Below are positions 1 to 51,066 of a stretch of 51,066 bases of DNA, piece after piece. The DNA lies in IMG/VR virus record IMGVR_UViG_3300020121_000362, positions 1 to 51,066 of that record. One strand, given 5' to 3'. The notes under the pieces are model-generated. The model had not been told where the DNA came from. It did no database searches and saw nothing but the letters and a program-made list of their open reading frames with translations. A program made the translations under genes and the position numbers. Numbering within the stretch: the stretch's first letter is position 1; each line of letters begins with the position of its first letter. This DNA is from a virus.

Positions 1-701
1 ACTCATCAGGCGGCTCAACCGCGACAAGCGGCGCGGGCGGTTCCGGAAATAACGGCGCCAACGCAGGCGGTCTAACTCGTGCCGGCATCACCGTCACTCG
101 CGTAGGCGCATCGCTGATCCATTCGTTGCTGTTTGCCTCAGCCTTTTCAGCGTCCGGGTACATCACTGCGACAGGCTCTGCTAACGAGTTCTACGGCGGA
201 GCAGGCGGCCCCGGAGGCGGCGGCGGAGGTGGCGACGGCTCTGCCGGAGGCGGAGGCGGAGGCGGAGGCGCGGGAGCGCTCGGAATTTATTTTGCAGCAC
301 GAACTTTGGTAGTTACCGGCGCCGCTGCTGGAGTCATTCAAGCTAAAGGTGGCGCTGGCGGTAACGGCGGCACCCCTGCTGCCGGCAACAGAGGCGGCGG
401 TGGCGGTGGCAGCGGTGGCGGTGGCGGTTTCGTGTGTTGCATCTTTGGAACGGTTACGGGAACCGTCACCGGAGGCGTGTCGACCGACGGCGGCGACGGC
501 GGCAACGGTGGAAACGCAACAGGCAACGGAGTCGGCGGCAACGGCGGCGGCGGAGCTGCCGGCGGTCACGTCTACGTCGCGAACCTAAGCGCAAACACTC
601 AATCAACCGCAACGGGAACTACAGGTACTGCGGGCGGTGCGGCATCCGGAACCACCGGAGGCACCGGTCAAACAGGCGAACAGATCCGAGTGAATCTGTA
701 G
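1..701 (+). CDS. Glycine-rich fibre-like protein, C-terminal part (5' end outside window)
   Basis: The frame is open from the first bases of the window to the stop at 699-701, so only the C-terminal ~233 residues are seen; a TTG at 126 is an internal codon, not a necessary start. The visible part is dominated by runs of Gly with Ala, Asn and Ser (for example GGDGGNGGN), interrupted by short beta-like strands such as HVYVANLSAN, and ends EQIRVNL. Such Gly-rich sandwich-like segments occur in phage tail-fibre tips and other surface adhesins; the role here is inferred from composition alone. It converges on the glycosyltransferase gene that ends at 709. Confidence 0.6.
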   Translation, partial: SSGGSTATSGAGGSGNNGANAGGLTRAGITVTRVGASLIHSLLFASAFSASGYITATGSANEFYGGAGGPGGGGGGGDGSAGGGGGGGGAGALGIYFAARTLVVTGAAAGVIQAKGGAGGNGGTPAAGNRGGGGGGSGGGGGFVCCIFGTVTGTVTGGVSTDGGDGGNGGNATGNGVGGNGGGGAAGGHVYVANLSANTQSTATGTTGTAGGAASGTTGGTGQTGEQIRVNL

Positions 702-708
702 CCTCAAG

Positions 709-2835
709 CTACTTCATCCACCTGATCTTTTTCGGATCGATCTCACACCAGTGCGACTCGCGCTCTTCGGCGCCGTAGGTGATGATCAGGTTCTCGCCAT
801 ATAACACGGCACCGGCTGCGTACTCGACGCCCTGGTGGTGAAACGTAAAAGCGCGAGATACGCGCGTCGGGAGCATCGTCGTTCCGTCTAGCTCAATAAA
901 CCTGTGTAAGTAGACGTTGTCGTTCTCGCGATGAGCAACCTCATGGATCGACATGAGCCAGGTTCCATCCGGCATCGCCACCGGCGCCGTGCCGCCCCTG
1001 TAACGTGCCATCCGAAAGGGCATCGTCTCTTTGACTTTCACCCGCCACCGCTTCATCGAGCTCGCATCCACCTCGAGCACGGTGAAAGGCTCGTAGCCGT
1101 AGATGAGAAATAACCTCCCCCCGAGCGACCAAGGAAGCCAATTCTTCTCGTACTCTTGCGTCCCTTCATATTCGATCTCGTCAATGTAACCAAGCGAGAG
1201 ATCTTCTTTTAGCGATCCGATCACGACGCGCGACTTGTCGCCGCCGGACGGCGTCTGACACGTCGTTGCTGTGAACCAAACCTTGCCCTCGTGCACGTGC
1301 CAGCGTTGATCTTCGAGCCCCCAGATGCCGGGAGATCCATCACCACGCTTCATGTTCCTAGGCCAGTCTGACGGACAGCGCGCGTTCGAGAGACGCCATT
1401 CGACTTCTTCTATGCCGTCCGGTGACCATCGCCCCCAGACGTTCTCGGTCCGGATAACTTGATCCTTGTGCCTCGCGACGAACCAACGCCCGCGCTCGTG
1501 GTCGTAGTTCACGAGACGGACGTTGACGAAAAGCTCATCGCCCACTCGGACGATGGTGGGCGACGACGTGAGGTATTCGACGAATTGACCGCTCTTAGCC
1601 GGAACGTTGCTGCCACTCTCGTCAAACGTCCGAAGCTCTTTCGGCACATCAAATCGTCCGCGCCGAACGACGGCTCCGTACTCTTGCGGCAAATAGAAGA
1701 GAAGATTCCGAGCGGAGTTCTCGTAACTCGTCCAAGATAGTCGATTCGTTCGAAGTATGCTCTCACAGGCTTCGTGCCCCTCGTCCGTTCTGCCTAGGTA
1801 GTAGGCCGTGATGCTGACTTCCTCGATAGCTTGAGCACGGATGCTCTCTTCAACGAAGAGATCCTGGGCCGTCGTCTCGCCGAGCGTCTCGATCGCCGTC
1901 TTGGCAAACCCGTAAGCGGCTCGGTTCTTACCGAGCCCTCGAAGGTGCCGCGCAACCTCGACGAACGGTTCGCCGCGCGTTCCGCTCTTTTCAGCAGCGT
2001 CGATCAAGCGCATGAGACCCTCTTCGGGTTTACCAACCCCCATCAGAGATTTCCCGAGCATGAGCTCGGCGTACCACCGCTCGCCTTCCCATCCGCCGGC
2101 AGCTTGACGCATGTCGAAGTACTTGACGGCCATGTAGTAGTAAGTCTGCGCGAGGTAATACATCGCGCGCACGTTCATCGGATCTTCCGCGAGCCGACGT
2201 CGAAGCAGTCGCGCATCCCGTTCATACTTGTCGCCCTTGCTCCCGCCGTCGTCACGATCGTCGATCCAGAGCGAGAAGAGCTCGGACGCTGGCGCACGAT
2301 CCGGATTCGGCGCCCAGTACTCGTGCGTGGGCTCGCACGAGACCCAGTTGAAGTCCATACGCCCGAGCCGTGTGTTCGGGTAAGCAAGCGCGCCTTGCTT
2401 TTGGATGAGCCGGTAGTGCGCGTCCCTGAGCATCGATTTCTCGAACGTTTTCTCGGCGACGAGCACCATGTCGGCATCGAGAAAAAGTAAGTAGGTGTTC
2501 TCAGGCTCCCACTCTTTTTGCCCGTGCACCCAAACCTTTGCCGCTTTCGACGCCCACGTACGCGCTGTGCCGAAGTCGAACTCGTCGTAAGGCCAACGAA
2601 ATACCTTCTTCCCGTTCTTCTTTGCCGGCGGACACATTCCGCGTTCGATGAAGAAAGGTTTCTTAGCTGCCTTCGTCGCTTCCTCGATGATTTTCGTCGT
2701 TCCGTCGGAGCTCCCAGTGTCCGAAACGACGACGGCGTCGACGAACGGCAGCGCCGATTCGAGACAGCGGCCAATGACCTTCGCCTCGTTCTTCACAATC
2801 ATGTTAAGGACGATGCGCGGGGCTTCCTCTTTCAC
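709..2835 (-). CDS. Glycosyltransferase family 2 with TPR region and C-terminal propeller-like domain
   Basis: About 708 residues. I chose GTG at 2835 because it overlaps the TGA of the upstream gene (GTGA) and is followed at once by the family start (IVLNMIVKNEAKVIGRCLES). The N-terminal ~250 residues are a GT-A fold: VVVSDTGSSDGT nucleotide-sugar loop and LFLDADMVL with the DxD-type metal site. Then come helical repeats resembling TPRs (MNVRAMYYLAQTYYYM). The last ~330 residues (GTAPVAMPDGTWLMSIHEV, YAAGAVLYGENLIITYG) resemble a five-bladed beta-propeller of the GH130 or mannosyltransferase type. It is the last gene of a four-gene minus-strand cassette. Likely role: glycosylation of a virion or host surface component. 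A 946-residue reading frame exists, but its N-terminal part is only the antisense-frame shadow of the next gene. Confidence 0.8.
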   Translation of the reverse strand: MKEEAPRIVLNMIVKNEAKVIGRCLESALPFVDAVVVSDTGSSDGTTKIIEEATKAAKKPFFIERGMCPPAKKNGKKVFRWPYDEFDFGTARTWASKAAKVWVHGQKEWEPENTYLLFLDADMVLVAEKTFEKSMLRDAHYRLIQKQGALAYPNTRLGRMDFNWVSCEPTHEYWAPNPDRAPASELFSLWIDDRDDGGSKGDKYERDARLLRRRLAEDPMNVRAMYYLAQTYYYMAVKYFDMRQAAGGWEGERWYAELMLGKSLMGVGKPEEGLMRLIDAAEKSGTRGEPFVEVARHLRGLGKNRAAYGFAKTAIETLGETTAQDLFVEESIRAQAIEEVSITAYYLGRTDEGHEACESILRTNRLSWTSYENSARNLLFYLPQEYGAVVRRGRFDVPKELRTFDESGSNVPAKSGQFVEYLTSSPTIVRVGDELFVNVRLVNYDHERGRWFVARHKDQVIRTENVWGRWSPDGIEEVEWRLSNARCPSDWPRNMKRGDGSPGIWGLEDQRWHVHEGKVWFTATTCQTPSGGDKSRVVIGSLKEDLSLGYIDEIEYEGTQEYEKNWLPWSLGGRLFLIYGYEPFTVLEVDASSMKRWRVKVKETMPFRMARYRGGTAPVAMPDGTWLMSIHEVAHRENDNVYLHRFIELDGTTMLPTRVSRAFTFHHQGVEYAAGAVLYGENLIITYGAEERESHWCEIDPKKIRWMK

Positions 2836-4091
2836 AGCGTAAAGCCTCGCTCGAAGTCTTCGACCGAAACGAGCCCAAGAAGCTCCGACCGACGTGCGAC
2901 GAGATCTTGCCAGGTGAGATCGAAGAAACCGGGGGGCGGCTCCTTTGGCAAATAGGCACCGCTCTGCACCGGCAAAACGGCGCAACCGTAGTCGTTGTCG
3001 ACTGTAATCACACGCGGCCACATCGACCGGATCGCGGCCACGGCCTTCCAAACGTCTCCCGTCCAGATGCTTTGCATCATGGGGACGATCTGCATCGCCT
3101 CTTCGGAAGGATTTGCGTCGTGAAGAACAATGACGCCTCCAGGAACGAGCACACTGAGCGCGCGGCGCACTTCTTCGTAAACGACAGCCGCTCGGTGATC
3201 GGAGTCGATAAAGATCAAATCGAAACCCGGTTGCGGGTAGATCCCCAGGTCGAAAAAGTCCGAGCTCTTCATCGAGATGAACACGTTCGTGTGTTTCGCT
3301 GCCGCCCACTGCGGCGCGGGATCCACGCCCCACTTGGCTGGAACGTTGACTCTCGCAAGGCACTCGCCGTTCGCGCAACCGATTTCTAGGTAACGCTTGG
3401 CGCTCTGCTTGCTGGCGATTCGATTCAAAATATCCCAACGCATGACTGGACCTCGTAGTGAGCCGCCGTTGAACGGCTCGGTAAATGTTTCCGCACCAGG
3501 GGGGCCGCCCCACTTCCGGCAAAAGTAGTCGAGGTTTCGCTCCAACCAAGCGTGCTCTGGATTCGAGCCAATCGCACGACTCGTCGACCAGCTAAGGTGC
3601 TCGACCTTGGAAGAGATTTCGACTCGAGCGACTCCGGCTCGCTTGAGCCGCACGTCGTAATCACAGTCTTCGTAGTAGGCCGGGAAAAATTCCTCGTCGT
3701 AGAAGCCCACCTTCTCCGTACAGAGCGGAGTTTGACCAAAGAGCGCCCAACCGAGACCGTTGACGACACCGAAGTCGCCCGTACCGAGGAGCCTCACGAT
3801 CTCTTCGAACGCGCCTGGGCTCAGCACGACGTCATCGTTCGAGATGACGACAGCCTCACCTCGCTCGTACGCGTATCTCAAGATCCTGTTCCAGCTCGCG
3901 GCTACGCCGATGTTTCGCCCCGGGCGCTGGATCAATAACTTCTCCGGAAGTCGACCGTCCTTGAGCGGAAGGTATTCGCCGCCGTTGTCGATGATGAAAT
4001 ACTCGGTCGGGCGCACCGTGCCCTGCTCGGCGGAAGCGATGAGCTTCTCGAGCAGATCGTACCTGTTGAGCGTCGGGATACCCAGGATCAT
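2832..4091 (-). CDS. Bifunctional glycosyltransferase (GT2) / SAM-dependent methyltransferase
   Basis: About 419 residues. Start ATG at 4091 overlaps the upstream stop as TGATG; it opens directly into MILGIPTLNRYDLLEKLIAS, the canonical GT2 start. The N-terminal ~200 residues carry the GT2 signatures YFIIDNGGEY and VVISNDDVVLSPGAF (DDxV as the DxD equivalent), and YEDCDYDVRLKRAG. The C-terminal half is a class I methyltransferase of the Methyltransf_24 type: RYLEIGCANGECLARV (motif I), FDLIFIDSDHRAAVVYEEV and LVPGGVIVLHDAN. Probably adds and methylates a sugar; the acceptor is unknown. Translationally coupled to both neighbours. Confidence 0.8.
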   Translation of the reverse strand: MILGIPTLNRYDLLEKLIASAEQGTVRPTEYFIIDNGGEYLPLKDGRLPEKLLIQRPGRNIGVAASWNRILRYAYERGEAVVISNDDVVLSPGAFEEIVRLLGTGDFGVVNGLGWALFGQTPLCTEKVGFYDEEFFPAYYEDCDYDVRLKRAGVARVEISSKVEHLSWSTSRAIGSNPEHAWLERNLDYFCRKWGGPPGAETFTEPFNGGSLRGPVMRWDILNRIASKQSAKRYLEIGCANGECLARVNVPAKWGVDPAPQWAAAKHTNVFISMKSSDFFDLGIYPQPGFDLIFIDSDHRAAVVYEEVRRALSVLVPGGVIVLHDANPSEEAMQIVPMMQSIWTGDVWKAVAAIRSMWPRVITVDNDYGCAVLPVQSGAYLPKEPPPGFFDLTWQDLVARRSELLGLVSVEDFERGFTL

Positions 4092-4678
4092 CAGAGCTTC
4101 CGAAGAGCGAGCGCATTGATACGCCGATGCACGACTTCGAAACGGTTTCCGGCGACCGAGCTCCATTCAGAAAACATCGGACTCCCTAGACCAATGTCCT
4201 CGATCACGTAGAACCCGCCCTGGACGACCTTGTCCTGAAAATTCACGAGCGTCGCAAGTTGCGCTTGCCAAGCGTGCAGACCGTCATCGATGACAAGATC
4301 GAATGCTCGCTCCCTGAAAGCGAAGAAGAGCGCAACGGCCATCCCGTCGGTTGAATCGCAAATCCCGGTCTCGATCCTGTCTTCTTGAAACTGCGTGTCC
4401 GGTTGAACGTCCAGCCCGAGCACGGTGGCCTTGCGGCAAAAGTCACGAAACGCTCGAAGACTCCCGCCGGGGCGGTACCCGGGGTCGCAGTACGACACCA
4501 TCGAGCTCGGAGCGCCAGGTATGAGCGTGCCGATCCCGATCTCGCAAATGCGCGCCGGTCGGTCTCGCATCGAGGCGAGAATGTCTTCGTACATCCCGAC
4601 GTACTCGTTCCGAACTTTGTCGGTACCGTACTTCGTAAAAAGCAAAGACAAGGCGGTCGTAGGCTCAGCCAAGGTCAT
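4091..4678 (-). CDS. SAM-dependent methyltransferase, macrocin-O-methyltransferase-like
   Basis: 195 residues, start ATG at 4678 in an ATGA overlap with the regulator gene. Visible family marks are LFTKYGTDK near the N terminus, ICEIGIGTLIPGA (motif I with the G-x-G), VLGLDVQPDTQFQ, FDLVIDDGLHAWQAQLATL and GGFYVIEDIG. The YGTDK opening and the IDDG..H motif are typical of methyltransferases that act on sugars in antibiotic and polysaccharide pathways. With the two glycosyltransferases downstream it makes a small glycan-decoration cassette. Confidence 0.75.
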   Translation of the reverse strand: MTLAEPTTALSLLFTKYGTDKVRNEYVGMYEDILASMRDRPARICEIGIGTLIPGAPSSMVSYCDPGYRPGGSLRAFRDFCRKATVLGLDVQPDTQFQEDRIETGICDSTDGMAVALFFAFRERAFDLVIDDGLHAWQAQLATLVNFQDKVVQGGFYVIEDIGLGSPMFSEWSSVAGNRFEVVHRRINALALRKL

Positions 4679-4860
4679 GGCTCACGTTCTCCAATCCAGC
4701 TTCGGATCGCGTCGGCAACACCTTCGGCGAGTGACTTTCGTCCCTCCACGCAGCGCATTCGAAGCTTGGTCGCGAGATCGGCAGGGATCCGAACGTGAAT
4801 GCGCTCTAGCCCCTCGTCCGCGGGTGGCGGCTTCTTCTGCTCTTTGCGACGCGACGCCAT
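4675..4860 (-). CDS. Ribbon-helix-helix type DNA-binding protein
   Basis: 61 residues starting at ATG 4860 (MASRRKEQKKPPPADEG). The core GLERIHVRIPADLATKLRMR has the RHH pattern of a short beta strand (IHVRIP) followed by two helices. A longer in-frame start upstream would extend the protein through the intergenic promoter and was rejected. It heads the glycosyltransferase/methyltransferase cassette and faces the SGNH gene, so it probably controls the divergent intergenic region, where a 12-bp perfect palindrome lies (4941-4952). Target and ligand are unknown. Confidence 0.65.
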   Translation of the reverse strand: MASRRKEQKKPPPADEGLERIHVRIPADLATKLRMRCVEGRKSLAEGVADAIRSWIGEREP

Positions 4861-4957
4861 CGTGCCTCTGGCACTATGGCACAAAGACGCCAGCGCCAGC
4901 AACACCTGTAAGATCAGCGATATCGCAGGTTTTTCACGGTCGAGTATACTCGAAGAT
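4861..4957. promoter_or_regulatory. Divergent intergenic region with palindromic operator candidate
   Basis: 97 bp between the divergent RHH and SGNH genes. It contains a perfect 12-bp palindrome, CGAGTATACTCG (4941-4952), whose centre reads TATACT, a good -10 element for the rightward gene seven bases before its GTG. No convincing -35 box was found at 17 bp. Two GGCAC copies (4869-4881) lie nearer the RHH start. Inference: the RHH protein binds the palindrome and blocks the rightward promoter. Confidence 0.45.
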
Positions 4958-5497
4958 GTGAAACGCCCATGGAAAGCCGTCGCAATCGGTAGCGCTGTGC
5001 TCGGGGCGATCGGGATCGGAGTGCTCGCAAGACGAAAGCCCGCGCCGCCTAAGCGCGTGGCACTCATCGGCGACTCCTACGCTGTCGGGCTCGGGCCCGA
5101 GCTCGACAAGCTCATTCCCGACTTTCGCGCAGAGGGGCACGTGGGCACGACCACCTGGCAGTGGGCTAACCACAACGACGAGTGCGGCACGTGCGGCGAC
5201 TGGCTCACGGCGTTCAAGCCAAACATCGTCCTAGTGAGCCTTGGCGTGAACGACGGAACAGCGCCGAACCTAGGGCACTACCAAACCATCGTGCGCGGGC
5301 TTCAAGGGATCGGCGCGCGTGTCATATGGATCGAGCCGCCAGCAGCGGTGAGCGCTCCTGCCGCGCGCAGAGCCATCGCCTCGCTCGGCGTACAAACGGT
5401 GCCGGCGACGACGACCCCGCTCGCGTCCGACGGACTACACCCGAAAAGCTACGGGCCATGGAGCCAGGAAATAGCCGGTGTGGTGCGCAATGCCTGA
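4958..5497 (+). CDS. Membrane-anchored SGNH/GDSL hydrolase
   Basis: About 179 residues from GTG at 4958 (VKRPWKAVAIGSAVLG); the longer frame to 4799 is antisense to the RHH gene. An N-terminal hydrophobic segment (AVAIGSAVLGAIGIGVLA) predicts a membrane anchor or signal anchor. The four SGNH blocks are present: GDSYAVGLG (catalytic Ser), GTTTWQWAN (block II Gly), VSLGVNDGT (block III Asn) and SDGLHPKSYG (catalytic Asp and His). It likely removes acyl groups from glycans or peptidoglycan. Overlaps the lysozyme gene by eight bases, which supports a shared cell-wall role. Confidence 0.8.
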   Translation: MKRPWKAVAIGSAVLGAIGIGVLARRKPAPPKRVALIGDSYAVGLGPELDKLIPDFRAEGHVGTTTWQWANHNDECGTCGDWLTAFKPNIVLVSLGVNDGTAPNLGHYQTIVRGLQGIGARVIWIEPPAAVSAPAARRAIASLGVQTVPATTTPLASDGLHPKSYGPWSQEIAGVVRNA

Positions 5498-6143
5498 CTC
5501 CTGCGCGCTCAACGTCGCCTGCACGCCGAACGCATCGGTTGCGTACAACTACTTCATCGGCAAGGGCCTGCGCGACTATCAGGCCGCAGCCGTAGTCGGA
5601 AACCTCCAACAGGAATCATTTCCGGAGATCAACACGCGGCTTGAGGTGCTCGAAAAGAAGAACCAGAAGATGAGCCGCGGCATCGCCATGTGGCAGCCGA
5701 CTCGTTGGCAGAACCTTCTCACGTTCGCCGGCACGCGAGATCCGTGGGCACTTGGAACCCAACTCGACTTTCTCTGGTACGAGCTCGAATCCTCCTCGAT
5801 GCTCGCGGCGCTTCAGGCGTCGCCGTCGCTCGAAGACGCGGTTTTGATGTTCCAAAACCAATTCGAGCGACCGGATCCGGTATGGGCTGCAACCGATCGG
5901 CGCATTTGCTACGCGAGGAACGCGCTTCAGTTTTGCGCGCTCGTCACGCCGCCCGAACCGGCGTCTAAACGTGGCGGCGTCGTTGTCGCCACCGTGGGCG
6001 TCTTAGCGTTCGTCACTGCCGCAGGCTATGGCGCGTACAAGTTACTCTCTCGCACGCCTCGCCCGATCCCGCGACGGTTACCTCCAGAACCCGAGCCTGA
6101 ACCTGTCTACTACCCACCGCCGAACCCGATGAGGCGATTTTGA
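5490..6143 (+). CDS. Tail-type lysozyme (Phage_lysozyme2-like) with C-terminal membrane segment
   Basis: 217 residues from ATG 5490 (MPDSCALNVACTPN). The first ~150 residues match the phage tail lysozyme fold: NYFIGKGLRDYQAAAVVGNL, QQES with the likely catalytic Glu, GIAMWQPTRW, QLDFLWYEL and ALMFQNQFERP-like helices ending DRRICYARNAL. Unusually for this family it continues into a clear transmembrane helix (VVVATVGVLAFVTAAGYGAY) and a Pro-rich tail (PEPEPEPVYYPPP). Predicted role: local peptidoglycan cleavage from a membrane-tethered position during entry or assembly. Overlaps the next gene as TTGA. Confidence 0.8.
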   Translation: MPDSCALNVACTPNASVAYNYFIGKGLRDYQAAAVVGNLQQESFPEINTRLEVLEKKNQKMSRGIAMWQPTRWQNLLTFAGTRDPWALGTQLDFLWYELESSSMLAALQASPSLEDAVLMFQNQFERPDPVWAATDRRICYARNALQFCALVTPPEPASKRGGVVVATVGVLAFVTAAGYGAYKLLSRTPRPIPRRLPPEPEPEPVYYPPPNPMRRF

Positions 6144-6535
6144 AACCGCTCGCTTGGGCAATGATCGCCGGAGCGGCGACGGCGATCGGACTCAGTCTCG
6201 TCACACGAAAAGCAAAGGCGCAAACAATGCCGGCACCTGGATTCGATCCGACGAAAACCTACGGAGAGACCACACTAGTCCCCCTCGCGGTCCCGAGCGG
6301 CTGGCGCCGTGCGACGGGCACAGAGGTCGCGACGCTCCCCGAGCTAGGCGTCGCTGCGAACGCGCTCCGCAACACGCCAGGCTTCACGAGCATGCAATAC
6401 GGCACGCTCTCGTCGTTCGTAGCGAGCGACGGAAACACGTACGCAACCTGGGTCGAGCAGCACTACCACGATCCTGGCGGCTCGATTAAGCCGTGGGGCT
6501 ACCACCACGGCGTCACAATCTTGGCGGCGACGTGA
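6140..6535 (+). CDS. Small membrane-anchored protein of unknown function
   Basis: 131 residues from TTG 6140 (overlapping TGA of the lysozyme gene); ATG 6161 is the alternative. Residues 3-23 form a hydrophobic anchor (LAWAMIAGAATAIGLSLV) followed by a basic stop-transfer RKAKAQ. The rest is soluble and contains FVASDGNTYATWVEQHYHDP. No family recognised. Same layout (short N-terminal anchor plus small outer domain) as the proteins at 4958 and 8633. Confidence 0.6.
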   Translation: MKPLAWAMIAGAATAIGLSLVTRKAKAQTMPAPGFDPTKTYGETTLVPLAVPSGWRRATGTEVATLPELGVAANALRNTPGFTSMQYGTLSSFVASDGNTYATWVEQHYHDPGGSIKPWGYHHGVTILAAT

Positions 6536-6768
6536 AACGTTATTTCATTTGGTGGGTGGAGCGCCCGGGTCAGCCGAACGGCGGACAGTGGTACGGTTGG
6601 CGTTATCTCACCGACTACGAAGCGTTTCAAGAGCAGCTCTCGATCAACACATCGACCCCTGACGTCTCGAAGCTCTACCGCTGGATTTGGGACGGCTCCG
6701 AATGGCAGTACGACGCTCGGCCCGACGGAGATCTAGTGACGAGCGGCGTACATTTCGCTTGGCTTTAA
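6532..6768 (+). CDS. Small Trp/Tyr-rich protein
   Basis: 78 residues from GTG 6532, overlapping the previous stop as GTGA. Rich in aromatic residues (RYFIWWVERPGQPNGGQWYG, LYRWIWDGSEWQYDA), a composition seen in small carbohydrate-binding or surface proteins. The motif WxxDGSEWQ recalls the 57-residue protein at 8463 (YTWNGTNMTWS), so the two may be related. Function unknown. Confidence 0.55.
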   Translation: MKRYFIWWVERPGQPNGGQWYGWRYLTDYEAFQEQLSINTSTPDVSKLYRWIWDGSEWQYDARPDGDLVTSGVHFAWL

Positions 6769-6787
6769 TGCGGAATTCACAGCACAT

Positions 6788-6816
6788 TTCAACCGACTCC
6801 GGAATGGTGATACGCT
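6788..6816 (+). promoter_or_regulatory. Sigma70-like promoter before the lectin gene
   Basis: TTCAAC (6788-6793), a 17-bp spacer and TACGCT (6811-6816). Only eight bases separate the -10 box from the ATG at 6825, so the transcript would start almost at the initiation codon (near-leaderless). No Shine-Dalgarno sequence is seen before this ATG, which fits. Confidence 0.45.
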
Positions 6817-6824
6817 CTTAGCCC

Positions 6825-8456
6825 ATGGACGTCGGCTTGGGCGGTAGCCCCACACGGAGGTTCGGTCCGTACCCGGGCACTCTCGGCTTCGTCGGCGCCC
6901 CCGCAGTGAAGTACGTGGGCGACAAGCTCTGGCCGAACCAGAGCCTTCACATCAACGAAGGTCTCAAATCTCGGAACGGTCGCGTCCGAGTCGTTCTTCA
7001 AAGCGACGGCAACTGCGTCCTCTATGGCGACAACCAACCGCTCTGGTGGACCGGCGCGCGCCCTGACGTAAAAATCGCCACGATGCAAGGGGACGGTAAC
7101 TTCGTCCTCAACCCTGGCGCCGTGTGGGCTTCCGATACATCGGGCCACCCTGGCGGCTACCTCTTCTTGCAAGACGACGCGAACCTCGTTCTCTATTGGC
7201 GTGTCGGCGGGAGCGCGCTCTGGTCGAGTCAGACTGCCGGCTTCAGTTACTACGGCGGCCCCGGGAAACCGATCACGCTCGACGACGTGCTAGAGGTTGC
7301 GAGCGATGTGGTGTCCGCCGCAGAGGTGGTGGTTTCGTTCGTTCCAGTCATCGGCACCGGCATCAACGCAGCCATCGCTGCCGGCGTCGCGCTCGCCAAG
7401 GGCGCGAACATCGACGACGCCTTCATCGAAGGAGCGAAGAACGCGCTCCCGGGCGGTCCCGTCGCAGCGCAGGCCCTCGACGCCGGCATCGCCGCAGTCA
7501 AAGCAATCGCACAAGGCAAAAGCATCGGCGACATTGGACTCGCCGCAGCACGCGAGGCAATCCCGAGCGACGTGGGAAAGAAGGCCTTCGACGTGGGCGT
7601 CGCACTCGCACACGGTCAGAACGTGCAGCAGGCGATCATCAGCGGCGCCGCAAGTCTCGCGGCGAACGCGCTTGCGCCCCTCGCGTTGCCAGACTCTTTG
7701 CAAAACATCGCCAAATCTCTCCCACCGGAGACGACTCGTGTCGCGACGGCGATCTTCAACCGGCCCGAGCTCCAAGGGAAGAGCGTCACGGAAATCGCCG
7801 CCGCAACGAAATCGGATCCGGCAACGGTCACGCAAGCCACCCAGGCCGTCGGATCTGCCTGGCAAGCGCTCGCATCGCTCACTCCCGCGCAGCAGAAAGC
7901 GCTCGCCGGCTGGGCTACGCTCTCGAAGCTCTCCCCCGATCAGCAAAAGGCGCTCGTCGCGCTCGCCAAAAAGAAGCCTCCGACCCTCCACGAGGCGAAG
8001 GCCGTGGCCGTGGCAGCCAAACCCAAACCCAAAACCAAGGCGCCGGTATTGGTCGCCTCGAACACGCCCAAGAAGCCCACAGGAGCCACCATGAAAGCGT
8101 TCGGACCTTACCCGAAGTCAACCGGAGCGGTCAGCGCCCCACCGCCACACGGCGGGCACCACGGCGGCGGAGGCCACCACGACGGCGGACACGGCGGAAG
8201 GGTCTTCCGTGGCGGCCGGCGCGTCCCCGGCTGGGGTTGGGGCGAGCAGTGGGCTACCGAGCTCGTCGTCACCGAGACCTGTCAGACGTGGAGCGATCCC
8301 GTCTCGATGCCGATTTCGATGCAGACAGCGGCGAAGGTCGCGGTCGGCGCTTCGGGCGGTCGCCCGACGACGCTCCGGGGCGACGACGGCAGGCTCTACC
8401 AACTCGAGCTCGTGAGAGGCGTCATCATCGCGCGTGTGTGCGTCGCGTCCGCTTGA
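6825..8456 (+). CDS. Bulb-type (mannose-binding) lectin domain protein with hydrophobic helical core
   Basis: 543 residues, ATG 6825. Residues ~25-140 form a B-lectin domain with three copies of the QxDxNxVxY mannose-binding motif: LQSDGNCVLY, MQGDGNFVLN and LQDDANLVLY. A long Ala/Gly/Val-rich helical region follows (IAAGVALAKGANIDDAFIEG and DVGVALAHGQNVQQAIISGA read as a repeated unit), then a Lys/Pro-rich linker and a Gly/His patch (GGHHGGGGHHDGGHGG). The C terminus (GRPTTLRGDDGRLYQLELV) is similar to that of the protein at 8633. Possibly a surface or spike protein binding host glycan and inserting in membrane; the function is inferred from the domain. Confidence 0.7.
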   Translation: MDVGLGGSPTRRFGPYPGTLGFVGAPAVKYVGDKLWPNQSLHINEGLKSRNGRVRVVLQSDGNCVLYGDNQPLWWTGARPDVKIATMQGDGNFVLNPGAVWASDTSGHPGGYLFLQDDANLVLYWRVGGSALWSSQTAGFSYYGGPGKPITLDDVLEVASDVVSAAEVVVSFVPVIGTGINAAIAAGVALAKGANIDDAFIEGAKNALPGGPVAAQALDAGIAAVKAIAQGKSIGDIGLAAAREAIPSDVGKKAFDVGVALAHGQNVQQAIISGAASLAANALAPLALPDSLQNIAKSLPPETTRVATAIFNRPELQGKSVTEIAAATKSDPATVTQATQAVGSAWQALASLTPAQQKALAGWATLSKLSPDQQKALVALAKKKPPTLHEAKAVAVAAKPKPKTKAPVLVASNTPKKPTGATMKAFGPYPKSTGAVSAPPPHGGHHGGGGHHDGGHGGRVFRGGRRVPGWGWGEQWATELVVTETCQTWSDPVSMPISMQTAAKVAVGASGGRPTTLRGDDGRLYQLELVRGVIIARVCVASA

Positions 8457-8462
8457 GGACGC

Positions 8463-8636
8463 ATGCTCTACTACGTGTACGGGCTAATCGACGGCGAGTG
8501 GCAGCCGATAGACGGAAAATGGCTTGAGCTCGGCGAGTCGCAAATATCGACGAGCCTCGCTTACCAAAGAGGCGCCAAAACGGTCGGCATGTACACCTGG
8601 AACGGCACTAACATGACGTGGAGCACAGGCATATGA
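8463..8636 (+). CDS. 57-residue aromatic-rich protein
   Basis: Short gene starting MLYYVYGLIDGEWQP at ATG 8463, seven bases after the lectin stop, ending TWSTGI with TGA at 8634-8636 that overlaps the next ATG (ATGA). Regular Trp/Tyr spacing (GEWQPIDGKWLEL, MYTWNGTNMTW) recalls the protein at 6532. Its tight packing between two coupled genes supports it as real. Confidence 0.55.
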   Translation: MLYYVYGLIDGEWQPIDGKWLELGESQISTSLAYQRGAKTVGMYTWNGTNMTWSTGI

Positions 8637-8953
8637 GCCGAAAGAAGCACCTCCCCGGCTGGTTTCCGTTCGCGCTCGGCGCCGCGGCCGTGACGGCGCT
8701 CTTCGCGGGCGCAAGATCGGGCTGGAGGCTCTCGAGCTCGAAACCGGCACCCACACCGCCTACGCCCCAGACCGGCGTACTCGGCGCCTGGGGGCCCGTC
8801 ATCACGCGCATGTCGCGTGACATGGATCACGCAGGACGATCTGCGGTTCACGGCTCAGGCGGTCGACCTCGGAAGGTGCTCGCGCCGGACGGCACTACGT
8901 ACCTTTTCGCGATCGAAAACGGCACACTAACCGCACGGCCCCAAGTCGCTTGA
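8633..8953 (+). CDS. Small membrane-anchored protein sharing the lectin protein's C-terminal domain
   Basis: 106 residues from ATG 8633. An N-terminal hydrophobic stretch (PFALGAAAVTALFAGA) follows basic MSRKKHLPGW, giving an inside-out signal anchor. The C terminus GRPRKVLAPDGTTYLFAIEN aligns with GRPTTLRGDDGRLYQLELV of the lectin protein, so a small domain was duplicated within this cluster. Role unknown, presumably at the envelope or virion surface. Confidence 0.6.
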   Translation: MSRKKHLPGWFPFALGAAAVTALFAGARSGWRLSSSKPAPTPPTPQTGVLGAWGPVITRMSRDMDHAGRSAVHGSGGRPRKVLAPDGTTYLFAIENGTLTARPQVA

Positions 8954-9029
8954 ACTGCCAAACGGTGTAGAGCGCGAAGATCGATAAGGCGAGAGCGCCT
9001 ACGGCTTCTTGGACGCGGCGAACGATCAC
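8895..9029 (-). CDS. 44-residue predicted membrane peptide
   Basis: GTG at 9029 overlaps the TGA of the gene ending at 9026 (GTGA), the same coupling used throughout this operon. It encodes MIVRRVQEAVGALALSIFAL and then YTVWQFKRLG, a single hydrophobic helix with basic flanks. It overlaps the 3' end of the plus-strand gene at 8953 by 59 bp, which lowers confidence. Could be a small holin-like or regulatory membrane peptide. Confidence 0.35.
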   Translation of the reverse strand: MIVRRVQEAVGALALSIFALYTVWQFKRLGAVRLVCRFRSRKGT

Positions 9030-9403
9030 GAGAAGAGTGCCTTAGCTAGAAGCTTCTCCAATTCGCCAAGCGCTTCTTCGTGATTTTTTCCGGCCGCTTC
9101 CGGGCCGTCGTCTTCAGGATCGTCACTCGAGGCTCGCGCGTGCACCATGCCGTCTTCGCCGAGCTCGGTGATGATGAAGCGCACGGTAGGCGGCTTTCCG
9201 GCAAGCCAAGCGTCTACGGCTTTGGGGCGTCGAAGTATCTGTAGTTCTGCGGCGAGCTTTGTGCACCGCACGCACATACACGGCTGGTTTGGACAAATGC
9301 GGACCATCTCTCGACGCACGTCCTCATCCGAGTGCGCTCCGGTCCAACCGTTTTCCGCGGAATAAAAAGGCGGATCGCTCCAGTCAGTCTTTACTTCTCC
9401 CAC
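9026..9403 (-). CDS. Unknown protein with Cys cluster
   Basis: 125 residues from GTG 9403, overlapping the previous gene by 13 bases. Contains ICPNQPCMCVRCTKLAAEL, four Cys in a short span that may bind zinc, and an acidic C-terminal third (SSDDPEDDGPEAAG). No family recognised. Member of the minus-strand recombinase/ATPase operon. Confidence 0.5.
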   Translation of the reverse strand: MGEVKTDWSDPPFYSAENGWTGAHSDEDVRREMVRICPNQPCMCVRCTKLAAELQILRRPKAVDAWLAGKPPTVRFIITELGEDGMVHARASSDDPEDDGPEAAGKNHEEALGELEKLLAKALFS

Positions 9404-9738
9404 GGCAAAATCCCCTTCGCCTTCTCGCGCATCTCCGCCTGACGCTCCGGCGAGAGCTTCGAAAAGAGGTTCTCGACCTTCTCGTCTGGCGCTGCGCGCT
9501 TTCGAAGATCGGCCGTCTGCCAGATGTCTTTGATCTTCGCGCGCTGCTTCTCGGTGAACTCGAGCGTGTCGTCGTGCTGCTGCCGCACGCTCTTGATGAA
9601 GTTCTTCTCCCAGTCAGAAAAGTGAATACCACCTCGCTCGGGCGGCACATCGACGAGCTCTTCGAGATCGGCGAGTTGCTTCAACGCTACGGTGTCTTTG
9701 CGGAGCTCGAGGACGGTCGGGTGGTTGTCGATGGTCAT
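9391..9738 (-). CDS. Unknown helical protein
   Basis: 115 residues, ATG 9738 in ATGA overlap with the ATPase stop. Predicted mainly helical and charged (ELRKDTVALKQLADLEELVD, LSPERQAEMREKAKG). The segment FSDWEKNFIKSVRQQHDD followed by LEFTEKQRAKIKDIW is of a type often seen in small phage proteins, but I cannot name it. Translationally coupled to the ATPase. Confidence 0.55.
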   Translation of the reverse strand: MTIDNHPTVLELRKDTVALKQLADLEELVDVPPERGGIHFSDWEKNFIKSVRQQHDDTLEFTEKQRAKIKDIWQTADLRKRAAPDEKVENLFSKLSPERQAEMREKAKGILPWEK

Positions 9739-11469
9739 TCTGAAAGCTCCTCTGAAAGCCGAAGCTCCCCACGCCCTTCGACGAGCTCCAACGTTCGAAG
9801 TCTCGACAGGTACGTCGAGAACGTTCCGCTCCTGTGACTGATCCCTGCGGCTTCTCCGAGTTCTTCGTTCGTTAGCGGTCCTTGTACGTCGGCAAGAACG
9901 GCGAGCATGCGACTCGCCCCGCCCTTGAGCTCACGAAGCCAGTACTCGACCAGGTCTCGCCCTTCTGGGAGCGGGTTCCAGTGTCCGAGCGCCAAGAGCC
10001 CCGCATCCGTTATCGACCGCTTCTCTCCAACGTCGACGATCCATCCTTCTGAGCGCCCACGCGACAGGTACGTCGAGAAAGTACCCGAACGCGACGACAG
10101 GCCTGCGCGTACGCCGAGCTGTCGATTGGTGAGACCCTGCGGGCGCTGCGCGAGCGCGATCATCATCCGACGAAGGCCACCGCCTACGGGCGACGCACCG
10201 TTCGTCGTACCGTTCGACTTCTGGTATTCGGTAATCGCCGCCTGAGTCTTAGGCCCAACAATCACCGGCTTGGCAGGCACGCCTACGACGCGCTGGAACG
10301 TAGACACGGCCGAGCTACTTTTGGCTTTCGCCAGCGTCTTCCTCAAGTCTTCGTTGTGAATTACCTCTTCGTCGACGAGCACGTTGATTGCTGCCTCTTC
10401 CGTGGCACGGAACGCACGCTTCAACTCGTCGGACAGACGGCGGCGTATGCGTTTCCAATCAACACGCGCCGGCACCTCGTGGATCTTGTTTTTAACGACG
10501 ATCACTTGTTTGGCTGCGGTCTTCTTCGCTAGCCCCTTCTCGAGCTCGGCGATCCGCTTTCGAAGTTCCTTCGGGTCTTCAGCCTTCGAGCGCTCGATGG
10601 TTGCGGCCATCTCCTTCTCGAGCCCTCTCAGATCAATCGGTCGGAGCGCCTTCCGTTTGAACTTCTTGTCCCCGACCTTCGGCGTTCGCGACGTGTCGAG
10701 GCTCTCGATCGGCAAGATGTGCACGACCTTCGAGACCTTTAGCCACTGCGGGCTCCACACGTGCGGCGCACCGACCTCGAGCCGAGGAAGAATGTCCTCG
10801 AGCTTCTCTTCGGCACCCTTGTCGTTGAGCCAGTACTGAAGCGCCTTCCGCTCGTGCGGGCCGTTCATCTGAAACGCGAAGACGCACTCGGCTTGGTTGA
10901 GCGCCTTCTTCGAGATCTCCTGCGGACGCTGTGAAATGAAGCTCATTCCGATGCCGTGAGGACGCCCCTGCTTCGCGAGCCGCTGAAAACTCGTGAAGCA
11001 TTTGCTCTTCGCCTCGTTGCTGGTTTTCGGGGACGAAGTCCTGGCACTCCTCGAGCACCAGGTGCACGGCGCTCGGCGAGCTCTTCTTTCGAAAGAAGAA
11101 CCGCTCTGCAAACGCTGTCGCGAACCGCGTGCGTTCGGCGTCGCGCATCTGGCTCACATCGAGCACCACGCTCGTTCGCTTGTCGACGATCACGTCGGCA
11201 ACGAGAGCGCCGCCCGTAGGCTCGAGAGGGATGTCGCCGTAAAGACCTCCGAACACAGGGATGTTGAACGCCTTCTTCCCGAGTCGGAGACCCGCCCACG
11301 CACACGAGCCGTCGAGGATCACGACCTGCACGTTCGCATGGAGCATCTGCTCGACGAAACGTTTGCAACCGAAAGTCTTTCCGCTCCCCGTCCGACCGAG
11401 CCACGTGATCTTCTGTGTGACGGCATCTAGCGGCAGGTTGAGCTCACGGGCGATTCGAAACGATCTCAT
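9735..11469 (-). CDS. HerA/FtsK-like P-loop ATPase, split by a +1 frameshift
   Basis: Read as one gene of ~577 residues in two frames: 11469 down to ~10990, then the +1 frame to 9735. The first part has ITWLGRTGSGKTFGCKRF (Walker A) and VHLVLEECQDFVPE (Walker B); the second begins FQRLAKQGRPHGIGMSFISQ and continues RPQEISKKALNQAE, the arginine/sensor part of HerA-type ATPases, so neither half is complete alone. The shift falls at four A (plus strand 10986-10989; UUUU in the mRNA, GAG UUU U CAG). A coiled coil (LEKEMAATIERSKAEDPKEL) and two tandem winged-helix repeats sharing RSGTFSTYLSR form the C terminus. Possible DNA-packaging, DNA-translocating or segregation motor. An assembly or sequencing indel, a true mutation and programmed shifting all fit. 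Confidence 0.7.
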
Positions 11470-11582
11470 GATGCGTCTTTCTTTTCTGTTTGTCTGCGAG
11501 CCATCTCTTGAGCAGCCAAGTCGGTGATGGCTCCGAGCGGATCCGCCAAGAGCCCGAGTATTGTCTTCGTCGCGTCGGGCAA
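11466..11582 (-). CDS. Short unknown peptide upstream of the ATPase
   Basis: The frame ending at TGA 11466-11468 (overlapping the ATPase ATG) reads LPDATKTILGLLADPLGAIT then DLAAQEMARRQTEKKDAS, convincing protein-like sequence. The only accepted in-frame start is TTG 11582, giving 38 residues. A good GGGAG plus ATG lies slightly upstream in another frame, so either the start is weak or there is a second small indel here. Confidence 0.35.
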   Translation of the reverse strand: MPDATKTILGLLADPLGAITDLAAQEMARRQTEKKDAS

Positions 11583-11618
11583 GTCACTCGCATAGAGCTC
11601 CCTTCGAAATCGGCGGCG

Positions 11619-11903
11619 TTATTCGAGCTCCGTCAGAAGCGCCGTGCCGCGTGCTATCAGCTTGTCGAAGCGCCGCGCTTGACGAGCCTTCATCCTGGCT
11701 TTGCGTACGCGCTTGGCGCGGCTCACGGGACCGCCTTCCAGGTCACGTACACGTTGCGATCGTCGAAGGTGACGGTCGCACACCGGGAGCTCTTTCTTCA
11801 GCGCGCGCCAAAGCTGCTTCGGCTTTGGGTGGTTGATGGTGACCTTCGGCTGCGTCGCGAGGGCGATGCGGACTTGGGTAGTGAGATCGCGGAGGGAGAT
11901 CAT
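11619..11903 (-). CDS. Small basic protein of unknown function
   Basis: 94 residues, ATG 11903 overlapping the upstream stop (ATGA). Strongly basic in its second half (SRAKRVRKARMKARQARRFD), suggesting nucleic-acid binding. Located between the recombinase and the ATPase in the same minus-strand operon. Confidence 0.5.
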   Translation of the reverse strand: MISLRDLTTQVRIALATQPKVTINHPKPKQLWRALKKELPVCDRHLRRSQRVRDLEGGPVSRAKRVRKARMKARQARRFDKLIARGTALLTELE

Positions 11904-12256
11904 CGAGGCGCCTTTTGCGCATCACGACTCGACTGCGCCACGCGCACATTCAATTCAGCCGCTCTATTGTCGCCACCAGGACTGTCGTCGGGATGCCAAG
12001 TCGCCGCTAATCCCCACTTGATGAAAAGATCCTCCAGCGTAAATTCGCCGTTCTGTCTCACGTGAGCGACATCGACAAGAAATTCGCTCGCCTCACGATC
12101 CATTCCCTTGAGTTGATTGACACGCAAGTAATCACGCGCCGTGGACAACGGACGACGATGATCCAGAAAACGACCTCGAAGCACAGTCGAGTAAAGACGG
12201 AACCCGAGGTGTCGAAAAAACTCCTCTTCCTCCTGAGCGTTGAGACGTTTTTTCAT
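11900..12256 (-). CDS. Unknown helical protein coupled to the recombinase
   Basis: 118 residues from ATG 12256 (MKKRLNAQEEEEFFRHLGF), overlapping the recombinase TGA as ATGA; an open extension upstream is only a shadow of the recombinase. Charged and helical with DREASEFLVDVAHVRQNGEF. No family recognised. Confidence 0.5.
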   Translation of the reverse strand: MKKRLNAQEEEEFFRHLGFRLYSTVLRGRFLDHRRPLSTARDYLRVNQLKGMDREASEFLVDVAHVRQNGEFTLEDLFIKWGLAATWHPDDSPGGDNRAAELNVRVAQSSRDAQKAPR

Positions 12257-13362
12257 TTCGGTTCTTCCTTCTTTTTCGCTAACCCTTTCGTCGGATTGTT
12301 CTCGAACGGCGTCGCGTGCTCGATGTAGCCGCGCGCCACTTTCTCGCTCACCCAACCGCCCTGACGCATGATGTCTCGTTGTGCCGTACCTTTCTGAGCG
12401 AACGTGGTAGCGGCTCCTCGACGCAAACTGTGGCTGGCGAAACGACGCACCAAGAGCACACACGACTCGCATTCAGAAATCTCGCGCATCGACTTGTGTC
12501 CGTGGTCCGGATTCGCTGCGAGACGTTTGACGAGCCGCGAGACAGTGCGTTCACTGATCGGAAAAATCAGATCGTCGGGCTTGAACCGGTTGAGCCGAAA
12601 GTGCTCTTGGAGCGCCTTCATCGGGCAAACCACCTCGTCCTCCTGCGCGTAGCTGACCGCGTCGCGCCCCTCTTTGATCTGGTCCGTCTTGCTGCTCGGG
12701 AGATAAACCATGATCCCGTTCGAGCGCTCATGATCCTCGACCCAGGATCCGTCTTCTTCGACCTTTACGAACCTGACGTGCTCTCGTCGAATGGCGACCA
12801 GGTTGGCGCTCCGGAGCGCACAGAACCATCCGACGGTCAGCATCGCTCGGTTTCGAACGCCCTCGGCATCGGCTCCTAGACGCGCGCAGACGTCGATCAG
12901 TACCTTGATTCCGAGCGGCGCCTTCTTGGTTTGCTTCACCCCCACCGTGTTCCTGATCCCCTTGAGCGTCTGACGCACGACCCGGGCGTTCCGTACGAAA
13001 TCGAGGCCGGCCTCATCGTGGTAGTGCCCGGCGGCCGAGAGAAAGCGCGATATGCTCGAAACGCTGTAGCCCTCGGCAGCGAGCCAGCTCAGGTGGGCCG
13101 CCACGACCTCCGGTGGCGCAGGGAGGAAAGGGGCCCGGTTGGCCGTCGCCCAGGCTTGGAAGCGCGCCCAATCGCCTGCGTAGCCCCTCCGGGTGTTGTT
13201 GGCCCTGGACTGCCGCTGGAACTCCTGGGAGCGCCGGAGGTCCGCCACGAGGCCGGGAGACAGCCCGTCCGGCTGGGCAACGACGAGATCGGCGGTGAAC
13301 GCCTTCGGTTCGTCATCGTTTTTTCCAGTGTCGCCGTTACCCGCCACGGTTTGTCCGATCAT
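12253..13362 (-). CDS. Tyrosine recombinase / integrase
   Basis: 369 residues. The N-terminal core-binding domain has NNTRRGYAGDWARFQAW and AHLSWLAAEGYS. The catalytic domain carries ALRSANLVAI (first Arg), a beta-hairpin Lys in PSSKTDQIKEG, HSLRRGAATTFAQ (His-x-x-Arg), GGWVSEKVARGYIEH (Trp in place of the second His, and the nucleophile Tyr). All six positions appear intact. The start codon lies inside an inverted repeat (13350-13380), which may be an attachment core or operator. It heads the minus-strand operon that includes the HerA-like ATPase. Suggests integration or dimer resolution. Confidence 0.85.
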   Translation of the reverse strand: MIGQTVAGNGDTGKNDDEPKAFTADLVVAQPDGLSPGLVADLRRSQEFQRQSRANNTRRGYAGDWARFQAWATANRAPFLPAPPEVVAAHLSWLAAEGYSVSSISRFLSAAGHYHDEAGLDFVRNARVVRQTLKGIRNTVGVKQTKKAPLGIKVLIDVCARLGADAEGVRNRAMLTVGWFCALRSANLVAIRREHVRFVKVEEDGSWVEDHERSNGIMVYLPSSKTDQIKEGRDAVSYAQEDEVVCPMKALQEHFRLNRFKPDDLIFPISERTVSRLVKRLAANPDHGHKSMREISECESCVLLVRRFASHSLRRGAATTFAQKGTAQRDIMRQGGWVSEKVARGYIEHATPFENNPTKGLAKKKEEPK

Positions 13363-13380
13363 AAACCATTATCGGACAAA
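13350..13380. repeat. Perfect 10-bp inverted repeat across the recombinase start codon
   Basis: TTTGTCCGAT (13350-13359) and its exact reverse complement ATCGGACAAA (13371-13380), 11 bp apart. Allowing one mismatch the arms extend to 13 bp with a 5-bp centre. The recombinase ATG occupies 13362-13360. This arrangement resembles a tyrosine recombinase core site (two arms around a short spacer) or an autoregulatory operator; the sequence cannot separate these. Confidence 0.6.
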
Positions 13381-13443
13381 GCCTGCGCCGTCCAGAGCTT
13401 CGTATTCGAGCTGCAATCGCACTACGCCCGCGGCCCCATGCCC

Positions 13444-13503
13444 GGCTTTTCGGGTGGCTCTGATCCGGCTCTGGTGCGGCTTTTCGGGTGGCTTTCCGGG
13501 TGG
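13444..13503. repeat. Direct repeats of GGCTTTTCGGGTGGCT
   Basis: Two exact 16-bp copies at 13444-13459 and 13478-13493, 34 bp apart, followed at once by a degenerate third (GCTTTCCGGGTGG, 13491-13503). They lie in the divergent gap between recombinase and the gene at 13543, where iterons or arm-type recombinase sites would be expected. The rest of the gap (13363-13542) shows no convincing gene. Confidence 0.5.
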
Positions 13504-13542
13504 ACGTGTTACTCGACCACGATCGGGCGTACTCTCTGGGGC

Positions 13543-15081
13543 ATGTCGGATCAGCTAATTCTCGCGTGGACCGTCGACGTCGCAGGCAGCTCTTTCGGGC
13601 CAATTGAAGCGGCAACCGCGCTCGCAGCCGTTCCGCTCTACGTCGATGCGACGACGGACCCCGTTCTAGGTCAGTACTTCGGGCTCACCGTCGAGAACGA
13701 TGCGACGACGAACGACACGACGAGCGCGACGCGCACGCTGACCCTCAACATGACGAGCGCGAACAGGCCCGAGGCGCCACCCCCGTTCCCCTGTCATCCG
13801 ATCACGTCGACCCCGCCGACGCTCCCGTATCCGCTCCGTGCGAGAAAGGCGCTTCCCGGATCGTTCTTCGTGCAGACGGGCTCGGCGATTGTCGCGACGT
13901 CGGCAACGCAGCTTCCGTCACTGGTCGATGACGACGAGCTCGTCACTATCCAGTTTCTTTCACAAGTAGGTGTGCCCTACGAAGCCGAAATCGTTGCGAG
14001 CGCGACGCAAATAGAAATCGATCCCCCGTTCACCGGCACGTCGGGGGAGACGGGTGCGTTCAAAGAATTCGCCGCGCCGTGTCCTCTCAACCGCGCGGCC
14101 GCCTACTCGAGCTCCGAGCTCGACACCGCCGGAGTTGCAACGATACCGCCGATCCCAGCGGGAGCGGGCGCACGAACAGTCGAGCTCACCTACAACGACT
14201 CGGCGGGGAACGGCCCCTTCACCGCGACCGCAACGCTCACGGGCAAACGCCCCGCTCTCTTCAACTTCGGAGAGTCGTTCGGCTTGGACATCGCTGAGAT
14301 CGTGAACCTCGTCGTCACGAGCACCGGTGGGTTCAACAACAGCATCGGGGAAATTACAGTCGTCGAACTATCGGACGCGCTCCCCGTTCTTCCACCGAAC
14401 CTCCCGCTCGGAACGGGCGTCGGCGCCGCCGAGACGACGCGCGGCAAAGTCGGCGCCGTGCCCCCGCGTACGTTCAAGACGATGACCGACGACGCGCAGC
14501 TTCTCATCCTACGGCATCTCGCATACCTGCCGCCGAGCTTCTTTGCACTCGCACAGCAGCAAGTATCAGCCCCTCAGCTCGAGGGCGATTTCATTGTCAC
14601 GACCAAGTCCGTCGAGGTGTTCACGACGGTCGATCAGACAGGAGTTCTCAGCGAGGGCGACTTCATCGAGTTCGCGATACAGCCCGGCACGCTCTACCAG
14701 ATCGCGGAGCTCACCGATCGGATCCTCACGCTCACGAGCGAGTTTTTGGGCATCGACACCAACAACACGGGGCTACTCAACACGCCGATGAACAACAGCG
14801 CTCAAACGAAGGGCAACATCGGAACGATCATCAACAGCCAGCCGACGGGCGCGCGGTCGCCGGCAATCGCAGGAACCCCGAGCAACGATCAACTCTCGGG
14901 ACCGCTTGGAGGGTTCGTGGCGCCTGGAGTTGCTGAGCCGCCACCGAACCCGCCACTCGCTCCGGCGACAATGACGCCGCCAACCACTGCTCCGGCATTC
15001 CTCTCGGACCTATTCACGCGAACGATTCAGCTCGCGCTCGCCGGGGTGCCAATCAAGGCGCAACCGATCACGTTCGCATGA
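13543..15081 (+). CDS. Large beta-rich protein of unknown function, structural candidate
   Basis: 512 residues from ATG 13543 (MSDQLILAWTVDVAGSSFGP); the frame is open further upstream but passes through the repeats, so that extension was rejected. Thr/Ala/Pro-rich, with few charged helices and many beta-prone stretches (TRTLTLNMTSANRPEAPPPF, ARTVELTYNDSAGNGPFTA). The C-terminal region is Pro-rich (AEPPPNPPLAPATMTPPTT) and ends in a hydrophobic FTRTIQLALAGVPIK. Size, composition and isolation in the map suggest a virion or surface protein, but no family is recognised. Confidence 0.5.
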   Translation: MSDQLILAWTVDVAGSSFGPIEAATALAAVPLYVDATTDPVLGQYFGLTVENDATTNDTTSATRTLTLNMTSANRPEAPPPFPCHPITSTPPTLPYPLRARKALPGSFFVQTGSAIVATSATQLPSLVDDDELVTIQFLSQVGVPYEAEIVASATQIEIDPPFTGTSGETGAFKEFAAPCPLNRAAAYSSSELDTAGVATIPPIPAGAGARTVELTYNDSAGNGPFTATATLTGKRPALFNFGESFGLDIAEIVNLVVTSTGGFNNSIGEITVVELSDALPVLPPNLPLGTGVGAAETTRGKVGAVPPRTFKTMTDDAQLLILRHLAYLPPSFFALAQQQVSAPQLEGDFIVTTKSVEVFTTVDQTGVLSEGDFIEFAIQPGTLYQIAELTDRILTLTSEFLGIDTNNTGLLNTPMNNSAQTKGNIGTIINSQPTGARSPAIAGTPSNDQLSGPLGGFVAPGVAEPPPNPPLAPATMTPPTTAPAFLSDLFTRTIQLALAGVPIKAQPITFA

Positions 15082-15263
15082 AAGAGCGACTCAGCCGGAT
15101 GCTCGAAGCGGCGCACCGTATGCGCTTCGACGCGCCGCCTAGAGAGTTCTGGGCCGCGCTCGACGCTAATTCACTCCGGGCGGGGTCGGCTTCACAAGCG
15201 GCACGAGCTCGCGCGTCTTCTTGTAAGTGTCACGAGCAAGTAGAACGAACTCGTCCTCGGTAG
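15078..15263 (+). CDS. Possible small protein after the structural candidate
   Basis: 61 residues from ATG 15078 in an ATGA overlap (MKERLSRMLEAAHRMRFDAP, PREFWAALDAN). The coupling and the first ~33 residues look real; the C-terminal half is antisense to the gene at 15166-15411, so the true end may differ or the frame may have been altered. Confidence 0.35.
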   Translation: MKERLSRMLEAAHRMRFDAPPREFWAALDANSLRAGSASQAARARASSCKCHEQVERTRPR

Positions 15264-15411
15264 CTCTCCGTTCGGTGTGCATGACGCAAAAAGCGTCGGC
15301 TAGCGCGACCGCGGACGTGAGCAAAACTTTCGCTCGAACGGGCGCACCTAGATCTTGGAATTCATCTAAGAGTTCTAGGACGCGCTTCATGTAATCGTCT
15401 TCTCGTTTCAC
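15166..15411 (-). CDS. Unknown helical protein downstream of thyX
   Basis: 81 residues from GTG 15411, overlapping the thyX stop as GTGA. Helical (MKRVLELLDEFQDLGAPVRA, KVLLTSAVALADAFCVMHTE). Last gene of the minus-strand nucleotide operon. No family recognised. Confidence 0.5.
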   Translation of the reverse strand: MKREDDYMKRVLELLDEFQDLGAPVRAKVLLTSAVALADAFCVMHTERRATEDEFVLLARDTYKKTRELVPLVKPTPPGVN

Positions 15412-16313
15412 GTCACACCTCGATGACCTAAGATGTCGTGCTCGCCGGGGACGAGCTTCCGGAGCTGGATCCACCCATTAAAGTTGCCACAATAGTGGCC
15501 AGTACCGACACGAACCCAACCCTCAGCCCATTCGTAACGATCCACCCGAAACCGATCCAACTCCGACGGCGTCATAGGTCGCGCGGGATGTTCGAGCGGG
15601 CTCAAGTGACCAGGCCCAATGAGCCTGTCGTAGAGCGCCAAGTCTTCCTTCGGATCTCGTTTGCCGTCTTGTGTGAGGTACGAGACGCGAGCGCAGCGCG
15701 CGGCGGAGATATTCGCTGGGAAGCCTTCACCGAGCACCTCAAGATTGAACCCCTCGTCGGCCTCGACGTAGGGCGTGTGCCAATCGCCGTAGTTCACAGG
15801 ATGCGGCTCGCTTTCTCGTTTGAGCCGCATCATCCACTCCGCGGCCTTTTGAAACTCGCCCTGTGCCGCCGGGTTCACGCGAAGGTGTTCGAAGTTGTCC
15901 CAATCGGTCGCCGTAATCACGGCCGTGTGCCACGAGAACGGCTCGAGGAGACGGTTCGCGAGCTGCTTGTGGACGCCAAGCTTGGACATTCCACGGCCGT
16001 TCTCGATCGCACTGTTCATGACGTTGAACCACATCGTGCGTGCATCGGCCGCGTCTGCGCCATCGAGCACCTCATCGTGCTGCATCCCCTTTTTGTTCTT
16101 GCCAAACTGCTCTGGCACGAACGGATCGGCCTCGACGGCGGCGATGCGCTTCTCGACCGGGATCGCACGCGAGCTCGCGCTGTTGCGTGAAAGCATCCGG
16201 TGCGTATTCACTTCGGCGAGCACAATGCGCGGGAAAGTCACCTCAAAGCTCGTGAGCCGGTGGCCGGCGGGTGAGATCGAATCTGCGAGAATCTTTGCGT
16301 TGTAAGCCATCAT
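15408..16313 (-). CDS. thyX: FAD-dependent thymidylate synthase ThyX
   Basis: 301 residues, ATG 16313 in ATGA overlap with the previous gene. Makes dTMP from dUMP with methylene-tetrahydrofolate and FAD/NADPH. The ThyX signature appears as THRMLSRNSASSRA, matching RHRxxSxNxxSxR except for Thr at the first position. Further marks: QLANRLLEPFSWHTAVITAT with the conserved region around the FAD site, SAARCARVSYLTQDG and HLSPLEHPARP. Length is a little above the usual ~220-250, as in many phage ThyX. It works with the dNMP kinase and MazG-like proteins of the same operon. Confidence 0.9.
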   Translation of the reverse strand: MMAYNAKILADSISPAGHRLTSFEVTFPRIVLAEVNTHRMLSRNSASSRAIPVEKRIAAVEADPFVPEQFGKNKKGMQHDEVLDGADAADARTMWFNVMNSAIENGRGMSKLGVHKQLANRLLEPFSWHTAVITATDWDNFEHLRVNPAAQGEFQKAAEWMMRLKRESEPHPVNYGDWHTPYVEADEGFNLEVLGEGFPANISAARCARVSYLTQDGKRDPKEDLALYDRLIGPGHLSPLEHPARPMTPSELDRFRVDRYEWAEGWVRVGTGHYCGNFNGWIQLRKLVPGEHDILGHRGVT

Positions 16314-16768
16314 TTTCTCCTATCGCTCGGCGTCCAGCCGAGGTTCGCTGCAACGGTAATGCGCTCGTGTTCGACTTGAGGCACCCAATGTAGACGTCGA
16401 CCGTCAAACACGACGAGCTGTCCTGCCTGATCCGGCACGACGACATCAGGCTCTAGGTGCAACGCCCCGCTACCGACGATGCACCACACCGCCACGGTCG
16501 CGTGCCCGGTGTGATTGTGCGGTGCGTACTTGGCCCCGGGCGGCAGCACGGTCGCCCAACAGACGTCTTTTTTGGTGGCGACAATCTTCTCGTGCTCTAA
16601 CCGACCGAGCATAGCTTCGCCGAGCCAACCTTGACCGACTCGAAACCGCGACGTGTGTCGACCGTTGATCGAATGCATGCTGGATTGCGGCCACGCCTCG
16701 CGACGGATCCGATCGGCAAGATCGTCGAGGGCGCACTCGTTCGGCGCAAAAATGATCAAACCCTTCAC
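16310..16768 (-). CDS. Putative 2OG-Fe(II) oxygenase or cupin-like protein
   Basis: 152 residues from GTG 16768 (GTGA overlap). The double-stranded beta-helix core shows YAPHNHTGHATVAVWCIVGS, GQLVVFDGRRLHWVPQ and HERITVAANLGW; the His pair, the distal His and the Arg before the last strand fit the metal and 2-oxoglutarate ligands of phage 2OG oxygenases. N-terminal region KGLIIFAPNECALDDLA is less typical. A cupin without 2OG activity remains possible. Substrate unknown; its place in the nucleotide operon might suggest base or protein modification. Confidence 0.5.
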   Translation of the reverse strand: MKGLIIFAPNECALDDLADRIRREAWPQSSMHSINGRHTSRFRVGQGWLGEAMLGRLEHEKIVATKKDVCWATVLPPGAKYAPHNHTGHATVAVWCIVGSGALHLEPDVVVPDQAGQLVVFDGRRLHWVPQVEHERITVAANLGWTPSDRRK

Positions 16769-17022
16769 GGATTTTCGATTCCTTGATCCATCCCCAACAC
16801 ATCGGTGCCCACGAAAGTCACCGACTGCGAGCCAGGAGGCTTTGGAAAATGAAAAGGCTTCGGAAAGTAAAAATAACCCGGACGCAACGAACGCACCGGA
16901 AGGATCAAGTTTCCCGCCTCTGATACGACGGGGCTCTTCGAACACGAAAACGGCGCTTCGATCATCACCTCCGCGTCCGGCGGAAGTTGTTGAAGGAGCT
17001 CGATGGCTCTGCGAACGTTCAT
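16765..17022 (-). CDS. Unknown small protein in the nucleotide operon
   Basis: 85 residues from ATG 17022, overlapping the dNMP kinase stop (ATGA). Opens MNVRRAIELLQQLPPDAEVM, a pattern common to small phage proteins of the form 'AIxxLxxLPPDAEV' that otherwise lack a known role; later PGYFYFPKPFHFPKPPGSQS is rich in Phe and Pro. Confidence 0.5.
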   Translation of the reverse strand: MNVRRAIELLQQLPPDAEVMIEAPFSCSKSPVVSEAGNLILPVRSLRPGYFYFPKPFHFPKPPGSQSVTFVGTDVLGMDQGIENP

Positions 17023-17765
17023 TTGTCGATCCAATCCGCAACCAGATCGTCGACGGCTTTACCGAGCCAATCGAGCCCCTTGTTGTTGAGTATTATTCCG
17101 TCGAAAAGCTCGTCTTGCATCGACGTCTGCTCGGTCTCGCTCCGATGCTGCCCGGCGCCTCCTTTCAAACCCGCGTTTTGACGAACGATGCGGATGAGTT
17201 TGCCACCGTGAGCGCGAATGGCCTCGAGCTCGTTCTTGAAGCGGACGTCGGGGATGACGACGCTCGTCTGCCAGTTCTCATCGCCCGGACGCCAAACGTG
17301 TTCGAGCCCGTGGATCTGGGTGTAGTTGTAACCGCCCTCCACGTTGAGCTTCTTCGCCACGTTGAGCGCGTAGTCGACCCAAGTGTTCGGATAGCAGACG
17401 CGGCCCCATTCGCTCCCTAGCTGTTGAAGCGCGAACCTGGGCGTGAGAAAGCACGGGCGTTTTCGGGATTCTTCTTGGAAAGAGGGCAACGACCGCCAAG
17501 CTTCCACTCCGAAGTCGACACCGCAGCACGCGCATCGATCTGATCTAAACGGGCCGTGCTCGCGCGGATACCGCTCGTCGGGCGCGTTCCTCGCTTCGCT
17601 AGGACCCCACATCTGATCGAACGAGAAGCCGTAGACGTCTCGCGCGATCCGTTTCATGGGGTCCGCGAAACTCACTTTCGTGAAGTTGAAGTCGTAGTTT
17701 CGCACGAGTAAGTCCGCACACGTGTCCTTGCCGCTCCCCGCCAAACCAGAAATGCCGATCAACAA
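17019..17765 (-). CDS. Deoxynucleoside monophosphate kinase
   Basis: About 247 residues; TTG 17765 or TTG 17762 (the latter overlapping TGA of the gene upstream as TTGA). Phosphorylates dNMPs to dNDPs with ATP, as T4 gene 1 kinase does. P-loop GISGLAGSGKDTCADLLV at the N terminus, FAALQQLG-like region (TPRFALQQLGSEWGR, cf. the substrate helix of DNMK), WVDYALNVA, and VVIPDVRFKNELEAIRAHGG, the family's DVRF motif. It includes an extra Cys-containing loop (DRCACCGVDFG) not needed by the fold. Acts next to ThyX in the dTTP pathway. Confidence 0.8.
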   Translation of the reverse strand: MLIGISGLAGSGKDTCADLLVRNYDFNFTKVSFADPMKRIARDVYGFSFDQMWGPSEARNAPDERYPREHGPFRSDRCACCGVDFGVEAWRSLPSFQEESRKRPCFLTPRFALQQLGSEWGRVCYPNTWVDYALNVAKKLNVEGGYNYTQIHGLEHVWRPGDENWQTSVVIPDVRFKNELEAIRAHGGKLIRIVRQNAGLKGGAGQHRSETEQTSMQDELFDGIILNNKGLDWLGKAVDDLVADWIDK

Positions 17766-18097
17766 GATGAACCTCCTTCCGGCGGCGTAGCCGGCACGTA
17801 ATCGTGCCCCTCGCCGAGATCGGTCGAGTGTCTGCCCTCGCGTGCGGACTTGCCGCAGACGGCGCAGGGCGGCCAGGAGTCGGTGGGATCTACGCCCGGC
17901 GTCCCGCCTTGCTCTTCACGCCACGCGATGTACGCGGCGTTCTCCTCGAGCACGGCCTGAGCGACTCCTTCAATGACGAGCTTCTGCCCTCTGTCCGGTT
18001 GCACGAGCAGCGAGCCGTCAGTGCGAAGGACAGCGATCCCGTTCGGAGCACCGCCGGTGTAGGTCGTCGTGAAAGCGCGTTCGCTCTTGAGCATCAC
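17759..18097 (-). CDS. Unknown protein with C-terminal CxxC
   Basis: 112 residues, GTG 18097 or ATG 18094, overlapping the previous stop. N-terminal strand-rich part (AFTTTYTGGAPNGIAVLRTD), then PPCAVCGKSAREGRHSTDLG with a CxxC and nearby His that may bind zinc. No family recognised. Confidence 0.5.
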   Translation of the reverse strand: MMLKSERAFTTTYTGGAPNGIAVLRTDGSLLVQPDRGQKLVIEGVAQAVLEENAAYIAWREEQGGTPGVDPTDSWPPCAVCGKSAREGRHSTDLGEGHDYVPATPPEGGSSC

Positions 18098-18354
18098 CGC
18101 ACCTTCGGAGCAAGTCCGGCGAGCGCTTTCACTACGGCCGCGTCACGCCGAAACAGATACTGATCACCGTAGGAGTAGTCCAAGGAATGTTCTGCTGATC
18201 GAAAGATGGCTCGGGACGCCATCTCGAGTGCCGCGATCGCAACGAGCGGTGCTCTGTCCGTCTTTTGCTCTAGTAGTTGGATGAGCTGTGGAACGAGCTG
18301 CGCTGCTTCGGTCAGAACTCGCTCGACCTCTACTTCGACTTCGTCGCTGCTCAT
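18094..18354 (-). CDS. Unknown helical protein
   Basis: 86 residues from ATG 18354 (MSSDEVEVEVERVLTEAAQL), ATGA overlap with the MazG-like gene. A longer frame upstream is Arg-rich antisense noise and was rejected. Predicted all-helical: VAIALEMASRAIF-like segment (APLVAIAALEMASRAIFRSA) and a basic C terminus. Confidence 0.5.
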   Translation of the reverse strand: MSSDEVEVEVERVLTEAAQLVPQLIQLLEQKTDRAPLVAIAALEMASRAIFRSAEHSLDYSYGDQYLFRRDAAVVKALAGLAPKVR

Positions 18355-18731
18355 CGCGGCTTCCCCGACGTCGCCTCGCGCTTCTCGGCTTGCCGCCGAC
18401 GAACGCGCTCGATGACTTCCGGTTGGTGAATGCGCACGAGCTCCTTCGCGAAGGCGTGCTCCACATCGACGCCGACCGACGACGCGACGCCGTAGAGCGT
18501 CACCATGCAGCCAGCGATCTCTCGCTGCACTTCGCCGACGGGGCGGCTGAAAACGTAGTCGACGAGGCGGTGCAGCTCGTCGGCGCCGACGCCGAGCACT
18601 TGCGCGAGCTCGACAGATTCCTCGACGAGGCGGAGCGATCGCTCCGGACCGTTCGCCGCGGACTCTTCGCCGAGCGCTTGTCGAATCCACTCGGCGACGA
18701 GCTTTTGGTGGTTCAGGTGGTTCAGATTCAT
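18351..18731 (-). CDS. MazG-like nucleotide pyrophosphohydrolase domain protein (copy B)
   Basis: 126 residues from ATG 18731. SLRLVEESVELAQVLGVGAD matches the EExxEL metal-binding helix of the all-alpha NTP pyrophosphatases; GEVQREIAGCMVTLYGVASS sits where the second helix normally reads ExxD, here E-I-A-G. It may therefore be a variant or weak enzyme that hydrolyses NTPs, or ppGpp as proposed for phage MazG. Directly downstream of a second MazG-like gene. Confidence 0.6.
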   Translation of the reverse strand: MNLNHLNHQKLVAEWIRQALGEESAANGPERSLRLVEESVELAQVLGVGADELHRLVDYVFSRPVGEVQREIAGCMVTLYGVASSVGVDVEHAFAKELVRIHQPEVIERVRRRQAEKREATSGKPR

Positions 18732-19111
18732 CGAGGCCTCCCGCTGTTCGCGAACTTCTCCTGCGCATCGATCGCAAGGTCGAGACACTCGAGCACGTCG
18801 AGGCCGAGGTCGTCGATCCAGCGAAGGGTCGAGAAGATAATGTTGCCGAGCTCTTTCTTGAGCTCGTTGTTGACCGTTATCGCAACAGCCCCGTGGCTGA
18901 GGTTCAAAGGAATAGGTCCGTGGTCGCGTGCAAGCCGCGCAATATCCCCGACACCAACCACGAGCCGCACGACTATCTGTGGAAGCGTGAGTCCGTCGCT
19001 GACGGGGCCCCAGATCTGCCGCGCTTGCACTTTGAGCGCCAAGAGCCCCGTGCGCACGTCCGCGCGGATCTGCGGGTGCTTTCGAATATCGATTTCCATT
19101 CTGTCGTTCAT
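18728..19111 (-). CDS. MazG-like domain protein (copy A)
   Basis: 127 residues from ATG 19111 (MNDRMEIDIRKHPQIRADVR), ATGA overlap. VVRLVVGVGDIARLARD and NNELKKELGNIIFSTLRWID correspond to the two metal-binding helices of MazG-type proteins, the second in the ELGNxxF form of ELGDxxF. Ends with a helix (CLDLAIDAQEKFANSG) typical of the family. Two different MazG-like genes in a row are unusual. Confidence 0.55.
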   Translation of the reverse strand: MNDRMEIDIRKHPQIRADVRTGLLALKVQARQIWGPVSDGLTLPQIVVRLVVGVGDIARLARDHGPIPLNLSHGAVAITVNNELKKELGNIIFSTLRWIDDLGLDVLECLDLAIDAQEKFANSGRPR

Positions 19112-19440
19112 AGATCGTTGTCCTTTGCGTATTTTTCCCACCCCGGAGGCACCGGCGTCGGAAGCCCAGGCTTCGGTAAAAGCCGCCAAGTAGGGCGGCC
19201 AAGCGGATTGGAACTCAACTCCCAAAAAGTTCCGTCATCGCACGCACAAAAAAGCCGCTCACCCGCCGGGATCAGTTGAAGGATGTTCCGCGGCTGTTGG
19301 GCTTCTTCAATTGTCATGCCGGTGGCGCTCGGGATCTTGGCGCGCGCCTTCCGAATGACCGCGACTGGGATCGTGTACTCTTCGGCGCACTCGTCACCGC
19401 GGAAACGACGGATCGTCACGTCGCCGCAGACTCGACGCAC
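19108..19440 (-). CDS. Unknown protein, start uncertain
   Basis: Up to 110 residues if GTG 19440 is used; GTG 19419 and ATG 19318 are alternatives. Upstream of 19440 the frame is antisense to the endonuclease VII gene. Begins VRRVCGDVTIRRFRGDECAE, which might be the leftover Cys-containing C terminus of the gene interrupted by that endonuclease, and continues NILQLIPAGERLFCACDDGT. ATGA overlap with the MazG-like gene. Confidence 0.45.
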   Translation of the reverse strand: MRRVCGDVTIRRFRGDECAEEYTIPVAVIRKARAKIPSATGMTIEEAQQPRNILQLIPAGERLFCACDDGTFWELSSNPLGRPTWRLLPKPGLPTPVPPGWEKYAKDNDL

Positions 19441-20060
19441 AAATGAAAAAAGTCGTTCTTGCCGTACAGCGTCGAAAACGATGCGCGATTTGCAAACGAA
19501 CGGCACAAGAGGCAGGTACAAAGCAGAGTTTGCACATCGACCACGACCATCGCCGTCAGACGTTCCGAGATTTGATTTGCGGTCCGTGCAATACCGGTCT
19601 CGGCCAATTCGGCGACAACCCGAAGCGGCTGATCCGCGCCGCTGAGTATTTGCTCAAACACCGAGGCGCTCCCAACAAGAAGAACCCATCCCCCGTGAAA
19701 TCGACAAGGGGTCCGTAAGTCTTCTTCCGCACGCCCCACGGCGCTCGGAGCGTCTTCGGAGATGCGACTCTTCTTACCGTGCACGAACCTCTGACCTTCG
19801 AAGATGCAGCCAAGGTACGTGTAGTCGCCGTCGTTGTTTGAACCGGTGAGCACCGACACGAAGTGCGGAGGCGCTCGGTCGTCGCCCTGGCGAGCTTCGG
19901 CAAGCGGCACGCGGTAGGTGAATCGAGTGCCCGTGCGGCGCGATTGGAAGGTCACGTGGGCGTTGCCGGCGAGCAAAAATTTGACCGTCGCGGCAGGGTC
20001 GACAAGCTCGGCTCGGGGGCCCGAACCCTCGTCTGTATTTTCTTGAAAAGTTGTCGTCAT
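19416..20060 (-). CDS. Conserved phage-type protein with 3' end replaced by antisense endonuclease
   Basis: ATG 20060. The N-terminal ~110 residues are protein-like and resemble a family common in phages and plasmids: HVTFQSRRTGTRFTYRV, PPHFVSVLTGSNNDGDYTYL and GCIFEGQRFVHGKKSRISED. In that family a Cys-rich C terminus follows. Here, after about residue 115, the frame runs antisense through the endonuclease VII gene, so the natural C terminus is lost or displaced to 19440. I regard it as a probable interrupted gene. First gene of the nucleotide operon. Confidence 0.5.
   Translation of the reverse strand: MTTTFQENTDEGSGPRAELVDPAATVKFLLAGNAHVTFQSRRTGTRFTYRVPLAEARQGDDRAPPHFVSVLTGSNNDGDYTYLGCIFEGQRFVHGKKSRISEDAPSAVGRAEEDLRTPCRFHGGWVLLVGSASVFEQILSGADQPLRVVAELAETGIARTANQISERLTAMVVVDVQTLLCTCLLCRSFANRASFSTLYGKNDFFHLCVESAAT
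19443..19718 (+). CDS. Recombination endonuclease VII-like homing nuclease
   Basis: 91 residues from ATG 19443, on the strand opposite to the surrounding operon. The endonuclease VII core is complete: RCAICKRT, LHIDHDHRRQTFRDLICG and PCNTGLGQFGDNPKRLIRAA, giving two Cys pairs for zinc and the HDH active site. Free-standing genes of this kind act as homing elements in phage genomes. It lies inside or at the end of a conserved gene (19416-20060) and probably cut it. Confidence 0.8.
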   Translation: MKKVVLAVQRRKRCAICKRTAQEAGTKQSLHIDHDHRRQTFRDLICGPCNTGLGQFGDNPKRLIRAAEYLLKHRGAPNKKNPSPVKSTRGP

Positions 20061-20145
20061 GTTTGCGTTGGACGGAGGGATTTATTTTCGATTCAATTAA
20101 TTGGTTAAATCGAGACTGGAACTATTAGGCCGCTACTGGAAATAA

Positions 20146-20321
20146 GTGACGATGGTGACGCAAATGACGATGAAACGGTCGTAGGCGCCAAAAAATAGTG
20201 GTGACGATGGTGACGATAACCCCCCTCAATTCTACACGTAGGAGATTTTATTTTGGTGAGGGGGGTCCGAAAAATTTGGGGCCGACGGCCTTTTCATCGT
20301 CATTTGCGTCACCATCGTCAC
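20146..20321. repeat. Nested inverted and direct repeats, replication-origin candidate
   Basis: A perfect 30-bp inverted repeat (20146-20175 and 20292-20321) encloses 116 bp. Its outer half is GTGACGATGGTGACG, which recurs directly at 20201-20215; the sequence reads as tandem 9-mers of GTGACGATG type. Inside lies a second perfect inverted repeat, ACCCCCCTCA (20219-20228) with TGAGGGGGGT (20257-20266). An AT-rich stretch (20083-20108) lies just outside. No gene is seen in 20061-20331. Placement beside the prim-pol gene fits an origin; a 176-bp MITE-like element is the alternative. Confidence 0.6.
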
Positions 20322-20331
20322 CTGACCCCTC

Positions 20332-22722
20332 TCACCACGAGATGCGGCCGACGAACCACGGGGTGCCGCCCCCTTGCTTGGGTTTGTGGTCGAACCGTCG
20401 CCCCCCGACGTTCTTCTTTCGGTACTTCCGGAGCTGCATGCTGACGAGCTTCGTCGTGAGCTTGTCGGGCGTGCATTCGCAGAGCTCAGCGAGCGCTTCT
20501 TTGAGTGCGGCGTGGGCGAACGCCCCGACGTGCATCTCTGAGAGCACGTCGGAAACGAGCATGGGTTTGCCGAGTTTCTCCCATTCGATGAGCACGCGCT
20601 CTAGAACCCCCAGCTCCGAGTCGCCGCTCTCGACGAGCTCTTTGCGGCCCTCGATCGGATCCGGCATGCCCGCCCACACGAGCGCGCCCCTCACGATTCG
20701 GCTCCATTGCTCGAAGGAGCCCCACGACGTCAGATTTTGGTTGGGACAACCTGCGGCGAAGTATCCGCGAAGCACGGTGAGGACGGCGCTCGCGAGCTTC
20801 GGTCGTTCGCGGTGTACGTGTGGAAGGATCGGATCGTATTTGAAACCGGTTCGATGCTCGGGGTGCTCGAGTGTGGTCTCTAGTTGAACGTGAAGCGCGC
20901 GACCGACGAGCTCGTTCGACAAGATGAGGTTTTGCGCTGTCACGAGCCAGAGTGCTCGCATCGGCATCGCCACCATTTCGCTGACTCCGAGTCGGCGTTC
21001 TAGAACGGCCATGCTCGTGATTACGCCTGCTAGCGCTGAAGAATCGAGAGCTCCTTCGACGTTGTCGAGAAGGACGATAGGGTCGCCGCTGATTGCGAGC
21101 GACAAGATCCGTTTTCGCATCTCTTCTTCGTTCGTTTTCGCCGTTCTAGGAAGAGATCTACCGGAATAAATTTCTCCGATGATGTCTGCGAGATAGGTTG
21201 CTCCGACTCGGCGCGCGTTCTTGTCGAGAACACCGAACGGCACGCAGCCGTCGATTGTCGGGCGAGCGAACGGTGTAAAGAGCAAAGCCATCCACGCGGA
21301 GAAGTGTTCCGAGCTCACAAATGGAAAATCTTGAACGACGTCGTACAAAGTCGCGATGGCCGTCGTCGCGTCGTCCAAAGTAGGATTGGACGGGATTGGT
21401 GGAAAGTTGACGTTCGGTTCGTAGAAAAGTCCCGTCGTGCGATCGTAGCCGGGTGTGTCGAGCACTGTTCCGTCTGGACGAAGCACCGGGCACTCGGTGA
21501 TGCCTTCCAAAAACTTGACCCCGGGCCATTCTCCGCGGCAATGAAGCTCCGAGAGAGGATCGTCCGGAACCCCGCACGAGACTAAAGAGGAATCACCGGT
21601 GCTCGTCGTTTTCCAACGCTGAAACGCGCAAGCGTGCGAGATGAGCCCTCTGGTTCTCGCTTTCGACATCTCGGAGATGATTGGAGCGTTTGCTTCTCGG
21701 CGGATCTCGTCCTCTTCTTTGCTCTTATTGGGGTCGCGAAGGATCTGCACGAGCTTCCAGCCTCTGTTGAACACGTTCGGCAAAGCCGCAAGCGCCGGGA
21801 GCATCTGATCTGCGACTTCGAGCTCGTCGAAGCCGACGATGACGGCTACGCGGTCGCCCGTCGGTTCTTTTCTGGCCGGGAGCCATTTGCGAGCGCGTGT
21901 GATGAGCTTCTTCCCGCCGACGCCGCCCCCGAGCGGCCGATCGGCGATGAGTTCGATGACGCGGTTCCAGCCGGTGACAGGTTCGCCCGAGTCGAGCTTT
22001 TCTTTCGTTCCACGAACGGTCGCGGCGCGTTTCTGGGCGGCGTCCGAGCCACCAACCCATGCCACGAGAAGAACGAATAGCTCGGTGTGTTCGACGGGCC
22101 ATCCGTCTCGAAGAAGTCCGCCCCCGAGCGCGAGGCAGAAGTCGTGACGTCCTTTTTTGGGGAAGTACCGAGCAAGAAGACACGCCGCTGCGAGTACGCC
22201 AACGGCGGCTTCTAAGACGGTTCGTTCGATGCGCGGGATCTGCTCGGGGTTGGCGCCGTCTTCGAAGTCGATGAATTCGCCGCTGACGTGGTGGCTTCCA
22301 GGGAACACGGTCTGAACGCCGCCCGTCCGGAGCTCGACGATCGTTTTGCCGGCGCCGTCGATGTTCGGATCTTCGTACTTGATGTGCTTCGGGACGTCAG
22401 AGAAATAGAGCCAGTGCGACGCGCGCTTCGATGCGCGTCCGAACCGCCCCGGTGTTGGCGGTAAAAGATGCGGTGCGAGGTAGAGCGCTTCGGGACAATC
22501 GATGTCGACGTCGCAAAGGCCTTTCGATGGTTCGCCGAGAATGATCCCGATGTTTTGAGGGACGCCGTTGAAGTAGTGCGGCGCGGTCTCGTGCGTGATC
22601 CGTAGGTTCTTCCAGTCCGGGATCGTCGGTCCTTTTTCTCGATACGGAACGGGGATTGGGCACAGCCCTAGGTTGATGTAGTCGATCGCGAGATCGAAAA
22701 CCGAGGGCGGTGATGACGACAC
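20332..22722 (-). CDS. Prim-pol (AEP) primase with C-terminal AAA+/helicase-like domain
   Basis: 796 residues, ATG 22722. The N-terminal third is a bifunctional primase-polymerase domain: GLCPIPVPYREKGPTIPDWK, GIILGEPSKGLCDVDIDCPE (the DxD metal site) and TVFPGSHHVSGE. The C-terminal half matches the ATPase found in phage and plasmid primases: a large conserved block with DPIVLLDNVEGALDSSALAG (Walker B), then ERRLGVSEMVAMPMRALWLV and TAQNLILSNELVGRALHVQL (sensor region). The expected P-loop reads DKNARRVGATYLADII, lacking the Lys. Likely initiates replication. Transcribed away from the RHH gene, towards the repeat region at 20146-20321. Confidence 0.8.
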   Translation of the reverse strand: MSSSPPSVFDLAIDYINLGLCPIPVPYREKGPTIPDWKNLRITHETAPHYFNGVPQNIGIILGEPSKGLCDVDIDCPEALYLAPHLLPPTPGRFGRASKRASHWLYFSDVPKHIKYEDPNIDGAGKTIVELRTGGVQTVFPGSHHVSGEFIDFEDGANPEQIPRIERTVLEAAVGVLAAACLLARYFPKKGRHDFCLALGGGLLRDGWPVEHTELFVLLVAWVGGSDAAQKRAATVRGTKEKLDSGEPVTGWNRVIELIADRPLGGGVGGKKLITRARKWLPARKEPTGDRVAVIVGFDELEVADQMLPALAALPNVFNRGWKLVQILRDPNKSKEEDEIRREANAPIISEMSKARTRGLISHACAFQRWKTTSTGDSSLVSCGVPDDPLSELHCRGEWPGVKFLEGITECPVLRPDGTVLDTPGYDRTTGLFYEPNVNFPPIPSNPTLDDATTAIATLYDVVQDFPFVSSEHFSAWMALLFTPFARPTIDGCVPFGVLDKNARRVGATYLADIIGEIYSGRSLPRTAKTNEEEMRKRILSLAISGDPIVLLDNVEGALDSSALAGVITSMAVLERRLGVSEMVAMPMRALWLVTAQNLILSNELVGRALHVQLETTLEHPEHRTGFKYDPILPHVHRERPKLASAVLTVLRGYFAAGCPNQNLTSWGSFEQWSRIVRGALVWAGMPDPIEGRKELVESGDSELGVLERVLIEWEKLGKPMLVSDVLSEMHVGAFAHAALKEALAELCECTPDKLTTKLVSMQLRKYRKKNVGGRRFDHKPKQGGGTPWFVGRISW

Positions 22723-22827
22723 GCGGGGAGGGCCTCCAAGAACGTGATCGGTCGAGGATTCGCGAAGGCGCGAAAATCTCGGAACACGGACCCTAGACCT
22801 TTCGTTCCGTCCTCGTCAAGAGGGGGT

Positions 22828-22856
22828 TTGCAACGTCCGTAAACATTTGTTATGGT
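22828..22856 (+). promoter_or_regulatory. Sigma70-like promoter at the head of the long plus-strand run
   Basis: TTGCAA (22828-22833), 17-bp spacer, TATGGT (22851-22856). The ATG of the first gene is nine bases beyond the -10 box and has no Shine-Dalgarno sequence, so the message may be leaderless. The promoter lies in the 143-bp divergent gap (22723-22865) between the prim-pol gene and the plus-strand run. Confidence 0.55.
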
Positions 22857-22865
22857 CTGCCTTCG

Positions 22866-23048
22866 ATGGCCCGAGAAAAAGAAACCGACGTCATGGTTGC
22901 CACGCGAGTGAGCAAGTCGCTCTACGTCAAGATCTTGAAACGCCAACGGGAGTTGAAGAAGCTCACCGGCATCGAACCCAGCGTTAGTGCCGTCTTACGC
23001 GCGATGATTGCAGAAGCGGCGTCTGGTCGTCGTCATCAGGCGGCGTGA
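22866..23048 (+). CDS. Small ribbon-helix-helix-like regulator
   Basis: 60 residues (MAREKETDVMVATRVSKSLY). The pattern of a strand (VMVATRVS) and two helices (YVKILKRQRELKKL, SVSAVLRAMIAEAA) is RHH-like. First gene after the promoter and divergent from the prim-pol gene, so it may regulate both. GTGA overlap with the GIY-YIG gene, whose C terminus carries a similar sequence (SFAREKETKASAVVRACLEE). Confidence 0.55.
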   Translation: MAREKETDVMVATRVSKSLYVKILKRQRELKKLTGIEPSVSAVLRAMIAEAASGRRHQAA

Positions 23049-23500
23049 ACGTGAAGCGAAAAAGTATTTACTTTATTCAACGAGGCGTCGACGGACCAAT
23101 CAAAATAGGAGTCGCTGCCGATCCTTATGAACGTCTTTCGTCACTTCAGACAGCTTCTCCGGAGAAGTTGATTTTGCTTGGGTGTGTTCGTGGTTCCGAG
23201 ACCGGTATGCATCAAAAATTTCGAAAGCACCGCATTTCTGGAGAGTGGTTCAAGCCGCACAAAGACGTTCTTCGATTTGTCCGTTTGCGTACTTTTGTGC
23301 CATCGCGCCGACGTGCTGGCACAATAATCAAGGTTCTGGTTCCGGATCATCTTCAGGATCCTATTGAACAAGAACGCAAACGTATGAGTTTTGCGAGAGA
23401 AAAAGAAACTAAGGCGAGTGCGGTCGTCCGAGCGTGTCTCGAGGAGTGCCTGCTCGGTAAACCCCGGCCTGTTCTCTCTGTCTCTAGAGAAAAAACTTGA
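23045..23500 (+). CDS. GIY-YIG nuclease (T5orf172/MUG113-like)
   Basis: 151 residues from GTG 23045. IYFIQRGVDGPIKIGVAADP is the IYxIQ..xxxKIG form of GIY-YIG; it continues YERLSSLQTASPEKLILLG (catalytic Arg region), MHQKFRKHRISGEWFK with the conserved H..F and GEWF Glu, and LRFV. The last ~50 residues contain an RHH-like segment that echoes the preceding gene, probably for DNA binding. A free-standing, A/T-richer homing-type nuclease. Confidence 0.75.
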   Translation: MNVKRKSIYFIQRGVDGPIKIGVAADPYERLSSLQTASPEKLILLGCVRGSETGMHQKFRKHRISGEWFKPHKDVLRFVRLRTFVPSRRRAGTIIKVLVPDHLQDPIEQERKRMSFAREKETKASAVVRACLEECLLGKPRPVLSVSREKT

Positions 23501-23533
23501 CGGTTTGATTGGTGTGAGCGAGATTGCTGCGAG

Positions 23534-24994
23534 ATGGGTGCGCTCTTCGTTTCGGCGTCCGAGATTGAGCTGTACGACCTGTGCCCCAGGAAATGGGCGT
23601 TTGCATATTTAGAAGGGCTGCGCCCGCCTCCGAACGAGTCCGCTGCTCTCGGCACGCGCGTGCACAAGATTCTAGAGCAGTGGCTCAAGGACGGAACGGC
23701 TCCTGACCTACTAACGAACGAAGGCGAGATCGCTGCGAGCGGTCTTCATCTTCTGCCGCCGCCTCGGACGCCGACGCTTGTTACTGAGGAGCAGTTCAGC
23801 TTCACCTCTAGAAGGGCTTGGTATTCGGGATACAAAGATTTTCGATACCGCGACGCAAACGGGCTCCTACACGTGGGGGATCACAAAACTACAAAATCTG
23901 CCACTTGGATGAAGACGACGGACGAGATTCTGGCTCACCCCCAAGCTTTGATCTACAGCGTCGATGAGTTCTTTCGAAACCCGCAGGACGATCGTCTGTC
24001 GCTCGATTGGATCTACTATAAGACGACCGGCTCACGAAAAGCCGAACCTCGTTTTCAGATCGTGACCAAGCAAACGGTCGCTGAGATGTTTTTCGAGCAC
24101 GTCGATCCAGTCGCCGGGCAGATCACGGCGCTCCACGACACGCCGCCTGGCACGTCCGCGCTCGAGTTCCCTCCCGACTTCCGAGCCTGTGAGGCTTTCG
24201 GAGGTTGCGCGTTCCTTTCGATTTGTAACCCAACCCCAACCCAGAGAATTCAAGCAACCATGACCCAAGCCGGACTTTCCCTCACTGACAAACTTAAGGC
24301 GATGAAGAACAACCGAGCTCCGAGCCCGATCCATCCCCCGGAGGCGTTTCAGGCGCCGGCCCCGGCGGTGGCAGCTCAGATGCCTCAGATGCCCGCAATG
24401 GCGCCTCAGGCTTCGCCGATGCAATTCACCCTTCCGACGCCTCAGGGCGCGCCCGTGGCGCCGCAGGCGGTCGTGCCGGTGCAGCAACAGTTCTATCCTC
24501 CTGTCGAGGCTCAGGCGGCGCCACAGGTGCCCTTTCAGCCTGTGGCAGGGCCAGGGATGGCTCCTCAGGTGCCTTTCCAACCTGTGCCCCAACCCCCGCC
24601 CGCACCGGCAGCCACGCCCGAGCCCCCGGCCGCTCCCAAGAAGGCGCGAGGACGCCCTAAGGGTTCGACGGCCGAGGCCGCCTTGAGCAACGGCGGTTTC
24701 ATACTCTACGTCGGCTGCGCACCGATCGGTTGCAACGTGACGAACGCTCTCGAGTACGTGAACGCTGCGCACGATCAGTTGAGAGCAGCGCGTGGTGTTA
24801 CTCACTACCGGGAAATGGAATTCGGCAAAGGACCGGGCGAGCTCTGTGCGGCGCTCGAGGCGCTCCTCGCGCTCTGTGAAGGAACGCCGAACGCGCCCAC
24901 GGGTGACGTCGTGCTCGGCGGCGCGCAGATCGAGGAAGACACGGCGTCGGTTTGGTTCTCGAAGGCGGCAAAAATCGTGAGAGCGTTTCGATGA
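23534..24994 (+). CDS. Cas4/RecB-like Fe-S exonuclease with AT-hook and C-terminal domain
   Basis: 486 residues. SASEIELYDLCPRKWAFAYL (first Cys), GTRVHKILEQWLKDG (His), LLHVGDHKTTKS (the D..xK active site), HPQALIYSVDEF (QxxxY) and FRACEAFGGCAFLSIC, which supplies three more Cys for a 4Fe-4S cluster, as in Cas4 and AddB. After residue ~245 comes a Pro/Gln/Met-rich linker, a KKARGRPKGST AT-hook, and a ~110-residue C-terminal domain (FILYVGCAPIGCNVTNALEY) that I do not recognise. Likely processes DNA ends for recombination with the next gene product. Confidence 0.8.
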   Translation: MGALFVSASEIELYDLCPRKWAFAYLEGLRPPPNESAALGTRVHKILEQWLKDGTAPDLLTNEGEIAASGLHLLPPPRTPTLVTEEQFSFTSRRAWYSGYKDFRYRDANGLLHVGDHKTTKSATWMKTTDEILAHPQALIYSVDEFFRNPQDDRLSLDWIYYKTTGSRKAEPRFQIVTKQTVAEMFFEHVDPVAGQITALHDTPPGTSALEFPPDFRACEAFGGCAFLSICNPTPTQRIQATMTQAGLSLTDKLKAMKNNRAPSPIHPPEAFQAPAPAVAAQMPQMPAMAPQASPMQFTLPTPQGAPVAPQAVVPVQQQFYPPVEAQAAPQVPFQPVAGPGMAPQVPFQPVPQPPPAPAATPEPPAAPKKARGRPKGSTAEAALSNGGFILYVGCAPIGCNVTNALEYVNAAHDQLRAARGVTHYREMEFGKGPGELCAALEALLALCEGTPNAPTGDVVLGGAQIEEDTASVWFSKAAKIVRAFR

Positions 24995-25060
24995 ATTGAA
25001 ACATCGGACGTTCGTCGAACAGTCGGATGCACGAGCATCAATCAAAAAGGAAAAAGGTAA

Positions 25061-25714
25061 ATGGGAAAAGTAGCTTTAAAACCAGCGGAGACCACGAAGG
25101 TTCCCGCGCTGATCGAAGTTCCGGATATCGAAACGCAGATCGTACCCTTTTACTTGAAGGGGTTGAGCCCACTCTTGGTCAACAACTTCAGCGAGAAGAG
25201 CAAGGCTCAGCTCGAAGGGGAGAGCACTGGCAAAATCAACAAGGGAAAACTTGGTGCCAAAGGAAAGCCTCCTCGCGATCCGGAAGCGGAGTTTCAAGCT
25301 GCTCGCGTCTTAAACGACGATGGCCGCGATTGCATCCCGGCGCGGTGGATTAAGCAAGCATTGGTCACTGCCGCCGGCATGTCCGACGTCAACATCGATC
25401 AGAAGGTCGTGCAGCGTACATTGTTCGTTCGAGGGGACTTGATCCCCATCGAATGCAAAAAGGGTCCGAGGATGCGTACCGACTGGGTACGACGAGGCCG
25501 GTGGAACGCAAAGGTGCCGATGCAGTGCTACCGAGCGGAGTTCGTCGACTGGTCGATCAAGATTCAGATCGAGTTCGAACCTAAGCTCATTTCGCATGCT
25601 TGGTTGGTTTTCTTGGTGCGCCGCGCTGGGCTCTCGGTTGGGCTCTGTGAGTGGCGTCCCGAGAAGAAAGGCGAGATGGGCCGGTTCGACATTGTGATGT
25701 CTCCGGCGAAGTAA
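25061..25714 (+). CDS. Conserved phage protein paired with the Cas4-like nuclease
   Basis: 217 residues, with AAAGGAAAAAGG before ATG 25061. FYLKGLSPLLVNNFSEKSKA near the N terminus, CIPARWIKQALVTAAGMSDV, RTLFVRGDLIPIECKKGPRM, RTDWVRR, and a C-terminal VGLCEWRPEKKGEMGRFDIV. From memory this type of protein often accompanies Cas4-like exonucleases in phage recombination modules, and its opening vaguely recalls Cas7-type RNA-binding proteins. A nucleic-acid binding or annealing role is a guess. Confidence 0.55.
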   Translation: MGKVALKPAETTKVPALIEVPDIETQIVPFYLKGLSPLLVNNFSEKSKAQLEGESTGKINKGKLGAKGKPPRDPEAEFQAARVLNDDGRDCIPARWIKQALVTAAGMSDVNIDQKVVQRTLFVRGDLIPIECKKGPRMRTDWVRRGRWNAKVPMQCYRAEFVDWSIKIQIEFEPKLISHAWLVFLVRRAGLSVGLCEWRPEKKGEMGRFDIVMSPAK

Positions 25715-25715
25715 A

Positions 25716-26066
25716 CGAGCAGTAGCCGATGCGAGCTGAGACGACATCGAGACGAGCCGATGCGACTAGATGCGAAACGAATCGCGGTAGTCGACCTGAG
25801 CCGAGCCGAGAGGCGACGACCCGAGACGAATCGACACGAGACGAACCGCAGTAACCGATTCGACCCGAGCCGAACTGATGCGAGCCGACACGACTGGACT
25901 CGAGGCGAAACGAGTCGCAGTAACCGAATCGAGCCGAGCTGATGCGAGCTGAGGTGAGCCGATCTGAACCGAAGCGAGAGGCAGTAACCGATACGAGGCG
26001 ACTCGAACCGAGCCGACACGAACCGATTCGACTCGATACGATTCGAACGGCAGTACACGAACCGAG
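25716..26066. repeat. Array of degenerate CGANN pentamers with CAGTAACC-type markers every 64-69 bp
   Basis: About 350 bp with roughly 50 CGA trinucleotides, mostly spaced by five bases (CGANN CGANN ...), with CTGAN variants. A marker resets the five-base phase: CAGTAGCC (25720), CGGTAGTC (25785), CAGTAACC (25849, 25918 and 25982) and CAGTACAC (26051), at intervals of 65, 64, 69, 64 and 69 bp. The plus strand has few T. No plus-strand gene spans it; two minus frames stay open only because NNTCG repeats avoid stops. It ends just before the AGGAG of the gene at 26081. Function unknown. Confidence 0.8.
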
Positions 26067-26080
26067 CCGCAGGAGAAAAA

Positions 26081-26647
26081 ATGACAGCAACCGCGCCGAC
26101 TGTACGCGAATTTGTGATCGGAAACCGCGACGGTTTTCGTGGCGTCAATAAAAAAGACGTCGCGCCTTTCGTGGCGGTTCTGTCTGACATCGCCAAAAAG
26201 ATAGGACCGCCAGGAGAGATCCCTGCTTTCGAATGGCGCAAAGAGCTTCTGGCTAGAGCTAAACCTAAAGACAGCCCGATACACAACAAGTTCACGTGGG
26301 ACGACAACATCGCGGGGGAGAAGTATCGCCATCACCAGGCGGCTTACTACATTCGCGATTTCGACTTTCAGTACGTGGACGAGCGTGGGAAAGCCGCCAA
26401 GAAGGTTCGGTGGCTCCAAACGATCAAACTAGTGAAATCAGACGGGCAAGCGCAGCAAAGAGCGCCGATGACCATGCCGGACGTGCTCTCGGACGAGCGC
26501 GCTCTTGAAAACGTAGTCGAAACAGCATTGGGCGAAATGCAGTCTTGGGTTCGTAGATACGAAGCTTTGGAAAGCGTCGCCAAGCTCGCGCCGATCTTCC
26601 GCGCCGCAAGGAAAGTGCTGGCTAAGACTGTTGTGCTAAAAAAGTAA
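26081..26647 (+). CDS. Conserved phage protein of unknown function
   Basis: 188 residues, AGGAG six bases before ATG 26081. Contains KFTWDDNIAGEKYRHHQAAY followed by YIRDFDFQYVDERG, a 'WDDxxAxxxYRxxQA' element found in other small phage proteins of replication modules. The C-terminal third is helical (WVRRYEALESVAKLAPIFRA). Between the pentamer array and the helicase gene. Confidence 0.5.
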   Translation: MTATAPTVREFVIGNRDGFRGVNKKDVAPFVAVLSDIAKKIGPPGEIPAFEWRKELLARAKPKDSPIHNKFTWDDNIAGEKYRHHQAAYYIRDFDFQYVDERGKAAKKVRWLQTIKLVKSDGQAQQRAPMTMPDVLSDERALENVVETALGEMQSWVRRYEALESVAKLAPIFRAARKVLAKTVVLKK

Positions 26648-26653
26648 AAATTC

Positions 26654-28438
26654 GTGTCTGACCCCATCGACCTCTCCAACATCTTCGCCGCCGTTGCCGA
26701 AGCAACCAACGGCGCGAGGCGAGGCACCGCTCTCGGTAAGATCCGAGAAGCCGAAGGCGTGCGGCACACGCCCGAGCTCGACAGGATCATCATGATCCCA
26801 CGGCGCGTGCCGCTCACGCCCGACGAGGAAGCGGAACGGATCGATCTGCTCACGAACCATCTCCGCACGCCGGGCGGAACGATGCGGCTCCGCTCGGTGC
26901 AGGCCCAAGCTCTCTGCGAGATGCACGACTACCAAGGGCTCTTCGGACCGATTCGAGTCTCCGGTGGGAAGACCCTCATCTCCTTGCTAGCGCCGCTCGT
27001 ACTCGAATCTCCACGGCCGATGCTTATCACCCCAGCGGCGCTCATCGAAAAAACAAGAACCGAAGCTAGGAAGTACGCTCAGCACTGGCAGCTCCCGCCG
27101 CTCCTTCACATGGCGAGCTACCAGGCTCTCGGTCGCGTCTCCGGCGCGGAGACGCTAGAGAAGGCGAACCCTGACCTCATCATCTGTGACGAGGCGCACA
27201 AGCTCAAGAACAAGCGCGCCGCCGTCACGAAGCGCGTCGCGAGGTACATGCACGACCACCCAGAGACGCGCATGGTCATCTTGACCGGCACGATTTCGAA
27301 GCGAAGCTTGCACGACTTCGCGCACCTCTTGCTCTGGTCCTTGAAGCTCCGGACGCCGCTTCCACGACACTGGACCGAGCTAGAGGCGTGGGCGCTTGCG
27401 ATCGACGAGCGACCGAACGCGATCGTTCCGCCTCTTCACCCAGGGGCGATCTTGATGCTTGCGACCGAGGAAGACACCGGTGACGTGACGCAACGCGCTC
27501 GCATCGCCGTTCGTAGGCGGATCAACGACACGCCTGGTGTCGTGACGGCTTCGGGTGAGGGTTGCAACGTCAGCCTTCGTGTTCAAGGTCATGTTGTCGA
27601 AACGACGGAAGTGACGACCGCTGCGTTCGAAAGACTCCGTGATCGGTGGGAAACGCCTGACGGCGGGCCCTTGAGCGACGGGTTTGCGATCTGGCGTCAC
27701 GCTCGCGAGCTCGCGCTCGGTTTCTTCTACAGATGGGAGATTCGACCGCCTGACGAGTGGCTCGAAGCGAAGAAGGCATGGTCCGCGTTCTGTCGCAAGA
27801 TCCTGAAGACTAATCAACGCCGGCTCGACTCCGAGATGCAGGTCGCACTCGCGTGCAAGGACCATCCCGAGTGGTATGGCGACCAGGAATACAAGGCGTG
27901 GGTCGCGATTCGGGATTCGTTCAAGCCGAAGACCGTCGCGGTGCCGTTCGACGACTCCGTTCTCGAGTACGTGACGAAGTGGGCCGAGAAGCACGGTGGT
28001 CTCGTTTGGTGTGAGCACATTGACTTCGCTGAGCGTTTGTCGGCGAACACGGGGCTACCTTACTTTGCGGGCGAGGGCTTAGACGCGAATGGAAATTCGG
28101 TTGAGAGCTTCGACGGCACGTGCGCTATTCTTTCGATCGAGGCAAACCGAGAGGGGCGGAACCTGCAACGCTTCTCGCATAGCCTCGTTGCCTCGCCGAT
28201 GCAGCAGGGTGACCGGTTGCAGCAGCTTCTCGCGCGTACGCACCGCGACGGGCAAGAGGCGGATGAAGTGATCTGTGATGTCGTGATTTCGTGTGCCGAA
28301 CACGTAGACGCGATGCGCATCATACAGAGCGACGCCCAGTACCAAGAGGACATCACCGGGGACCGGCAGAAACTTCAGCTCGCGGACATCATTGTCCCGA
28401 ACACGATGCACTTGAAAGGAGCGGTTTGGAACAGATGA
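26654..28438 (+). CDS. SF2 (SNF2-like) DNA helicase/translocase
   Basis: 594 residues from GTG 26654. Motifs in order: Q-type region RSVQAQALCEMHDYQGLFGP, motif I RVSGGKTLISLLAP (GGKT in place of GxGKT), Ia MLITPAALIEKTR, II LIICDEAHKLKNKRAA (DEAH), III MVILTGTISKRSLHD, V AILSIEANREGRNLQRF, VI QQGDRLQQLLARTHRDGQE. Layout resembles phage SNF2-type helicases that replace UvsW-like functions. Probable role in replication restart or recombination. Overlaps the next gene as ATGA. Confidence 0.8.
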   Translation: MSDPIDLSNIFAAVAEATNGARRGTALGKIREAEGVRHTPELDRIIMIPRRVPLTPDEEAERIDLLTNHLRTPGGTMRLRSVQAQALCEMHDYQGLFGPIRVSGGKTLISLLAPLVLESPRPMLITPAALIEKTRTEARKYAQHWQLPPLLHMASYQALGRVSGAETLEKANPDLIICDEAHKLKNKRAAVTKRVARYMHDHPETRMVILTGTISKRSLHDFAHLLLWSLKLRTPLPRHWTELEAWALAIDERPNAIVPPLHPGAILMLATEEDTGDVTQRARIAVRRRINDTPGVVTASGEGCNVSLRVQGHVVETTEVTTAAFERLRDRWETPDGGPLSDGFAIWRHARELALGFFYRWEIRPPDEWLEAKKAWSAFCRKILKTNQRRLDSEMQVALACKDHPEWYGDQEYKAWVAIRDSFKPKTVAVPFDDSVLEYVTKWAEKHGGLVWCEHIDFAERLSANTGLPYFAGEGLDANGNSVESFDGTCAILSIEANREGRNLQRFSHSLVASPMQQGDRLQQLLARTHRDGQEADEVICDVVISCAEHVDAMRIIQSDAQYQEDITGDRQKLQLADIIVPNTMHLKGAVWNR

Positions 28439-28647
28439 AAGCAGCGATGCTCTATCACAGCACGGACGATTGGTGTCACCTTTGCGGGGAGCGTACAGCA
28501 CCTACAGTAGACATTTGGTACCCGGATAATGCTGAACACGACAGTCCGGTGGAGCCAGGACCGCTTCATAGTGGACGTCATTACATTCGGATTTGCAGCA
28601 CGTGTGCGTGTCGCATACAAAACGTAGCTGCTAAGCCGACTCGTTGA
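28435..28647 (+). CDS. Small zinc-finger-like protein
   Basis: 70 residues from ATG 28435 in an ATGA overlap. Two Cys pairs, DDWCHLCGERTAP and RICSTCACRI, with HYI between them suggest a treble-clef or zinc-ribbon. A/T-richer than the helicase gene. Confidence 0.5.
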   Translation: MKAAMLYHSTDDWCHLCGERTAPTVDIWYPDNAEHDSPVEPGPLHSGRHYIRICSTCACRIQNVAAKPTR

Positions 28648-28654
28648 GGACAAC

Positions 28655-29053
28655 ATGACGTTCCCGATAATGACTCCAGCACAAATATCTGAATGTGGAT
28701 GTCTGCCTTGTTCGCCAAGAGGCTGTTACTGCGCAGAGTGTCGTGCCGGAAAAGCTTGCACAATCGAACCAGATCAGGTGGAGACGTGTCGTGAATGGCT
28801 TCGGTTGTACGCCAAGCCTCTTTCGTATTTTCCAAAAAACGGACGACGTATCGGAAGTTACGGTTACAAGCACGATGTGGAGAACTGGAGCAGTGCGCGC
28901 GGTAAGCACAAGTACATTGCAAACGGAGCGTTTATCCTTGCTGCGTTTCGTGAAGGATTTTGGGTGAAAGCAACGGGCATCAATGCAGTGTTCAATTTTT
29001 CGGTACCGAAGCAGTTGACGAAAAAGTCATGTGGTCAAGAGAAGGAAACCTGA
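28655..29053 (+). CDS. Conserved phage protein with Cys-rich N terminus
   Basis: 132 residues, ATG 28655. N-terminal Cys cluster (CGCLPCSPRGCYCAECRAGK), then GSYGYKHDVENWS and YIANGAFILAAFREGF; the 'YGYKHxxE...NGAFI.AA' pattern is familiar from short phage proteins of unknown role. Function not known. Confidence 0.5.
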   Translation: MTFPIMTPAQISECGCLPCSPRGCYCAECRAGKACTIEPDQVETCREWLRLYAKPLSYFPKNGRRIGSYGYKHDVENWSSARGKHKYIANGAFILAAFREGFWVKATGINAVFNFSVPKQLTKKSCGQEKET

Positions 29054-29054
29054 T

Positions 29055-29128
29055 CGCGAACGACACACGATGCTTGTCGCCAAGAGTTTCTGGCCTGGCT
29101 CGTGTGTCGTTCGCGGGAATTTTTCCCG
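29055..29128. promoter_or_regulatory. Two adjacent hairpins before the ssDNA-binding-like gene
   Basis: A perfect 16-bp inverted repeat (CGCGAACGACACACGA at 29055-29070 with its complement at 29100-29115, loop 29 nt) is followed at once by a second hairpin, CGGGAA TTT TTCCCG (29114-29128). The second includes a run of five T, so the pair could act as a terminator or attenuator, or as a binding site for the product of the gene that starts at 29149. Confidence 0.5.
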
Positions 29129-29148
29129 TCTACGAAAAGGAATATCAA

Positions 29149-29922
29149 ATGCCCCCCATCGATTGGTCTCAAATTGGAAATGCACCGATTTTCGAACGTG
29201 GAAACTATTTCAACCCAGGAAGGTACAAGCTCCGCTTGCTCCGGTGTCTGAGCAAGCAGACGCAAAAAGTTGGAGTGGCGTTCATAGCCGAATTCGAAGT
29301 CTTGGAGAGTGACAACCCCGCGCACCCGATCGGGAGCAAGGGGACGTACTTCGTCAAGATGGCTCAACAGCAGCAAGCGTTTTCCAACATCCTCGAGATG
29401 ATGGCGGCGCTTCTCGGGTTCGACATCACGAACAAAGAACACGTTATGCAAATCGATCAGCAACTGAGGCCCCAGCTTGCGGGGCTCATGACGGCGCTCG
29501 AGACGCAGGGCACGGCCGTGCTCGGCGGACGCGAGACGATTTCCGTCGAGTGTCGGATCACGCTGACCAAGCAGCAGAGGGAGTTCACGCTTCACGTGTG
29601 GACGCCGTGGACACCTCCGTCTGGTTGGCAGCCGGTTCCGACGCCGGCAGTGGCGCAGATGCCTCAGAGGACAGCGGTGCAACCCGCGGCTGCTCCCCAG
29701 GGGTATCCGGCTGCGTACGCCCCACCGGCGTTCGCGCAGCCTGCGCTAGTACAGCCCACATGGCCTCAGACACAACCTGCGCAACAGGCACCGGCCTACG
29801 CGCCGCAGCCGCAGGCACAGCCGGCGTTCCAGGCACCGGCACCTCAGCAAGGGCAAGCCCCTTACGGGACGCCTGGCATGCCCCCGGCGGGTACGTTGCC
29901 TCCGTGGATGACCCCTAGGTGA
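29149..29922 (+). CDS. ssDNA-binding-like phage protein with Pro/Gln/Ala-rich tail
   Basis: 257 residues from ATG 29149, preceded by AAAAGGAA; a longer open frame crosses the hairpins and was rejected. Residues ~15-165 look like an OB-fold phage protein: ERGNYFNPGRYKLRLLRCLS, AFIAEFEVLESDNPAHPIGS, KGTYFVKM and AFSNILEMMAALLG. The last ~90 residues are low complexity, rich in Ala, Pro and Gln (PAYAPQPQAQPAFQAPAPQQ), ending PPWMTPR, not the acidic SSB tip. Similar linker composition to the Cas4-like protein. Function inferred from fold-like pattern and position before the polymerase. Confidence 0.55.
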   Translation: MPPIDWSQIGNAPIFERGNYFNPGRYKLRLLRCLSKQTQKVGVAFIAEFEVLESDNPAHPIGSKGTYFVKMAQQQQAFSNILEMMAALLGFDITNKEHVMQIDQQLRPQLAGLMTALETQGTAVLGGRETISVECRITLTKQQREFTLHVWTPWTPPSGWQPVPTPAVAQMPQRTAVQPAAAPQGYPAAYAPPAFAQPALVQPTWPQTQPAQQAPAYAPQPQAQPAFQAPAPQQGQAPYGTPGMPPAGTLPPWMTPR

Positions 29923-29932
29923 AGTGAAAGAG

Positions 29933-29957
29933 CCCGCCCTGGTGAACCTAGGGCGGG
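29933..29957 (+). terminator. GC-rich hairpin after the ssDNA-binding-like gene
   Basis: CCCGCCCT (29933-29940) and AGGGCGGG (29950-29957), a perfect 8-bp stem with a 9-nt loop, eleven bases after the stop at 29922. No T-run follows, so it may only pause transcription or stabilise the upstream mRNA. Confidence 0.4.
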
Positions 29958-29969
29958 GCGAAGTTCCGG

Positions 29970-30503
29970 ATGAAAAACTCCACCCACACCCGCCTGGAAC
30001 GAGAACGTTATCGTGATCGTAAACGCGCAGGGATTTGTGTGCGTTGTGGCAAAGTTCCGCCCGAACAGGGGCGAGCACAGTGTGCCCAATGCCGAACTCG
30101 TCGATTAGGGGAAGGCAAGAAGTGGCGCGCCGCTAATCTGGAAAAAGCGAGAAATTATCACAAACAAAATCCAGAAAGACACAAAGCAAGAGCAGCAGCT
30201 TGGAGAGCGAGAAACCCGGAAAGAATCAAAAAGATTTTGCAAAACGCAAAACTCAAAAGGTACGGAATTTCTTTTGAGCAGTACACGAAAAGGTCAGTTG
30301 CTCAAAACGGTGTTTGCGCCATTTGCAGAAAACCAGAAACTTGGATTGTTAAAGGCACGTTGGCGTTGTTGTCGGTAGATCATGATCACGAAACAGGTAG
30401 AGTTCGTGGATTGCTTTGCCACTCGTGCAACCTAGGGCTGGGACATTTTAAAGACGATGCGTTGATGCTTCGTGCGGCTGCAAACTATTTGGAGGCGGTT
30501 TAG
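29970..30503 (+). CDS. Endonuclease VII-like homing nuclease with N-terminal zinc-ribbon
   Basis: 177 residues, ATG 29970. N-terminal GICVRCGKVPPEQGRAQCAQ followed by CRTRR (two CxxC pairs) and a long basic helix (YHKQNPERHKARAAAWRARN). The C-terminal ~70 residues are endonuclease VII: NGVCAICRKPE, SVDHDHETGRVRGLLCHSCN and LGLGHFKDDALMLRAAANYL. It is A-rich compared with its neighbours and lies between the SSB-like and polymerase genes; the polymerase Shine-Dalgarno is inside its last codons. Confidence 0.8.
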   Translation: MKNSTHTRLERERYRDRKRAGICVRCGKVPPEQGRAQCAQCRTRRLGEGKKWRAANLEKARNYHKQNPERHKARAAAWRARNPERIKKILQNAKLKRYGISFEQYTKRSVAQNGVCAICRKPETWIVKGTLALLSVDHDHETGRVRGLLCHSCNLGLGHFKDDALMLRAAANYLEAV

Positions 30504-30504
30504 G

Positions 30505-32358
30505 GTGCAGTCGTTCGATTGCGAAACCTTTAGGATTGCCGAGGGCAACCTTGCCCCGGATCTCGTGTGCATTTCTTTTGCCGGACCGGACTACAACGCC
30601 GAGCTCTATCACGCGATCGACGGCTCTCCGACGTTCCGAGCGATGGCCTACGTCGCGCTCAACAGAAACACGCCGGTGATCGGTGCGAACACTGCTTACG
30701 ACATGGGCGTCATGTTAGCGCACGATCCGTCGCTCGCTGATCGGATTTGGACGCTCTACGACCGTGGGCTCGTGCGCGACGTGATCATGCGCCAGAAGAT
30801 GATCGACATCGCGAGGGGTTGTTACAGCGGTTTCAGGCGCGGCGAAGACGGCAAGGTGTACAAGATCGGCTACAGCCTCGCCGAGCTCTTGAAACGACAC
30901 ACCGGCCAAGAACTCTCTAAAGGCGAAGACACCTGGCGTCTCAGATATTCCGAGCTCTACGAGATTCCTCTGTTTCAGTGGCCTGAGGAGGCTCGCCAGT
31001 ACGCCAAGGACGATGCGGTCGCGACGCTCGCCGTGTACGAAGCGCAAGAATCTGATGCGGCGCTCCTTCTCGACGAGCCTGCGCGGTGCCGCACGGCGTG
31101 GATGCTCCACCTCATGTCTTGCTACGGGATCAAAACGGATCCGGAAGCCGTCGCGGCGTTCGTTCGGGCCACAGAGAAGAGCGTCGAAGAACTCAAAGCC
31201 GTTCTAGAAAATTGGGGTTTGGTACGTCCGAGCGGCACGCGAGACACGAAAGCCGCGAAGGCTCTCATGGTCAGCGTGTGCGCGGCCAAGGGCTTGGAGG
31301 TCGTGAAGACCGACGGCGGTGACGTCGCCCTCGACGACGCGACGTGCAAAGCGACGGGAGATCCGATCCTTTGTGCTTACGCGAACTTCTCTAGCCTTGC
31401 GAAGGTTGTCTCGACGGACATTCCGATCCTTTTGAAAGGCGTCAACACGCCGATTCAGACACGCTTCGAGCCGCTTCAAGAAACAGGTCGCACGTCGTCG
31501 AGCGCTCCCAATATACAGAACATCAAACGTCTTGTCGGCATGCGCGAGTGCTTCCGTCCTCGCCCTGGATTCGTTTTCGTCGACGCGGACTACGCGATGC
31601 TCGAACTTTGTACGTGGGCGCAGACGTGTCTCTGGGCTTTGGGACATTCGAGACTCGCGGAGGTCCTGAACGCCGGTGACGATCCGCACTTGGCCTTTGC
31701 AGCCCAGATCCTTGGCATCACTTATGACGAAGCGAAGACGCGGCGTAAGGGTGGTGACAAAGAAGTCGAGCAGCGACGTCTCGTGGCGAAAGTCGGAAAC
31801 TTCGGGTTCCCGGGAGGTCTCGGTAAAGACAGTTTCGTCGAGTACGCCGCGTCTTCGTACAAGGTGAGCATCACCGTCGAAAAAGCTGCGGAGCTGAAGA
31901 GTTTCTGGCTTGCGCAGTGGCCGGAAGCCCGAGCGTACTTCGATTGGATTGCGAAGAAAGAACAAGATAGTGGGATTTCGATGCAGCGCTTCGTCACCGG
32001 GTCGTGGCGCTCCGGCATGCGGTACACGGTCGCGTGTAACGACCCGTTCCAGAGTCTCGGTGCGACGGCGGCGACGTGGGCCGGCTACGATCTCGCGCGG
32101 GCTTGCTACTACGAACGAGACCACATCCTTTTCGGATCGAGGCCCGTGAACTTCATCCATGACCAGTACCTGGTCGAGGTGCTCGACGACTACTACGCGC
32201 ACGATCGCGCGATGGCTGTGGCGGCCGTCATGGTCGCGGCGGCGAAGCGAGCGATCCCTGACGTGACGCCGAAGGTTGAGCCGCTCCTCTGCCGATACTG
32301 GTCCAAGGATGCGAAGGCGATTTACAAGGACGGGAGGCTCGTGTCGTGGCCCTCGTAG
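30505..32358 (+). CDS. Family A DNA polymerase with 3'-5' exonuclease domain
   Basis: 617 residues from GTG 30505, with GGAGG nine bases upstream. Exonuclease motifs: SFDCETFRI (DxE), NTAYDMGVML, and QYAKDDAVATLAVYE. Polymerase motif A FVDADYAMLELCTWAQ, motif B RRLVAKVGNFGFPGGLGKDS (K..NFGxxxG), motif C NFIHDQYLVEVLDD. Motif C has HDQ where HDE is usual; the catalytic Asp is kept. Motif A has DYAMLEL for DYSQIEL. Compact phage Pol without a 5'-3' nuclease domain. Replicative polymerase of the element; overlaps the resolvase gene by 13 bases. Confidence 0.9.
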   Translation: MQSFDCETFRIAEGNLAPDLVCISFAGPDYNAELYHAIDGSPTFRAMAYVALNRNTPVIGANTAYDMGVMLAHDPSLADRIWTLYDRGLVRDVIMRQKMIDIARGCYSGFRRGEDGKVYKIGYSLAELLKRHTGQELSKGEDTWRLRYSELYEIPLFQWPEEARQYAKDDAVATLAVYEAQESDAALLLDEPARCRTAWMLHLMSCYGIKTDPEAVAAFVRATEKSVEELKAVLENWGLVRPSGTRDTKAAKALMVSVCAAKGLEVVKTDGGDVALDDATCKATGDPILCAYANFSSLAKVVSTDIPILLKGVNTPIQTRFEPLQETGRTSSSAPNIQNIKRLVGMRECFRPRPGFVFVDADYAMLELCTWAQTCLWALGHSRLAEVLNAGDDPHLAFAAQILGITYDEAKTRRKGGDKEVEQRRLVAKVGNFGFPGGLGKDSFVEYAASSYKVSITVEKAAELKSFWLAQWPEARAYFDWIAKKEQDSGISMQRFVTGSWRSGMRYTVACNDPFQSLGATAATWAGYDLARACYYERDHILFGSRPVNFIHDQYLVEVLDDYYAHDRAMAVAAVMVAAAKRAIPDVTPKVEPLLCRYWSKDAKAIYKDGRLVSWPS

Positions 32359-32801
32359 CGATTGATCCGGGCAAGGTGACTGGGTTCGCGGTGTTTGATG
32401 ATCTGCTACGTCGTGCGACAGTTTGTACTGAAGAAGAGTGTCTCATGCTCATCGAGAATGTGGCACCGATCAGGCAAGGAAAATCGGCCGGAGATTGCCT
32501 CATCGAAATTCCGCAGATTTATCAGGGACAGAAACAGAAGGGCGATCAGAACGACTTGATTAAGCTTGCTGTGATGGTCGGTCGGTATTCTGATCGTGCA
32601 ACTGCGTGTGGTTTCCGCGTCACGTTGGTCAAGCCTCGAGCGTGGAAGGGGCAGCTTCCGAAGGATGTGTGCTGGCGTCGCGTGCGTGAGACGCTCACGC
32701 CAGGGGAGCTCGACAACCTTGCGAAGCTTCCAAAATCTCGTGCGCACAACATGCACGACGCAATCGGTCTCGGAACCTGGTTCCAGAAAAGGTGGAGATG
32801 A
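32346..32801 (+). CDS. RuvC-like Holliday junction resolvase
   Basis: 151 residues from GTG 32346. RNase H fold signatures: LVAIDPGKVTGFAVFD (first Asp), DCLIEIPQIYQGQ (Glu), RVTLVKPRAWKGQLPKDVCW, and AHNMHDAIGLGTWF (last Asp). It would cut branched intermediates made during replication and recombination. Directly after the polymerase and overlapping it. Confidence 0.8.
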   Translation: MALVAIDPGKVTGFAVFDDLLRRATVCTEEECLMLIENVAPIRQGKSAGDCLIEIPQIYQGQKQKGDQNDLIKLAVMVGRYSDRATACGFRVTLVKPRAWKGQLPKDVCWRRVRETLTPGELDNLAKLPKSRAHNMHDAIGLGTWFQKRWR

Positions 32802-33040
32802 AGGTGGCAACGAAAAAAGGCAAGATGACGCTCAGGGCGTGGTTCGAAAGTACGCTTCCGAAAGGCATGACGAAGACGGCCTACGCCAAGCGTCTGGTGG
32901 ATCGGGCGGGTGGCAAAATAGGGATGTCGACGATCTTGAACACGCTCAAAGGTCAGAAGCTTACGAGCTACGCGAAGGGCAAGGCGCTTGCGGATTTGAC
33001 CGGTGGCAAGGTTCCGCTCACGGAAATCGTGGAAACATGA
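32798..33040 (+). CDS. Cro/YdaS-like helix-turn-helix protein
   Basis: 80 residues from ATG 32798 (ATGA overlap with the resolvase). TKTAYAKRLVDRAGGKIGMS then TILNTLKGQKLTSYAKGKAL reads as an HTH with recognition helix STILNTLKG, and ADLTGGKVPLTEIVE is the usual tail of Cro-like proteins. Possibly a regulator embedded in the replication operon. Confidence 0.55.
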   Translation: MKVATKKGKMTLRAWFESTLPKGMTKTAYAKRLVDRAGGKIGMSTILNTLKGQKLTSYAKGKALADLTGGKVPLTEIVET

Positions 33041-33633
33041 CCGACACGCCGATCGCGGTGGCGGATAGTGTTTGGGTCAAACGCCCGCACGATCTCGAGA
33101 GCAAAGAAGCGCTTGCGGAGCTTTCGGCGTCGCTTCAAGATTTGCCGTGTACTTCGCAGACGTACCCGGGGATCTGCGAGGCGCTCATCGAGGTGAAGGC
33201 TCGCGTGAAAGGACTGACCGCGCAACGTGAGACGGTTCTTGGACCGCTCCGCGAGGCCGAGCGTGCGGTGCGTGAGTGGTTCCGGGCTCCGCTCGAGACG
33301 TATCAGATGGTCGAGAACATTTTGAAAGAGCGCGTCGCTGGCTACCAGGAAACGCTTCGTCAAGAGAAGCACGCGGCGATCGTCGCGGCCGGGCAGGCTC
33401 CGACACCGACGGCGATGGCGCAGCTCACGGCGCTCGCGACACCTCCGACGCCGACCGCCATCACGTTCCGGAAGACGTGGGAGGTCGAAATCACGGATCC
33501 GAACCTAGTGCCTCGAGAGTACCTGCTCATCGACACGGCAGCGCTTCGGAAGGTCTGCGTAGCGACCAAGGGGCAGATCCAGGTGCCGGGCGTGCGTTTC
33601 TTTCAACGTGACGGAGTGGCGGTGGGCTCTTGA
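33037..33633 (+). CDS. Coiled-coil phage protein of unknown role
   Basis: 198 residues from ATG 33037. Long helical middle (LIEVKARVKGLTAQRETVLG, EWFRAPLETYQMVENILKER), a Pro/Ala/Thr hinge, then a C-terminal module VEITDPNLVPREYLLIDTAA and GQIQVPGVRFFQRDGVAV, common at the end of phage recombination-associated coiled-coil proteins. A role in recombination or exonuclease support is inferred only. Confidence 0.55.
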   Translation: MTDTPIAVADSVWVKRPHDLESKEALAELSASLQDLPCTSQTYPGICEALIEVKARVKGLTAQRETVLGPLREAERAVREWFRAPLETYQMVENILKERVAGYQETLRQEKHAAIVAAGQAPTPTAMAQLTALATPPTPTAITFRKTWEVEITDPNLVPREYLLIDTAALRKVCVATKGQIQVPGVRFFQRDGVAVGS

Positions 33634-33863
33634 CCGATAAGCAATGGCGCAGCGCGAGCGGACTCGCCTACCTAGGTATGGACGGGAGCATTCGCTTGGT
33701 TCGTGTCGACACGGCGTGGGCACTTCTTCGTTTCTTTCGCACCGGTGAGGATTGGGGTTCGCAAGAGGTGAAGCGTCGCTGGGCCAGAGAAGAGTACGCG
33801 ATGTTTCTCGAGCGGGACGCTGTCCCCAGGCGCCCGTCTCTAACCTTGGTTCCAGAAAGGTAA
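33630..33863 (+). CDS. Small unknown protein
   Basis: 77 residues from TTG 33630 (TTGA overlap). Sequence MTDKQWRSASGLAYLGMDGS and a basic helix WGSQEVKRRWAREEYAMFLE. No family recognised. Confidence 0.45.
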   Translation: MTDKQWRSASGLAYLGMDGSIRLVRVDTAWALLRFFRTGEDWGSQEVKRRWAREEYAMFLERDAVPRRPSLTLVPER

Positions 33864-33865
33864 CG

Positions 33866-34078
33866 ATGAAACCGGAAGTAGCGCTCGCAGTTGTCTTGAC
33901 GGGCATGTCGGATCGCGACGTCTTGGAAGCGTATCGCGCGGCAGCAATAGCGAAGGACCCTCACATGAAACAAATCGGGCGGGAGCTCCTCGTTCGATTG
34001 CATCGCGCTGACCTCACTAACTTCCCTCGTTCCGTGCTCGACGAGTACGACGCAACGCGCGATCCTAGGAGTGAATGA
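33866..34078 (+). CDS. Small unknown helical protein
   Basis: 70 residues, GAAAGG five bases before ATG 33866. Helical (EVALAVVLTGMSDRDVLEAY, HMKQIGRELLVRLHRADLTN). ATGA overlap with the next gene. Confidence 0.45.
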   Translation: MKPEVALAVVLTGMSDRDVLEAYRAAAIAKDPHMKQIGRELLVRLHRADLTNFPRSVLDEYDATRDPRSE

Positions 34079-34320
34079 TGAGATACCGCGACCTCAAACA
34101 AGAACGAGACGACGCCATCGCCCGCGCGCTAGAGGCCGAGCGTCTCTCGATGAAGAGCGAGTTCGATCGCGTCACACGAGAGTTCGAGGAAGAGAAAGCG
34201 CGACTAAAAGAGTGGGCCAAGGATGACGTGCGAGAGGCTTGGTCAGAAGGGTACAACGCCGGGTTAGCTGAAGCTGAGCGGCTCATCGTCTTTGCACCAC
34301 GAAAGGAAACCGAAACATGA
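34075..34320 (+). CDS. Small coiled-coil protein
   Basis: 81 residues from ATG 34075. Nearly all charged helix (KQERDDAIARALEAERLSMK, FEEEKARLKEWAKDDVREAW) with a short end YNAGLAEAERLIV. ATGA overlap with the Tad1/Acb2-like gene. Confidence 0.45.
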   Translation: MMRYRDLKQERDDAIARALEAERLSMKSEFDRVTREFEEEKARLKEWAKDDVREAWSEGYNAGLAEAERLIVFAPRKETET

Positions 34321-34634
34321 GACAGAAAATTACGCAACAACACGACCTCGACAAAAACGGAAACCCAGCGGGTGGCGAGACGCGCGCTATGGGCATCGTC
34401 ATCGACTGGCAGAACGGTCCGCTCGGTACCACCGAACTGAACGGCGCCTTCGTCGAGGGCGTCATTCTCGCGGCGATCGGCCGGCTTCAGTTCTACCAGA
34501 CGGCGAGCAACAAGAAGTTCGCCTGCCGTGAGAACGCGCTCGCGATCACGAAGCTCGAGGAAGCGCTCATGTGGTGTGAAGAGCGCACGCGAGGGCGGGT
34601 GGAGCGAGAGGTCGAGGGGACGAACACGCCATGA
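34317..34634 (+). CDS. Tad1/Acb2 hook-domain-like protein (candidate cyclic-nucleotide sponge)
   Basis: 105 residues, ATG 34317. The C-terminal half, FACRENALAITKLEEALMWC and RTRGRVEREVEGTNTP, follows the pattern of the Acb2/Tad1 hook domain (ExxLAITKLEEAxMWxxxR...VEGT). Proteins with this domain bind signal nucleotides made by CBASS and Thoeris defence and block them. The N-terminal part (AMGIVIDWQNGPLGTTELNG) may be the Tad1-type extension. Assignment rests on remembered family pattern, not on a search. Neighbours are small accessory genes, which fits a counter-defence role. Confidence 0.55.
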   Translation: MRQKITQQHDLDKNGNPAGGETRAMGIVIDWQNGPLGTTELNGAFVEGVILAAIGRLQFYQTASNKKFACRENALAITKLEEALMWCEERTRGRVEREVEGTNTP

Positions 34635-35365
34635 GCTACGGCAACATAATCGGATGTGACCTGTGCCCTGCCACGGGATTGCACAAAGAACTGAAGACCG
34701 GAGAATTCGAGCAGATCGATATCAGAATCGATCGTCGATTCTCCGACGATGACGCTGAGGACAGAGTGCATGCCGCCGGCATTCTTTGTAAAAAGTGCGC
34801 CGTTCCTTTTGTCGAGCTCGCGCGAAAACTGTCATCGGTCGATCTGAAAAAGCGCAGCAAAGTGTTGGACGAACGGATCATGGAACTCATCCGTAAGGAC
34901 GAGGGGGGGCACATGATCCAAATTTACCTTGCGCACCCACTCTCCGCCCCCACCCTCGAAGGCATCAACGAGAACCGCCGCAAGGCCGCCAAGTGGGCCG
35001 CGTGGCTCTGGCGTCAAGGCTTCGCCGTCGAGTGCTCATGGCTCGTAGCGACGCAAGAGCTCGAGGAGACGCCCGAGAACCGCGCGCTCGGCCTCAAGTC
35101 CGACTGCGAGCAGGTCCGCCGGTGCGACGTCATGGTCCTCTGCGGGCCTCGGATCTCGAGCGGCATGCTGCTCGAGGCGAGCGCGGCGAAGGTCATCATC
35201 GACTTCACGTACATCCGTATGGATCTGCCGCACGACATCGGTTGGCGGCACGGGCAGCCGATTACGTTCGAGGAAGTCCAGAAGCGAGTTGCGGTAGAGG
35301 CCGAGCACGCGGCGCAGGCGGGTCGGTCCTACGCCGCCGAATTGGCCGAGACGGGCGGAGGGTAG
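34631..35365 (+). CDS. Zinc-binding N-terminal part fused to nucleoside deoxyribosyltransferase-like (DUF4406) domain
   Basis: 244 residues as one open frame from ATG 34631. Residues 1-93 carry CDLCPATG and LCKKCAVPF (two Cys pairs). A second start, ATG 34913, preceded by a GAGGGGGGG run, opens a complete domain by itself: MIQIYLAHPLSAPTLEGINE (phosphate loop), RQGFAVECSWLVATQELEET and CDVMVLCGPRISSGMLLEAS, as in nucleoside 2-deoxyribosyltransferase/DUF4406 proteins. The first part is A/T-richer than the second, so these may be two genes joined by an indel in seven G. Might act on nucleotides or NAD-related signals. Confidence 0.55.
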   Translation: MSYGNIIGCDLCPATGLHKELKTGEFEQIDIRIDRRFSDDDAEDRVHAAGILCKKCAVPFVELARKLSSVDLKKRSKVLDERIMELIRKDEGGHMIQIYLAHPLSAPTLEGINENRRKAAKWAAWLWRQGFAVECSWLVATQELEETPENRALGLKSDCEQVRRCDVMVLCGPRISSGMLLEASAAKVIIDFTYIRMDLPHDIGWRHGQPITFEEVQKRVAVEAEHAAQAGRSYAAELAETGGG

Positions 35366-35368
35366 CCC

Positions 35369-35650
35369 GTGAAGTGGAAGCCCGACCCGCAGGCTCTGCT
35401 GTCGCTGCCTTGCACCGGGCATATGTCCGAGCCCAAGCAGGACTGCGACAAGCGCGTCGACGTCATGTTTCCGTTCAACCTCGAGCGGCTCACGTCGGAA
35501 TTGAAGCGCGTGGGCTGGTTCGTTACGGCAGTGACTCCGCAGGGCGTGAATCCGCCGGTGATGGCGGTGCTCTGCGGCGACTGCGCTGACGCGCTGATCC
35601 CGGAGCTTGCGGCCGCGGCGCGGAAGGTCTGGAAGGATCGGGATTCATGA
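35369..35650 (+). CDS. Small Cys-containing protein
   Basis: 93 residues from GTG 35369. LLSLPCTGHMSEPKQDCDKR and MAVLCGDCADAL provide four Cys for a possible zinc site. Otherwise unrecognised; ATGA overlap with the next gene. Confidence 0.45.
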   Translation: MKWKPDPQALLSLPCTGHMSEPKQDCDKRVDVMFPFNLERLTSELKRVGWFVTAVTPQGVNPPVMAVLCGDCADALIPELAAAARKVWKDRDS

Positions 35651-35841
35651 AATTGGATCTGTCCACCCGCCCCCTGACCGCTCCTGAGCTCGAGGTACTC
35701 AAGGCGCGGCTCCGAGTGCTCAACGCCTCGCACGAGGCTGCGGCCCGGGTGCTTGGTGTGTCCCCAGAGACGCTCCTAGCGGCGCTTCAGGGGCGGCGGG
35801 TGCAGTGCGCGAAGCGATCGAAGCTACTTGACGAAAAATGA
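35647..35841 (+). CDS. Small HTH-like protein
   Basis: 64 residues, ATG 35647. ASHEAAARVLGVSPETLLAA then LQGRRVQCAKRSK has the spacing of a short helix-turn-helix. Ends just before the promoter/operator of the RHH-nucleotidyltransferase pair. Confidence 0.45.
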   Translation: MKLDLSTRPLTAPELEVLKARLRVLNASHEAAARVLGVSPETLLAALQGRRVQCAKRSKLLDEK

Positions 35842-35842
35842 C

Positions 35843-35881
35843 TTGTCGACACCTGTCGTCGGTTGTACTGTGTTCCGGTAC
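35843..35881 (+). promoter_or_regulatory. Operator-like inverted repeat before the RHH gene
   Basis: CGACA CC TGTCG (35847-35858) is a perfect inverted repeat overlapping a TTGTCG (35843-35848) that could be a -35 box; TGTACT (35864-35869) is a possible -10 at a short 15-bp spacing. Placement just before the 61-residue RHH protein suggests autoregulation, as in toxin-antitoxin operons. Confidence 0.35.
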
Positions 35882-36067
35882 ATGAAAAAGAAAAAACCGC
35901 GAGACACGAAAGCGCGGCTTGGTTCTCAGGTGCAGTTCAGAATGGGCGAAGATCTCGAACGACGGGTTAACGGGTATCGGAACAATCTGAGCAAGGAGCT
36001 CGGAATCGAGGTCACGTTCTCGACGGCAGTGCGTTCTCTCATCGAGAGAGGGTTAAAGGTGGTTTGA
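35882..36067 (+). CDS. Ribbon-helix-helix protein, antitoxin candidate
   Basis: 61 residues from ATG 35882 (MKKKKPRDTKARLGSQVQFR). QVQFRMGEDLERRVNGYRNN is the RHH strand plus first helix; VTFSTAVRSLIERGLKVV the second helix. Its stop overlaps the nucleotidyltransferase start as TGATG, so the two are translated together. Confidence 0.55.
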   Translation: MKKKKPRDTKARLGSQVQFRMGEDLERRVNGYRNNLSKELGIEVTFSTAVRSLIERGLKVV

Positions 36068-36621
36068 TGGCCGTGCATCGAACATTCGTCCGTGGACGAA
36101 CGAAACATTCTGACAAGCCCGATCTTGGGCTATGCGAAGGCGTAGTTTCTTCTCGAATTCTTCAAGCGCTGTACGACGCCTCGACTCAGCTCGAAAAAAT
36201 GGGAGTGCCGTTCGTTGCCATCGGTGGCATCGCCGTAGGCGCTTACGGAGCTCCCCGAGCGACTAAGGACGTCGACTTTCTCGTGGGCGAAGAGGCTTTC
36301 GAACACCATGGCCCGATCGTGTCGTTTCGCACAGGTCTCCCGATTTCGTCGGGCGGTGTTGCGGTAGATCCTGTTTCGATCGGTCGCGACGAAGAATTTT
36401 TGCTCGAGTCGTTCGAGCATCCGTTCGTATCGCGAGGGGTGCCGGTGATTGGTCTTCCGGCGCTCATTTACATGAAGCTCGCCGCCGGGCGACATGGTGA
36501 TCTTGCCGATGTTACGCGGCTCTTGAATTCAGGAATCGACGAGCGGCCTGTTCGACAATACTTGAGCGAACACGCGCCCGACTTGCTTTCACTGTTCGAA
36601 CGGTGCCGCGGGGACGTGTAA
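36067..36621 (+). CDS. Nucleotidyltransferase (MNT/AbiEii-like)
   Basis: 184 residues from ATG 36067. VPFVAIGGIAVGAYGAPRAT followed by KDVDFLV is the GG..xR(A)TxDxDFLV core with two catalytic Asp. GLPALIYMKLAAGRHGDLAD then VTRLLN is the family's C-terminal helix. Paired with an upstream RHH gene it resembles nucleotidyltransferase-type toxin-antitoxin or abortive-infection units, but it could also be a solitary nucleotidyltransferase. A/T-richer than the genes that follow. Confidence 0.65.
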   Translation: MAVHRTFVRGRTKHSDKPDLGLCEGVVSSRILQALYDASTQLEKMGVPFVAIGGIAVGAYGAPRATKDVDFLVGEEAFEHHGPIVSFRTGLPISSGGVAVDPVSIGRDEEFLLESFEHPFVSRGVPVIGLPALIYMKLAAGRHGDLADVTRLLNSGIDERPVRQYLSEHAPDLLSLFERCRGDV

Positions 36622-36624
36622 GAG

Positions 36625-36963
36625 ATGACCCCCCGCGCGTCCGTAGGCGCCGTCCTGGCGTCCGCCCTTCGCAAGGTCGTCGGCGGTCGCCTTCAACAGA
36701 GTAACCTCGGTGAGGTCTGGCGCGAGGGCCGCACGTGGCTCGAACTCGCCAAGGAGCTCGACGGCGCGCTCAACGGGAAGCTCGTGCTCATCGACAGGGC
36801 GGCTTTCGAGCGAATACGCGCTGACGCCGAGCAGATGAAGCTCATTCGCGCCTACGTCGAGGACTACCAAGCCCGGCGCACTGACGCGCAGAAGAAGGCG
36901 TCGATCAAGAATCCGTACGCGCGGTGGGCGGCGGAGAACATGCCTCCGAAGGAGGGGACGTGA
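36625..36963 (+). CDS. Small unknown helical protein
   Basis: 112 residues, ATG 36625. TWLELAKELDGALNGKLVLI and DRAAFERIRADAEQMKLIRA are amphipathic helices; the C terminus ends KNPYARWAAENMPPKEGT. No family recognised. TGATG overlap with the next gene. Confidence 0.45.
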   Translation: MTPRASVGAVLASALRKVVGGRLQQSNLGEVWREGRTWLELAKELDGALNGKLVLIDRAAFERIRADAEQMKLIRAYVEDYQARRTDAQKKASIKNPYARWAAENMPPKEGT

Positions 36964-37241
36964 TGCACACGATTTACAAGTTCCCGGTGCCAGAAAATAG
37001 CACGTTCGTTTTAAAGTTGCCTGCCAGGGCTAGGTTTTTGGACGTGCAAGTGCAGCGCGGCAAACCGCAGGCGTGGTTCTTACTCGATCCGGAAGCGGAG
37101 ACGGTACGACGTCGGTTTGTCGTCTGTGGAACCGGTCACCAAGTACCGGAACAAGAGATGCTTACGTATCTCGGAACCTTCCAACTCTTCGACGGGGAGT
37201 TGGTGTTGCACTTGTTCGAATACGATGCGGAGCGCCCGTGA
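36963..37241 (+). CDS. DUF7352-like protein
   Basis: 92 residues from ATG 36963. Strand-rich sequence MHTIYKFPVPENSTFVLKLP, FLDVQVQRGKPQAWFLLDPE, FVVCGTGHQVPEQEMLTYLG and FQLFDGELVLHLFEYD fits the small phage family annotated DUF7352. Function unknown. Confidence 0.6.
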   Translation: MHTIYKFPVPENSTFVLKLPARARFLDVQVQRGKPQAWFLLDPEAETVRRRFVVCGTGHQVPEQEMLTYLGTFQLFDGELVLHLFEYDAERP

Positions 37242-37573
37242 ACGGCTGCCCCCGTCATCCCTGCGGCAGTCGCTACTGTAGCGACGTCCGGTGCCTTCAA
37301 ACCTGGACACCGGAAGGAGCTCCAACCCCGGACGAACAGCTTCGACGTTGGGCGGCAGGCGACTCGGTGTGCCCTAACACGAGGCACGAGTGCTGCCCCG
37401 ACTTCTCGTGCTGTAAACCGAAGCTCGGTTGGCCGCTCGAGAAGCGCGCGAAGTTCGTGGCGGCGGGGCAAGGCGAACGGGAAAAGATGATGATGGGCGC
37501 GCTCGGCGACTTGATCGCGTCCACCGGCGAGAAGGCCTACGTCACCCGAGGAGATCCCACGGATCATGAGTAA
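37238..37573 (+). CDS. Cys-rich phage protein
   Basis: 111 residues from GTG 37238 (GTGA overlap). N-terminal CPRHPCGSRYCSDVRCLQTW and central CPNTRHECCPDFSCCKPKLG have many Cys; the 'HECCPDFSCC' block followed by RAKFVAAGQGEREKMMMGAL is recognisable from other phage genomes but has no known role. Confidence 0.5.
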   Translation: MNGCPRHPCGSRYCSDVRCLQTWTPEGAPTPDEQLRRWAAGDSVCPNTRHECCPDFSCCKPKLGWPLEKRAKFVAAGQGEREKMMMGALGDLIASTGEKAYVTRGDPTDHE

Positions 37574-37778
37574 GAAGAAGGGTCGAATCGAGGTAATCGA
37601 ACTCCCGAGCGGTGTTGTGATACGCAGCGCGCCGCGATGGCTTTGCCTCGATGCGCTAGGAGGCGTGATCAATCACAGCGAGCGGACTTTCTACAATCTC
37701 GACGATGTACGAGACAGGAGAGCGTTAGCTAAACAGGTGATCGAAGCCTGGAAAAAATGGGTGAGGACAGGCGAATGA
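37566..37778 (+). CDS. Small unknown protein
   Basis: 70 residues from ATG 37566 (MSKKKGRIEVIELPSGVVIR); a short beta-rich N terminus and a helical end (ALAKQVIEAWKKWVRTGE). ATGA overlap with the interrupted gene. Confidence 0.45.
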   Translation: MSKKKGRIEVIELPSGVVIRSAPRWLCLDALGGVINHSERTFYNLDDVRDRRALAKQVIEAWKKWVRTGE

Positions 37779-37962
37779 GTAAGAAGGATCAGATCCGCAT
37801 CGGCGAAGAGGTCGGCCCGAACACGCACCTCGTCGAGCGCCGCAAGGACGGGCGCGTTCACTTGGGCACGCTCACGCCGATGAAGAACGGGCAGTCGCTT
37901 CTCACCAACGCGGAGATCGTGAAGCTCACCCCCGGTGATGGTGAGTGGCACGACGTTGAGAC

Positions 37963-37970
37963 GATCTATG
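37963..37970. repeat. Target-site duplication, left copy (GATCTATG)
   Basis: GATCTATG at 37963-37970 is repeated exactly at 39882-39889, immediately outside the two terminal inverted repeats. Eight base pairs is the size made by IS1595-family transposases. Confidence 0.85.
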
Positions 37971-37983
37971 CATGCTTATCCGG

Positions 37984-38012
37984 TTGACACCCAAGCCCCG
38001 GCTGGCTATGCT
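37984..38012 (+). promoter_or_regulatory. Strong sigma70 promoter inside the left end of the IS
   Basis: TTGACA (37984-37989), exact consensus, 17-bp spacer, TATGCT (38007-38012). The -35 box overlaps the inner edge of the left terminal repeat. Downstream lies a 9-bp inverted repeat, CCCGGCTGG (37997-38005) with CCAGCCGGG (38050-38058), in the untranslated leader of the first passenger gene. Confidence 0.75.
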
Positions 38013-38088
38013 CTGGGGGTACCAACGAAATGGGCCCCGCGCTGTGCAACCAGCCGGGACCCGTGACCAGGAAGGATGAGTTCCCGAT

Positions 38089-38382
38089 ATGGCTACATCT
38101 ATCACCAAGACCGACCTCTCCCGCAGGTTCTTTCTCGACGTGACCCAGAGCGGGCACGTCTTCATCCGCGAGCGAGGCCAGAAACCGGACGGCGGGCTCC
38201 CCGTTTACACCACGGACACCGCCGCCGAGGCCGAGCAGATCCGCGTGCGACACTGCCGCTTGGCCCGCGACGGAAGCGGGCTCTACCAACTGAACGAATT
38301 CGGCGGGGAGATCGATGACTTGTTCGCGATCGGGGCCTTGTTCCGGGCCACCCACGAGACGAACCAGAAAAGGGCTCGTTGA
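38089..38382 (+). CDS. IS passenger gene 1, unknown
   Basis: 97 residues, GGAAGGA upstream of ATG 38089. LSRRFFLDVTQSGHVFIRER and GGEIDDLFAIGALFRATHET; the middle is AEAEQIRVRHCRLARDGSGL. No family recognised. Transcribed from the element's own promoter. Confidence 0.6.
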   Translation: MATSITKTDLSRRFFLDVTQSGHVFIRERGQKPDGGLPVYTTDTAAEAEQIRVRHCRLARDGSGLYQLNEFGGEIDDLFAIGALFRATHETNQKRAR

Positions 38383-38571
38383 ATGGCTCCCCCGCGAGCC
38401 AACGACAGCAAGGCTGCCGTCTCCCTTCGGGAGGCGGCGCTCGCCTTCGCGGCGCATGCTGCGGTCGAGCCCGAGGACCAGTTCGATCGTCGGGGGCAGC
38501 GGCTCAACCGGGTGCTCCTGTCCGCTGCCATCGAGTATGCCCGTGAGGCGGGCGAAGGAAGCACCCCGTGA
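38383..38571 (+). CDS. IS passenger gene 2, unknown
   Basis: 62 residues, ATG 38383 directly after the stop of passenger 1. Ala-rich helix (SLREAALAFAAHAAVEPEDQ) and LNRVLLSAAIEYAREAGEG. GTGA overlap with passenger 3. Confidence 0.5.
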   Translation: MAPPRANDSKAAVSLREAALAFAAHAAVEPEDQFDRRGQRLNRVLLSAAIEYAREAGEGSTP

Positions 38572-38867
38572 AAAAGGGTGCACCGCGCCGCCTCTGGCTG
38601 AAAGGCCCCAATCGAGACGACAACGTCTATGACGCCGTACTGTTCGAGTCGGGCGGTGACGGCCACTACTACTCCGACTGCGGCAGGTTCGCGATCTTCC
38701 ACATGATGCGGTCGACACCGCATGTGTGCTGGGAGTTGCACCAGATCGACCCGGAACGGAGATCAATCGATCTCGTAGAGGGAAACGCGATAACGCTGAG
38801 CGATCTGGTGACTCGGTACGCACGCGGGGACTTTTCTCTGCCAGAGGAGGAGGACGCCGATGGCTGA
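38568..38867 (+). CDS. IS passenger gene 3, unknown
   Basis: 99 residues from GTG 38568. Includes DAVLFESGGDGHYYSDCGRF, HVCWELHQIDPERR and an acidic C terminus (SLPEEEDADG). Overlaps the transposase start by eight bases. Function unknown. Confidence 0.5.
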   Translation: MKKGAPRRLWLKGPNRDDNVYDAVLFESGGDGHYYSDCGRFAIFHMMRSTPHVCWELHQIDPERRSIDLVEGNAITLSDLVTRYARGDFSLPEEEDADG

Positions 38868-39876
38868 CCTCCCCTTCCCGAAGTCGCTCCCCGAGTTTCA
38901 GAAGCTCTTTCCGAACGATGCGGCGTGCGCCGAGTACTTGGAGCGCATCCACTGGCGGGACGGGTTCCGGTGCCGCTGCGGATGGGCGGGAGAGCCGTAC
39001 CGGTTCGCCGCGAAGCCCCACATCCTGCGCTGCAAGAAGTGCCAGGCGGACACGTCGCTGACGGCCGGCACCGTCATGGAGCGGACGCGGACGCCGCTCT
39101 CCACGTGGTTCTGGGCCTCCTACCTCGTCTCCACGATGACGCCCGGGATGTCCGCCGTGCAGTTCCAACGGCAGCTCGGGCTTACCCGCTACGAGACTGC
39201 TTTTCAGATCCTCCACAAGCTCCGAGCCGGAATGGTGCGGCCGAACCGAGACAAGATCGGCGGTCCGCCGTCGCAGCACGTCGAGATTGACGAGACGTGG
39301 GCGGGTGGGCGTACCAGAGGCGAGGGTCGTGGAACGCACCACCAGACGCTCGTGGTGGCCGCCGTAGAGGTCCGCCAGCGCGTGCCGAAGGACCCGGCCG
39401 GCGACCAGCACAGCAAGGCCGTGCCGCGTCGTGGGGGTCGCTACGCCGGGCGCCTCCGGCTCTCCGTCGCTCCGAACCGCCGCGCGAAGACCCTCCAAGG
39501 GTTCGTCCTCGACTCGGTGCAGCAGGGCACGATGGTCGTGACGGACGACTGGGCAGGTTATGACGGGCTCGCGAAGCTCGGCTACCAGCATCTTCAGGTG
39601 GCCGAGAAGAACGAGTCCCGGATCGCGGAGGAATACCTCCCGATCGTTCACCTCATTTTCAGCAACATGAAATCGTGGCTGCTCGGCGTGCATCATGGCG
39701 TCGGGCCTCAACATTTGCAGGCGTACCTCAATGAATTCACGTTCCGGTTCAATCGACGTTTCTACCCGTTCAACAGCTTCCGGAGCCTGCTCGGCGTTGC
39801 CGCCGACGTGGAGGGCCCGACTTACGACGGGCTCTATTCGGGTCAGTGGGAACACGCTTGGGCGGTAACCGGATAA
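38860..39876 (+). CDS. IS1595-family (ISXO2-like) transposase
   Basis: 338 residues. N-terminal zinc ribbon (GFRCRCGWAG and LRCKKCQADTSLTAGTVMER), then the DDE domain: QHVEIDETWAGGRTRG (first Asp), GTMVVTDDWAGYDGLAKLGY (second Asp), IVHLIFSNMKSWLLGVHHGV (the Asn form of the third acidic position typical of this family) and HLQAYLNEFTFRFNRR. Full length with no frameshift, so probably active. Stop codon within the right terminal repeat. Confidence 0.9.
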   Translation: MADLPFPKSLPEFQKLFPNDAACAEYLERIHWRDGFRCRCGWAGEPYRFAAKPHILRCKKCQADTSLTAGTVMERTRTPLSTWFWASYLVSTMTPGMSAVQFQRQLGLTRYETAFQILHKLRAGMVRPNRDKIGGPPSQHVEIDETWAGGRTRGEGRGTHHQTLVVAAVEVRQRVPKDPAGDQHSKAVPRRGGRYAGRLRLSVAPNRRAKTLQGFVLDSVQQGTMVVTDDWAGYDGLAKLGYQHLQVAEKNESRIAEEYLPIVHLIFSNMKSWLLGVHHGVGPQHLQAYLNEFTFRFNRRFYPFNSFRSLLGVAADVEGPTYDGLYSGQWEHAWAVTG

Positions 39877-39889
39877 GCATGGATCTATG
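39867..39889. repeat. Right terminal inverted repeat and right target-site copy
   Basis: AACCGGATAAGCATG (39867-39881) is the exact reverse complement of the left end, followed by GATCTATG (39882-39889), the second copy of the target duplication. Confidence 0.9.
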
Positions 39890-39986
39890 AACCGGAGTCA
39901 GAGCTCAGCGGACCGCCGCAGGTGGCGACTCCCGCGTATCGGGCAGGGTGCAATCGCGTTTTCGGGAAGAAGGAGGTAGGGCTCGC

Positions 39987-40187
39987 GTGACGAAACCAAA
40001 GAAAAAAGACTCGCTCGCGTGGCTCGAAGAACTCGTCGAGTCGGCGAAGAGGTGGGCGAGCGTCGTTGACGTTAGAAGAGCGAGGGATGGTCGACTCCGT
40101 CGACAATACACACAACCGCAACTTGCGCGCGCTCGCCACTGCCGTCGACGGCTACCAGAAGGCGATCAAGGACGAAGTCGAAGCTGA
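39987..40187 (+). CDS. Small unknown protein after the IS
   Basis: 66 residues from GTG 39987, which overlapped the stop of the now-interrupted gene. The first ~30 residues (MTKPKKKDSLAWLEELVESA) look real; the Arg-rich second half is in the frame opposite to a better small gene (40087-40209), so the true end may have been changed by an indel. Confidence 0.4.
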   Translation: MTKPKKKDSLAWLEELVESAKRWASVVDVRRARDGRLRRQYTQPQLARARHCRRRLPEGDQGRSRS

Positions 40188-40209
40188 AGAAAAACAGGAG
40201 CAGACTTGA
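40087..40209 (+). CDS. 40-residue unknown protein
   Basis: ATG 40087, reading MVDSVDNTHNRNLRALATAV then DGYQKAIKDEVEAEEKQEQT. The stop TGA 40207-40209 is directly followed by the next ATG at 40210. Protein-like composition and tight packing support it. Confidence 0.45.
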   Translation: MVDSVDNTHNRNLRALATAVDGYQKAIKDEVEAEEKQEQT

Positions 40210-40458
40210 ATGGCAAAAGCAGACGAAGAAAAGAAAGAACTCTGGATCGACTGGACGGGCGTGGCGCTCGCCGCGTTCGAAGTGCCGGACTTGCCGGACG
40301 ACGCCGATGACGCGGCCGACATCATGGTGGAGGTCGCGACCAAGTTTGCCGACTCGATGCTCGACGAGTATGAGAAGCGATTCGAATCGGGCGGCGCCAG
40401 TCGACGGAAGCGCGGCAAGACGCGACGTGACGAAGTGGAAGACGAGGAGGACGAATGA
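40210..40458 (+). CDS. Small acidic unknown protein
   Basis: 82 residues, ATG 40210. PDLPDDADDAADIMVEVATK and an alternating basic/acidic tail (SRRKRGKTRRDEVEDEEDE). ATGA overlap with the next gene. Confidence 0.5.
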   Translation: MAKADEEKKELWIDWTGVALAAFEVPDLPDDADDAADIMVEVATKFADSMLDEYEKRFESGGASRRKRGKTRRDEVEDEEDE

Positions 40459-41195
40459 GCGTCAAGAAGAAGGCTCGCTCGAGACTCCGAGCTAGACGTG
40501 GCAAAATCGGTTTTGCGGAGCATCTCGCCTATATTGCGCGTCGAGATTCGGTGTCTGTCGGTGGCCCGCAAATCGCCGACTTTAGAGATCCGTCGCTTCG
40601 TGAAGTATTTCGAACTTGGTGGCACCCGATCGATATGGGTGCGGACTTCGATGAAATGACCGGGCAGCGAGTGTTGGTGTCTGCCACAGTGCGCAAGGGC
40701 GACCACCGACGCAAGTTCCGTCGCGGGTTGGTAACGCCCGGTTTTGCGCTTCGACGACGTGAACTTGATCCAAACTACTACAAGAGTCTAGACAAGTTTC
40801 GCCGTCGCGCAAAACGACGCGGAGCGAAGCGTTCACGTCTGTATCAGATGCCAGCTAGTAAACTCGCCGTCAGGGTAGTCATTGTGTTGGATTACCCGCT
40901 CAACGAGACACGCACGAAGGTTGTTACTATCGATCGCCGGTACCCGGGCGCAATCTTCGGGCTCGTTCATGACTTCTATCGCGAGCTCTATTCTGAGGAC
41001 GAGAAGCTCGGCGGCAAATCTGGTCCAATGAACGACGGTAAAGGGCCACTACTTAACAGAGGCCGCGGGCCGCTAGTTTGGGGGCACGACCTTGGGGATC
41101 TCGTGTTCGAGGGTTGCTTCTATCAAAAACTGCCGCCGAAAGAAGCTAAGCAGCTCGGTGCAGAGGGTGCGTTTAAATTCTGGATTGGAAGCTGA
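40455..41195 (+). CDS. Conserved-looking protein of unknown function
   Basis: 246 residues, ATG 40455. Basic N terminus (MSVKKKARSRLRARRGKIGF) and central basic region (SLDKFRRRAKRRGAKRSR). The C-terminal half has well-formed motifs: TIDRRYPGAIFGLVHDFYRE, GKGPLLNRGRGPLVWGHDLG and DLVFEGCFYQKLPP. These look like a folded catalytic or binding domain, but I cannot place it. More A/T-rich than its neighbours. Confidence 0.55.
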   Translation: MSVKKKARSRLRARRGKIGFAEHLAYIARRDSVSVGGPQIADFRDPSLREVFRTWWHPIDMGADFDEMTGQRVLVSATVRKGDHRRKFRRGLVTPGFALRRRELDPNYYKSLDKFRRRAKRRGAKRSRLYQMPASKLAVRVVIVLDYPLNETRTKVVTIDRRYPGAIFGLVHDFYRELYSEDEKLGGKSGPMNDGKGPLLNRGRGPLVWGHDLGDLVFEGCFYQKLPPKEAKQLGAEGAFKFWIGS

Positions 41196-41209
41196 AAGAA
41201 GGAAATCAA

Positions 41210-41497
41210 ATGAGACGCCGACGAAGAAAAGAAACAGACCCGAGCGATCCTCGCCAGCAGGCGATTCATCTCATCAGGCTCGCCCTCGACGACAACACGA
41301 CCATCGACGAGCGCCGGAGCGCCGCCATGAAGGCGGTCAAGCACATCGACAAGTACGATCTCCTCTCTCGCCCGTTCGAGGGCAACGAGACCGTTCAGGC
41401 GGCTATGGATGTCGTCGACAGGCTTGCGGACCCGGGGCTCCTCGACGGCTTGAAGAAGATCGTGTCGAAGGTCGGAGAGACGCGGAGACGGCGGTGA
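41210..41497 (+). CDS. Small basic unknown protein
   Basis: 95 residues with GAAGGAAA before ATG 41210. QQAIHLIRLALDDNTTIDER and RSAAMKAVKHIDKYDLL resemble the N-terminal 'AxxAVRxIxKxDLL' region of small phage proteins. GTGA overlap with the next gene. Confidence 0.5.
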   Translation: MRRRRRKETDPSDPRQQAIHLIRLALDDNTTIDERRSAAMKAVKHIDKYDLLSRPFEGNETVQAAMDVVDRLADPGLLDGLKKIVSKVGETRRRR

Positions 41498-41871
41498 CGA
41501 CAGAAGAGGAGGCAGAGCTAGTAGAGCCCGAAGAATTTCGTCGCGACACGCAATGGGATTTGGACTTCCGTGCGTGCGTGGCAGGAATACTAGCCAGAGA
41601 AGACAGCGAAGACAGCTCTTACGAGATCGTGATCGGATCGGCGGTGGATCTGGCCGATCAAATGCGGGTGAAACGCGCAAACATAAAACGTCCAGCAGGG
41701 CCGCCAGAATCTGAGATACGAAGACGATATCGTTTGCTTGTCGATGTTGCGAGAGAGGTTCAGGAAGTTTTTCAGCGGAGAGACATGCAAGCTTGTCCAA
41801 TACCGATCGCACTGAGTCGCGCGCTCGATGATCTTTTTGACGAGCTCAACGAGAAGAAAAAAGAATCATGA
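41494..41871 (+). CDS. Small unknown protein
   Basis: 125 residues from GTG 41494. Acidic N terminus (TTEEEAELVEPEEFRRDTQW), helical body (VIGSAVDLADQMRVKRANIK) and a C-terminal acidic/basic tail. ATGA overlap with the next gene. No family recognised. Confidence 0.5.
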   Translation: MTTEEEAELVEPEEFRRDTQWDLDFRACVAGILAREDSEDSSYEIVIGSAVDLADQMRVKRANIKRPAGPPESEIRRRYRLLVDVAREVQEVFQRRDMQACPIPIALSRALDDLFDELNEKKKES

Positions 41872-42179
41872 ATCGCTCGATCCGGTGTCCGATCGTCTGG
41901 TACGCGCAGGCGTCTTTCGTGGGCTTCGTCGAGGCTGACGAGGTCAAGCTGGGGATATCGATCGTTGGAGAGCCAGAGAAGTGGCAAGCGATTGCGATTC
42001 AGACTTCGAAGCTAGCCGCTACCGATATCCTCGCCGAACACTCTCACGAGTTTCTCGGAGACTTCAAAGACTTCGAGAAGGCTCGACGCCACGGAACGTT
42101 GTACGCGCGTAAATGGCTCGCGGCGAAACGTCGAGCGAAGAAGTGCGAGTGCGGGCCGATTCGAAAGGGGCGGCGATGA
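41868..42179 (+). CDS. Small unknown protein with basic tail
   Basis: 103 residues, ATG 41868. FVGFVEADEVKLGISIVGEP and KWLAAKRRAKKCECGPIRKG; the C-terminal Lys/Arg/Cys stretch may bind nucleic acid. ATGA overlap with the next gene. Confidence 0.45.
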   Translation: MNRSIRCPIVWYAQASFVGFVEADEVKLGISIVGEPEKWQAIAIQTSKLAATDILAEHSHEFLGDFKDFEKARRHGTLYARKWLAAKRRAKKCECGPIRKGRR

Positions 42180-42577
42180 CCGCTCAGCCTTCTGTTCGAA
42201 CGCTCGCGGAAGTGCTCGATGAGCTGCGCGAACTTATTTTCAAGAACTCTCGCAGTAACGCGCGTCTTCTTGCGTTCTACGTGTTCGCGTGGGCTTGCGG
42301 TGTTTGTTCGGCGGCAGGGATCACGTTTGATGAGCTTGAGAGGTTTCTTCGAAAGCGCAAGGGTAGTACGCCGTCTTTTGTTGACGGGAAAAGCGGCGGT
42401 ACATTCATTCTTCAAGAGGGTGCCGAACTGCGGTACAAAATCGAGTACCGCAGGCCCGGAGAAGAGTGGAAATTAAGCCCGCTCGGCGGCGATGGTTGGC
42501 CGCTCGGCATAGCAGAGGAGTCGGCAACTGTGTTCAGACAAGACGGTTTCGAAGCACGTGTTGTGGTGGCGCCATGA
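42176..42577 (+). CDS. Unknown protein
   Basis: 133 residues from ATG 42176. Helical N-terminal half (TLAEVLDELRELIFKNSRSN, ARLLAFYVFAWACGVCSAAG) with a hydrophobic stretch, and a strand-rich second half (GGTFILQEGAELRYKIEYRR). No family recognised. Confidence 0.45.
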   Translation: MTAQPSVRTLAEVLDELRELIFKNSRSNARLLAFYVFAWACGVCSAAGITFDELERFLRKRKGSTPSFVDGKSGGTFILQEGAELRYKIEYRRPGEEWKLSPLGGDGWPLGIAEESATVFRQDGFEARVVVAP

Positions 42578-42864
42578 GACCCACCTGGCCCGAAACCTGG
42601 ATGTCGATCGCCCGCGTCATCGCCGAGCGGTCCTACGACCCGCGCCTCAAGGTCGGCGCGATCATCGTCTCCGCTGACAACAAGGAGAAGCACATGTACA
42701 TCACTTATTCGCCGTGCCGGATGTGTGCGAAACTTATCATCAACGCAGGGATTAAGCGCGTTGTGTACGGCGAGGCGTACCGAGACCCGAGCGGAGTGAA
42801 GCTCTTGCAGGGGGTGGGGATCAGAACGATGACGCTCGAGGATGCTGTTCGAGGGCCTAGGTGA
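42574..42864 (+). CDS. dCMP deaminase-like protein lacking the catalytic HAE segment
   Basis: 96 residues, ATGA overlap at 42574. RPTWPETWMSIARVIAERSY and DPRLKVGAIIVSADN match the start of phage/ComE-type dCMP deaminases; HMYITYSPCRMCAKLIINAG and KRVVYGEAYRDPSGVKLLQG match the zinc CxxC half. The ~45 residues that should lie between (GYNG and the HAE motif with the catalytic Glu) are absent, joined as SADN/KEKHMY near 42690. The 5' half is G/C-rich and the 3' half A/T-richer, as if two homologues had recombined. Almost surely catalytically dead. Confidence 0.75.
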   Translation: MRPTWPETWMSIARVIAERSYDPRLKVGAIIVSADNKEKHMYITYSPCRMCAKLIINAGIKRVVYGEAYRDPSGVKLLQGVGIRTMTLEDAVRGPR

Positions 42865-43262
42865 TGGCAGAGAAGATACTCGGGCTTCTGTCGGCCTTCG
42901 TTCTTGGTGGAGTAGCTGGTTTTTTCTATCTCGTTCACTGTTTCAAGTTCATCGTCGAACACAATTTGTTTAACTTTCGTGGGAAACTTCGATCACTTCT
43001 CGAGCGGTACGAACCGCAAATCGTAGCGTTGGGCGACTGTTTACCGCTCTCTCCTGATCGCATAGAGGCCGTACGCGCGGGTTACTACGCGGCACAAGGG
43101 CTAGCGGGGTTCGCGATCGAGCTTGGGATGCGTGCCGTGGCGGGTCGGTGTGTTCAATGCGGTTCGCCGGAAGATGTTCGTCTTGAAAGCGACTCTGTTT
43201 TTGCGCCCAAGCCTCTTTGTCGTCCGTGCGCTAAGAGCACTAGGGTGGTTTGGGGTGCGTGA
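42864..43262 (+). CDS. Membrane protein with zinc-ribbon-like C terminus
   Basis: 132 residues from ATG 42864. N-terminal transmembrane helix (ILGLLSAFVLGGVAGFFYLV); C-terminal GRCVQCGSPEDVRLESDSVF then KPLCRPCAKSTRV gives CxxC...CxxC. No family recognised. TGATG overlap with the next gene. Confidence 0.5.
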   Translation: MAEKILGLLSAFVLGGVAGFFYLVHCFKFIVEHNLFNFRGKLRSLLERYEPQIVALGDCLPLSPDRIEAVRAGYYAAQGLAGFAIELGMRAVAGRCVQCGSPEDVRLESDSVFAPKPLCRPCAKSTRVVWGA

Positions 43263-43510
43263 TGGGAAGTGAATCCGCGAAGGAGTGCTGCGTCTGTAAC
43301 GCACGCGACGAAGGGCTCTCGCCGACGCAAGCCTTCGTGCGCGGCTTCACTCTCGGTAAGGCGATTAAAACGCCGGAACAGTCGGAGACGCTGCTGCGCG
43401 AGGGTATATGTTTGCGGCACTGTCATGAGATTCAAGTGCACGAGGCGTGGGTGAAGCGTAACGTGGGCCTGGAACCGCCGTGGCCAGAGGAAGAGCCGCT
43501 CATCACATGA
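43262..43510 (+). CDS. Small Cys/His-containing protein
   Basis: 82 residues from ATG 43262. ECCVCNARDEGLSPTQAFVR and GICLRHCHEIQVHEAWV supply several Cys and His for zinc. ATGA overlap with the next gene. Confidence 0.45.
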   Translation: MGSESAKECCVCNARDEGLSPTQAFVRGFTLGKAIKTPEQSETLLREGICLRHCHEIQVHEAWVKRNVGLEPPWPEEEPLIT

Positions 43511-43749
43511 AAATCCACCGCTCCGCCGGCTACATCCACATCGACTTCACGGGCGCTGAGGCTGCCGCCTTTCTCGAAGAGCTCGAGAACGTTCGCGGCG
43601 GTTCGAAGCTTCCGAAGGTCAAGCAGGTGTGTACCAAGCTTCGAGCGCTGACGGATCTCTGGGCGCCGGTGCCGCCGAAGCCGGCGCCGAAACTGCCGCT
43701 AGTGCGGCTTCTGCCTGTCCCCGACGAGGAGCCCCCATGCGAGAGTTGA
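43507..43749 (+). CDS. Small unknown protein with Pro-rich end
   Basis: 80 residues from ATG 43507. IHIDFTGAEAAAFLEELENV resembles short phage proteins; the C terminus is Pro-rich (PVPPKPAPKLPLVRLLPVPD). Overlaps the next gene by 13 bases. Confidence 0.45.
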   Translation: MKIHRSAGYIHIDFTGAEAAAFLEELENVRGGSKLPKVKQVCTKLRALTDLWAPVPPKPAPKLPLVRLLPVPDEEPPCES

Positions 43750-44174
43750 TCGCGCTTTTTTTGAGTAACCTTGGTCGACGTTTCGAGAAAGCGGTTCTTC
43801 GACCCATCTCCGATTGGGTTACGGTTCGCATCATGCTCGCGAACGCACTTCGGAGCGTTGCGTCCGAGCCGCTTCAGTACCACGGGTGGGTCGTGAACCT
43901 CGTTCTCGCCAGCGAGGGCTTCCTGGTGCTCATCGCCGGTAGGCGCGGTGGAAAGCCGGAGGACATGGGCGCGCTCGTCGGAGCGCTCGTGCGTTGCTCC
44001 GAGAGCCAGGACCTCTCGATGCCGCCGTTTCAGGTCGTCTCTCCTACGGGGCGCTTCGTTGCGTGGGGTTGGCGCCCCGACGGCAGGGAGCTCTCAGCGA
44101 GGGAGCAGAGCGCCGTTCTCTCGGTCGTGCTCAAGCGGCGAGAACGCACGGAAACTTGGAAGGATCTGAACTAG
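43737..44174 (+). CDS. Unknown protein, last gene of the long plus-strand run
   Basis: 145 residues from ATG 43737. Helical start (LIALFLSNLGRRFEKAVLRP), then a mixed alpha/beta part (GWVVNLVLASEGFLVLIAGR, FVAWGWRPDGRELSARE). No family recognised. Convergent with the membrane-protein operon. Confidence 0.45.
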   Translation: MRELIALFLSNLGRRFEKAVLRPISDWVTVRIMLANALRSVASEPLQYHGWVVNLVLASEGFLVLIAGRRGGKPEDMGALVGALVRCSESQDLSMPPFQVVSPTGRFVAWGWRPDGRELSAREQSAVLSVVLKRRERTETWKDLN

Positions 44175-44177
44175 AGA

Positions 44178-44270
44178 CTACTCGGCACCGGGTGGGCGCC
44201 ACTCGCATTTGAGCATCGCCCAAACACAGAGAGCTAGGTAAAGCGCGACTGCAAATATTGCGGCTGACAC
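44178..44270 (-). CDS. Possible 30-residue membrane peptide
   Basis: GTG 44270, eight bases after the stop of the upstream gene and with a G-rich run before it, encodes MSAAIFAVALYLALCVWAML then KCEWRPPGAE: one hydrophobic helix. Fits the run of membrane proteins in this operon but is very short. Confidence 0.3.
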   Translation of the reverse strand: MSAAIFAVALYLALCVWAMLKCEWRPPGAE

Positions 44271-44277
44271 CGAGTGC

Positions 44278-44595
44278 CTAGGCCCCCCTCTTTCTTGAGA
44301 GCGCTCTTTCGCGCACTTCCGTCGTCGTGGCCTCGCGGAGGCCGTGTACGGAGTCGAGCACCACGCCTTTGCCGGTGAGGCCCATCTCGATGAGAGCCCG
44401 GAGCTCCGAAAGGCTCGAGTAACCGCCCGGCACTTCCGGCAGGAGCAGTGAGGCCGTGAGCCTGGACCCGATGGTCACGACGGTGAGCACACGGCAGCCT
44501 CGGAAATCGGAGAAGACGTGCGCCGCAGCAGTGGGCGGCGCGAGCGATTTGATTTTTGTGCTGACGATGACATCCACTTGACACACGTTGCGCAT
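44278..44595 (-). CDS. Small unknown protein
   Basis: 105 residues from ATG 44595 (MRNVCQVDVIVSTKIKSLAP), overlapping the previous stop as TAATG. Strand-rich N-terminal part (CRVLTVVTIGSRLTASLLLP), then LSELRALIEMGLTGKGVV. No family recognised. Confidence 0.45.
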   Translation of the reverse strand: MRNVCQVDVIVSTKIKSLAPPTAAAHVFSDFRGCRVLTVVTIGSRLTASLLLPEVPGGYSSLSELRALIEMGLTGKGVVLDSVHGLREATTTEVRERALSRKRGA

Positions 44596-44756
44596 TATCC
44601 GTCCCTTCCGAGCAAGAAAAGCACCGGCCAAAACCAAACTATGAAAATGAAGTGGTGGATCGGCATCGGCTTGTCGTTCTTGTCCCTGGCGAACGAGCAG
44701 ACGAAGGTTCCGATGGAGAGATAGAGGCCGAGCAGGGCGAGCCAGTAGAAGTTCAT
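44595..44756 (-). CDS. 53-residue membrane protein with two predicted helices
   Basis: ATG 44756, ATGA overlap. MNFYWLALLGLYLSIGTFVC and PIHHFIFIVWFWPVLFLLG are two hydrophobic segments joined by a charged loop (SFARDKNDKPM), a holin-like topology. Confidence 0.5.
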   Translation of the reverse strand: MNFYWLALLGLYLSIGTFVCSFARDKNDKPMPIHHFIFIVWFWPVLFLLGRDG

Positions 44757-45001
44757 TTGGGTACAGCCCGAAGACCGGGTCCTGGTTCGATTTCTCGGCA
44801 GCAATCTAAACAAAAACGCTCCGAGCCTTCTCCGCCTACCGGCGCGATGAAGCGACGACATAACGGCAACGGGCACAGATAGTTTTTAATGTGCTCTTCG
44901 AAGTTTTGAAAATGTTCGCCGAGATGCGCGCTCAGGTAAGCGTGGAGGTTGCCGTCGTCGCATATGATGAACCGAATGTCGTTTATCGTTGGGCGTTTCA
45001 T
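44753..45001 (-). CDS. Small protein with Cys cluster
   Basis: 82 residues from ATG 45001 (ATGA overlap). DIRFIICDDGNLHAYLSAHL and LCPLPLCRRF plus FCLDCCREIE (CxxC) suggest zinc binding. No family recognised. Confidence 0.45.
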   Translation of the reverse strand: MKRPTINDIRFIICDDGNLHAYLSAHLGEHFQNFEEHIKNYLCPLPLCRRFIAPVGGEGSERFCLDCCREIEPGPGLRAVPK

Positions 45002-45207
45002 GCGGCTCTTCCGCGTCGCTTGGGCGCGTTCAGGCGACGGTATTCGGCGTAGAAAATCATCGAGGCGTCGGCGCGCTCGACAATTCGGCTTTCCCAGTAA
45101 GTGTCCGGGGTGCCACGCGCGAGGCTCTTCAGCCAGAACTGGAGATAGGCCTCGATGTCGACTCGCATGGCCCAGTAGCCGATCCACATCGCGTTGGATT
45201 TAGTCAT
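44998..45207 (-). CDS. Small unknown protein
   Basis: 69 residues, ATG 45207 in ATGA overlap with the rhomboid gene. Aromatic-rich (MWIGYWAMRVDIEAYLQFWL), basic C terminus (RRLNAPKRRGRAA). No family recognised. Confidence 0.45.
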   Translation of the reverse strand: MTKSNAMWIGYWAMRVDIEAYLQFWLKSLARGTPDTYWESRIVERADASMIFYAEYRRLNAPKRRGRAA

Positions 45208-45761
45208 GCCGCCTCCAACGCTTCGCTATCGACCGCCCTCAAAAACACCGCCACGAGCGCCCCGACGGCGAATCCGCCCAAATGACAGCCGAACGAGACG
45301 TCCCCGCCGCCCCCGGCGACGGCGTGCCAGATTTCGACCCCGGCGAAAGCGACCGCGAACCCGATGAGCCGAGGGCGCACGACGGCGGCGACCGCGAGAA
45401 GCCCGAAGAGGGCTCCCGAGGCGCCTACCAGGGGCGTCGAGGAGCCGGCGTTGACGATGCAGTGAAGGGCGGCCCCGCCGAGCCCTGCGGCCCCGTAGAG
45501 GCCGAGGAAACGGAGGCTCCCGAGGGCTCTTTCCACGATGCTGCCGAAAATGCCCAGAAAAACGAGGTTACCGCCCAGGTGTAACATCGAATTCGGGTCG
45601 TGGAGGAACATGCTCGAGAGGGCCGTCTCCAAGCCAGGATGACTCGGAATGAGGCCGTAGGTCTGGCAGAGGGCGTCCCCGCCCGGGGCGAGCTCGAGGC
45701 CGTAGACGGAGATCAGGGCCAGGGCCAGGAGGCCGGTGATGGGGGCGGTTTCTCGGGCCAT
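45204..45761 (-). CDS. Rhomboid-family intramembrane serine protease
   Basis: 185 residues, ATG 45761. About six hydrophobic helices. MLHLGGNLVFLGIFG carries the HxxxN of helix 2, STPLVGASGALFGLLAVAAV has the catalytic Ser in GxSG, and VSFGCHLGGFAVGALVAVFL has the catalytic His. Cleaves single-pass membrane proteins within the bilayer. It heads a five-to-six-gene minus-strand operon of small, mostly membrane or Cys-containing proteins, which could include substrates. Rhomboids are uncommon in phage genomes. Confidence 0.85.
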   Translation of the reverse strand: MARETAPITGLLALALISVYGLELAPGGDALCQTYGLIPSHPGLETALSSMFLHDPNSMLHLGGNLVFLGIFGSIVERALGSLRFLGLYGAAGLGGAALHCIVNAGSSTPLVGASGALFGLLAVAAVVRPRLIGFAVAFAGVEIWHAVAGGGGDVSFGCHLGGFAVGALVAVFLRAVDSEALEAA

Positions 45762-45886
45762 ATGGAGTAGACGGGACGTTTTTGGCGATATTCAATTGTA
45801 TGGGCAAAAGACTGGCAGTGAATGCGGAACCGTAGTACCACGTCTATTCTATCGCGGCTAGAACTTATGCTGCCGCTGGAAGGCCC
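45762..45886. promoter_or_regulatory. Divergent intergenic region
   Basis: 125 bp between the rhomboid gene and the gene at 45887. Rightward, TATGCT (45858-45863) could serve as -10, and GGAAGG (45877-45882) is a good Shine-Dalgarno for ATG 45887. Leftward, an AT-rich patch around 45787-45803 may hold the rhomboid promoter. No clear operator is seen. Confidence 0.35.
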
Positions 45887-46333
45887 ATGACCCCCAACGA
45901 CATGATCAAAGAACTCGCCCACGCTCTCAAGGAAGTGATCGGCGATTCCGACGAGGGCTACCTCGAGCAAGAACCCGAAGACGCCTACGTCGACCTCGCT
46001 GCGAGGCTCGTCTTTAGGCTCTCGAAGGGCGCGCTCACGATCTCGCCGGTTGTGCCGGCCGAGACCACTCGAAGAGAAGAGATCAAACGCAATCATGGTG
46101 AAGCCGCGACGCGGATCTTCGGCATCTTCACGGAGTGGATGCTCGGACACCCTGAACGCCACTTCATCTCCGGTACCGATCGCTCGGGCAAGTTCGAGGT
46201 CATCGTACGCGCCGGCAGCGAGACGAGGGCTTACTTCCAGGGCGCGACGATTCAAGACGCTTACGCGCAGGCAGCACAGACCATTTCTTTCGAAGGAGTA
46301 ACAGATGGCGAAAAAGAGCAAGCCCAAGGTTGA
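45887..46333 (+). CDS. Unknown protein
   Basis: 148 residues, GGAAGG before ATG 45887. Helical N terminus (MIKELAHALKEVIGDSDEGY), C-terminal FEVIVRAGSETRAYFQGATI then QDAYAQAAQ. First gene of a seven-gene plus-strand run. No family recognised. Confidence 0.5.
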   Translation: MTPNDMIKELAHALKEVIGDSDEGYLEQEPEDAYVDLAARLVFRLSKGALTISPVVPAETTRREEIKRNHGEAATRIFGIFTEWMLGHPERHFISGTDRSGKFEVIVRAGSETRAYFQGATIQDAYAQAAQTISFEGVTDGEKEQAQG

Positions 46334-46571
46334 GTCGTCGAAACACAAGACTGAACCGTCGAAACCCGTGGACTCGTTGTTCAATCCGAGCGAGATCGCG
46401 AAACGACTTCAGTACGTCAACGTCGAGGAATTGCTACAAGGGATCTTCGACGCGATCGACGGCGCGAAGGCGATGGCCGGGTCGCTTCCTCCGGAAGATT
46501 GTGACGAGGATCGAGAGACGCTCGAACAGCTTCGTAAGACGGTCGTCTTCGTGTTTGGAGCCGACCGATGA
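46305..46571 (+). CDS. Small unknown protein
   Basis: 88 residues with GAAGGAG eight bases before ATG 46305, starting inside the previous gene. Lys/Ser-rich N terminus, then LFNPSEIAKRLQYVNVEELL and ALGI-free helical part ETLEQLRKTVVFVFGADR. No family recognised. Confidence 0.5.
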   Translation: MAKKSKPKVESSKHKTEPSKPVDSLFNPSEIAKRLQYVNVEELLQGIFDAIDGAKAMAGSLPPEDCDEDRETLEQLRKTVVFVFGADR

Positions 46572-46747
46572 GCGCCGTCGAGAAACAAGAACCGAAGCTC
46601 ATCGAGTCGGCGTTCCTGCCGAACGGTGACCAGGTCTGCATCTGGTCCGACGGCGTCGCGACGCTCGTCAACCGTGACAAGGGCGACGAAGTCATCGGCG
46701 TCCGGAAGGCGCGAAACATGATCGAGAAAGCGAGAGAAACACAATGA
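46568..46747 (+). CDS. 59-residue unknown protein
   Basis: ATG 46568 (ATGA overlap), reading MSAVEKQEPKLIESAFLPNG, CIWSDGVATLVNRDKGDEVI and a charged end. Stop overlaps the next ATG, so it is a solid member of the chain. Confidence 0.5.
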   Translation: MSAVEKQEPKLIESAFLPNGDQVCIWSDGVATLVNRDKGDEVIGVRKARNMIEKARETQ

Positions 46748-46926
46748 GCAAAAAGAAAAACACCAAGGTATGGAAGGACGAGGTTATCAACGTGCGCCTC
46801 ACGGCGGGACAGAAAGAAGAGCTAGAGAGGGTTGCCGCTACCGAGGGACTAGGGCTCAGCACGTGGCTGCTTCGACTCGGGTTGGTAGAGGCGCAGAAAA
46901 AACGAACGGAAGAGGCCCGACGATGA
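46744..46926 (+). CDS. Ribbon-helix-helix-like protein
   Basis: 60 residues, ATG 46744. DEVINVRLTAGQKEELERVA then GLSTWLLRLGLVEAQKK is the strand-helix-helix pattern of RHH proteins (Arc or mobilisation-protein type). May regulate this small operon. Confidence 0.55.
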   Translation: MSKKKNTKVWKDEVINVRLTAGQKEELERVAATEGLGLSTWLLRLGLVEAQKKRTEEARR

Positions 46927-47198
46927 AAGCTCAACGACGTGTGCGAAGACGAGTTTTTGACGGCGATCCACGAGCTGACGAGACACGAGCGGCGATGCTC
47001 GCTGCGCGCTTCGAAGACGAGGTCGAGGTCATGGATCTTCAAGCGTCGGAGCTCGTGTGTGATGTTGCTGACTTGTGGGTGAAAGCCAGACACATGTCCG
47101 ATTTGTCCGTCTCCGACAGTGGAAGGCGTTTGGCTCAAGCGCTCATGCGCTTAGAGCTCGTCACTCGCCCGAGCGCGATGCGGAAAGTGCGCCCATGA
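46923..47198 (+). CDS. Unknown protein, paralogue of the product at 47377
   Basis: 91 residues from ATG 46923. The C-terminal ~60 residues (DLQASELVCDVADLWVKAR, LMRLELVTRPSAMRKVRP) align with those of the protein at 47377-47793 (DLGASEIACAVADAWAAEL, LQRLEAITRPSAVRKVRP). Function unknown. Confidence 0.5.
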   Translation: MKAQRRVRRRVFDGDPRADETRAAMLAARFEDEVEVMDLQASELVCDVADLWVKARHMSDLSVSDSGRRLAQALMRLELVTRPSAMRKVRP

Positions 47199-47380
47199 AA
47201 ACCGCTCTCCTCTTGCAACTTCCGGACGGCCGCTACTTAGCCGACGACTTCACGACGTGGGTCGAGAACATCGCCGCCGCGCATCGATTCATCCCCGGCG
47301 CGGCGCTCAATCACTGCTGGGAAGAGTTCCGGCGTCTCGGCGTCAAGGCCGTGCCGGTGCAGGCTTCGGAGGCACCATGA
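47195..47380 (+). CDS. Small unknown protein
   Basis: 61 residues from ATG 47195 (MKTALLLQLPDGRYLADDFT), ATGA overlaps at both ends. WVENIAAAHRFIPGAALNHC resembles small phage proteins that have a 'DGxYL.Ddf...W' opening. Role unknown. Confidence 0.45.
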   Translation: MKTALLLQLPDGRYLADDFTTWVENIAAAHRFIPGAALNHCWEEFRRLGVKAVPVQASEAP

Positions 47381-47793
47381 GCGCTCGAAAGAAAACGATT
47401 CTTCCCGGCGCGTTTGCCGTCAGCGCCAAGGACGTGGTCTTCCGCAAAGACGGACAGGTGAGCCACATCAAACCCGACGCCAACGTCAGGCGTGTGGCTT
47501 ACTCCGCCGGCAAGCCGATGAAGCGCCTCACTCCGCACGACGCGAAGGTCGCGTTCAAGCGCGCCTCGCGCGCCCTGGACGACGACATGGAGGCGATCGA
47601 TCTCGGAGCGTCCGAGATTGCGTGCGCGGTGGCGGATGCGTGGGCGGCCGAGTTAGTGAGAGTGAAAAGGACTCTTCCACACGACTCCGACGCAGAAGAA
47701 GTGCTGCGCGACAGAGATCCTGTGATGTTCAAGGCGCTTCAACGTCTCGAAGCAATCACGCGCCCGAGCGCGGTGAGGAAGGTGCGGCCGTGA
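47377..47793 (+). CDS. Unknown protein, paralogue of the product at 46923
   Basis: 138 residues, ATG 47377. N-terminal half FAVSAKDVVFRKDGQVSHIK and RLTPHDAKVAFKRASRALDD is unique; the C-terminal half repeats the 46923 protein and both end RKVRP. Tandem duplication with a 61-residue gene between. Confidence 0.5.
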   Translation: MSARKKTILPGAFAVSAKDVVFRKDGQVSHIKPDANVRRVAYSAGKPMKRLTPHDAKVAFKRASRALDDDMEAIDLGASEIACAVADAWAAELVRVKRTLPHDSDAEEVLRDRDPVMFKALQRLEAITRPSAVRKVRP

Positions 47794-47794
47794 T

Positions 47795-48322
47795 CTACCG
47801 CATTGCGCTGAGAGCCGCCCACTTCTCCCCTCGGTCAATGAAGATGTTTTTCCACCGGCTCTCCTCGGCTTTGCACGTTCTACCTGTGCCGTACAGAACG
47901 AGTGCTTCCGGCCAGGAGTGCTTCGGATCGACGCCGTGGCAGTACCACCAGGCGCTCTTCAAGCGCTCCGCGGTGACGGTCGCACATCGGGTCGTGCTCT
48001 CGAGGTCTAGCCCGGCGAGCCCAACCCATTCTTCACGAGTGAGCTTCTCTTGATGGTTCCCACCGAGACAGATTGCCGCGCCTCCGTCGCCACGGTGCTC
48101 TCCGGACTGCACGAGTGGCGAGAATCGACTTTCACCCCAGAACGTGACCGTGATCGCCATCGCCATGTGTCGGCGTTGAGACGGTCGGGCGACTTCGGAC
48201 GCTTTTTCGATGGATCGTGCGATGAGCTCCATTCGAGCTCGAAACTCGATGTCAGACTCGCCCCACTTCGGGGAAGGGCCAGGCATCAGAACGAGGATTG
48301 CTGCGAGAATGGCTTGCGTCAT
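47795..48322 (-). CDS. Secreted lysozyme/transglycosylase-like protein
   Basis: 175 residues, ATG 48322. Hydrophobic start (MTQAILAAILVLM) may be a signal sequence. AMAITVTFWGESRFSPLVQS with a likely catalytic Glu, EHRGDGGAAICLGGNHQEKL, LDLESTTRCATVTAERLKSA and LVLYGTGRTCKAEESRWKNI match lysozyme-like SLT proteins (E-S-R-F, GD-G, paired Cys). Candidate endolysin or virion muramidase; the holin-like protein at 49673 lies nearby. Confidence 0.6.
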   Translation of the reverse strand: MTQAILAAILVLMPGPSPKWGESDIEFRARMELIARSIEKASEVARPSQRRHMAMAITVTFWGESRFSPLVQSGEHRGDGGAAICLGGNHQEKLTREEWVGLAGLDLESTTRCATVTAERLKSAWWYCHGVDPKHSWPEALVLYGTGRTCKAEESRWKNIFIDRGEKWAALSAMR

Positions 48323-48372
48323 GGTTTGAAGCCTAGATCGAGGCTAGTCTGGTTGTCACCTGTGGCGACTCA

Positions 48373-48519
48373 ATGACCCCTCTCGCCATGCTCCCCTGCC
48401 GCCTCGTCGTGCGTCCGCACAAGGGCATGAGCGTGAACGCCTTTCACTACGACATCGAGCTCGATCGCATCGCGCTCTCGAACCTGAAGGCCAGGCAACG
48501 TTCACGTCTTTTTGGGTAG
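48373..48519 (+). CDS. Possible 48-residue protein
   Basis: ATG 48373, reading MTPLAMLPCRLVVRPHKGMS and YDIELDRIALSNLKARQRSR. Divergent from the lysozyme gene. Overlaps the end of a minus-strand gene by 18 bp. Weak support. Confidence 0.35.
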   Translation: MTPLAMLPCRLVVRPHKGMSVNAFHYDIELDRIALSNLKARQRSRLFG

Positions 48520-48660
48520 CGGGACGCCGATCCCGGGGCGTGTCTGCTTGCGGTAGTCCTCTTCAACGGGCTCGAATCGTTTCTCGCTTTCGGGTGTCAC
48601 TGCTTGTAGTTCTCGGATACTGACTGCCCTGGGCGTCTTGTCGGGATCACTCGAGAGCAT
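48502..48660 (-). CDS. 52-residue unknown protein
   Basis: ATG 48660 lies within the last codons of the upstream gene (48647). MLSSDPDKTPRAVSIRELQA, EEDYRKQTRPGIGVPLPKKT: natural composition and coupling. Confidence 0.45.
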   Translation of the reverse strand: MLSSDPDKTPRAVSIRELQAVTPESEKRFEPVEEDYRKQTRPGIGVPLPKKT

Positions 48661-48865
48661 CCCAACGCAGACGACGCTTGATCGTGCGGAGATCGTTCGC
48701 GAGCAGCGGAAGCCTGTCGAGGAGGTCGGCGCTCTCTCGGAGTTTCGAGGAGAGCTTAGGCCCGTCTGAACTATTGAGGTACTCGAGCATTGCGACGAGA
48801 GCCTCGAGCTCCTCGGTGCTCTTGATCATGGCACCGAGTAGGGCGTCGACGGCCTTCTCACGCAT
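48647..48865 (-). CDS. Small helical protein
   Basis: 72 residues, ATG 48865. Leu/Glu-rich helices (EELEALVAMLEYLNSSDGPK, LLDRLPLLANDLRTIKRRLR) suggest coiled coil or dimer. No family recognised. Confidence 0.45.
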   Translation of the reverse strand: MREKAVDALLGAMIKSTEELEALVAMLEYLNSSDGPKLSSKLRESADLLDRLPLLANDLRTIKRRLRWDALE

Positions 48866-48938
48866 CGTGGAAGAGTATCACGCGGGCGCTAGCGGTGCCG
48901 AATGCTCCACAAGGTAGCCGTTTGATGGTAAATTGAAT

Positions 48939-48971
48939 GCGCCTCGCGACGATCTGACACGCCCGAGGCGC
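48939..48971. promoter_or_regulatory. Hairpin in the leader of the HNH endonuclease gene
   Basis: GCGCCTCG (48939-48946) and CGAGGCGC (48964-48971), a perfect 8-bp stem with 17-nt loop, 24 bp before ATG 48996. Homing-endonuclease genes often have such structures to limit early translation; here it is only a sequence observation. Confidence 0.4.
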
Positions 48972-48995
48972 TTGGCCCAAAGGACCGGAGATCCG

Positions 48996-49682
48996 ATGAG
49001 CAGATCAACCATAACGTCTTGTTGTGAAGGGTGCGGGAAAAAATTCGAGGGGCGTCGACCGGACATTAACAGGAAGCCGGCGAAGTTTTGTTCACGTGCT
49101 TGTCGCAGCAAGAAGGTGTCGGTACGGTGCATCCGATGTGGTGCGCAGTTTCAGGTAAAGGCGTATAGGGTAACGACAGCGCTCTACTGCTCGAAAGCCT
49201 GCCGTAGAGATCAAGTAGAGCGTCGATGCACGCAGTGCGGCGTCGCTTTTCATGTAGTTCGTTGTCGGGAGACGACCGCGTTGTATTGTTCGTTGAAGTG
49301 TAAAGACGACGCGCACGTGGTGCGCGCGAAGGACATTTCGCGCACGCTGGTTAGGTTTTGGCGGAACGTCGACAAGAAAGGGCCTACGCCGAAACACGTG
49401 CGAAGACTGGGTCCGTGTTGGCTTTGGCGCGGCACACTGGATAATAACGGGTACGGAATGATTTCCACGAAAACGTTGTCGAAGCGCTCCCCGATCGTGA
49501 AGGCGCACCGATTCTCGTTTTTTCTCGCACACTCTCGTTGGCCGGAGCTCTTCGTTTGTCACCATTGCGACAATCCGGCGTGTGTTCGTCCGGACCATCT
49601 TTTCGAAGGCACTCAAGCCGACAACATGGCCGATATGGCGCGCAAGGGTCGAGGGCGTAACGGGGCGGAGTACTACCTGTGA
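48996..49682 (+). CDS. HNH homing endonuclease with multiple zinc-ribbons
   Basis: 228 residues from ATG 48996, GGACCGGAG upstream. Three successive CxxC...CSxxC units ([53 protein letters not shown]) precede the nuclease: [40 protein letters not shown] and [20 protein letters not shown] followed by ADNMADM. This is the HNH_3-type homing endonuclease. The zinc-ribbons probably set DNA specificity. A/T-richer than neighbours; on the opposite strand to both flanking genes. Confidence 0.85.
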
Positions 49683-49891
49683 TGGTGAAGCACCGGACCG
49701 CTCCACGGTAGCGAGGCACCGAAGAAGCTTGCAGCTACGCTCAGCGCCCACAATGCGATCACGATGATCGCAATTATCCGCGCCGCTTGTTTGAGTTTTT
49801 CGTTGCCGGGAAGCAGGGCGAGCAGTCGATCTCCGCCCCAGATGATTACGGCGAGAAAGAGGATTAGGAAAATGAGTTCGACGATGGGCAT
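49673..49891 (-). CDS. Two-helix membrane protein, holin-like / Thivi_2564-like
   Basis: 72 residues, ATG 49891. [20 protein letters not shown], a short polar turn ([16 protein letters not shown]) and [20 protein letters not shown]: two transmembrane helices. The pattern resembles Thivi_2564-type small membrane proteins that occur in phages and may act as holins. Converges with the HNH gene, overlapping by 10 bp. Confidence 0.55.
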
Positions 49892-49930
49892 GAGGGTCTC
49901 CTTGTTTTGAGGAAGTGTAGTGCTTGTTCT

Positions 49931-50383
49931 TCAGTCTTGCCCGACCACCACAACGGCCGGAAACTGTTTTGCTTTCAAGTACCAAAGCGCCACGTACCGG
50001 TGCGCGCCCTCGATGATGAATGCGCCTTTTTCGTCGAATCCGATGATGAGCGGGTTTATCTCTTCGGACTCGCCGATCGCTTGAGCTAGGCGCTCGCTGC
50101 GCTTGAAGTCGGCGTAGAAGACCGTCTTCGGATCACCGAGATCCGACATCGGAACGACGCGAACGCCGGGGAGCGTTTCCGATTCAGCGAAGTAGCCGTC
50201 GATCGAGTCGAGGTTCGGTACGTGATCGCGGACCAGCCTGCCGTCGACGCGATCGCCAGCTACTTGGTAGCTTGCTTCCGCTTTTTCGACGAGGTCGGCG
50301 AACGACGTTTCGCCGACCTCTTGGCTTTTGGGACGGGAGCCTCGGCCGCACCGCGGACTTCTCGATGCAGGATGAGGAGTGTG
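49931..50383 (-). CDS. ParB-like domain protein, start codon unresolved
   Basis: The ParB/Srx core is clear: AIGESEEINPLIIGFDEKGA then FIIEGAHRYVALWYLKAKQF (the GxHR motif) to stop 49931. The only ATG is 50149, giving 72 residues, but good protein-like sequence continues upstream in the same frame to at least 50320 (VGETSFADLVEKAEASYQVA, GRLVRDHVPNLDSIDGYFAE, LPGVRVVPMSDLG). No ATG, GTG or TTG precedes it before the TGA at 50386-50384 that ends the upstream gene in the same frame. Read-through, a nonsense mutation splitting a longer protein, or a rare start all fit. Confidence 0.55.
   Translation of the reverse strand, partial: HTPHPASRSPRCGRGSRPKSQEVGETSFADLVEKAEASYQVAGDRVDGRLVRDHVPNLDSIDGYFAESETLPGVRVVPMSDLGDPKTVFYADFKRSERLAQAIGESEEINPLIIGFDEKGAFIIEGAHRYVALWYLKAKQFPAVVVVGQD
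50291..50320. repeat. 12-bp perfect hairpin between the two reading frames
   Basis: GAGGTCGGCGAA (50291-50302) and TTCGCCGACCTC (50309-50320) with a 6-nt loop. In the minus-strand mRNA it lies about 64 nt after the TGA at 50384 and within the ParB-like coding extension. Could influence termination, reinitiation or stop-codon read-through. Confidence 0.55.
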
Positions 50384-51066
50384 TCAGCGAGCCACGGCAC
50401 CGGAGTCTTGAAGTGCCTTGTGCACGCCTTTGAAGAACGCTTGCTCCGTCTCTCGTGTCACCTCGACGCCGTAGCTCTCGAGCTCGGTAGCCACGTCGGC
50501 GTCACGTTTTATGTCCCATTCGAGTTGTTGGAGCATGTTGCGTGCGATCTTCCGAGCGTCGTCCGGCGTCTCGAGTGGGAGCACCTGATCTTCGGGCATC
50601 TTGCTCGCTTCGATGAGCTGGTCTCGCACCCAGTTGTCGAAGTGTTCGGTTTGGATCTGCACGACGGCGTACTTCTCACCGGCGGCTTGGGCGCGCTCGG
50701 TGGGAGTGAAGCCTTTCCCGCGTCTGGCTTCGCCTGCGGCTTTGTAGTCGCGGACGCTAGTTCCGGGGCGTGGGGCGCCGAGCTTGAACTGGGGTTCACG
50801 AGATATACGAGATCGAGCCCGTCCAATGCTCTTGGCCTTGTTGATGATGCGGTTTTCCAGATCTATTTTGTCTTCAGGGCGTTGACCTATGTACGAACGA
50901 AACCAGGCAGGTTTGTTCATCTGATCGAAGGCCTGGTCGTAGCTGATGCCTTTTGCTTCACGGAGAGCGTCGAAGTCAGCGGCAAAAGCTTCTATGAGCG
51001 CAGGGTCCACATATTCCGAGACGTGTTCCGCCGCCCGTCGCCCTGCGTGCCCTGCAATCGGCTTCG
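50384..51066 (-). CDS. Partial phage protein, possibly the end of a large polyvalent protein
   Basis: The frame is open to the window edge on its 5' side (GTG 51010 is internal; codons continue KPIAGHAGRRAAEHVSEYVD upstream), so only the last ~226 residues are seen. Charged and helical: ALREAKGISYDQAFDQMNKP, SYIGQRPEDKIDLENRIINK, EHFDNWVRDQLIEASKMPED and ARKIARNMLQQLEWDIKRDA. No catalytic motif recognised. It shares its frame with the ParB-like region after the stop. Confidence 0.5.
   Translation of the reverse strand, partial: KPIAGHAGRRAAEHVSEYVDPALIEAFAADFDALREAKGISYDQAFDQMNKPAWFRSYIGQRPEDKIDLENRIINKAKSIGRARSRISREPQFKLGAPRPGTSVRDYKAAGEARRGKGFTPTERAQAAGEKYAVVQIQTEHFDNWVRDQLIEASKMPEDQVLPLETPDDARKIARNMLQQLEWDIKRDADVATELESYGVEVTRETEQAFFKGVHKALQDSGAVAR

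What the first reader, a model, noticed from the sequence alone, without database searches (positions are those of the whole stretch)
25716..26066. Degenerate CGANN pentamer array with phase-resetting CAGTAACC markers
About 50 CGA triplets in 350 bp, mostly every five bases, with a CAGTAACC-like marker at 25720, 25785, 25849, 25918, 25982 and 26051 (spacing 65, 64, 69, 64, 69). Units are not identical, so this is neither CRISPR nor a simple satellite; the five-base period is kept while the other bases vary, which suggests selection for a repeated short protein- or RNA-recognition element. It lies between two replication/recombination genes and is strongly strand-biased (few T on the plus strand). 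Possible roles: origin or partition site, recombinase or SSB loading array, or a transcribed decoy RNA.
Basis: seen in the sequence. Interest (0 to 1): 0.82.

Follow-up and report, generated by a model that had tools for sequence, protein, structure and literature searches.

The report
Phage VIPR guide-RNA array, CGA-type variant
The odd five-base repeat array is most likely a row of about five guide RNAs beside a Cas7-like protein gene: a VIPR system, which phages use to silence rival phages, in an unusual dialect where the fixed triplet is CGA instead of the published GGY.

Summary
The array is real. There are 51 CGA in 366 bp, and 33 CGA pairs lie exactly 5 bp apart (shuffles 3.1±1.7, maximum 11). 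Markers reset the phase by −1. It fills the whole gap between two phage genes.

The upstream gene (25061-25714, phrog_4652) is a Vipr. A seven-protein profile hits solved SUSP1 Vipr (36pp, E=1.4e-16), and every top fold match is a CRISPR Cas7-family RAMP. All 11 phrog_4652 loci read here carry a period-5 array beside the gene, fixed triplet CGA in five and GGY or GGY-like in six.

The array is therefore best read as VIPR guide RNAs (vrRNAs): fixed triplets held by Vipr, NN dinucleotides pairing with DNA under a 1-nt skip (preprint PMC13142463). Related phages L015 and L038 support this: array flanks 94-97% identical, every CGA kept, but NN identity 6-7 of 28. One L038 guide matches L015's tape-measure gene at 21/22 bases under the 1-nt rule, skips at wobble.

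No target was found for the window's own guides; expression is untested. The CGA dialect appears to have arisen at least twice. The preprint's "related consensus" figure, unreadable here, may already include it. Verdict: new variant of a known kind.

The parts
25061..25714 (+). vipr gene: 217-aa Vipr homologue (phrog_4652), Cas7-like RAMP
   Evidence: phrog_4652 E=5.5e-18; A1 profile hits PDB 36pp_D SUSP1 Vipr E=1.4e-16, the window protein alone E=6.6e-4; AF2 model pLDDT 76.7, all Foldseek PDB hits at E<=1e-3 are Cas7-family RAMPs
25715..26080 (+). whole vrRNA array: degenerate CGANN pentamers with boundary markers
   Evidence: period-5 test; conserved position beside vipr in relatives
25718..25782 (+). 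marker AGCAG-TAGC and guide A (imperfect, a 6-nt unit and an AGA unit)
   Evidence: sequence
25783..25846 (+). marker CGCGG-TAGT and guide B (imperfect, steps of 7 and 3)
   Evidence: sequence
25847..25915 (+). marker CGCAG-TAAC (25847-25855) and guide C, 12 units: TT CC GC AC TG GC CA CT CT GG AA GT
25916..25979 (+). marker CGCAG-TAAC (25916-25924) and guide D, 11 units: AT GC GC TG GC GG GC TC AC AG GA
25980..26048 (+). marker GGCAG-TAAC (25980-25988) and guide E, 12 units: TA GG CT AC GC CA AC TT CT TA TT AC
26049..26080 (+). last marker GGCAG-TACA, two residual units, and the ribosome-binding site of the next gene (CAGGAGAAAAA)
   Evidence: sequence
26081..26647 (+). candidate vipr-accessory protein (vap), 188 aa, phrog_15946; function unknown
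   Evidence: same family sits beside vipr in L045, L046, ODay, UmaThurman and Saal

Best explanation
The array is the guide-RNA (vrRNA) array of a phage VIPR system that uses a CGA/NN (more exactly YGA/NN) repeat instead of GGY/NN. It is transcribed from the + strand into guides of about 11-12 pentamers, delimited by SGCAG-TAAC markers. Cas7-like Vipr subunits (25061-25714) oligomerise on the RNA, one per pentamer, holding the fixed triplet. The exposed NN dinucleotides pair with double-stranded DNA in the pattern NNxNNx, skipping one target base per unit. Binding would repress genes of competing phages or other mobile elements. Shown here: the array, the Vipr homology and fold, the conserved association, NN hypervariability with CGA constancy, and one natural guide-target pair for a CGA-type array in another phage. 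Inferred from the published system: transcription, oligomerisation, DNA binding and repression in this phage. The targets of this phage's guides are unknown.
For: Vipr by sequence; RAMP fold. Period-5 array beside phrog_4652 in 11 of 11 loci (window, L025, L031, L036, L040 with CGA; L045, L046, L064, ODay, UmaThurman, Saal with GGY or GGY-like). Shared boundary marker GCAG + 4 nt in CGA and GGY relatives. L015/L038: flanks 187/200 and 193/200 identical, CGA 14/14 kept, NN 6-7 of 28. L038 guide matches L015 tape-measure gene 21/22 with 1-nt skip, skips at codon position 3, while L038's own copy matches only about 17/22. Published system.
Against: No target for the window's own guides was found in its own genome, in IMG/VR exact patterns or in related records. 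Expression and processing are untested. The published triplet is GGY, not CGA (a 'related consensus' is mentioned; its figure could not be read). No structured 3' tail was recognised; the array RNA folds no better than shuffles (z -1.1). Guides A and B contain indels. The L038-L015 match is one case; after allowing for about 27 guides its global significance is only about 0.01-0.05.
Confidence: 0.88

Rival explanations
1. A relic VIPR array: the locus is homologous but the guides are no longer functional (guides A and B carry indels, some triplets read TGA, GGA or AGA).
For: Slips in guides A and B; no target found.
Against: Guides C-E keep G and A at 35/35 over 35 units; the vipr and vap reading frames are intact; T at the first position also occurs in arrays of relatives.
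Confidence: 0.08
2. A cis-acting element bound by a ring or filament protein (TRAP-like leader RNA, replication origin, partition or SSB/recombinase loading site), in which NN is neutral filler.
For: Triplet + NN in runs of 11-12 resembles TRAP sites; exonuclease, SNF2-like helicase, endonuclease VII and DNA polymerase genes lie nearby.
Against: The neighbour is a Cas7-like Vipr, not TRAP. The same arrays occur in terminase, tail and lysogeny contexts. The L038 guide matches a rival phage at 21/22.
Confidence: 0.03
3. A decayed microsatellite or satellite, or a decayed coding gene.
For: Most CGANN hits in the viral and genome collections are microsatellites.
Against: Adjacent NN are identical in 1 of 29 pairs in the window array (L044 copy); all CGA are kept while NN turns over in L015/L038; five-base period with -1 steps is incompatible with a maintained reading frame; relatives carry arrays here.
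Confidence: 0.01

Closest known systems
VIPR systems (Viral Interference Programmable Repeat; preprint PMC13142463; Escherichia phage SUSP1, Pseudomonas fulva prophage)
   Same: Vipr homologue; phage-borne; long intergenic non-coding arrays beside vipr; pentanucleotide repeats with a fixed triplet and hypervariable NN; guides of 11-12 units (published range 9-16); small accessory gene; in a related CGA-type phage, a target with 1-nt skip at the wobble position.
   Different: Fixed triplet CGA (YGA) instead of GGY; guides head to tail in one gap, separated by 9-nt SGCAG-TAAC markers rather than by a recognised structured tail; accessory protein phrog_15946 could not be matched to vap1-6 with what was readable.
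VIPR-like loci of Gordonia phages ODay and UmaThurman and Mycobacterium phage Saal (found here)
   Same: Vipr of the same clade, same accessory family, same GCAG + 4 nt boundary marker.
   Different: Repeats are NNGGY; 30% (UmaThurman, Saal) to 34% (ODay) Vipr identity.
Class 1 CRISPR Cas7 (Csm3/Csm5, type VII Cas7)
   Same: RAMP fold by Foldseek; backbone protein that disrupts guide-target pairing periodically (published knowledge).
   Different: No CRISPR repeats, no cas operon; the guide is read discontinuously.
TRAP binding sites, (G/U)AGNN x 11 (Bacillus trp leader)
   Same: Triplet plus two-base spacer, 11-12 per site.
   Different: No TRAP homologue here; NN appears to carry the information rather than being a spacer.

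Membership tests
VIPR system | Vipr protein (homology to SUSP1 Vipr) | tested here: met
   A1 profile against PDB: 36pp_D E=1.4e-16; window protein alone 6.6e-4
VIPR system | RAMP fold (RRM core, thumb, G-loop) | tested here: met
   AF2 pLDDT 76.7, pTM 0.72; all 44 Foldseek PDB hits at E<=1e-3 are Cas7-family RAMPs; TM-scores are moderate (0.37-0.51) and thumb and G-loop were not mapped
VIPR system | Tandem pentanucleotide repeats, fixed triplet + hypervariable NN, 9-16 units per guide | tested here: met
   11-12 units in guides C, D and E; NN hypervariable between L015 and L038
VIPR system | The fixed triplet is GGY | tested here: not met
   CGA/YGA here. The preprint allows 'a related consensus', so this makes it a variant, not an exclusion; fig. 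S17 could not be read
VIPR system | 1-nt skip (NNxNNx) DNA targets | tested here: inconclusive
   Supported for CGA-type L038 on L015 (21/22); no target for the window's guides
VIPR system | Invariable structured 3' tail after the repeats | tested here: inconclusive
   9-nt markers between guides, no Rfam match, no fold beyond shuffles; described for type II, other types differ
VIPR system | vap gene in the locus | tested here: inconclusive
   Conserved small neighbour phrog_15946; vap1-6 sequences not available here
VIPR system | vrRNA expressed and bound by Vipr; target repression | not testable with these tools
   needs RNA-seq, pull-down, reporter assays
CRISPR array | Near-identical repeats of about 20-50 bp separating contiguous spacers, with cas genes | tested here: not met
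   only 9-nt markers; no cas family among the ORFs from 20 kb to 34 kb that were searched
Simple satellite / microsatellite | Neighbouring units alike through slippage | tested here: not met
   adjacent NN identical in 1 of 29 pairs in the window's array (L044 copy), 40 of 379 over all degenerate arrays

The most novel reading that the evidence does not exclude
The guide 'grammar' of VIPR can switch: the fixed triplet changed between GGY and YGA at least twice in separate Vipr lineages while the NNxNNx decoding and the GCAG boundary marker stayed. This would give co-infecting phages mutually unreadable (orthogonal) guide dialects and point to Vipr residues that read the triplet.
Probability: 0.4. 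Interest if true: 0.75.

Novelty: new variant of a known kind. Interest (0 to 1): 0.6.

Why it matters
VIPR is a newly described RNA-guided system (preprint, April 2026) proposed as the forerunner of CRISPR. A CGA-type dialect in at least two Vipr lineages shows that the fixed part of the code is not universal. It widens how such arrays must be searched for, since a GGY-only search misses this one, and it may offer orthogonal Vipr/guide pairs for programmable repression. The L015/L038 pair gives independent comparative evidence that NN is the fast-evolving, target-specifying part and that related phages are targets. The markers suggest how head-to-tail guides are delimited.

Tried and rejected
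TRAP-like leader: first analogy, dropped once the neighbour proved Cas7-like. Scan for degenerate CGANN arrays in 84,980 bacterial/archaeal species genomes: 6 hits, nearly all decayed microsatellites; the pattern required 10 perfect units and would miss arrays like this one. Targets of window guides: own genome, 9-unit exact patterns in IMG/VR for C, D and E, an 8-unit 3' pattern for C, and searches with up to 3 mismatches in related records. Nothing beyond chance; the best, guide D with 10 of 11 units at the start of an ssb gene in L059/L061, has its skip bases at codon position 1 and is within the chance expectation of about 0.3. Single-sequence AlphaFold was useless (pLDDT 41); the 7-row alignment worked. 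A profile search of IMG/VR with A1 failed for lack of conserved stretches. Rfam found nothing. Codon-phase likelihood of NN favours codon positions 1-2 over 2-3 by only about 7 log units, mostly from L025: weak support. The L011 and L003 CGA arrays were left out of the argument: few NN types, no vipr seen.

Full report
1. What is there. The gap between ORF 25061-25714 and ORF 26081-26647 is 366 bp long and consists of pentamers CGANN. The period-5 signal is 33 CGA pairs against 3.05 +/- 1.7 in shuffles (maximum 11), and nothing else in the 51-kb contig approaches it. In the three intact segments the unit is [C29/T5/G1]-G35-A35-N-N with near-uniform N. Segments are 64-69 nt: a 9-nt marker [C/G]GCAG-TAAC followed by 11 or 12 units. 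Segments A and B contain small slips. The window is an IMG/VR virus record of 51,066 bp. A near-identical relative, IMGVR_UViG_3300020122_000503, carries the identical array.

2. The array follows one gene. Scanning IMG/VR for nine perfect CGANN units gave 42 loci, most of them plain microsatellites. The truly degenerate arrays, with NN effectively random, sit beside a phrog_4652 gene in L025, L031, L036 and L040, as in the window. L038 is the same contig as L031, and L015 is a relative of L038. Conversely, starting from the protein, every phrog_4652 locus examined had a period-5 array close by: L045, L046 (an AT-rich phage), Gordonia phage ODay, Gordonia phage UmaThurman, Mycobacterium phage Saal and L064. 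In these the fixed triplet is GGY or GGY-like. The surrounding genes differ (replication, terminase, tail, lysogeny), so vipr + array looks like the unit that travels (inference).

3. The protein. A profile of seven phrog_4652 proteins finds one PDB chain, 36pp_D 'SUSP1 Vipr protein', at 1.4e-16. The L031 protein alone finds it at 6e-10 over nearly its full length; the window protein alone at 6.6e-4. AlphaFold2 with that alignment (pLDDT 76.7, pTM 0.72) matches CRISPR Cas7-family RAMPs in all 44 hits at E<=1e-3 (Csm3/Csm5, type VII Cas7, Cas7-11, one Cmr complex). TM-scores are moderate (0.37-0.51).

4. The known system. PMC13142463 reports VIPR: a Vipr RAMP plus vrRNAs of 9-16 YNNGG repeats. 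NN pairs with double-stranded DNA as NNxNNx (1-nt skip, usually the codon wobble base), and the complex represses competing phages. [quoted passage not shown] S17) and several array architectures, including staggered arrays (fig. S18). Supplements could not be read here.

5. Independent tests of that reading. (a) L015 and L038 are related phages (91% over 6.4 kb) with an array at the same place. The 200-bp flanks are 187/200 and 193/200 identical; all CGA triplets are kept; NN bases agree at 6-7 of 28, which is chance. So the triplet is constrained and NN turns over. (b) All guides were tested against all fetched sequences at skips of 0, 1, 2, 4 and 5. The one strong natural match, setting aside the guide D sites that the pattern scan itself had fetched, is the L038 guide, units 7-17, on L015 rc 4688-4720 in the tape-measure gene: 21/22 bases at skip 1. 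For this guide on L015, skips 0, 2, 3 and 4 gave at most 17/22. Unit-order shuffles never reach 21 (0 of 3000 against L015, 0 of 150 against all loci). The skipped bases are all codon position 3, and L038's own copy of the site matches only about 17/22. Allowing for about 27 guides, I put the global significance at about 0.01-0.05; it agrees with the published rule in three respects (skip length, wobble phase, rival rather than self). (c) NN composition over 347 units fits codon positions 1-2 better than 2-3 by about 7 log units, mostly from one phage: weak.

6. Dialect switch. In a tree of 11 Viprs the window protein groups with GGY-type proteins (99/97), apart from the CGA clade L025/L036/L040 (98/97); L031 (CGA) pairs with L064 (GGY) at 82/86. 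Well-supported branches force at least two changes of the CGA label, which could be gains or losses. The boundary marker bridges both dialects: GGCAG-NNNN-GGY in relatives and [C/G]GCAG-TAAC-CGA here, most spacings being 14 + 5k nt. Two of the window's markers read GGCAG although its repeats are CGA, which suggests a GGY ancestor (inference).

7. Limits. No target was found for the window's own guides; the host is unknown and the databases may not hold the target. Expression, processing and Vipr binding are untested. No structured 3' tail was found. The candidate vap (phrog_15946) is conserved beside vipr in this clade but could not be matched to vap1-6. The flanking exonuclease (23534-24994) and SNF2-like helicase (26654-28438) could be vaps, since the preprint reports nuclease and helicase vaps in types III-V, but the GenBank relatives of this clade lack them next to vipr, so I regard them as replication or recombination genes.

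8. Verdict. It is a new variant of a known, very recent kind, with the caveat that the preprint's unread supplement may already contain this consensus.

Noticed in passing
L055 (Gordonia phage UmaThurman NC_031249) 4131-4454: Annotated gp40 'hypothetical protein' lies inside a NNGGY array; probably a spurious gene call on vrRNAs.
   Followed up: partly
L056 (Mycobacterium phage Saal) 3097-3345 and gp51/gp52: Unannotated NNGGC array upstream of the Vipr homologue gp51; the window's Vipr finds 27 Mycobacterium, 5 Gordonia and 1 Pseudomonas phage records, so VIPR-like loci seem common in these phages.
   Followed up: partly
L064 10585-11160: GGY array interrupted by strong hairpins with CTCGAAACT loops and repeated ACGC/ACGT-type ends; possibly a different vrRNA boundary (ribozyme-like?).
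   Followed up: no
L036 4933-5421, L025 7646-8158, L040 1929-2438: A second accessory protein family (alignment A3), not detectably related to phrog_15946, neighbours vipr in the CGA clade.
   Followed up: partly
L025, L031, L036, L040 array 3' ends: CGA arrays of this other group end in CGAAACGAAACG(T)-like sequence, in L031 as CGAAACGTTCG between guides; a likely tail or boundary different from the window's GCAG marker.
   Followed up: no
L059 5460-5491 (-) and L061: Guide D of the window matches 10 of 11 units with 1-nt skip at the start of an ssb gene; within chance expectation, skips not at wobble.
   Followed up: partly
window 12253-13362 (-), 15408-16313 (-), 34631-35365 (+): Integrase-like, thymidylate synthase and nucleoside deoxyribosyltransferase genes: a phage with nucleotide metabolism genes and a possible lysogenic lifestyle.
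   Followed up: no
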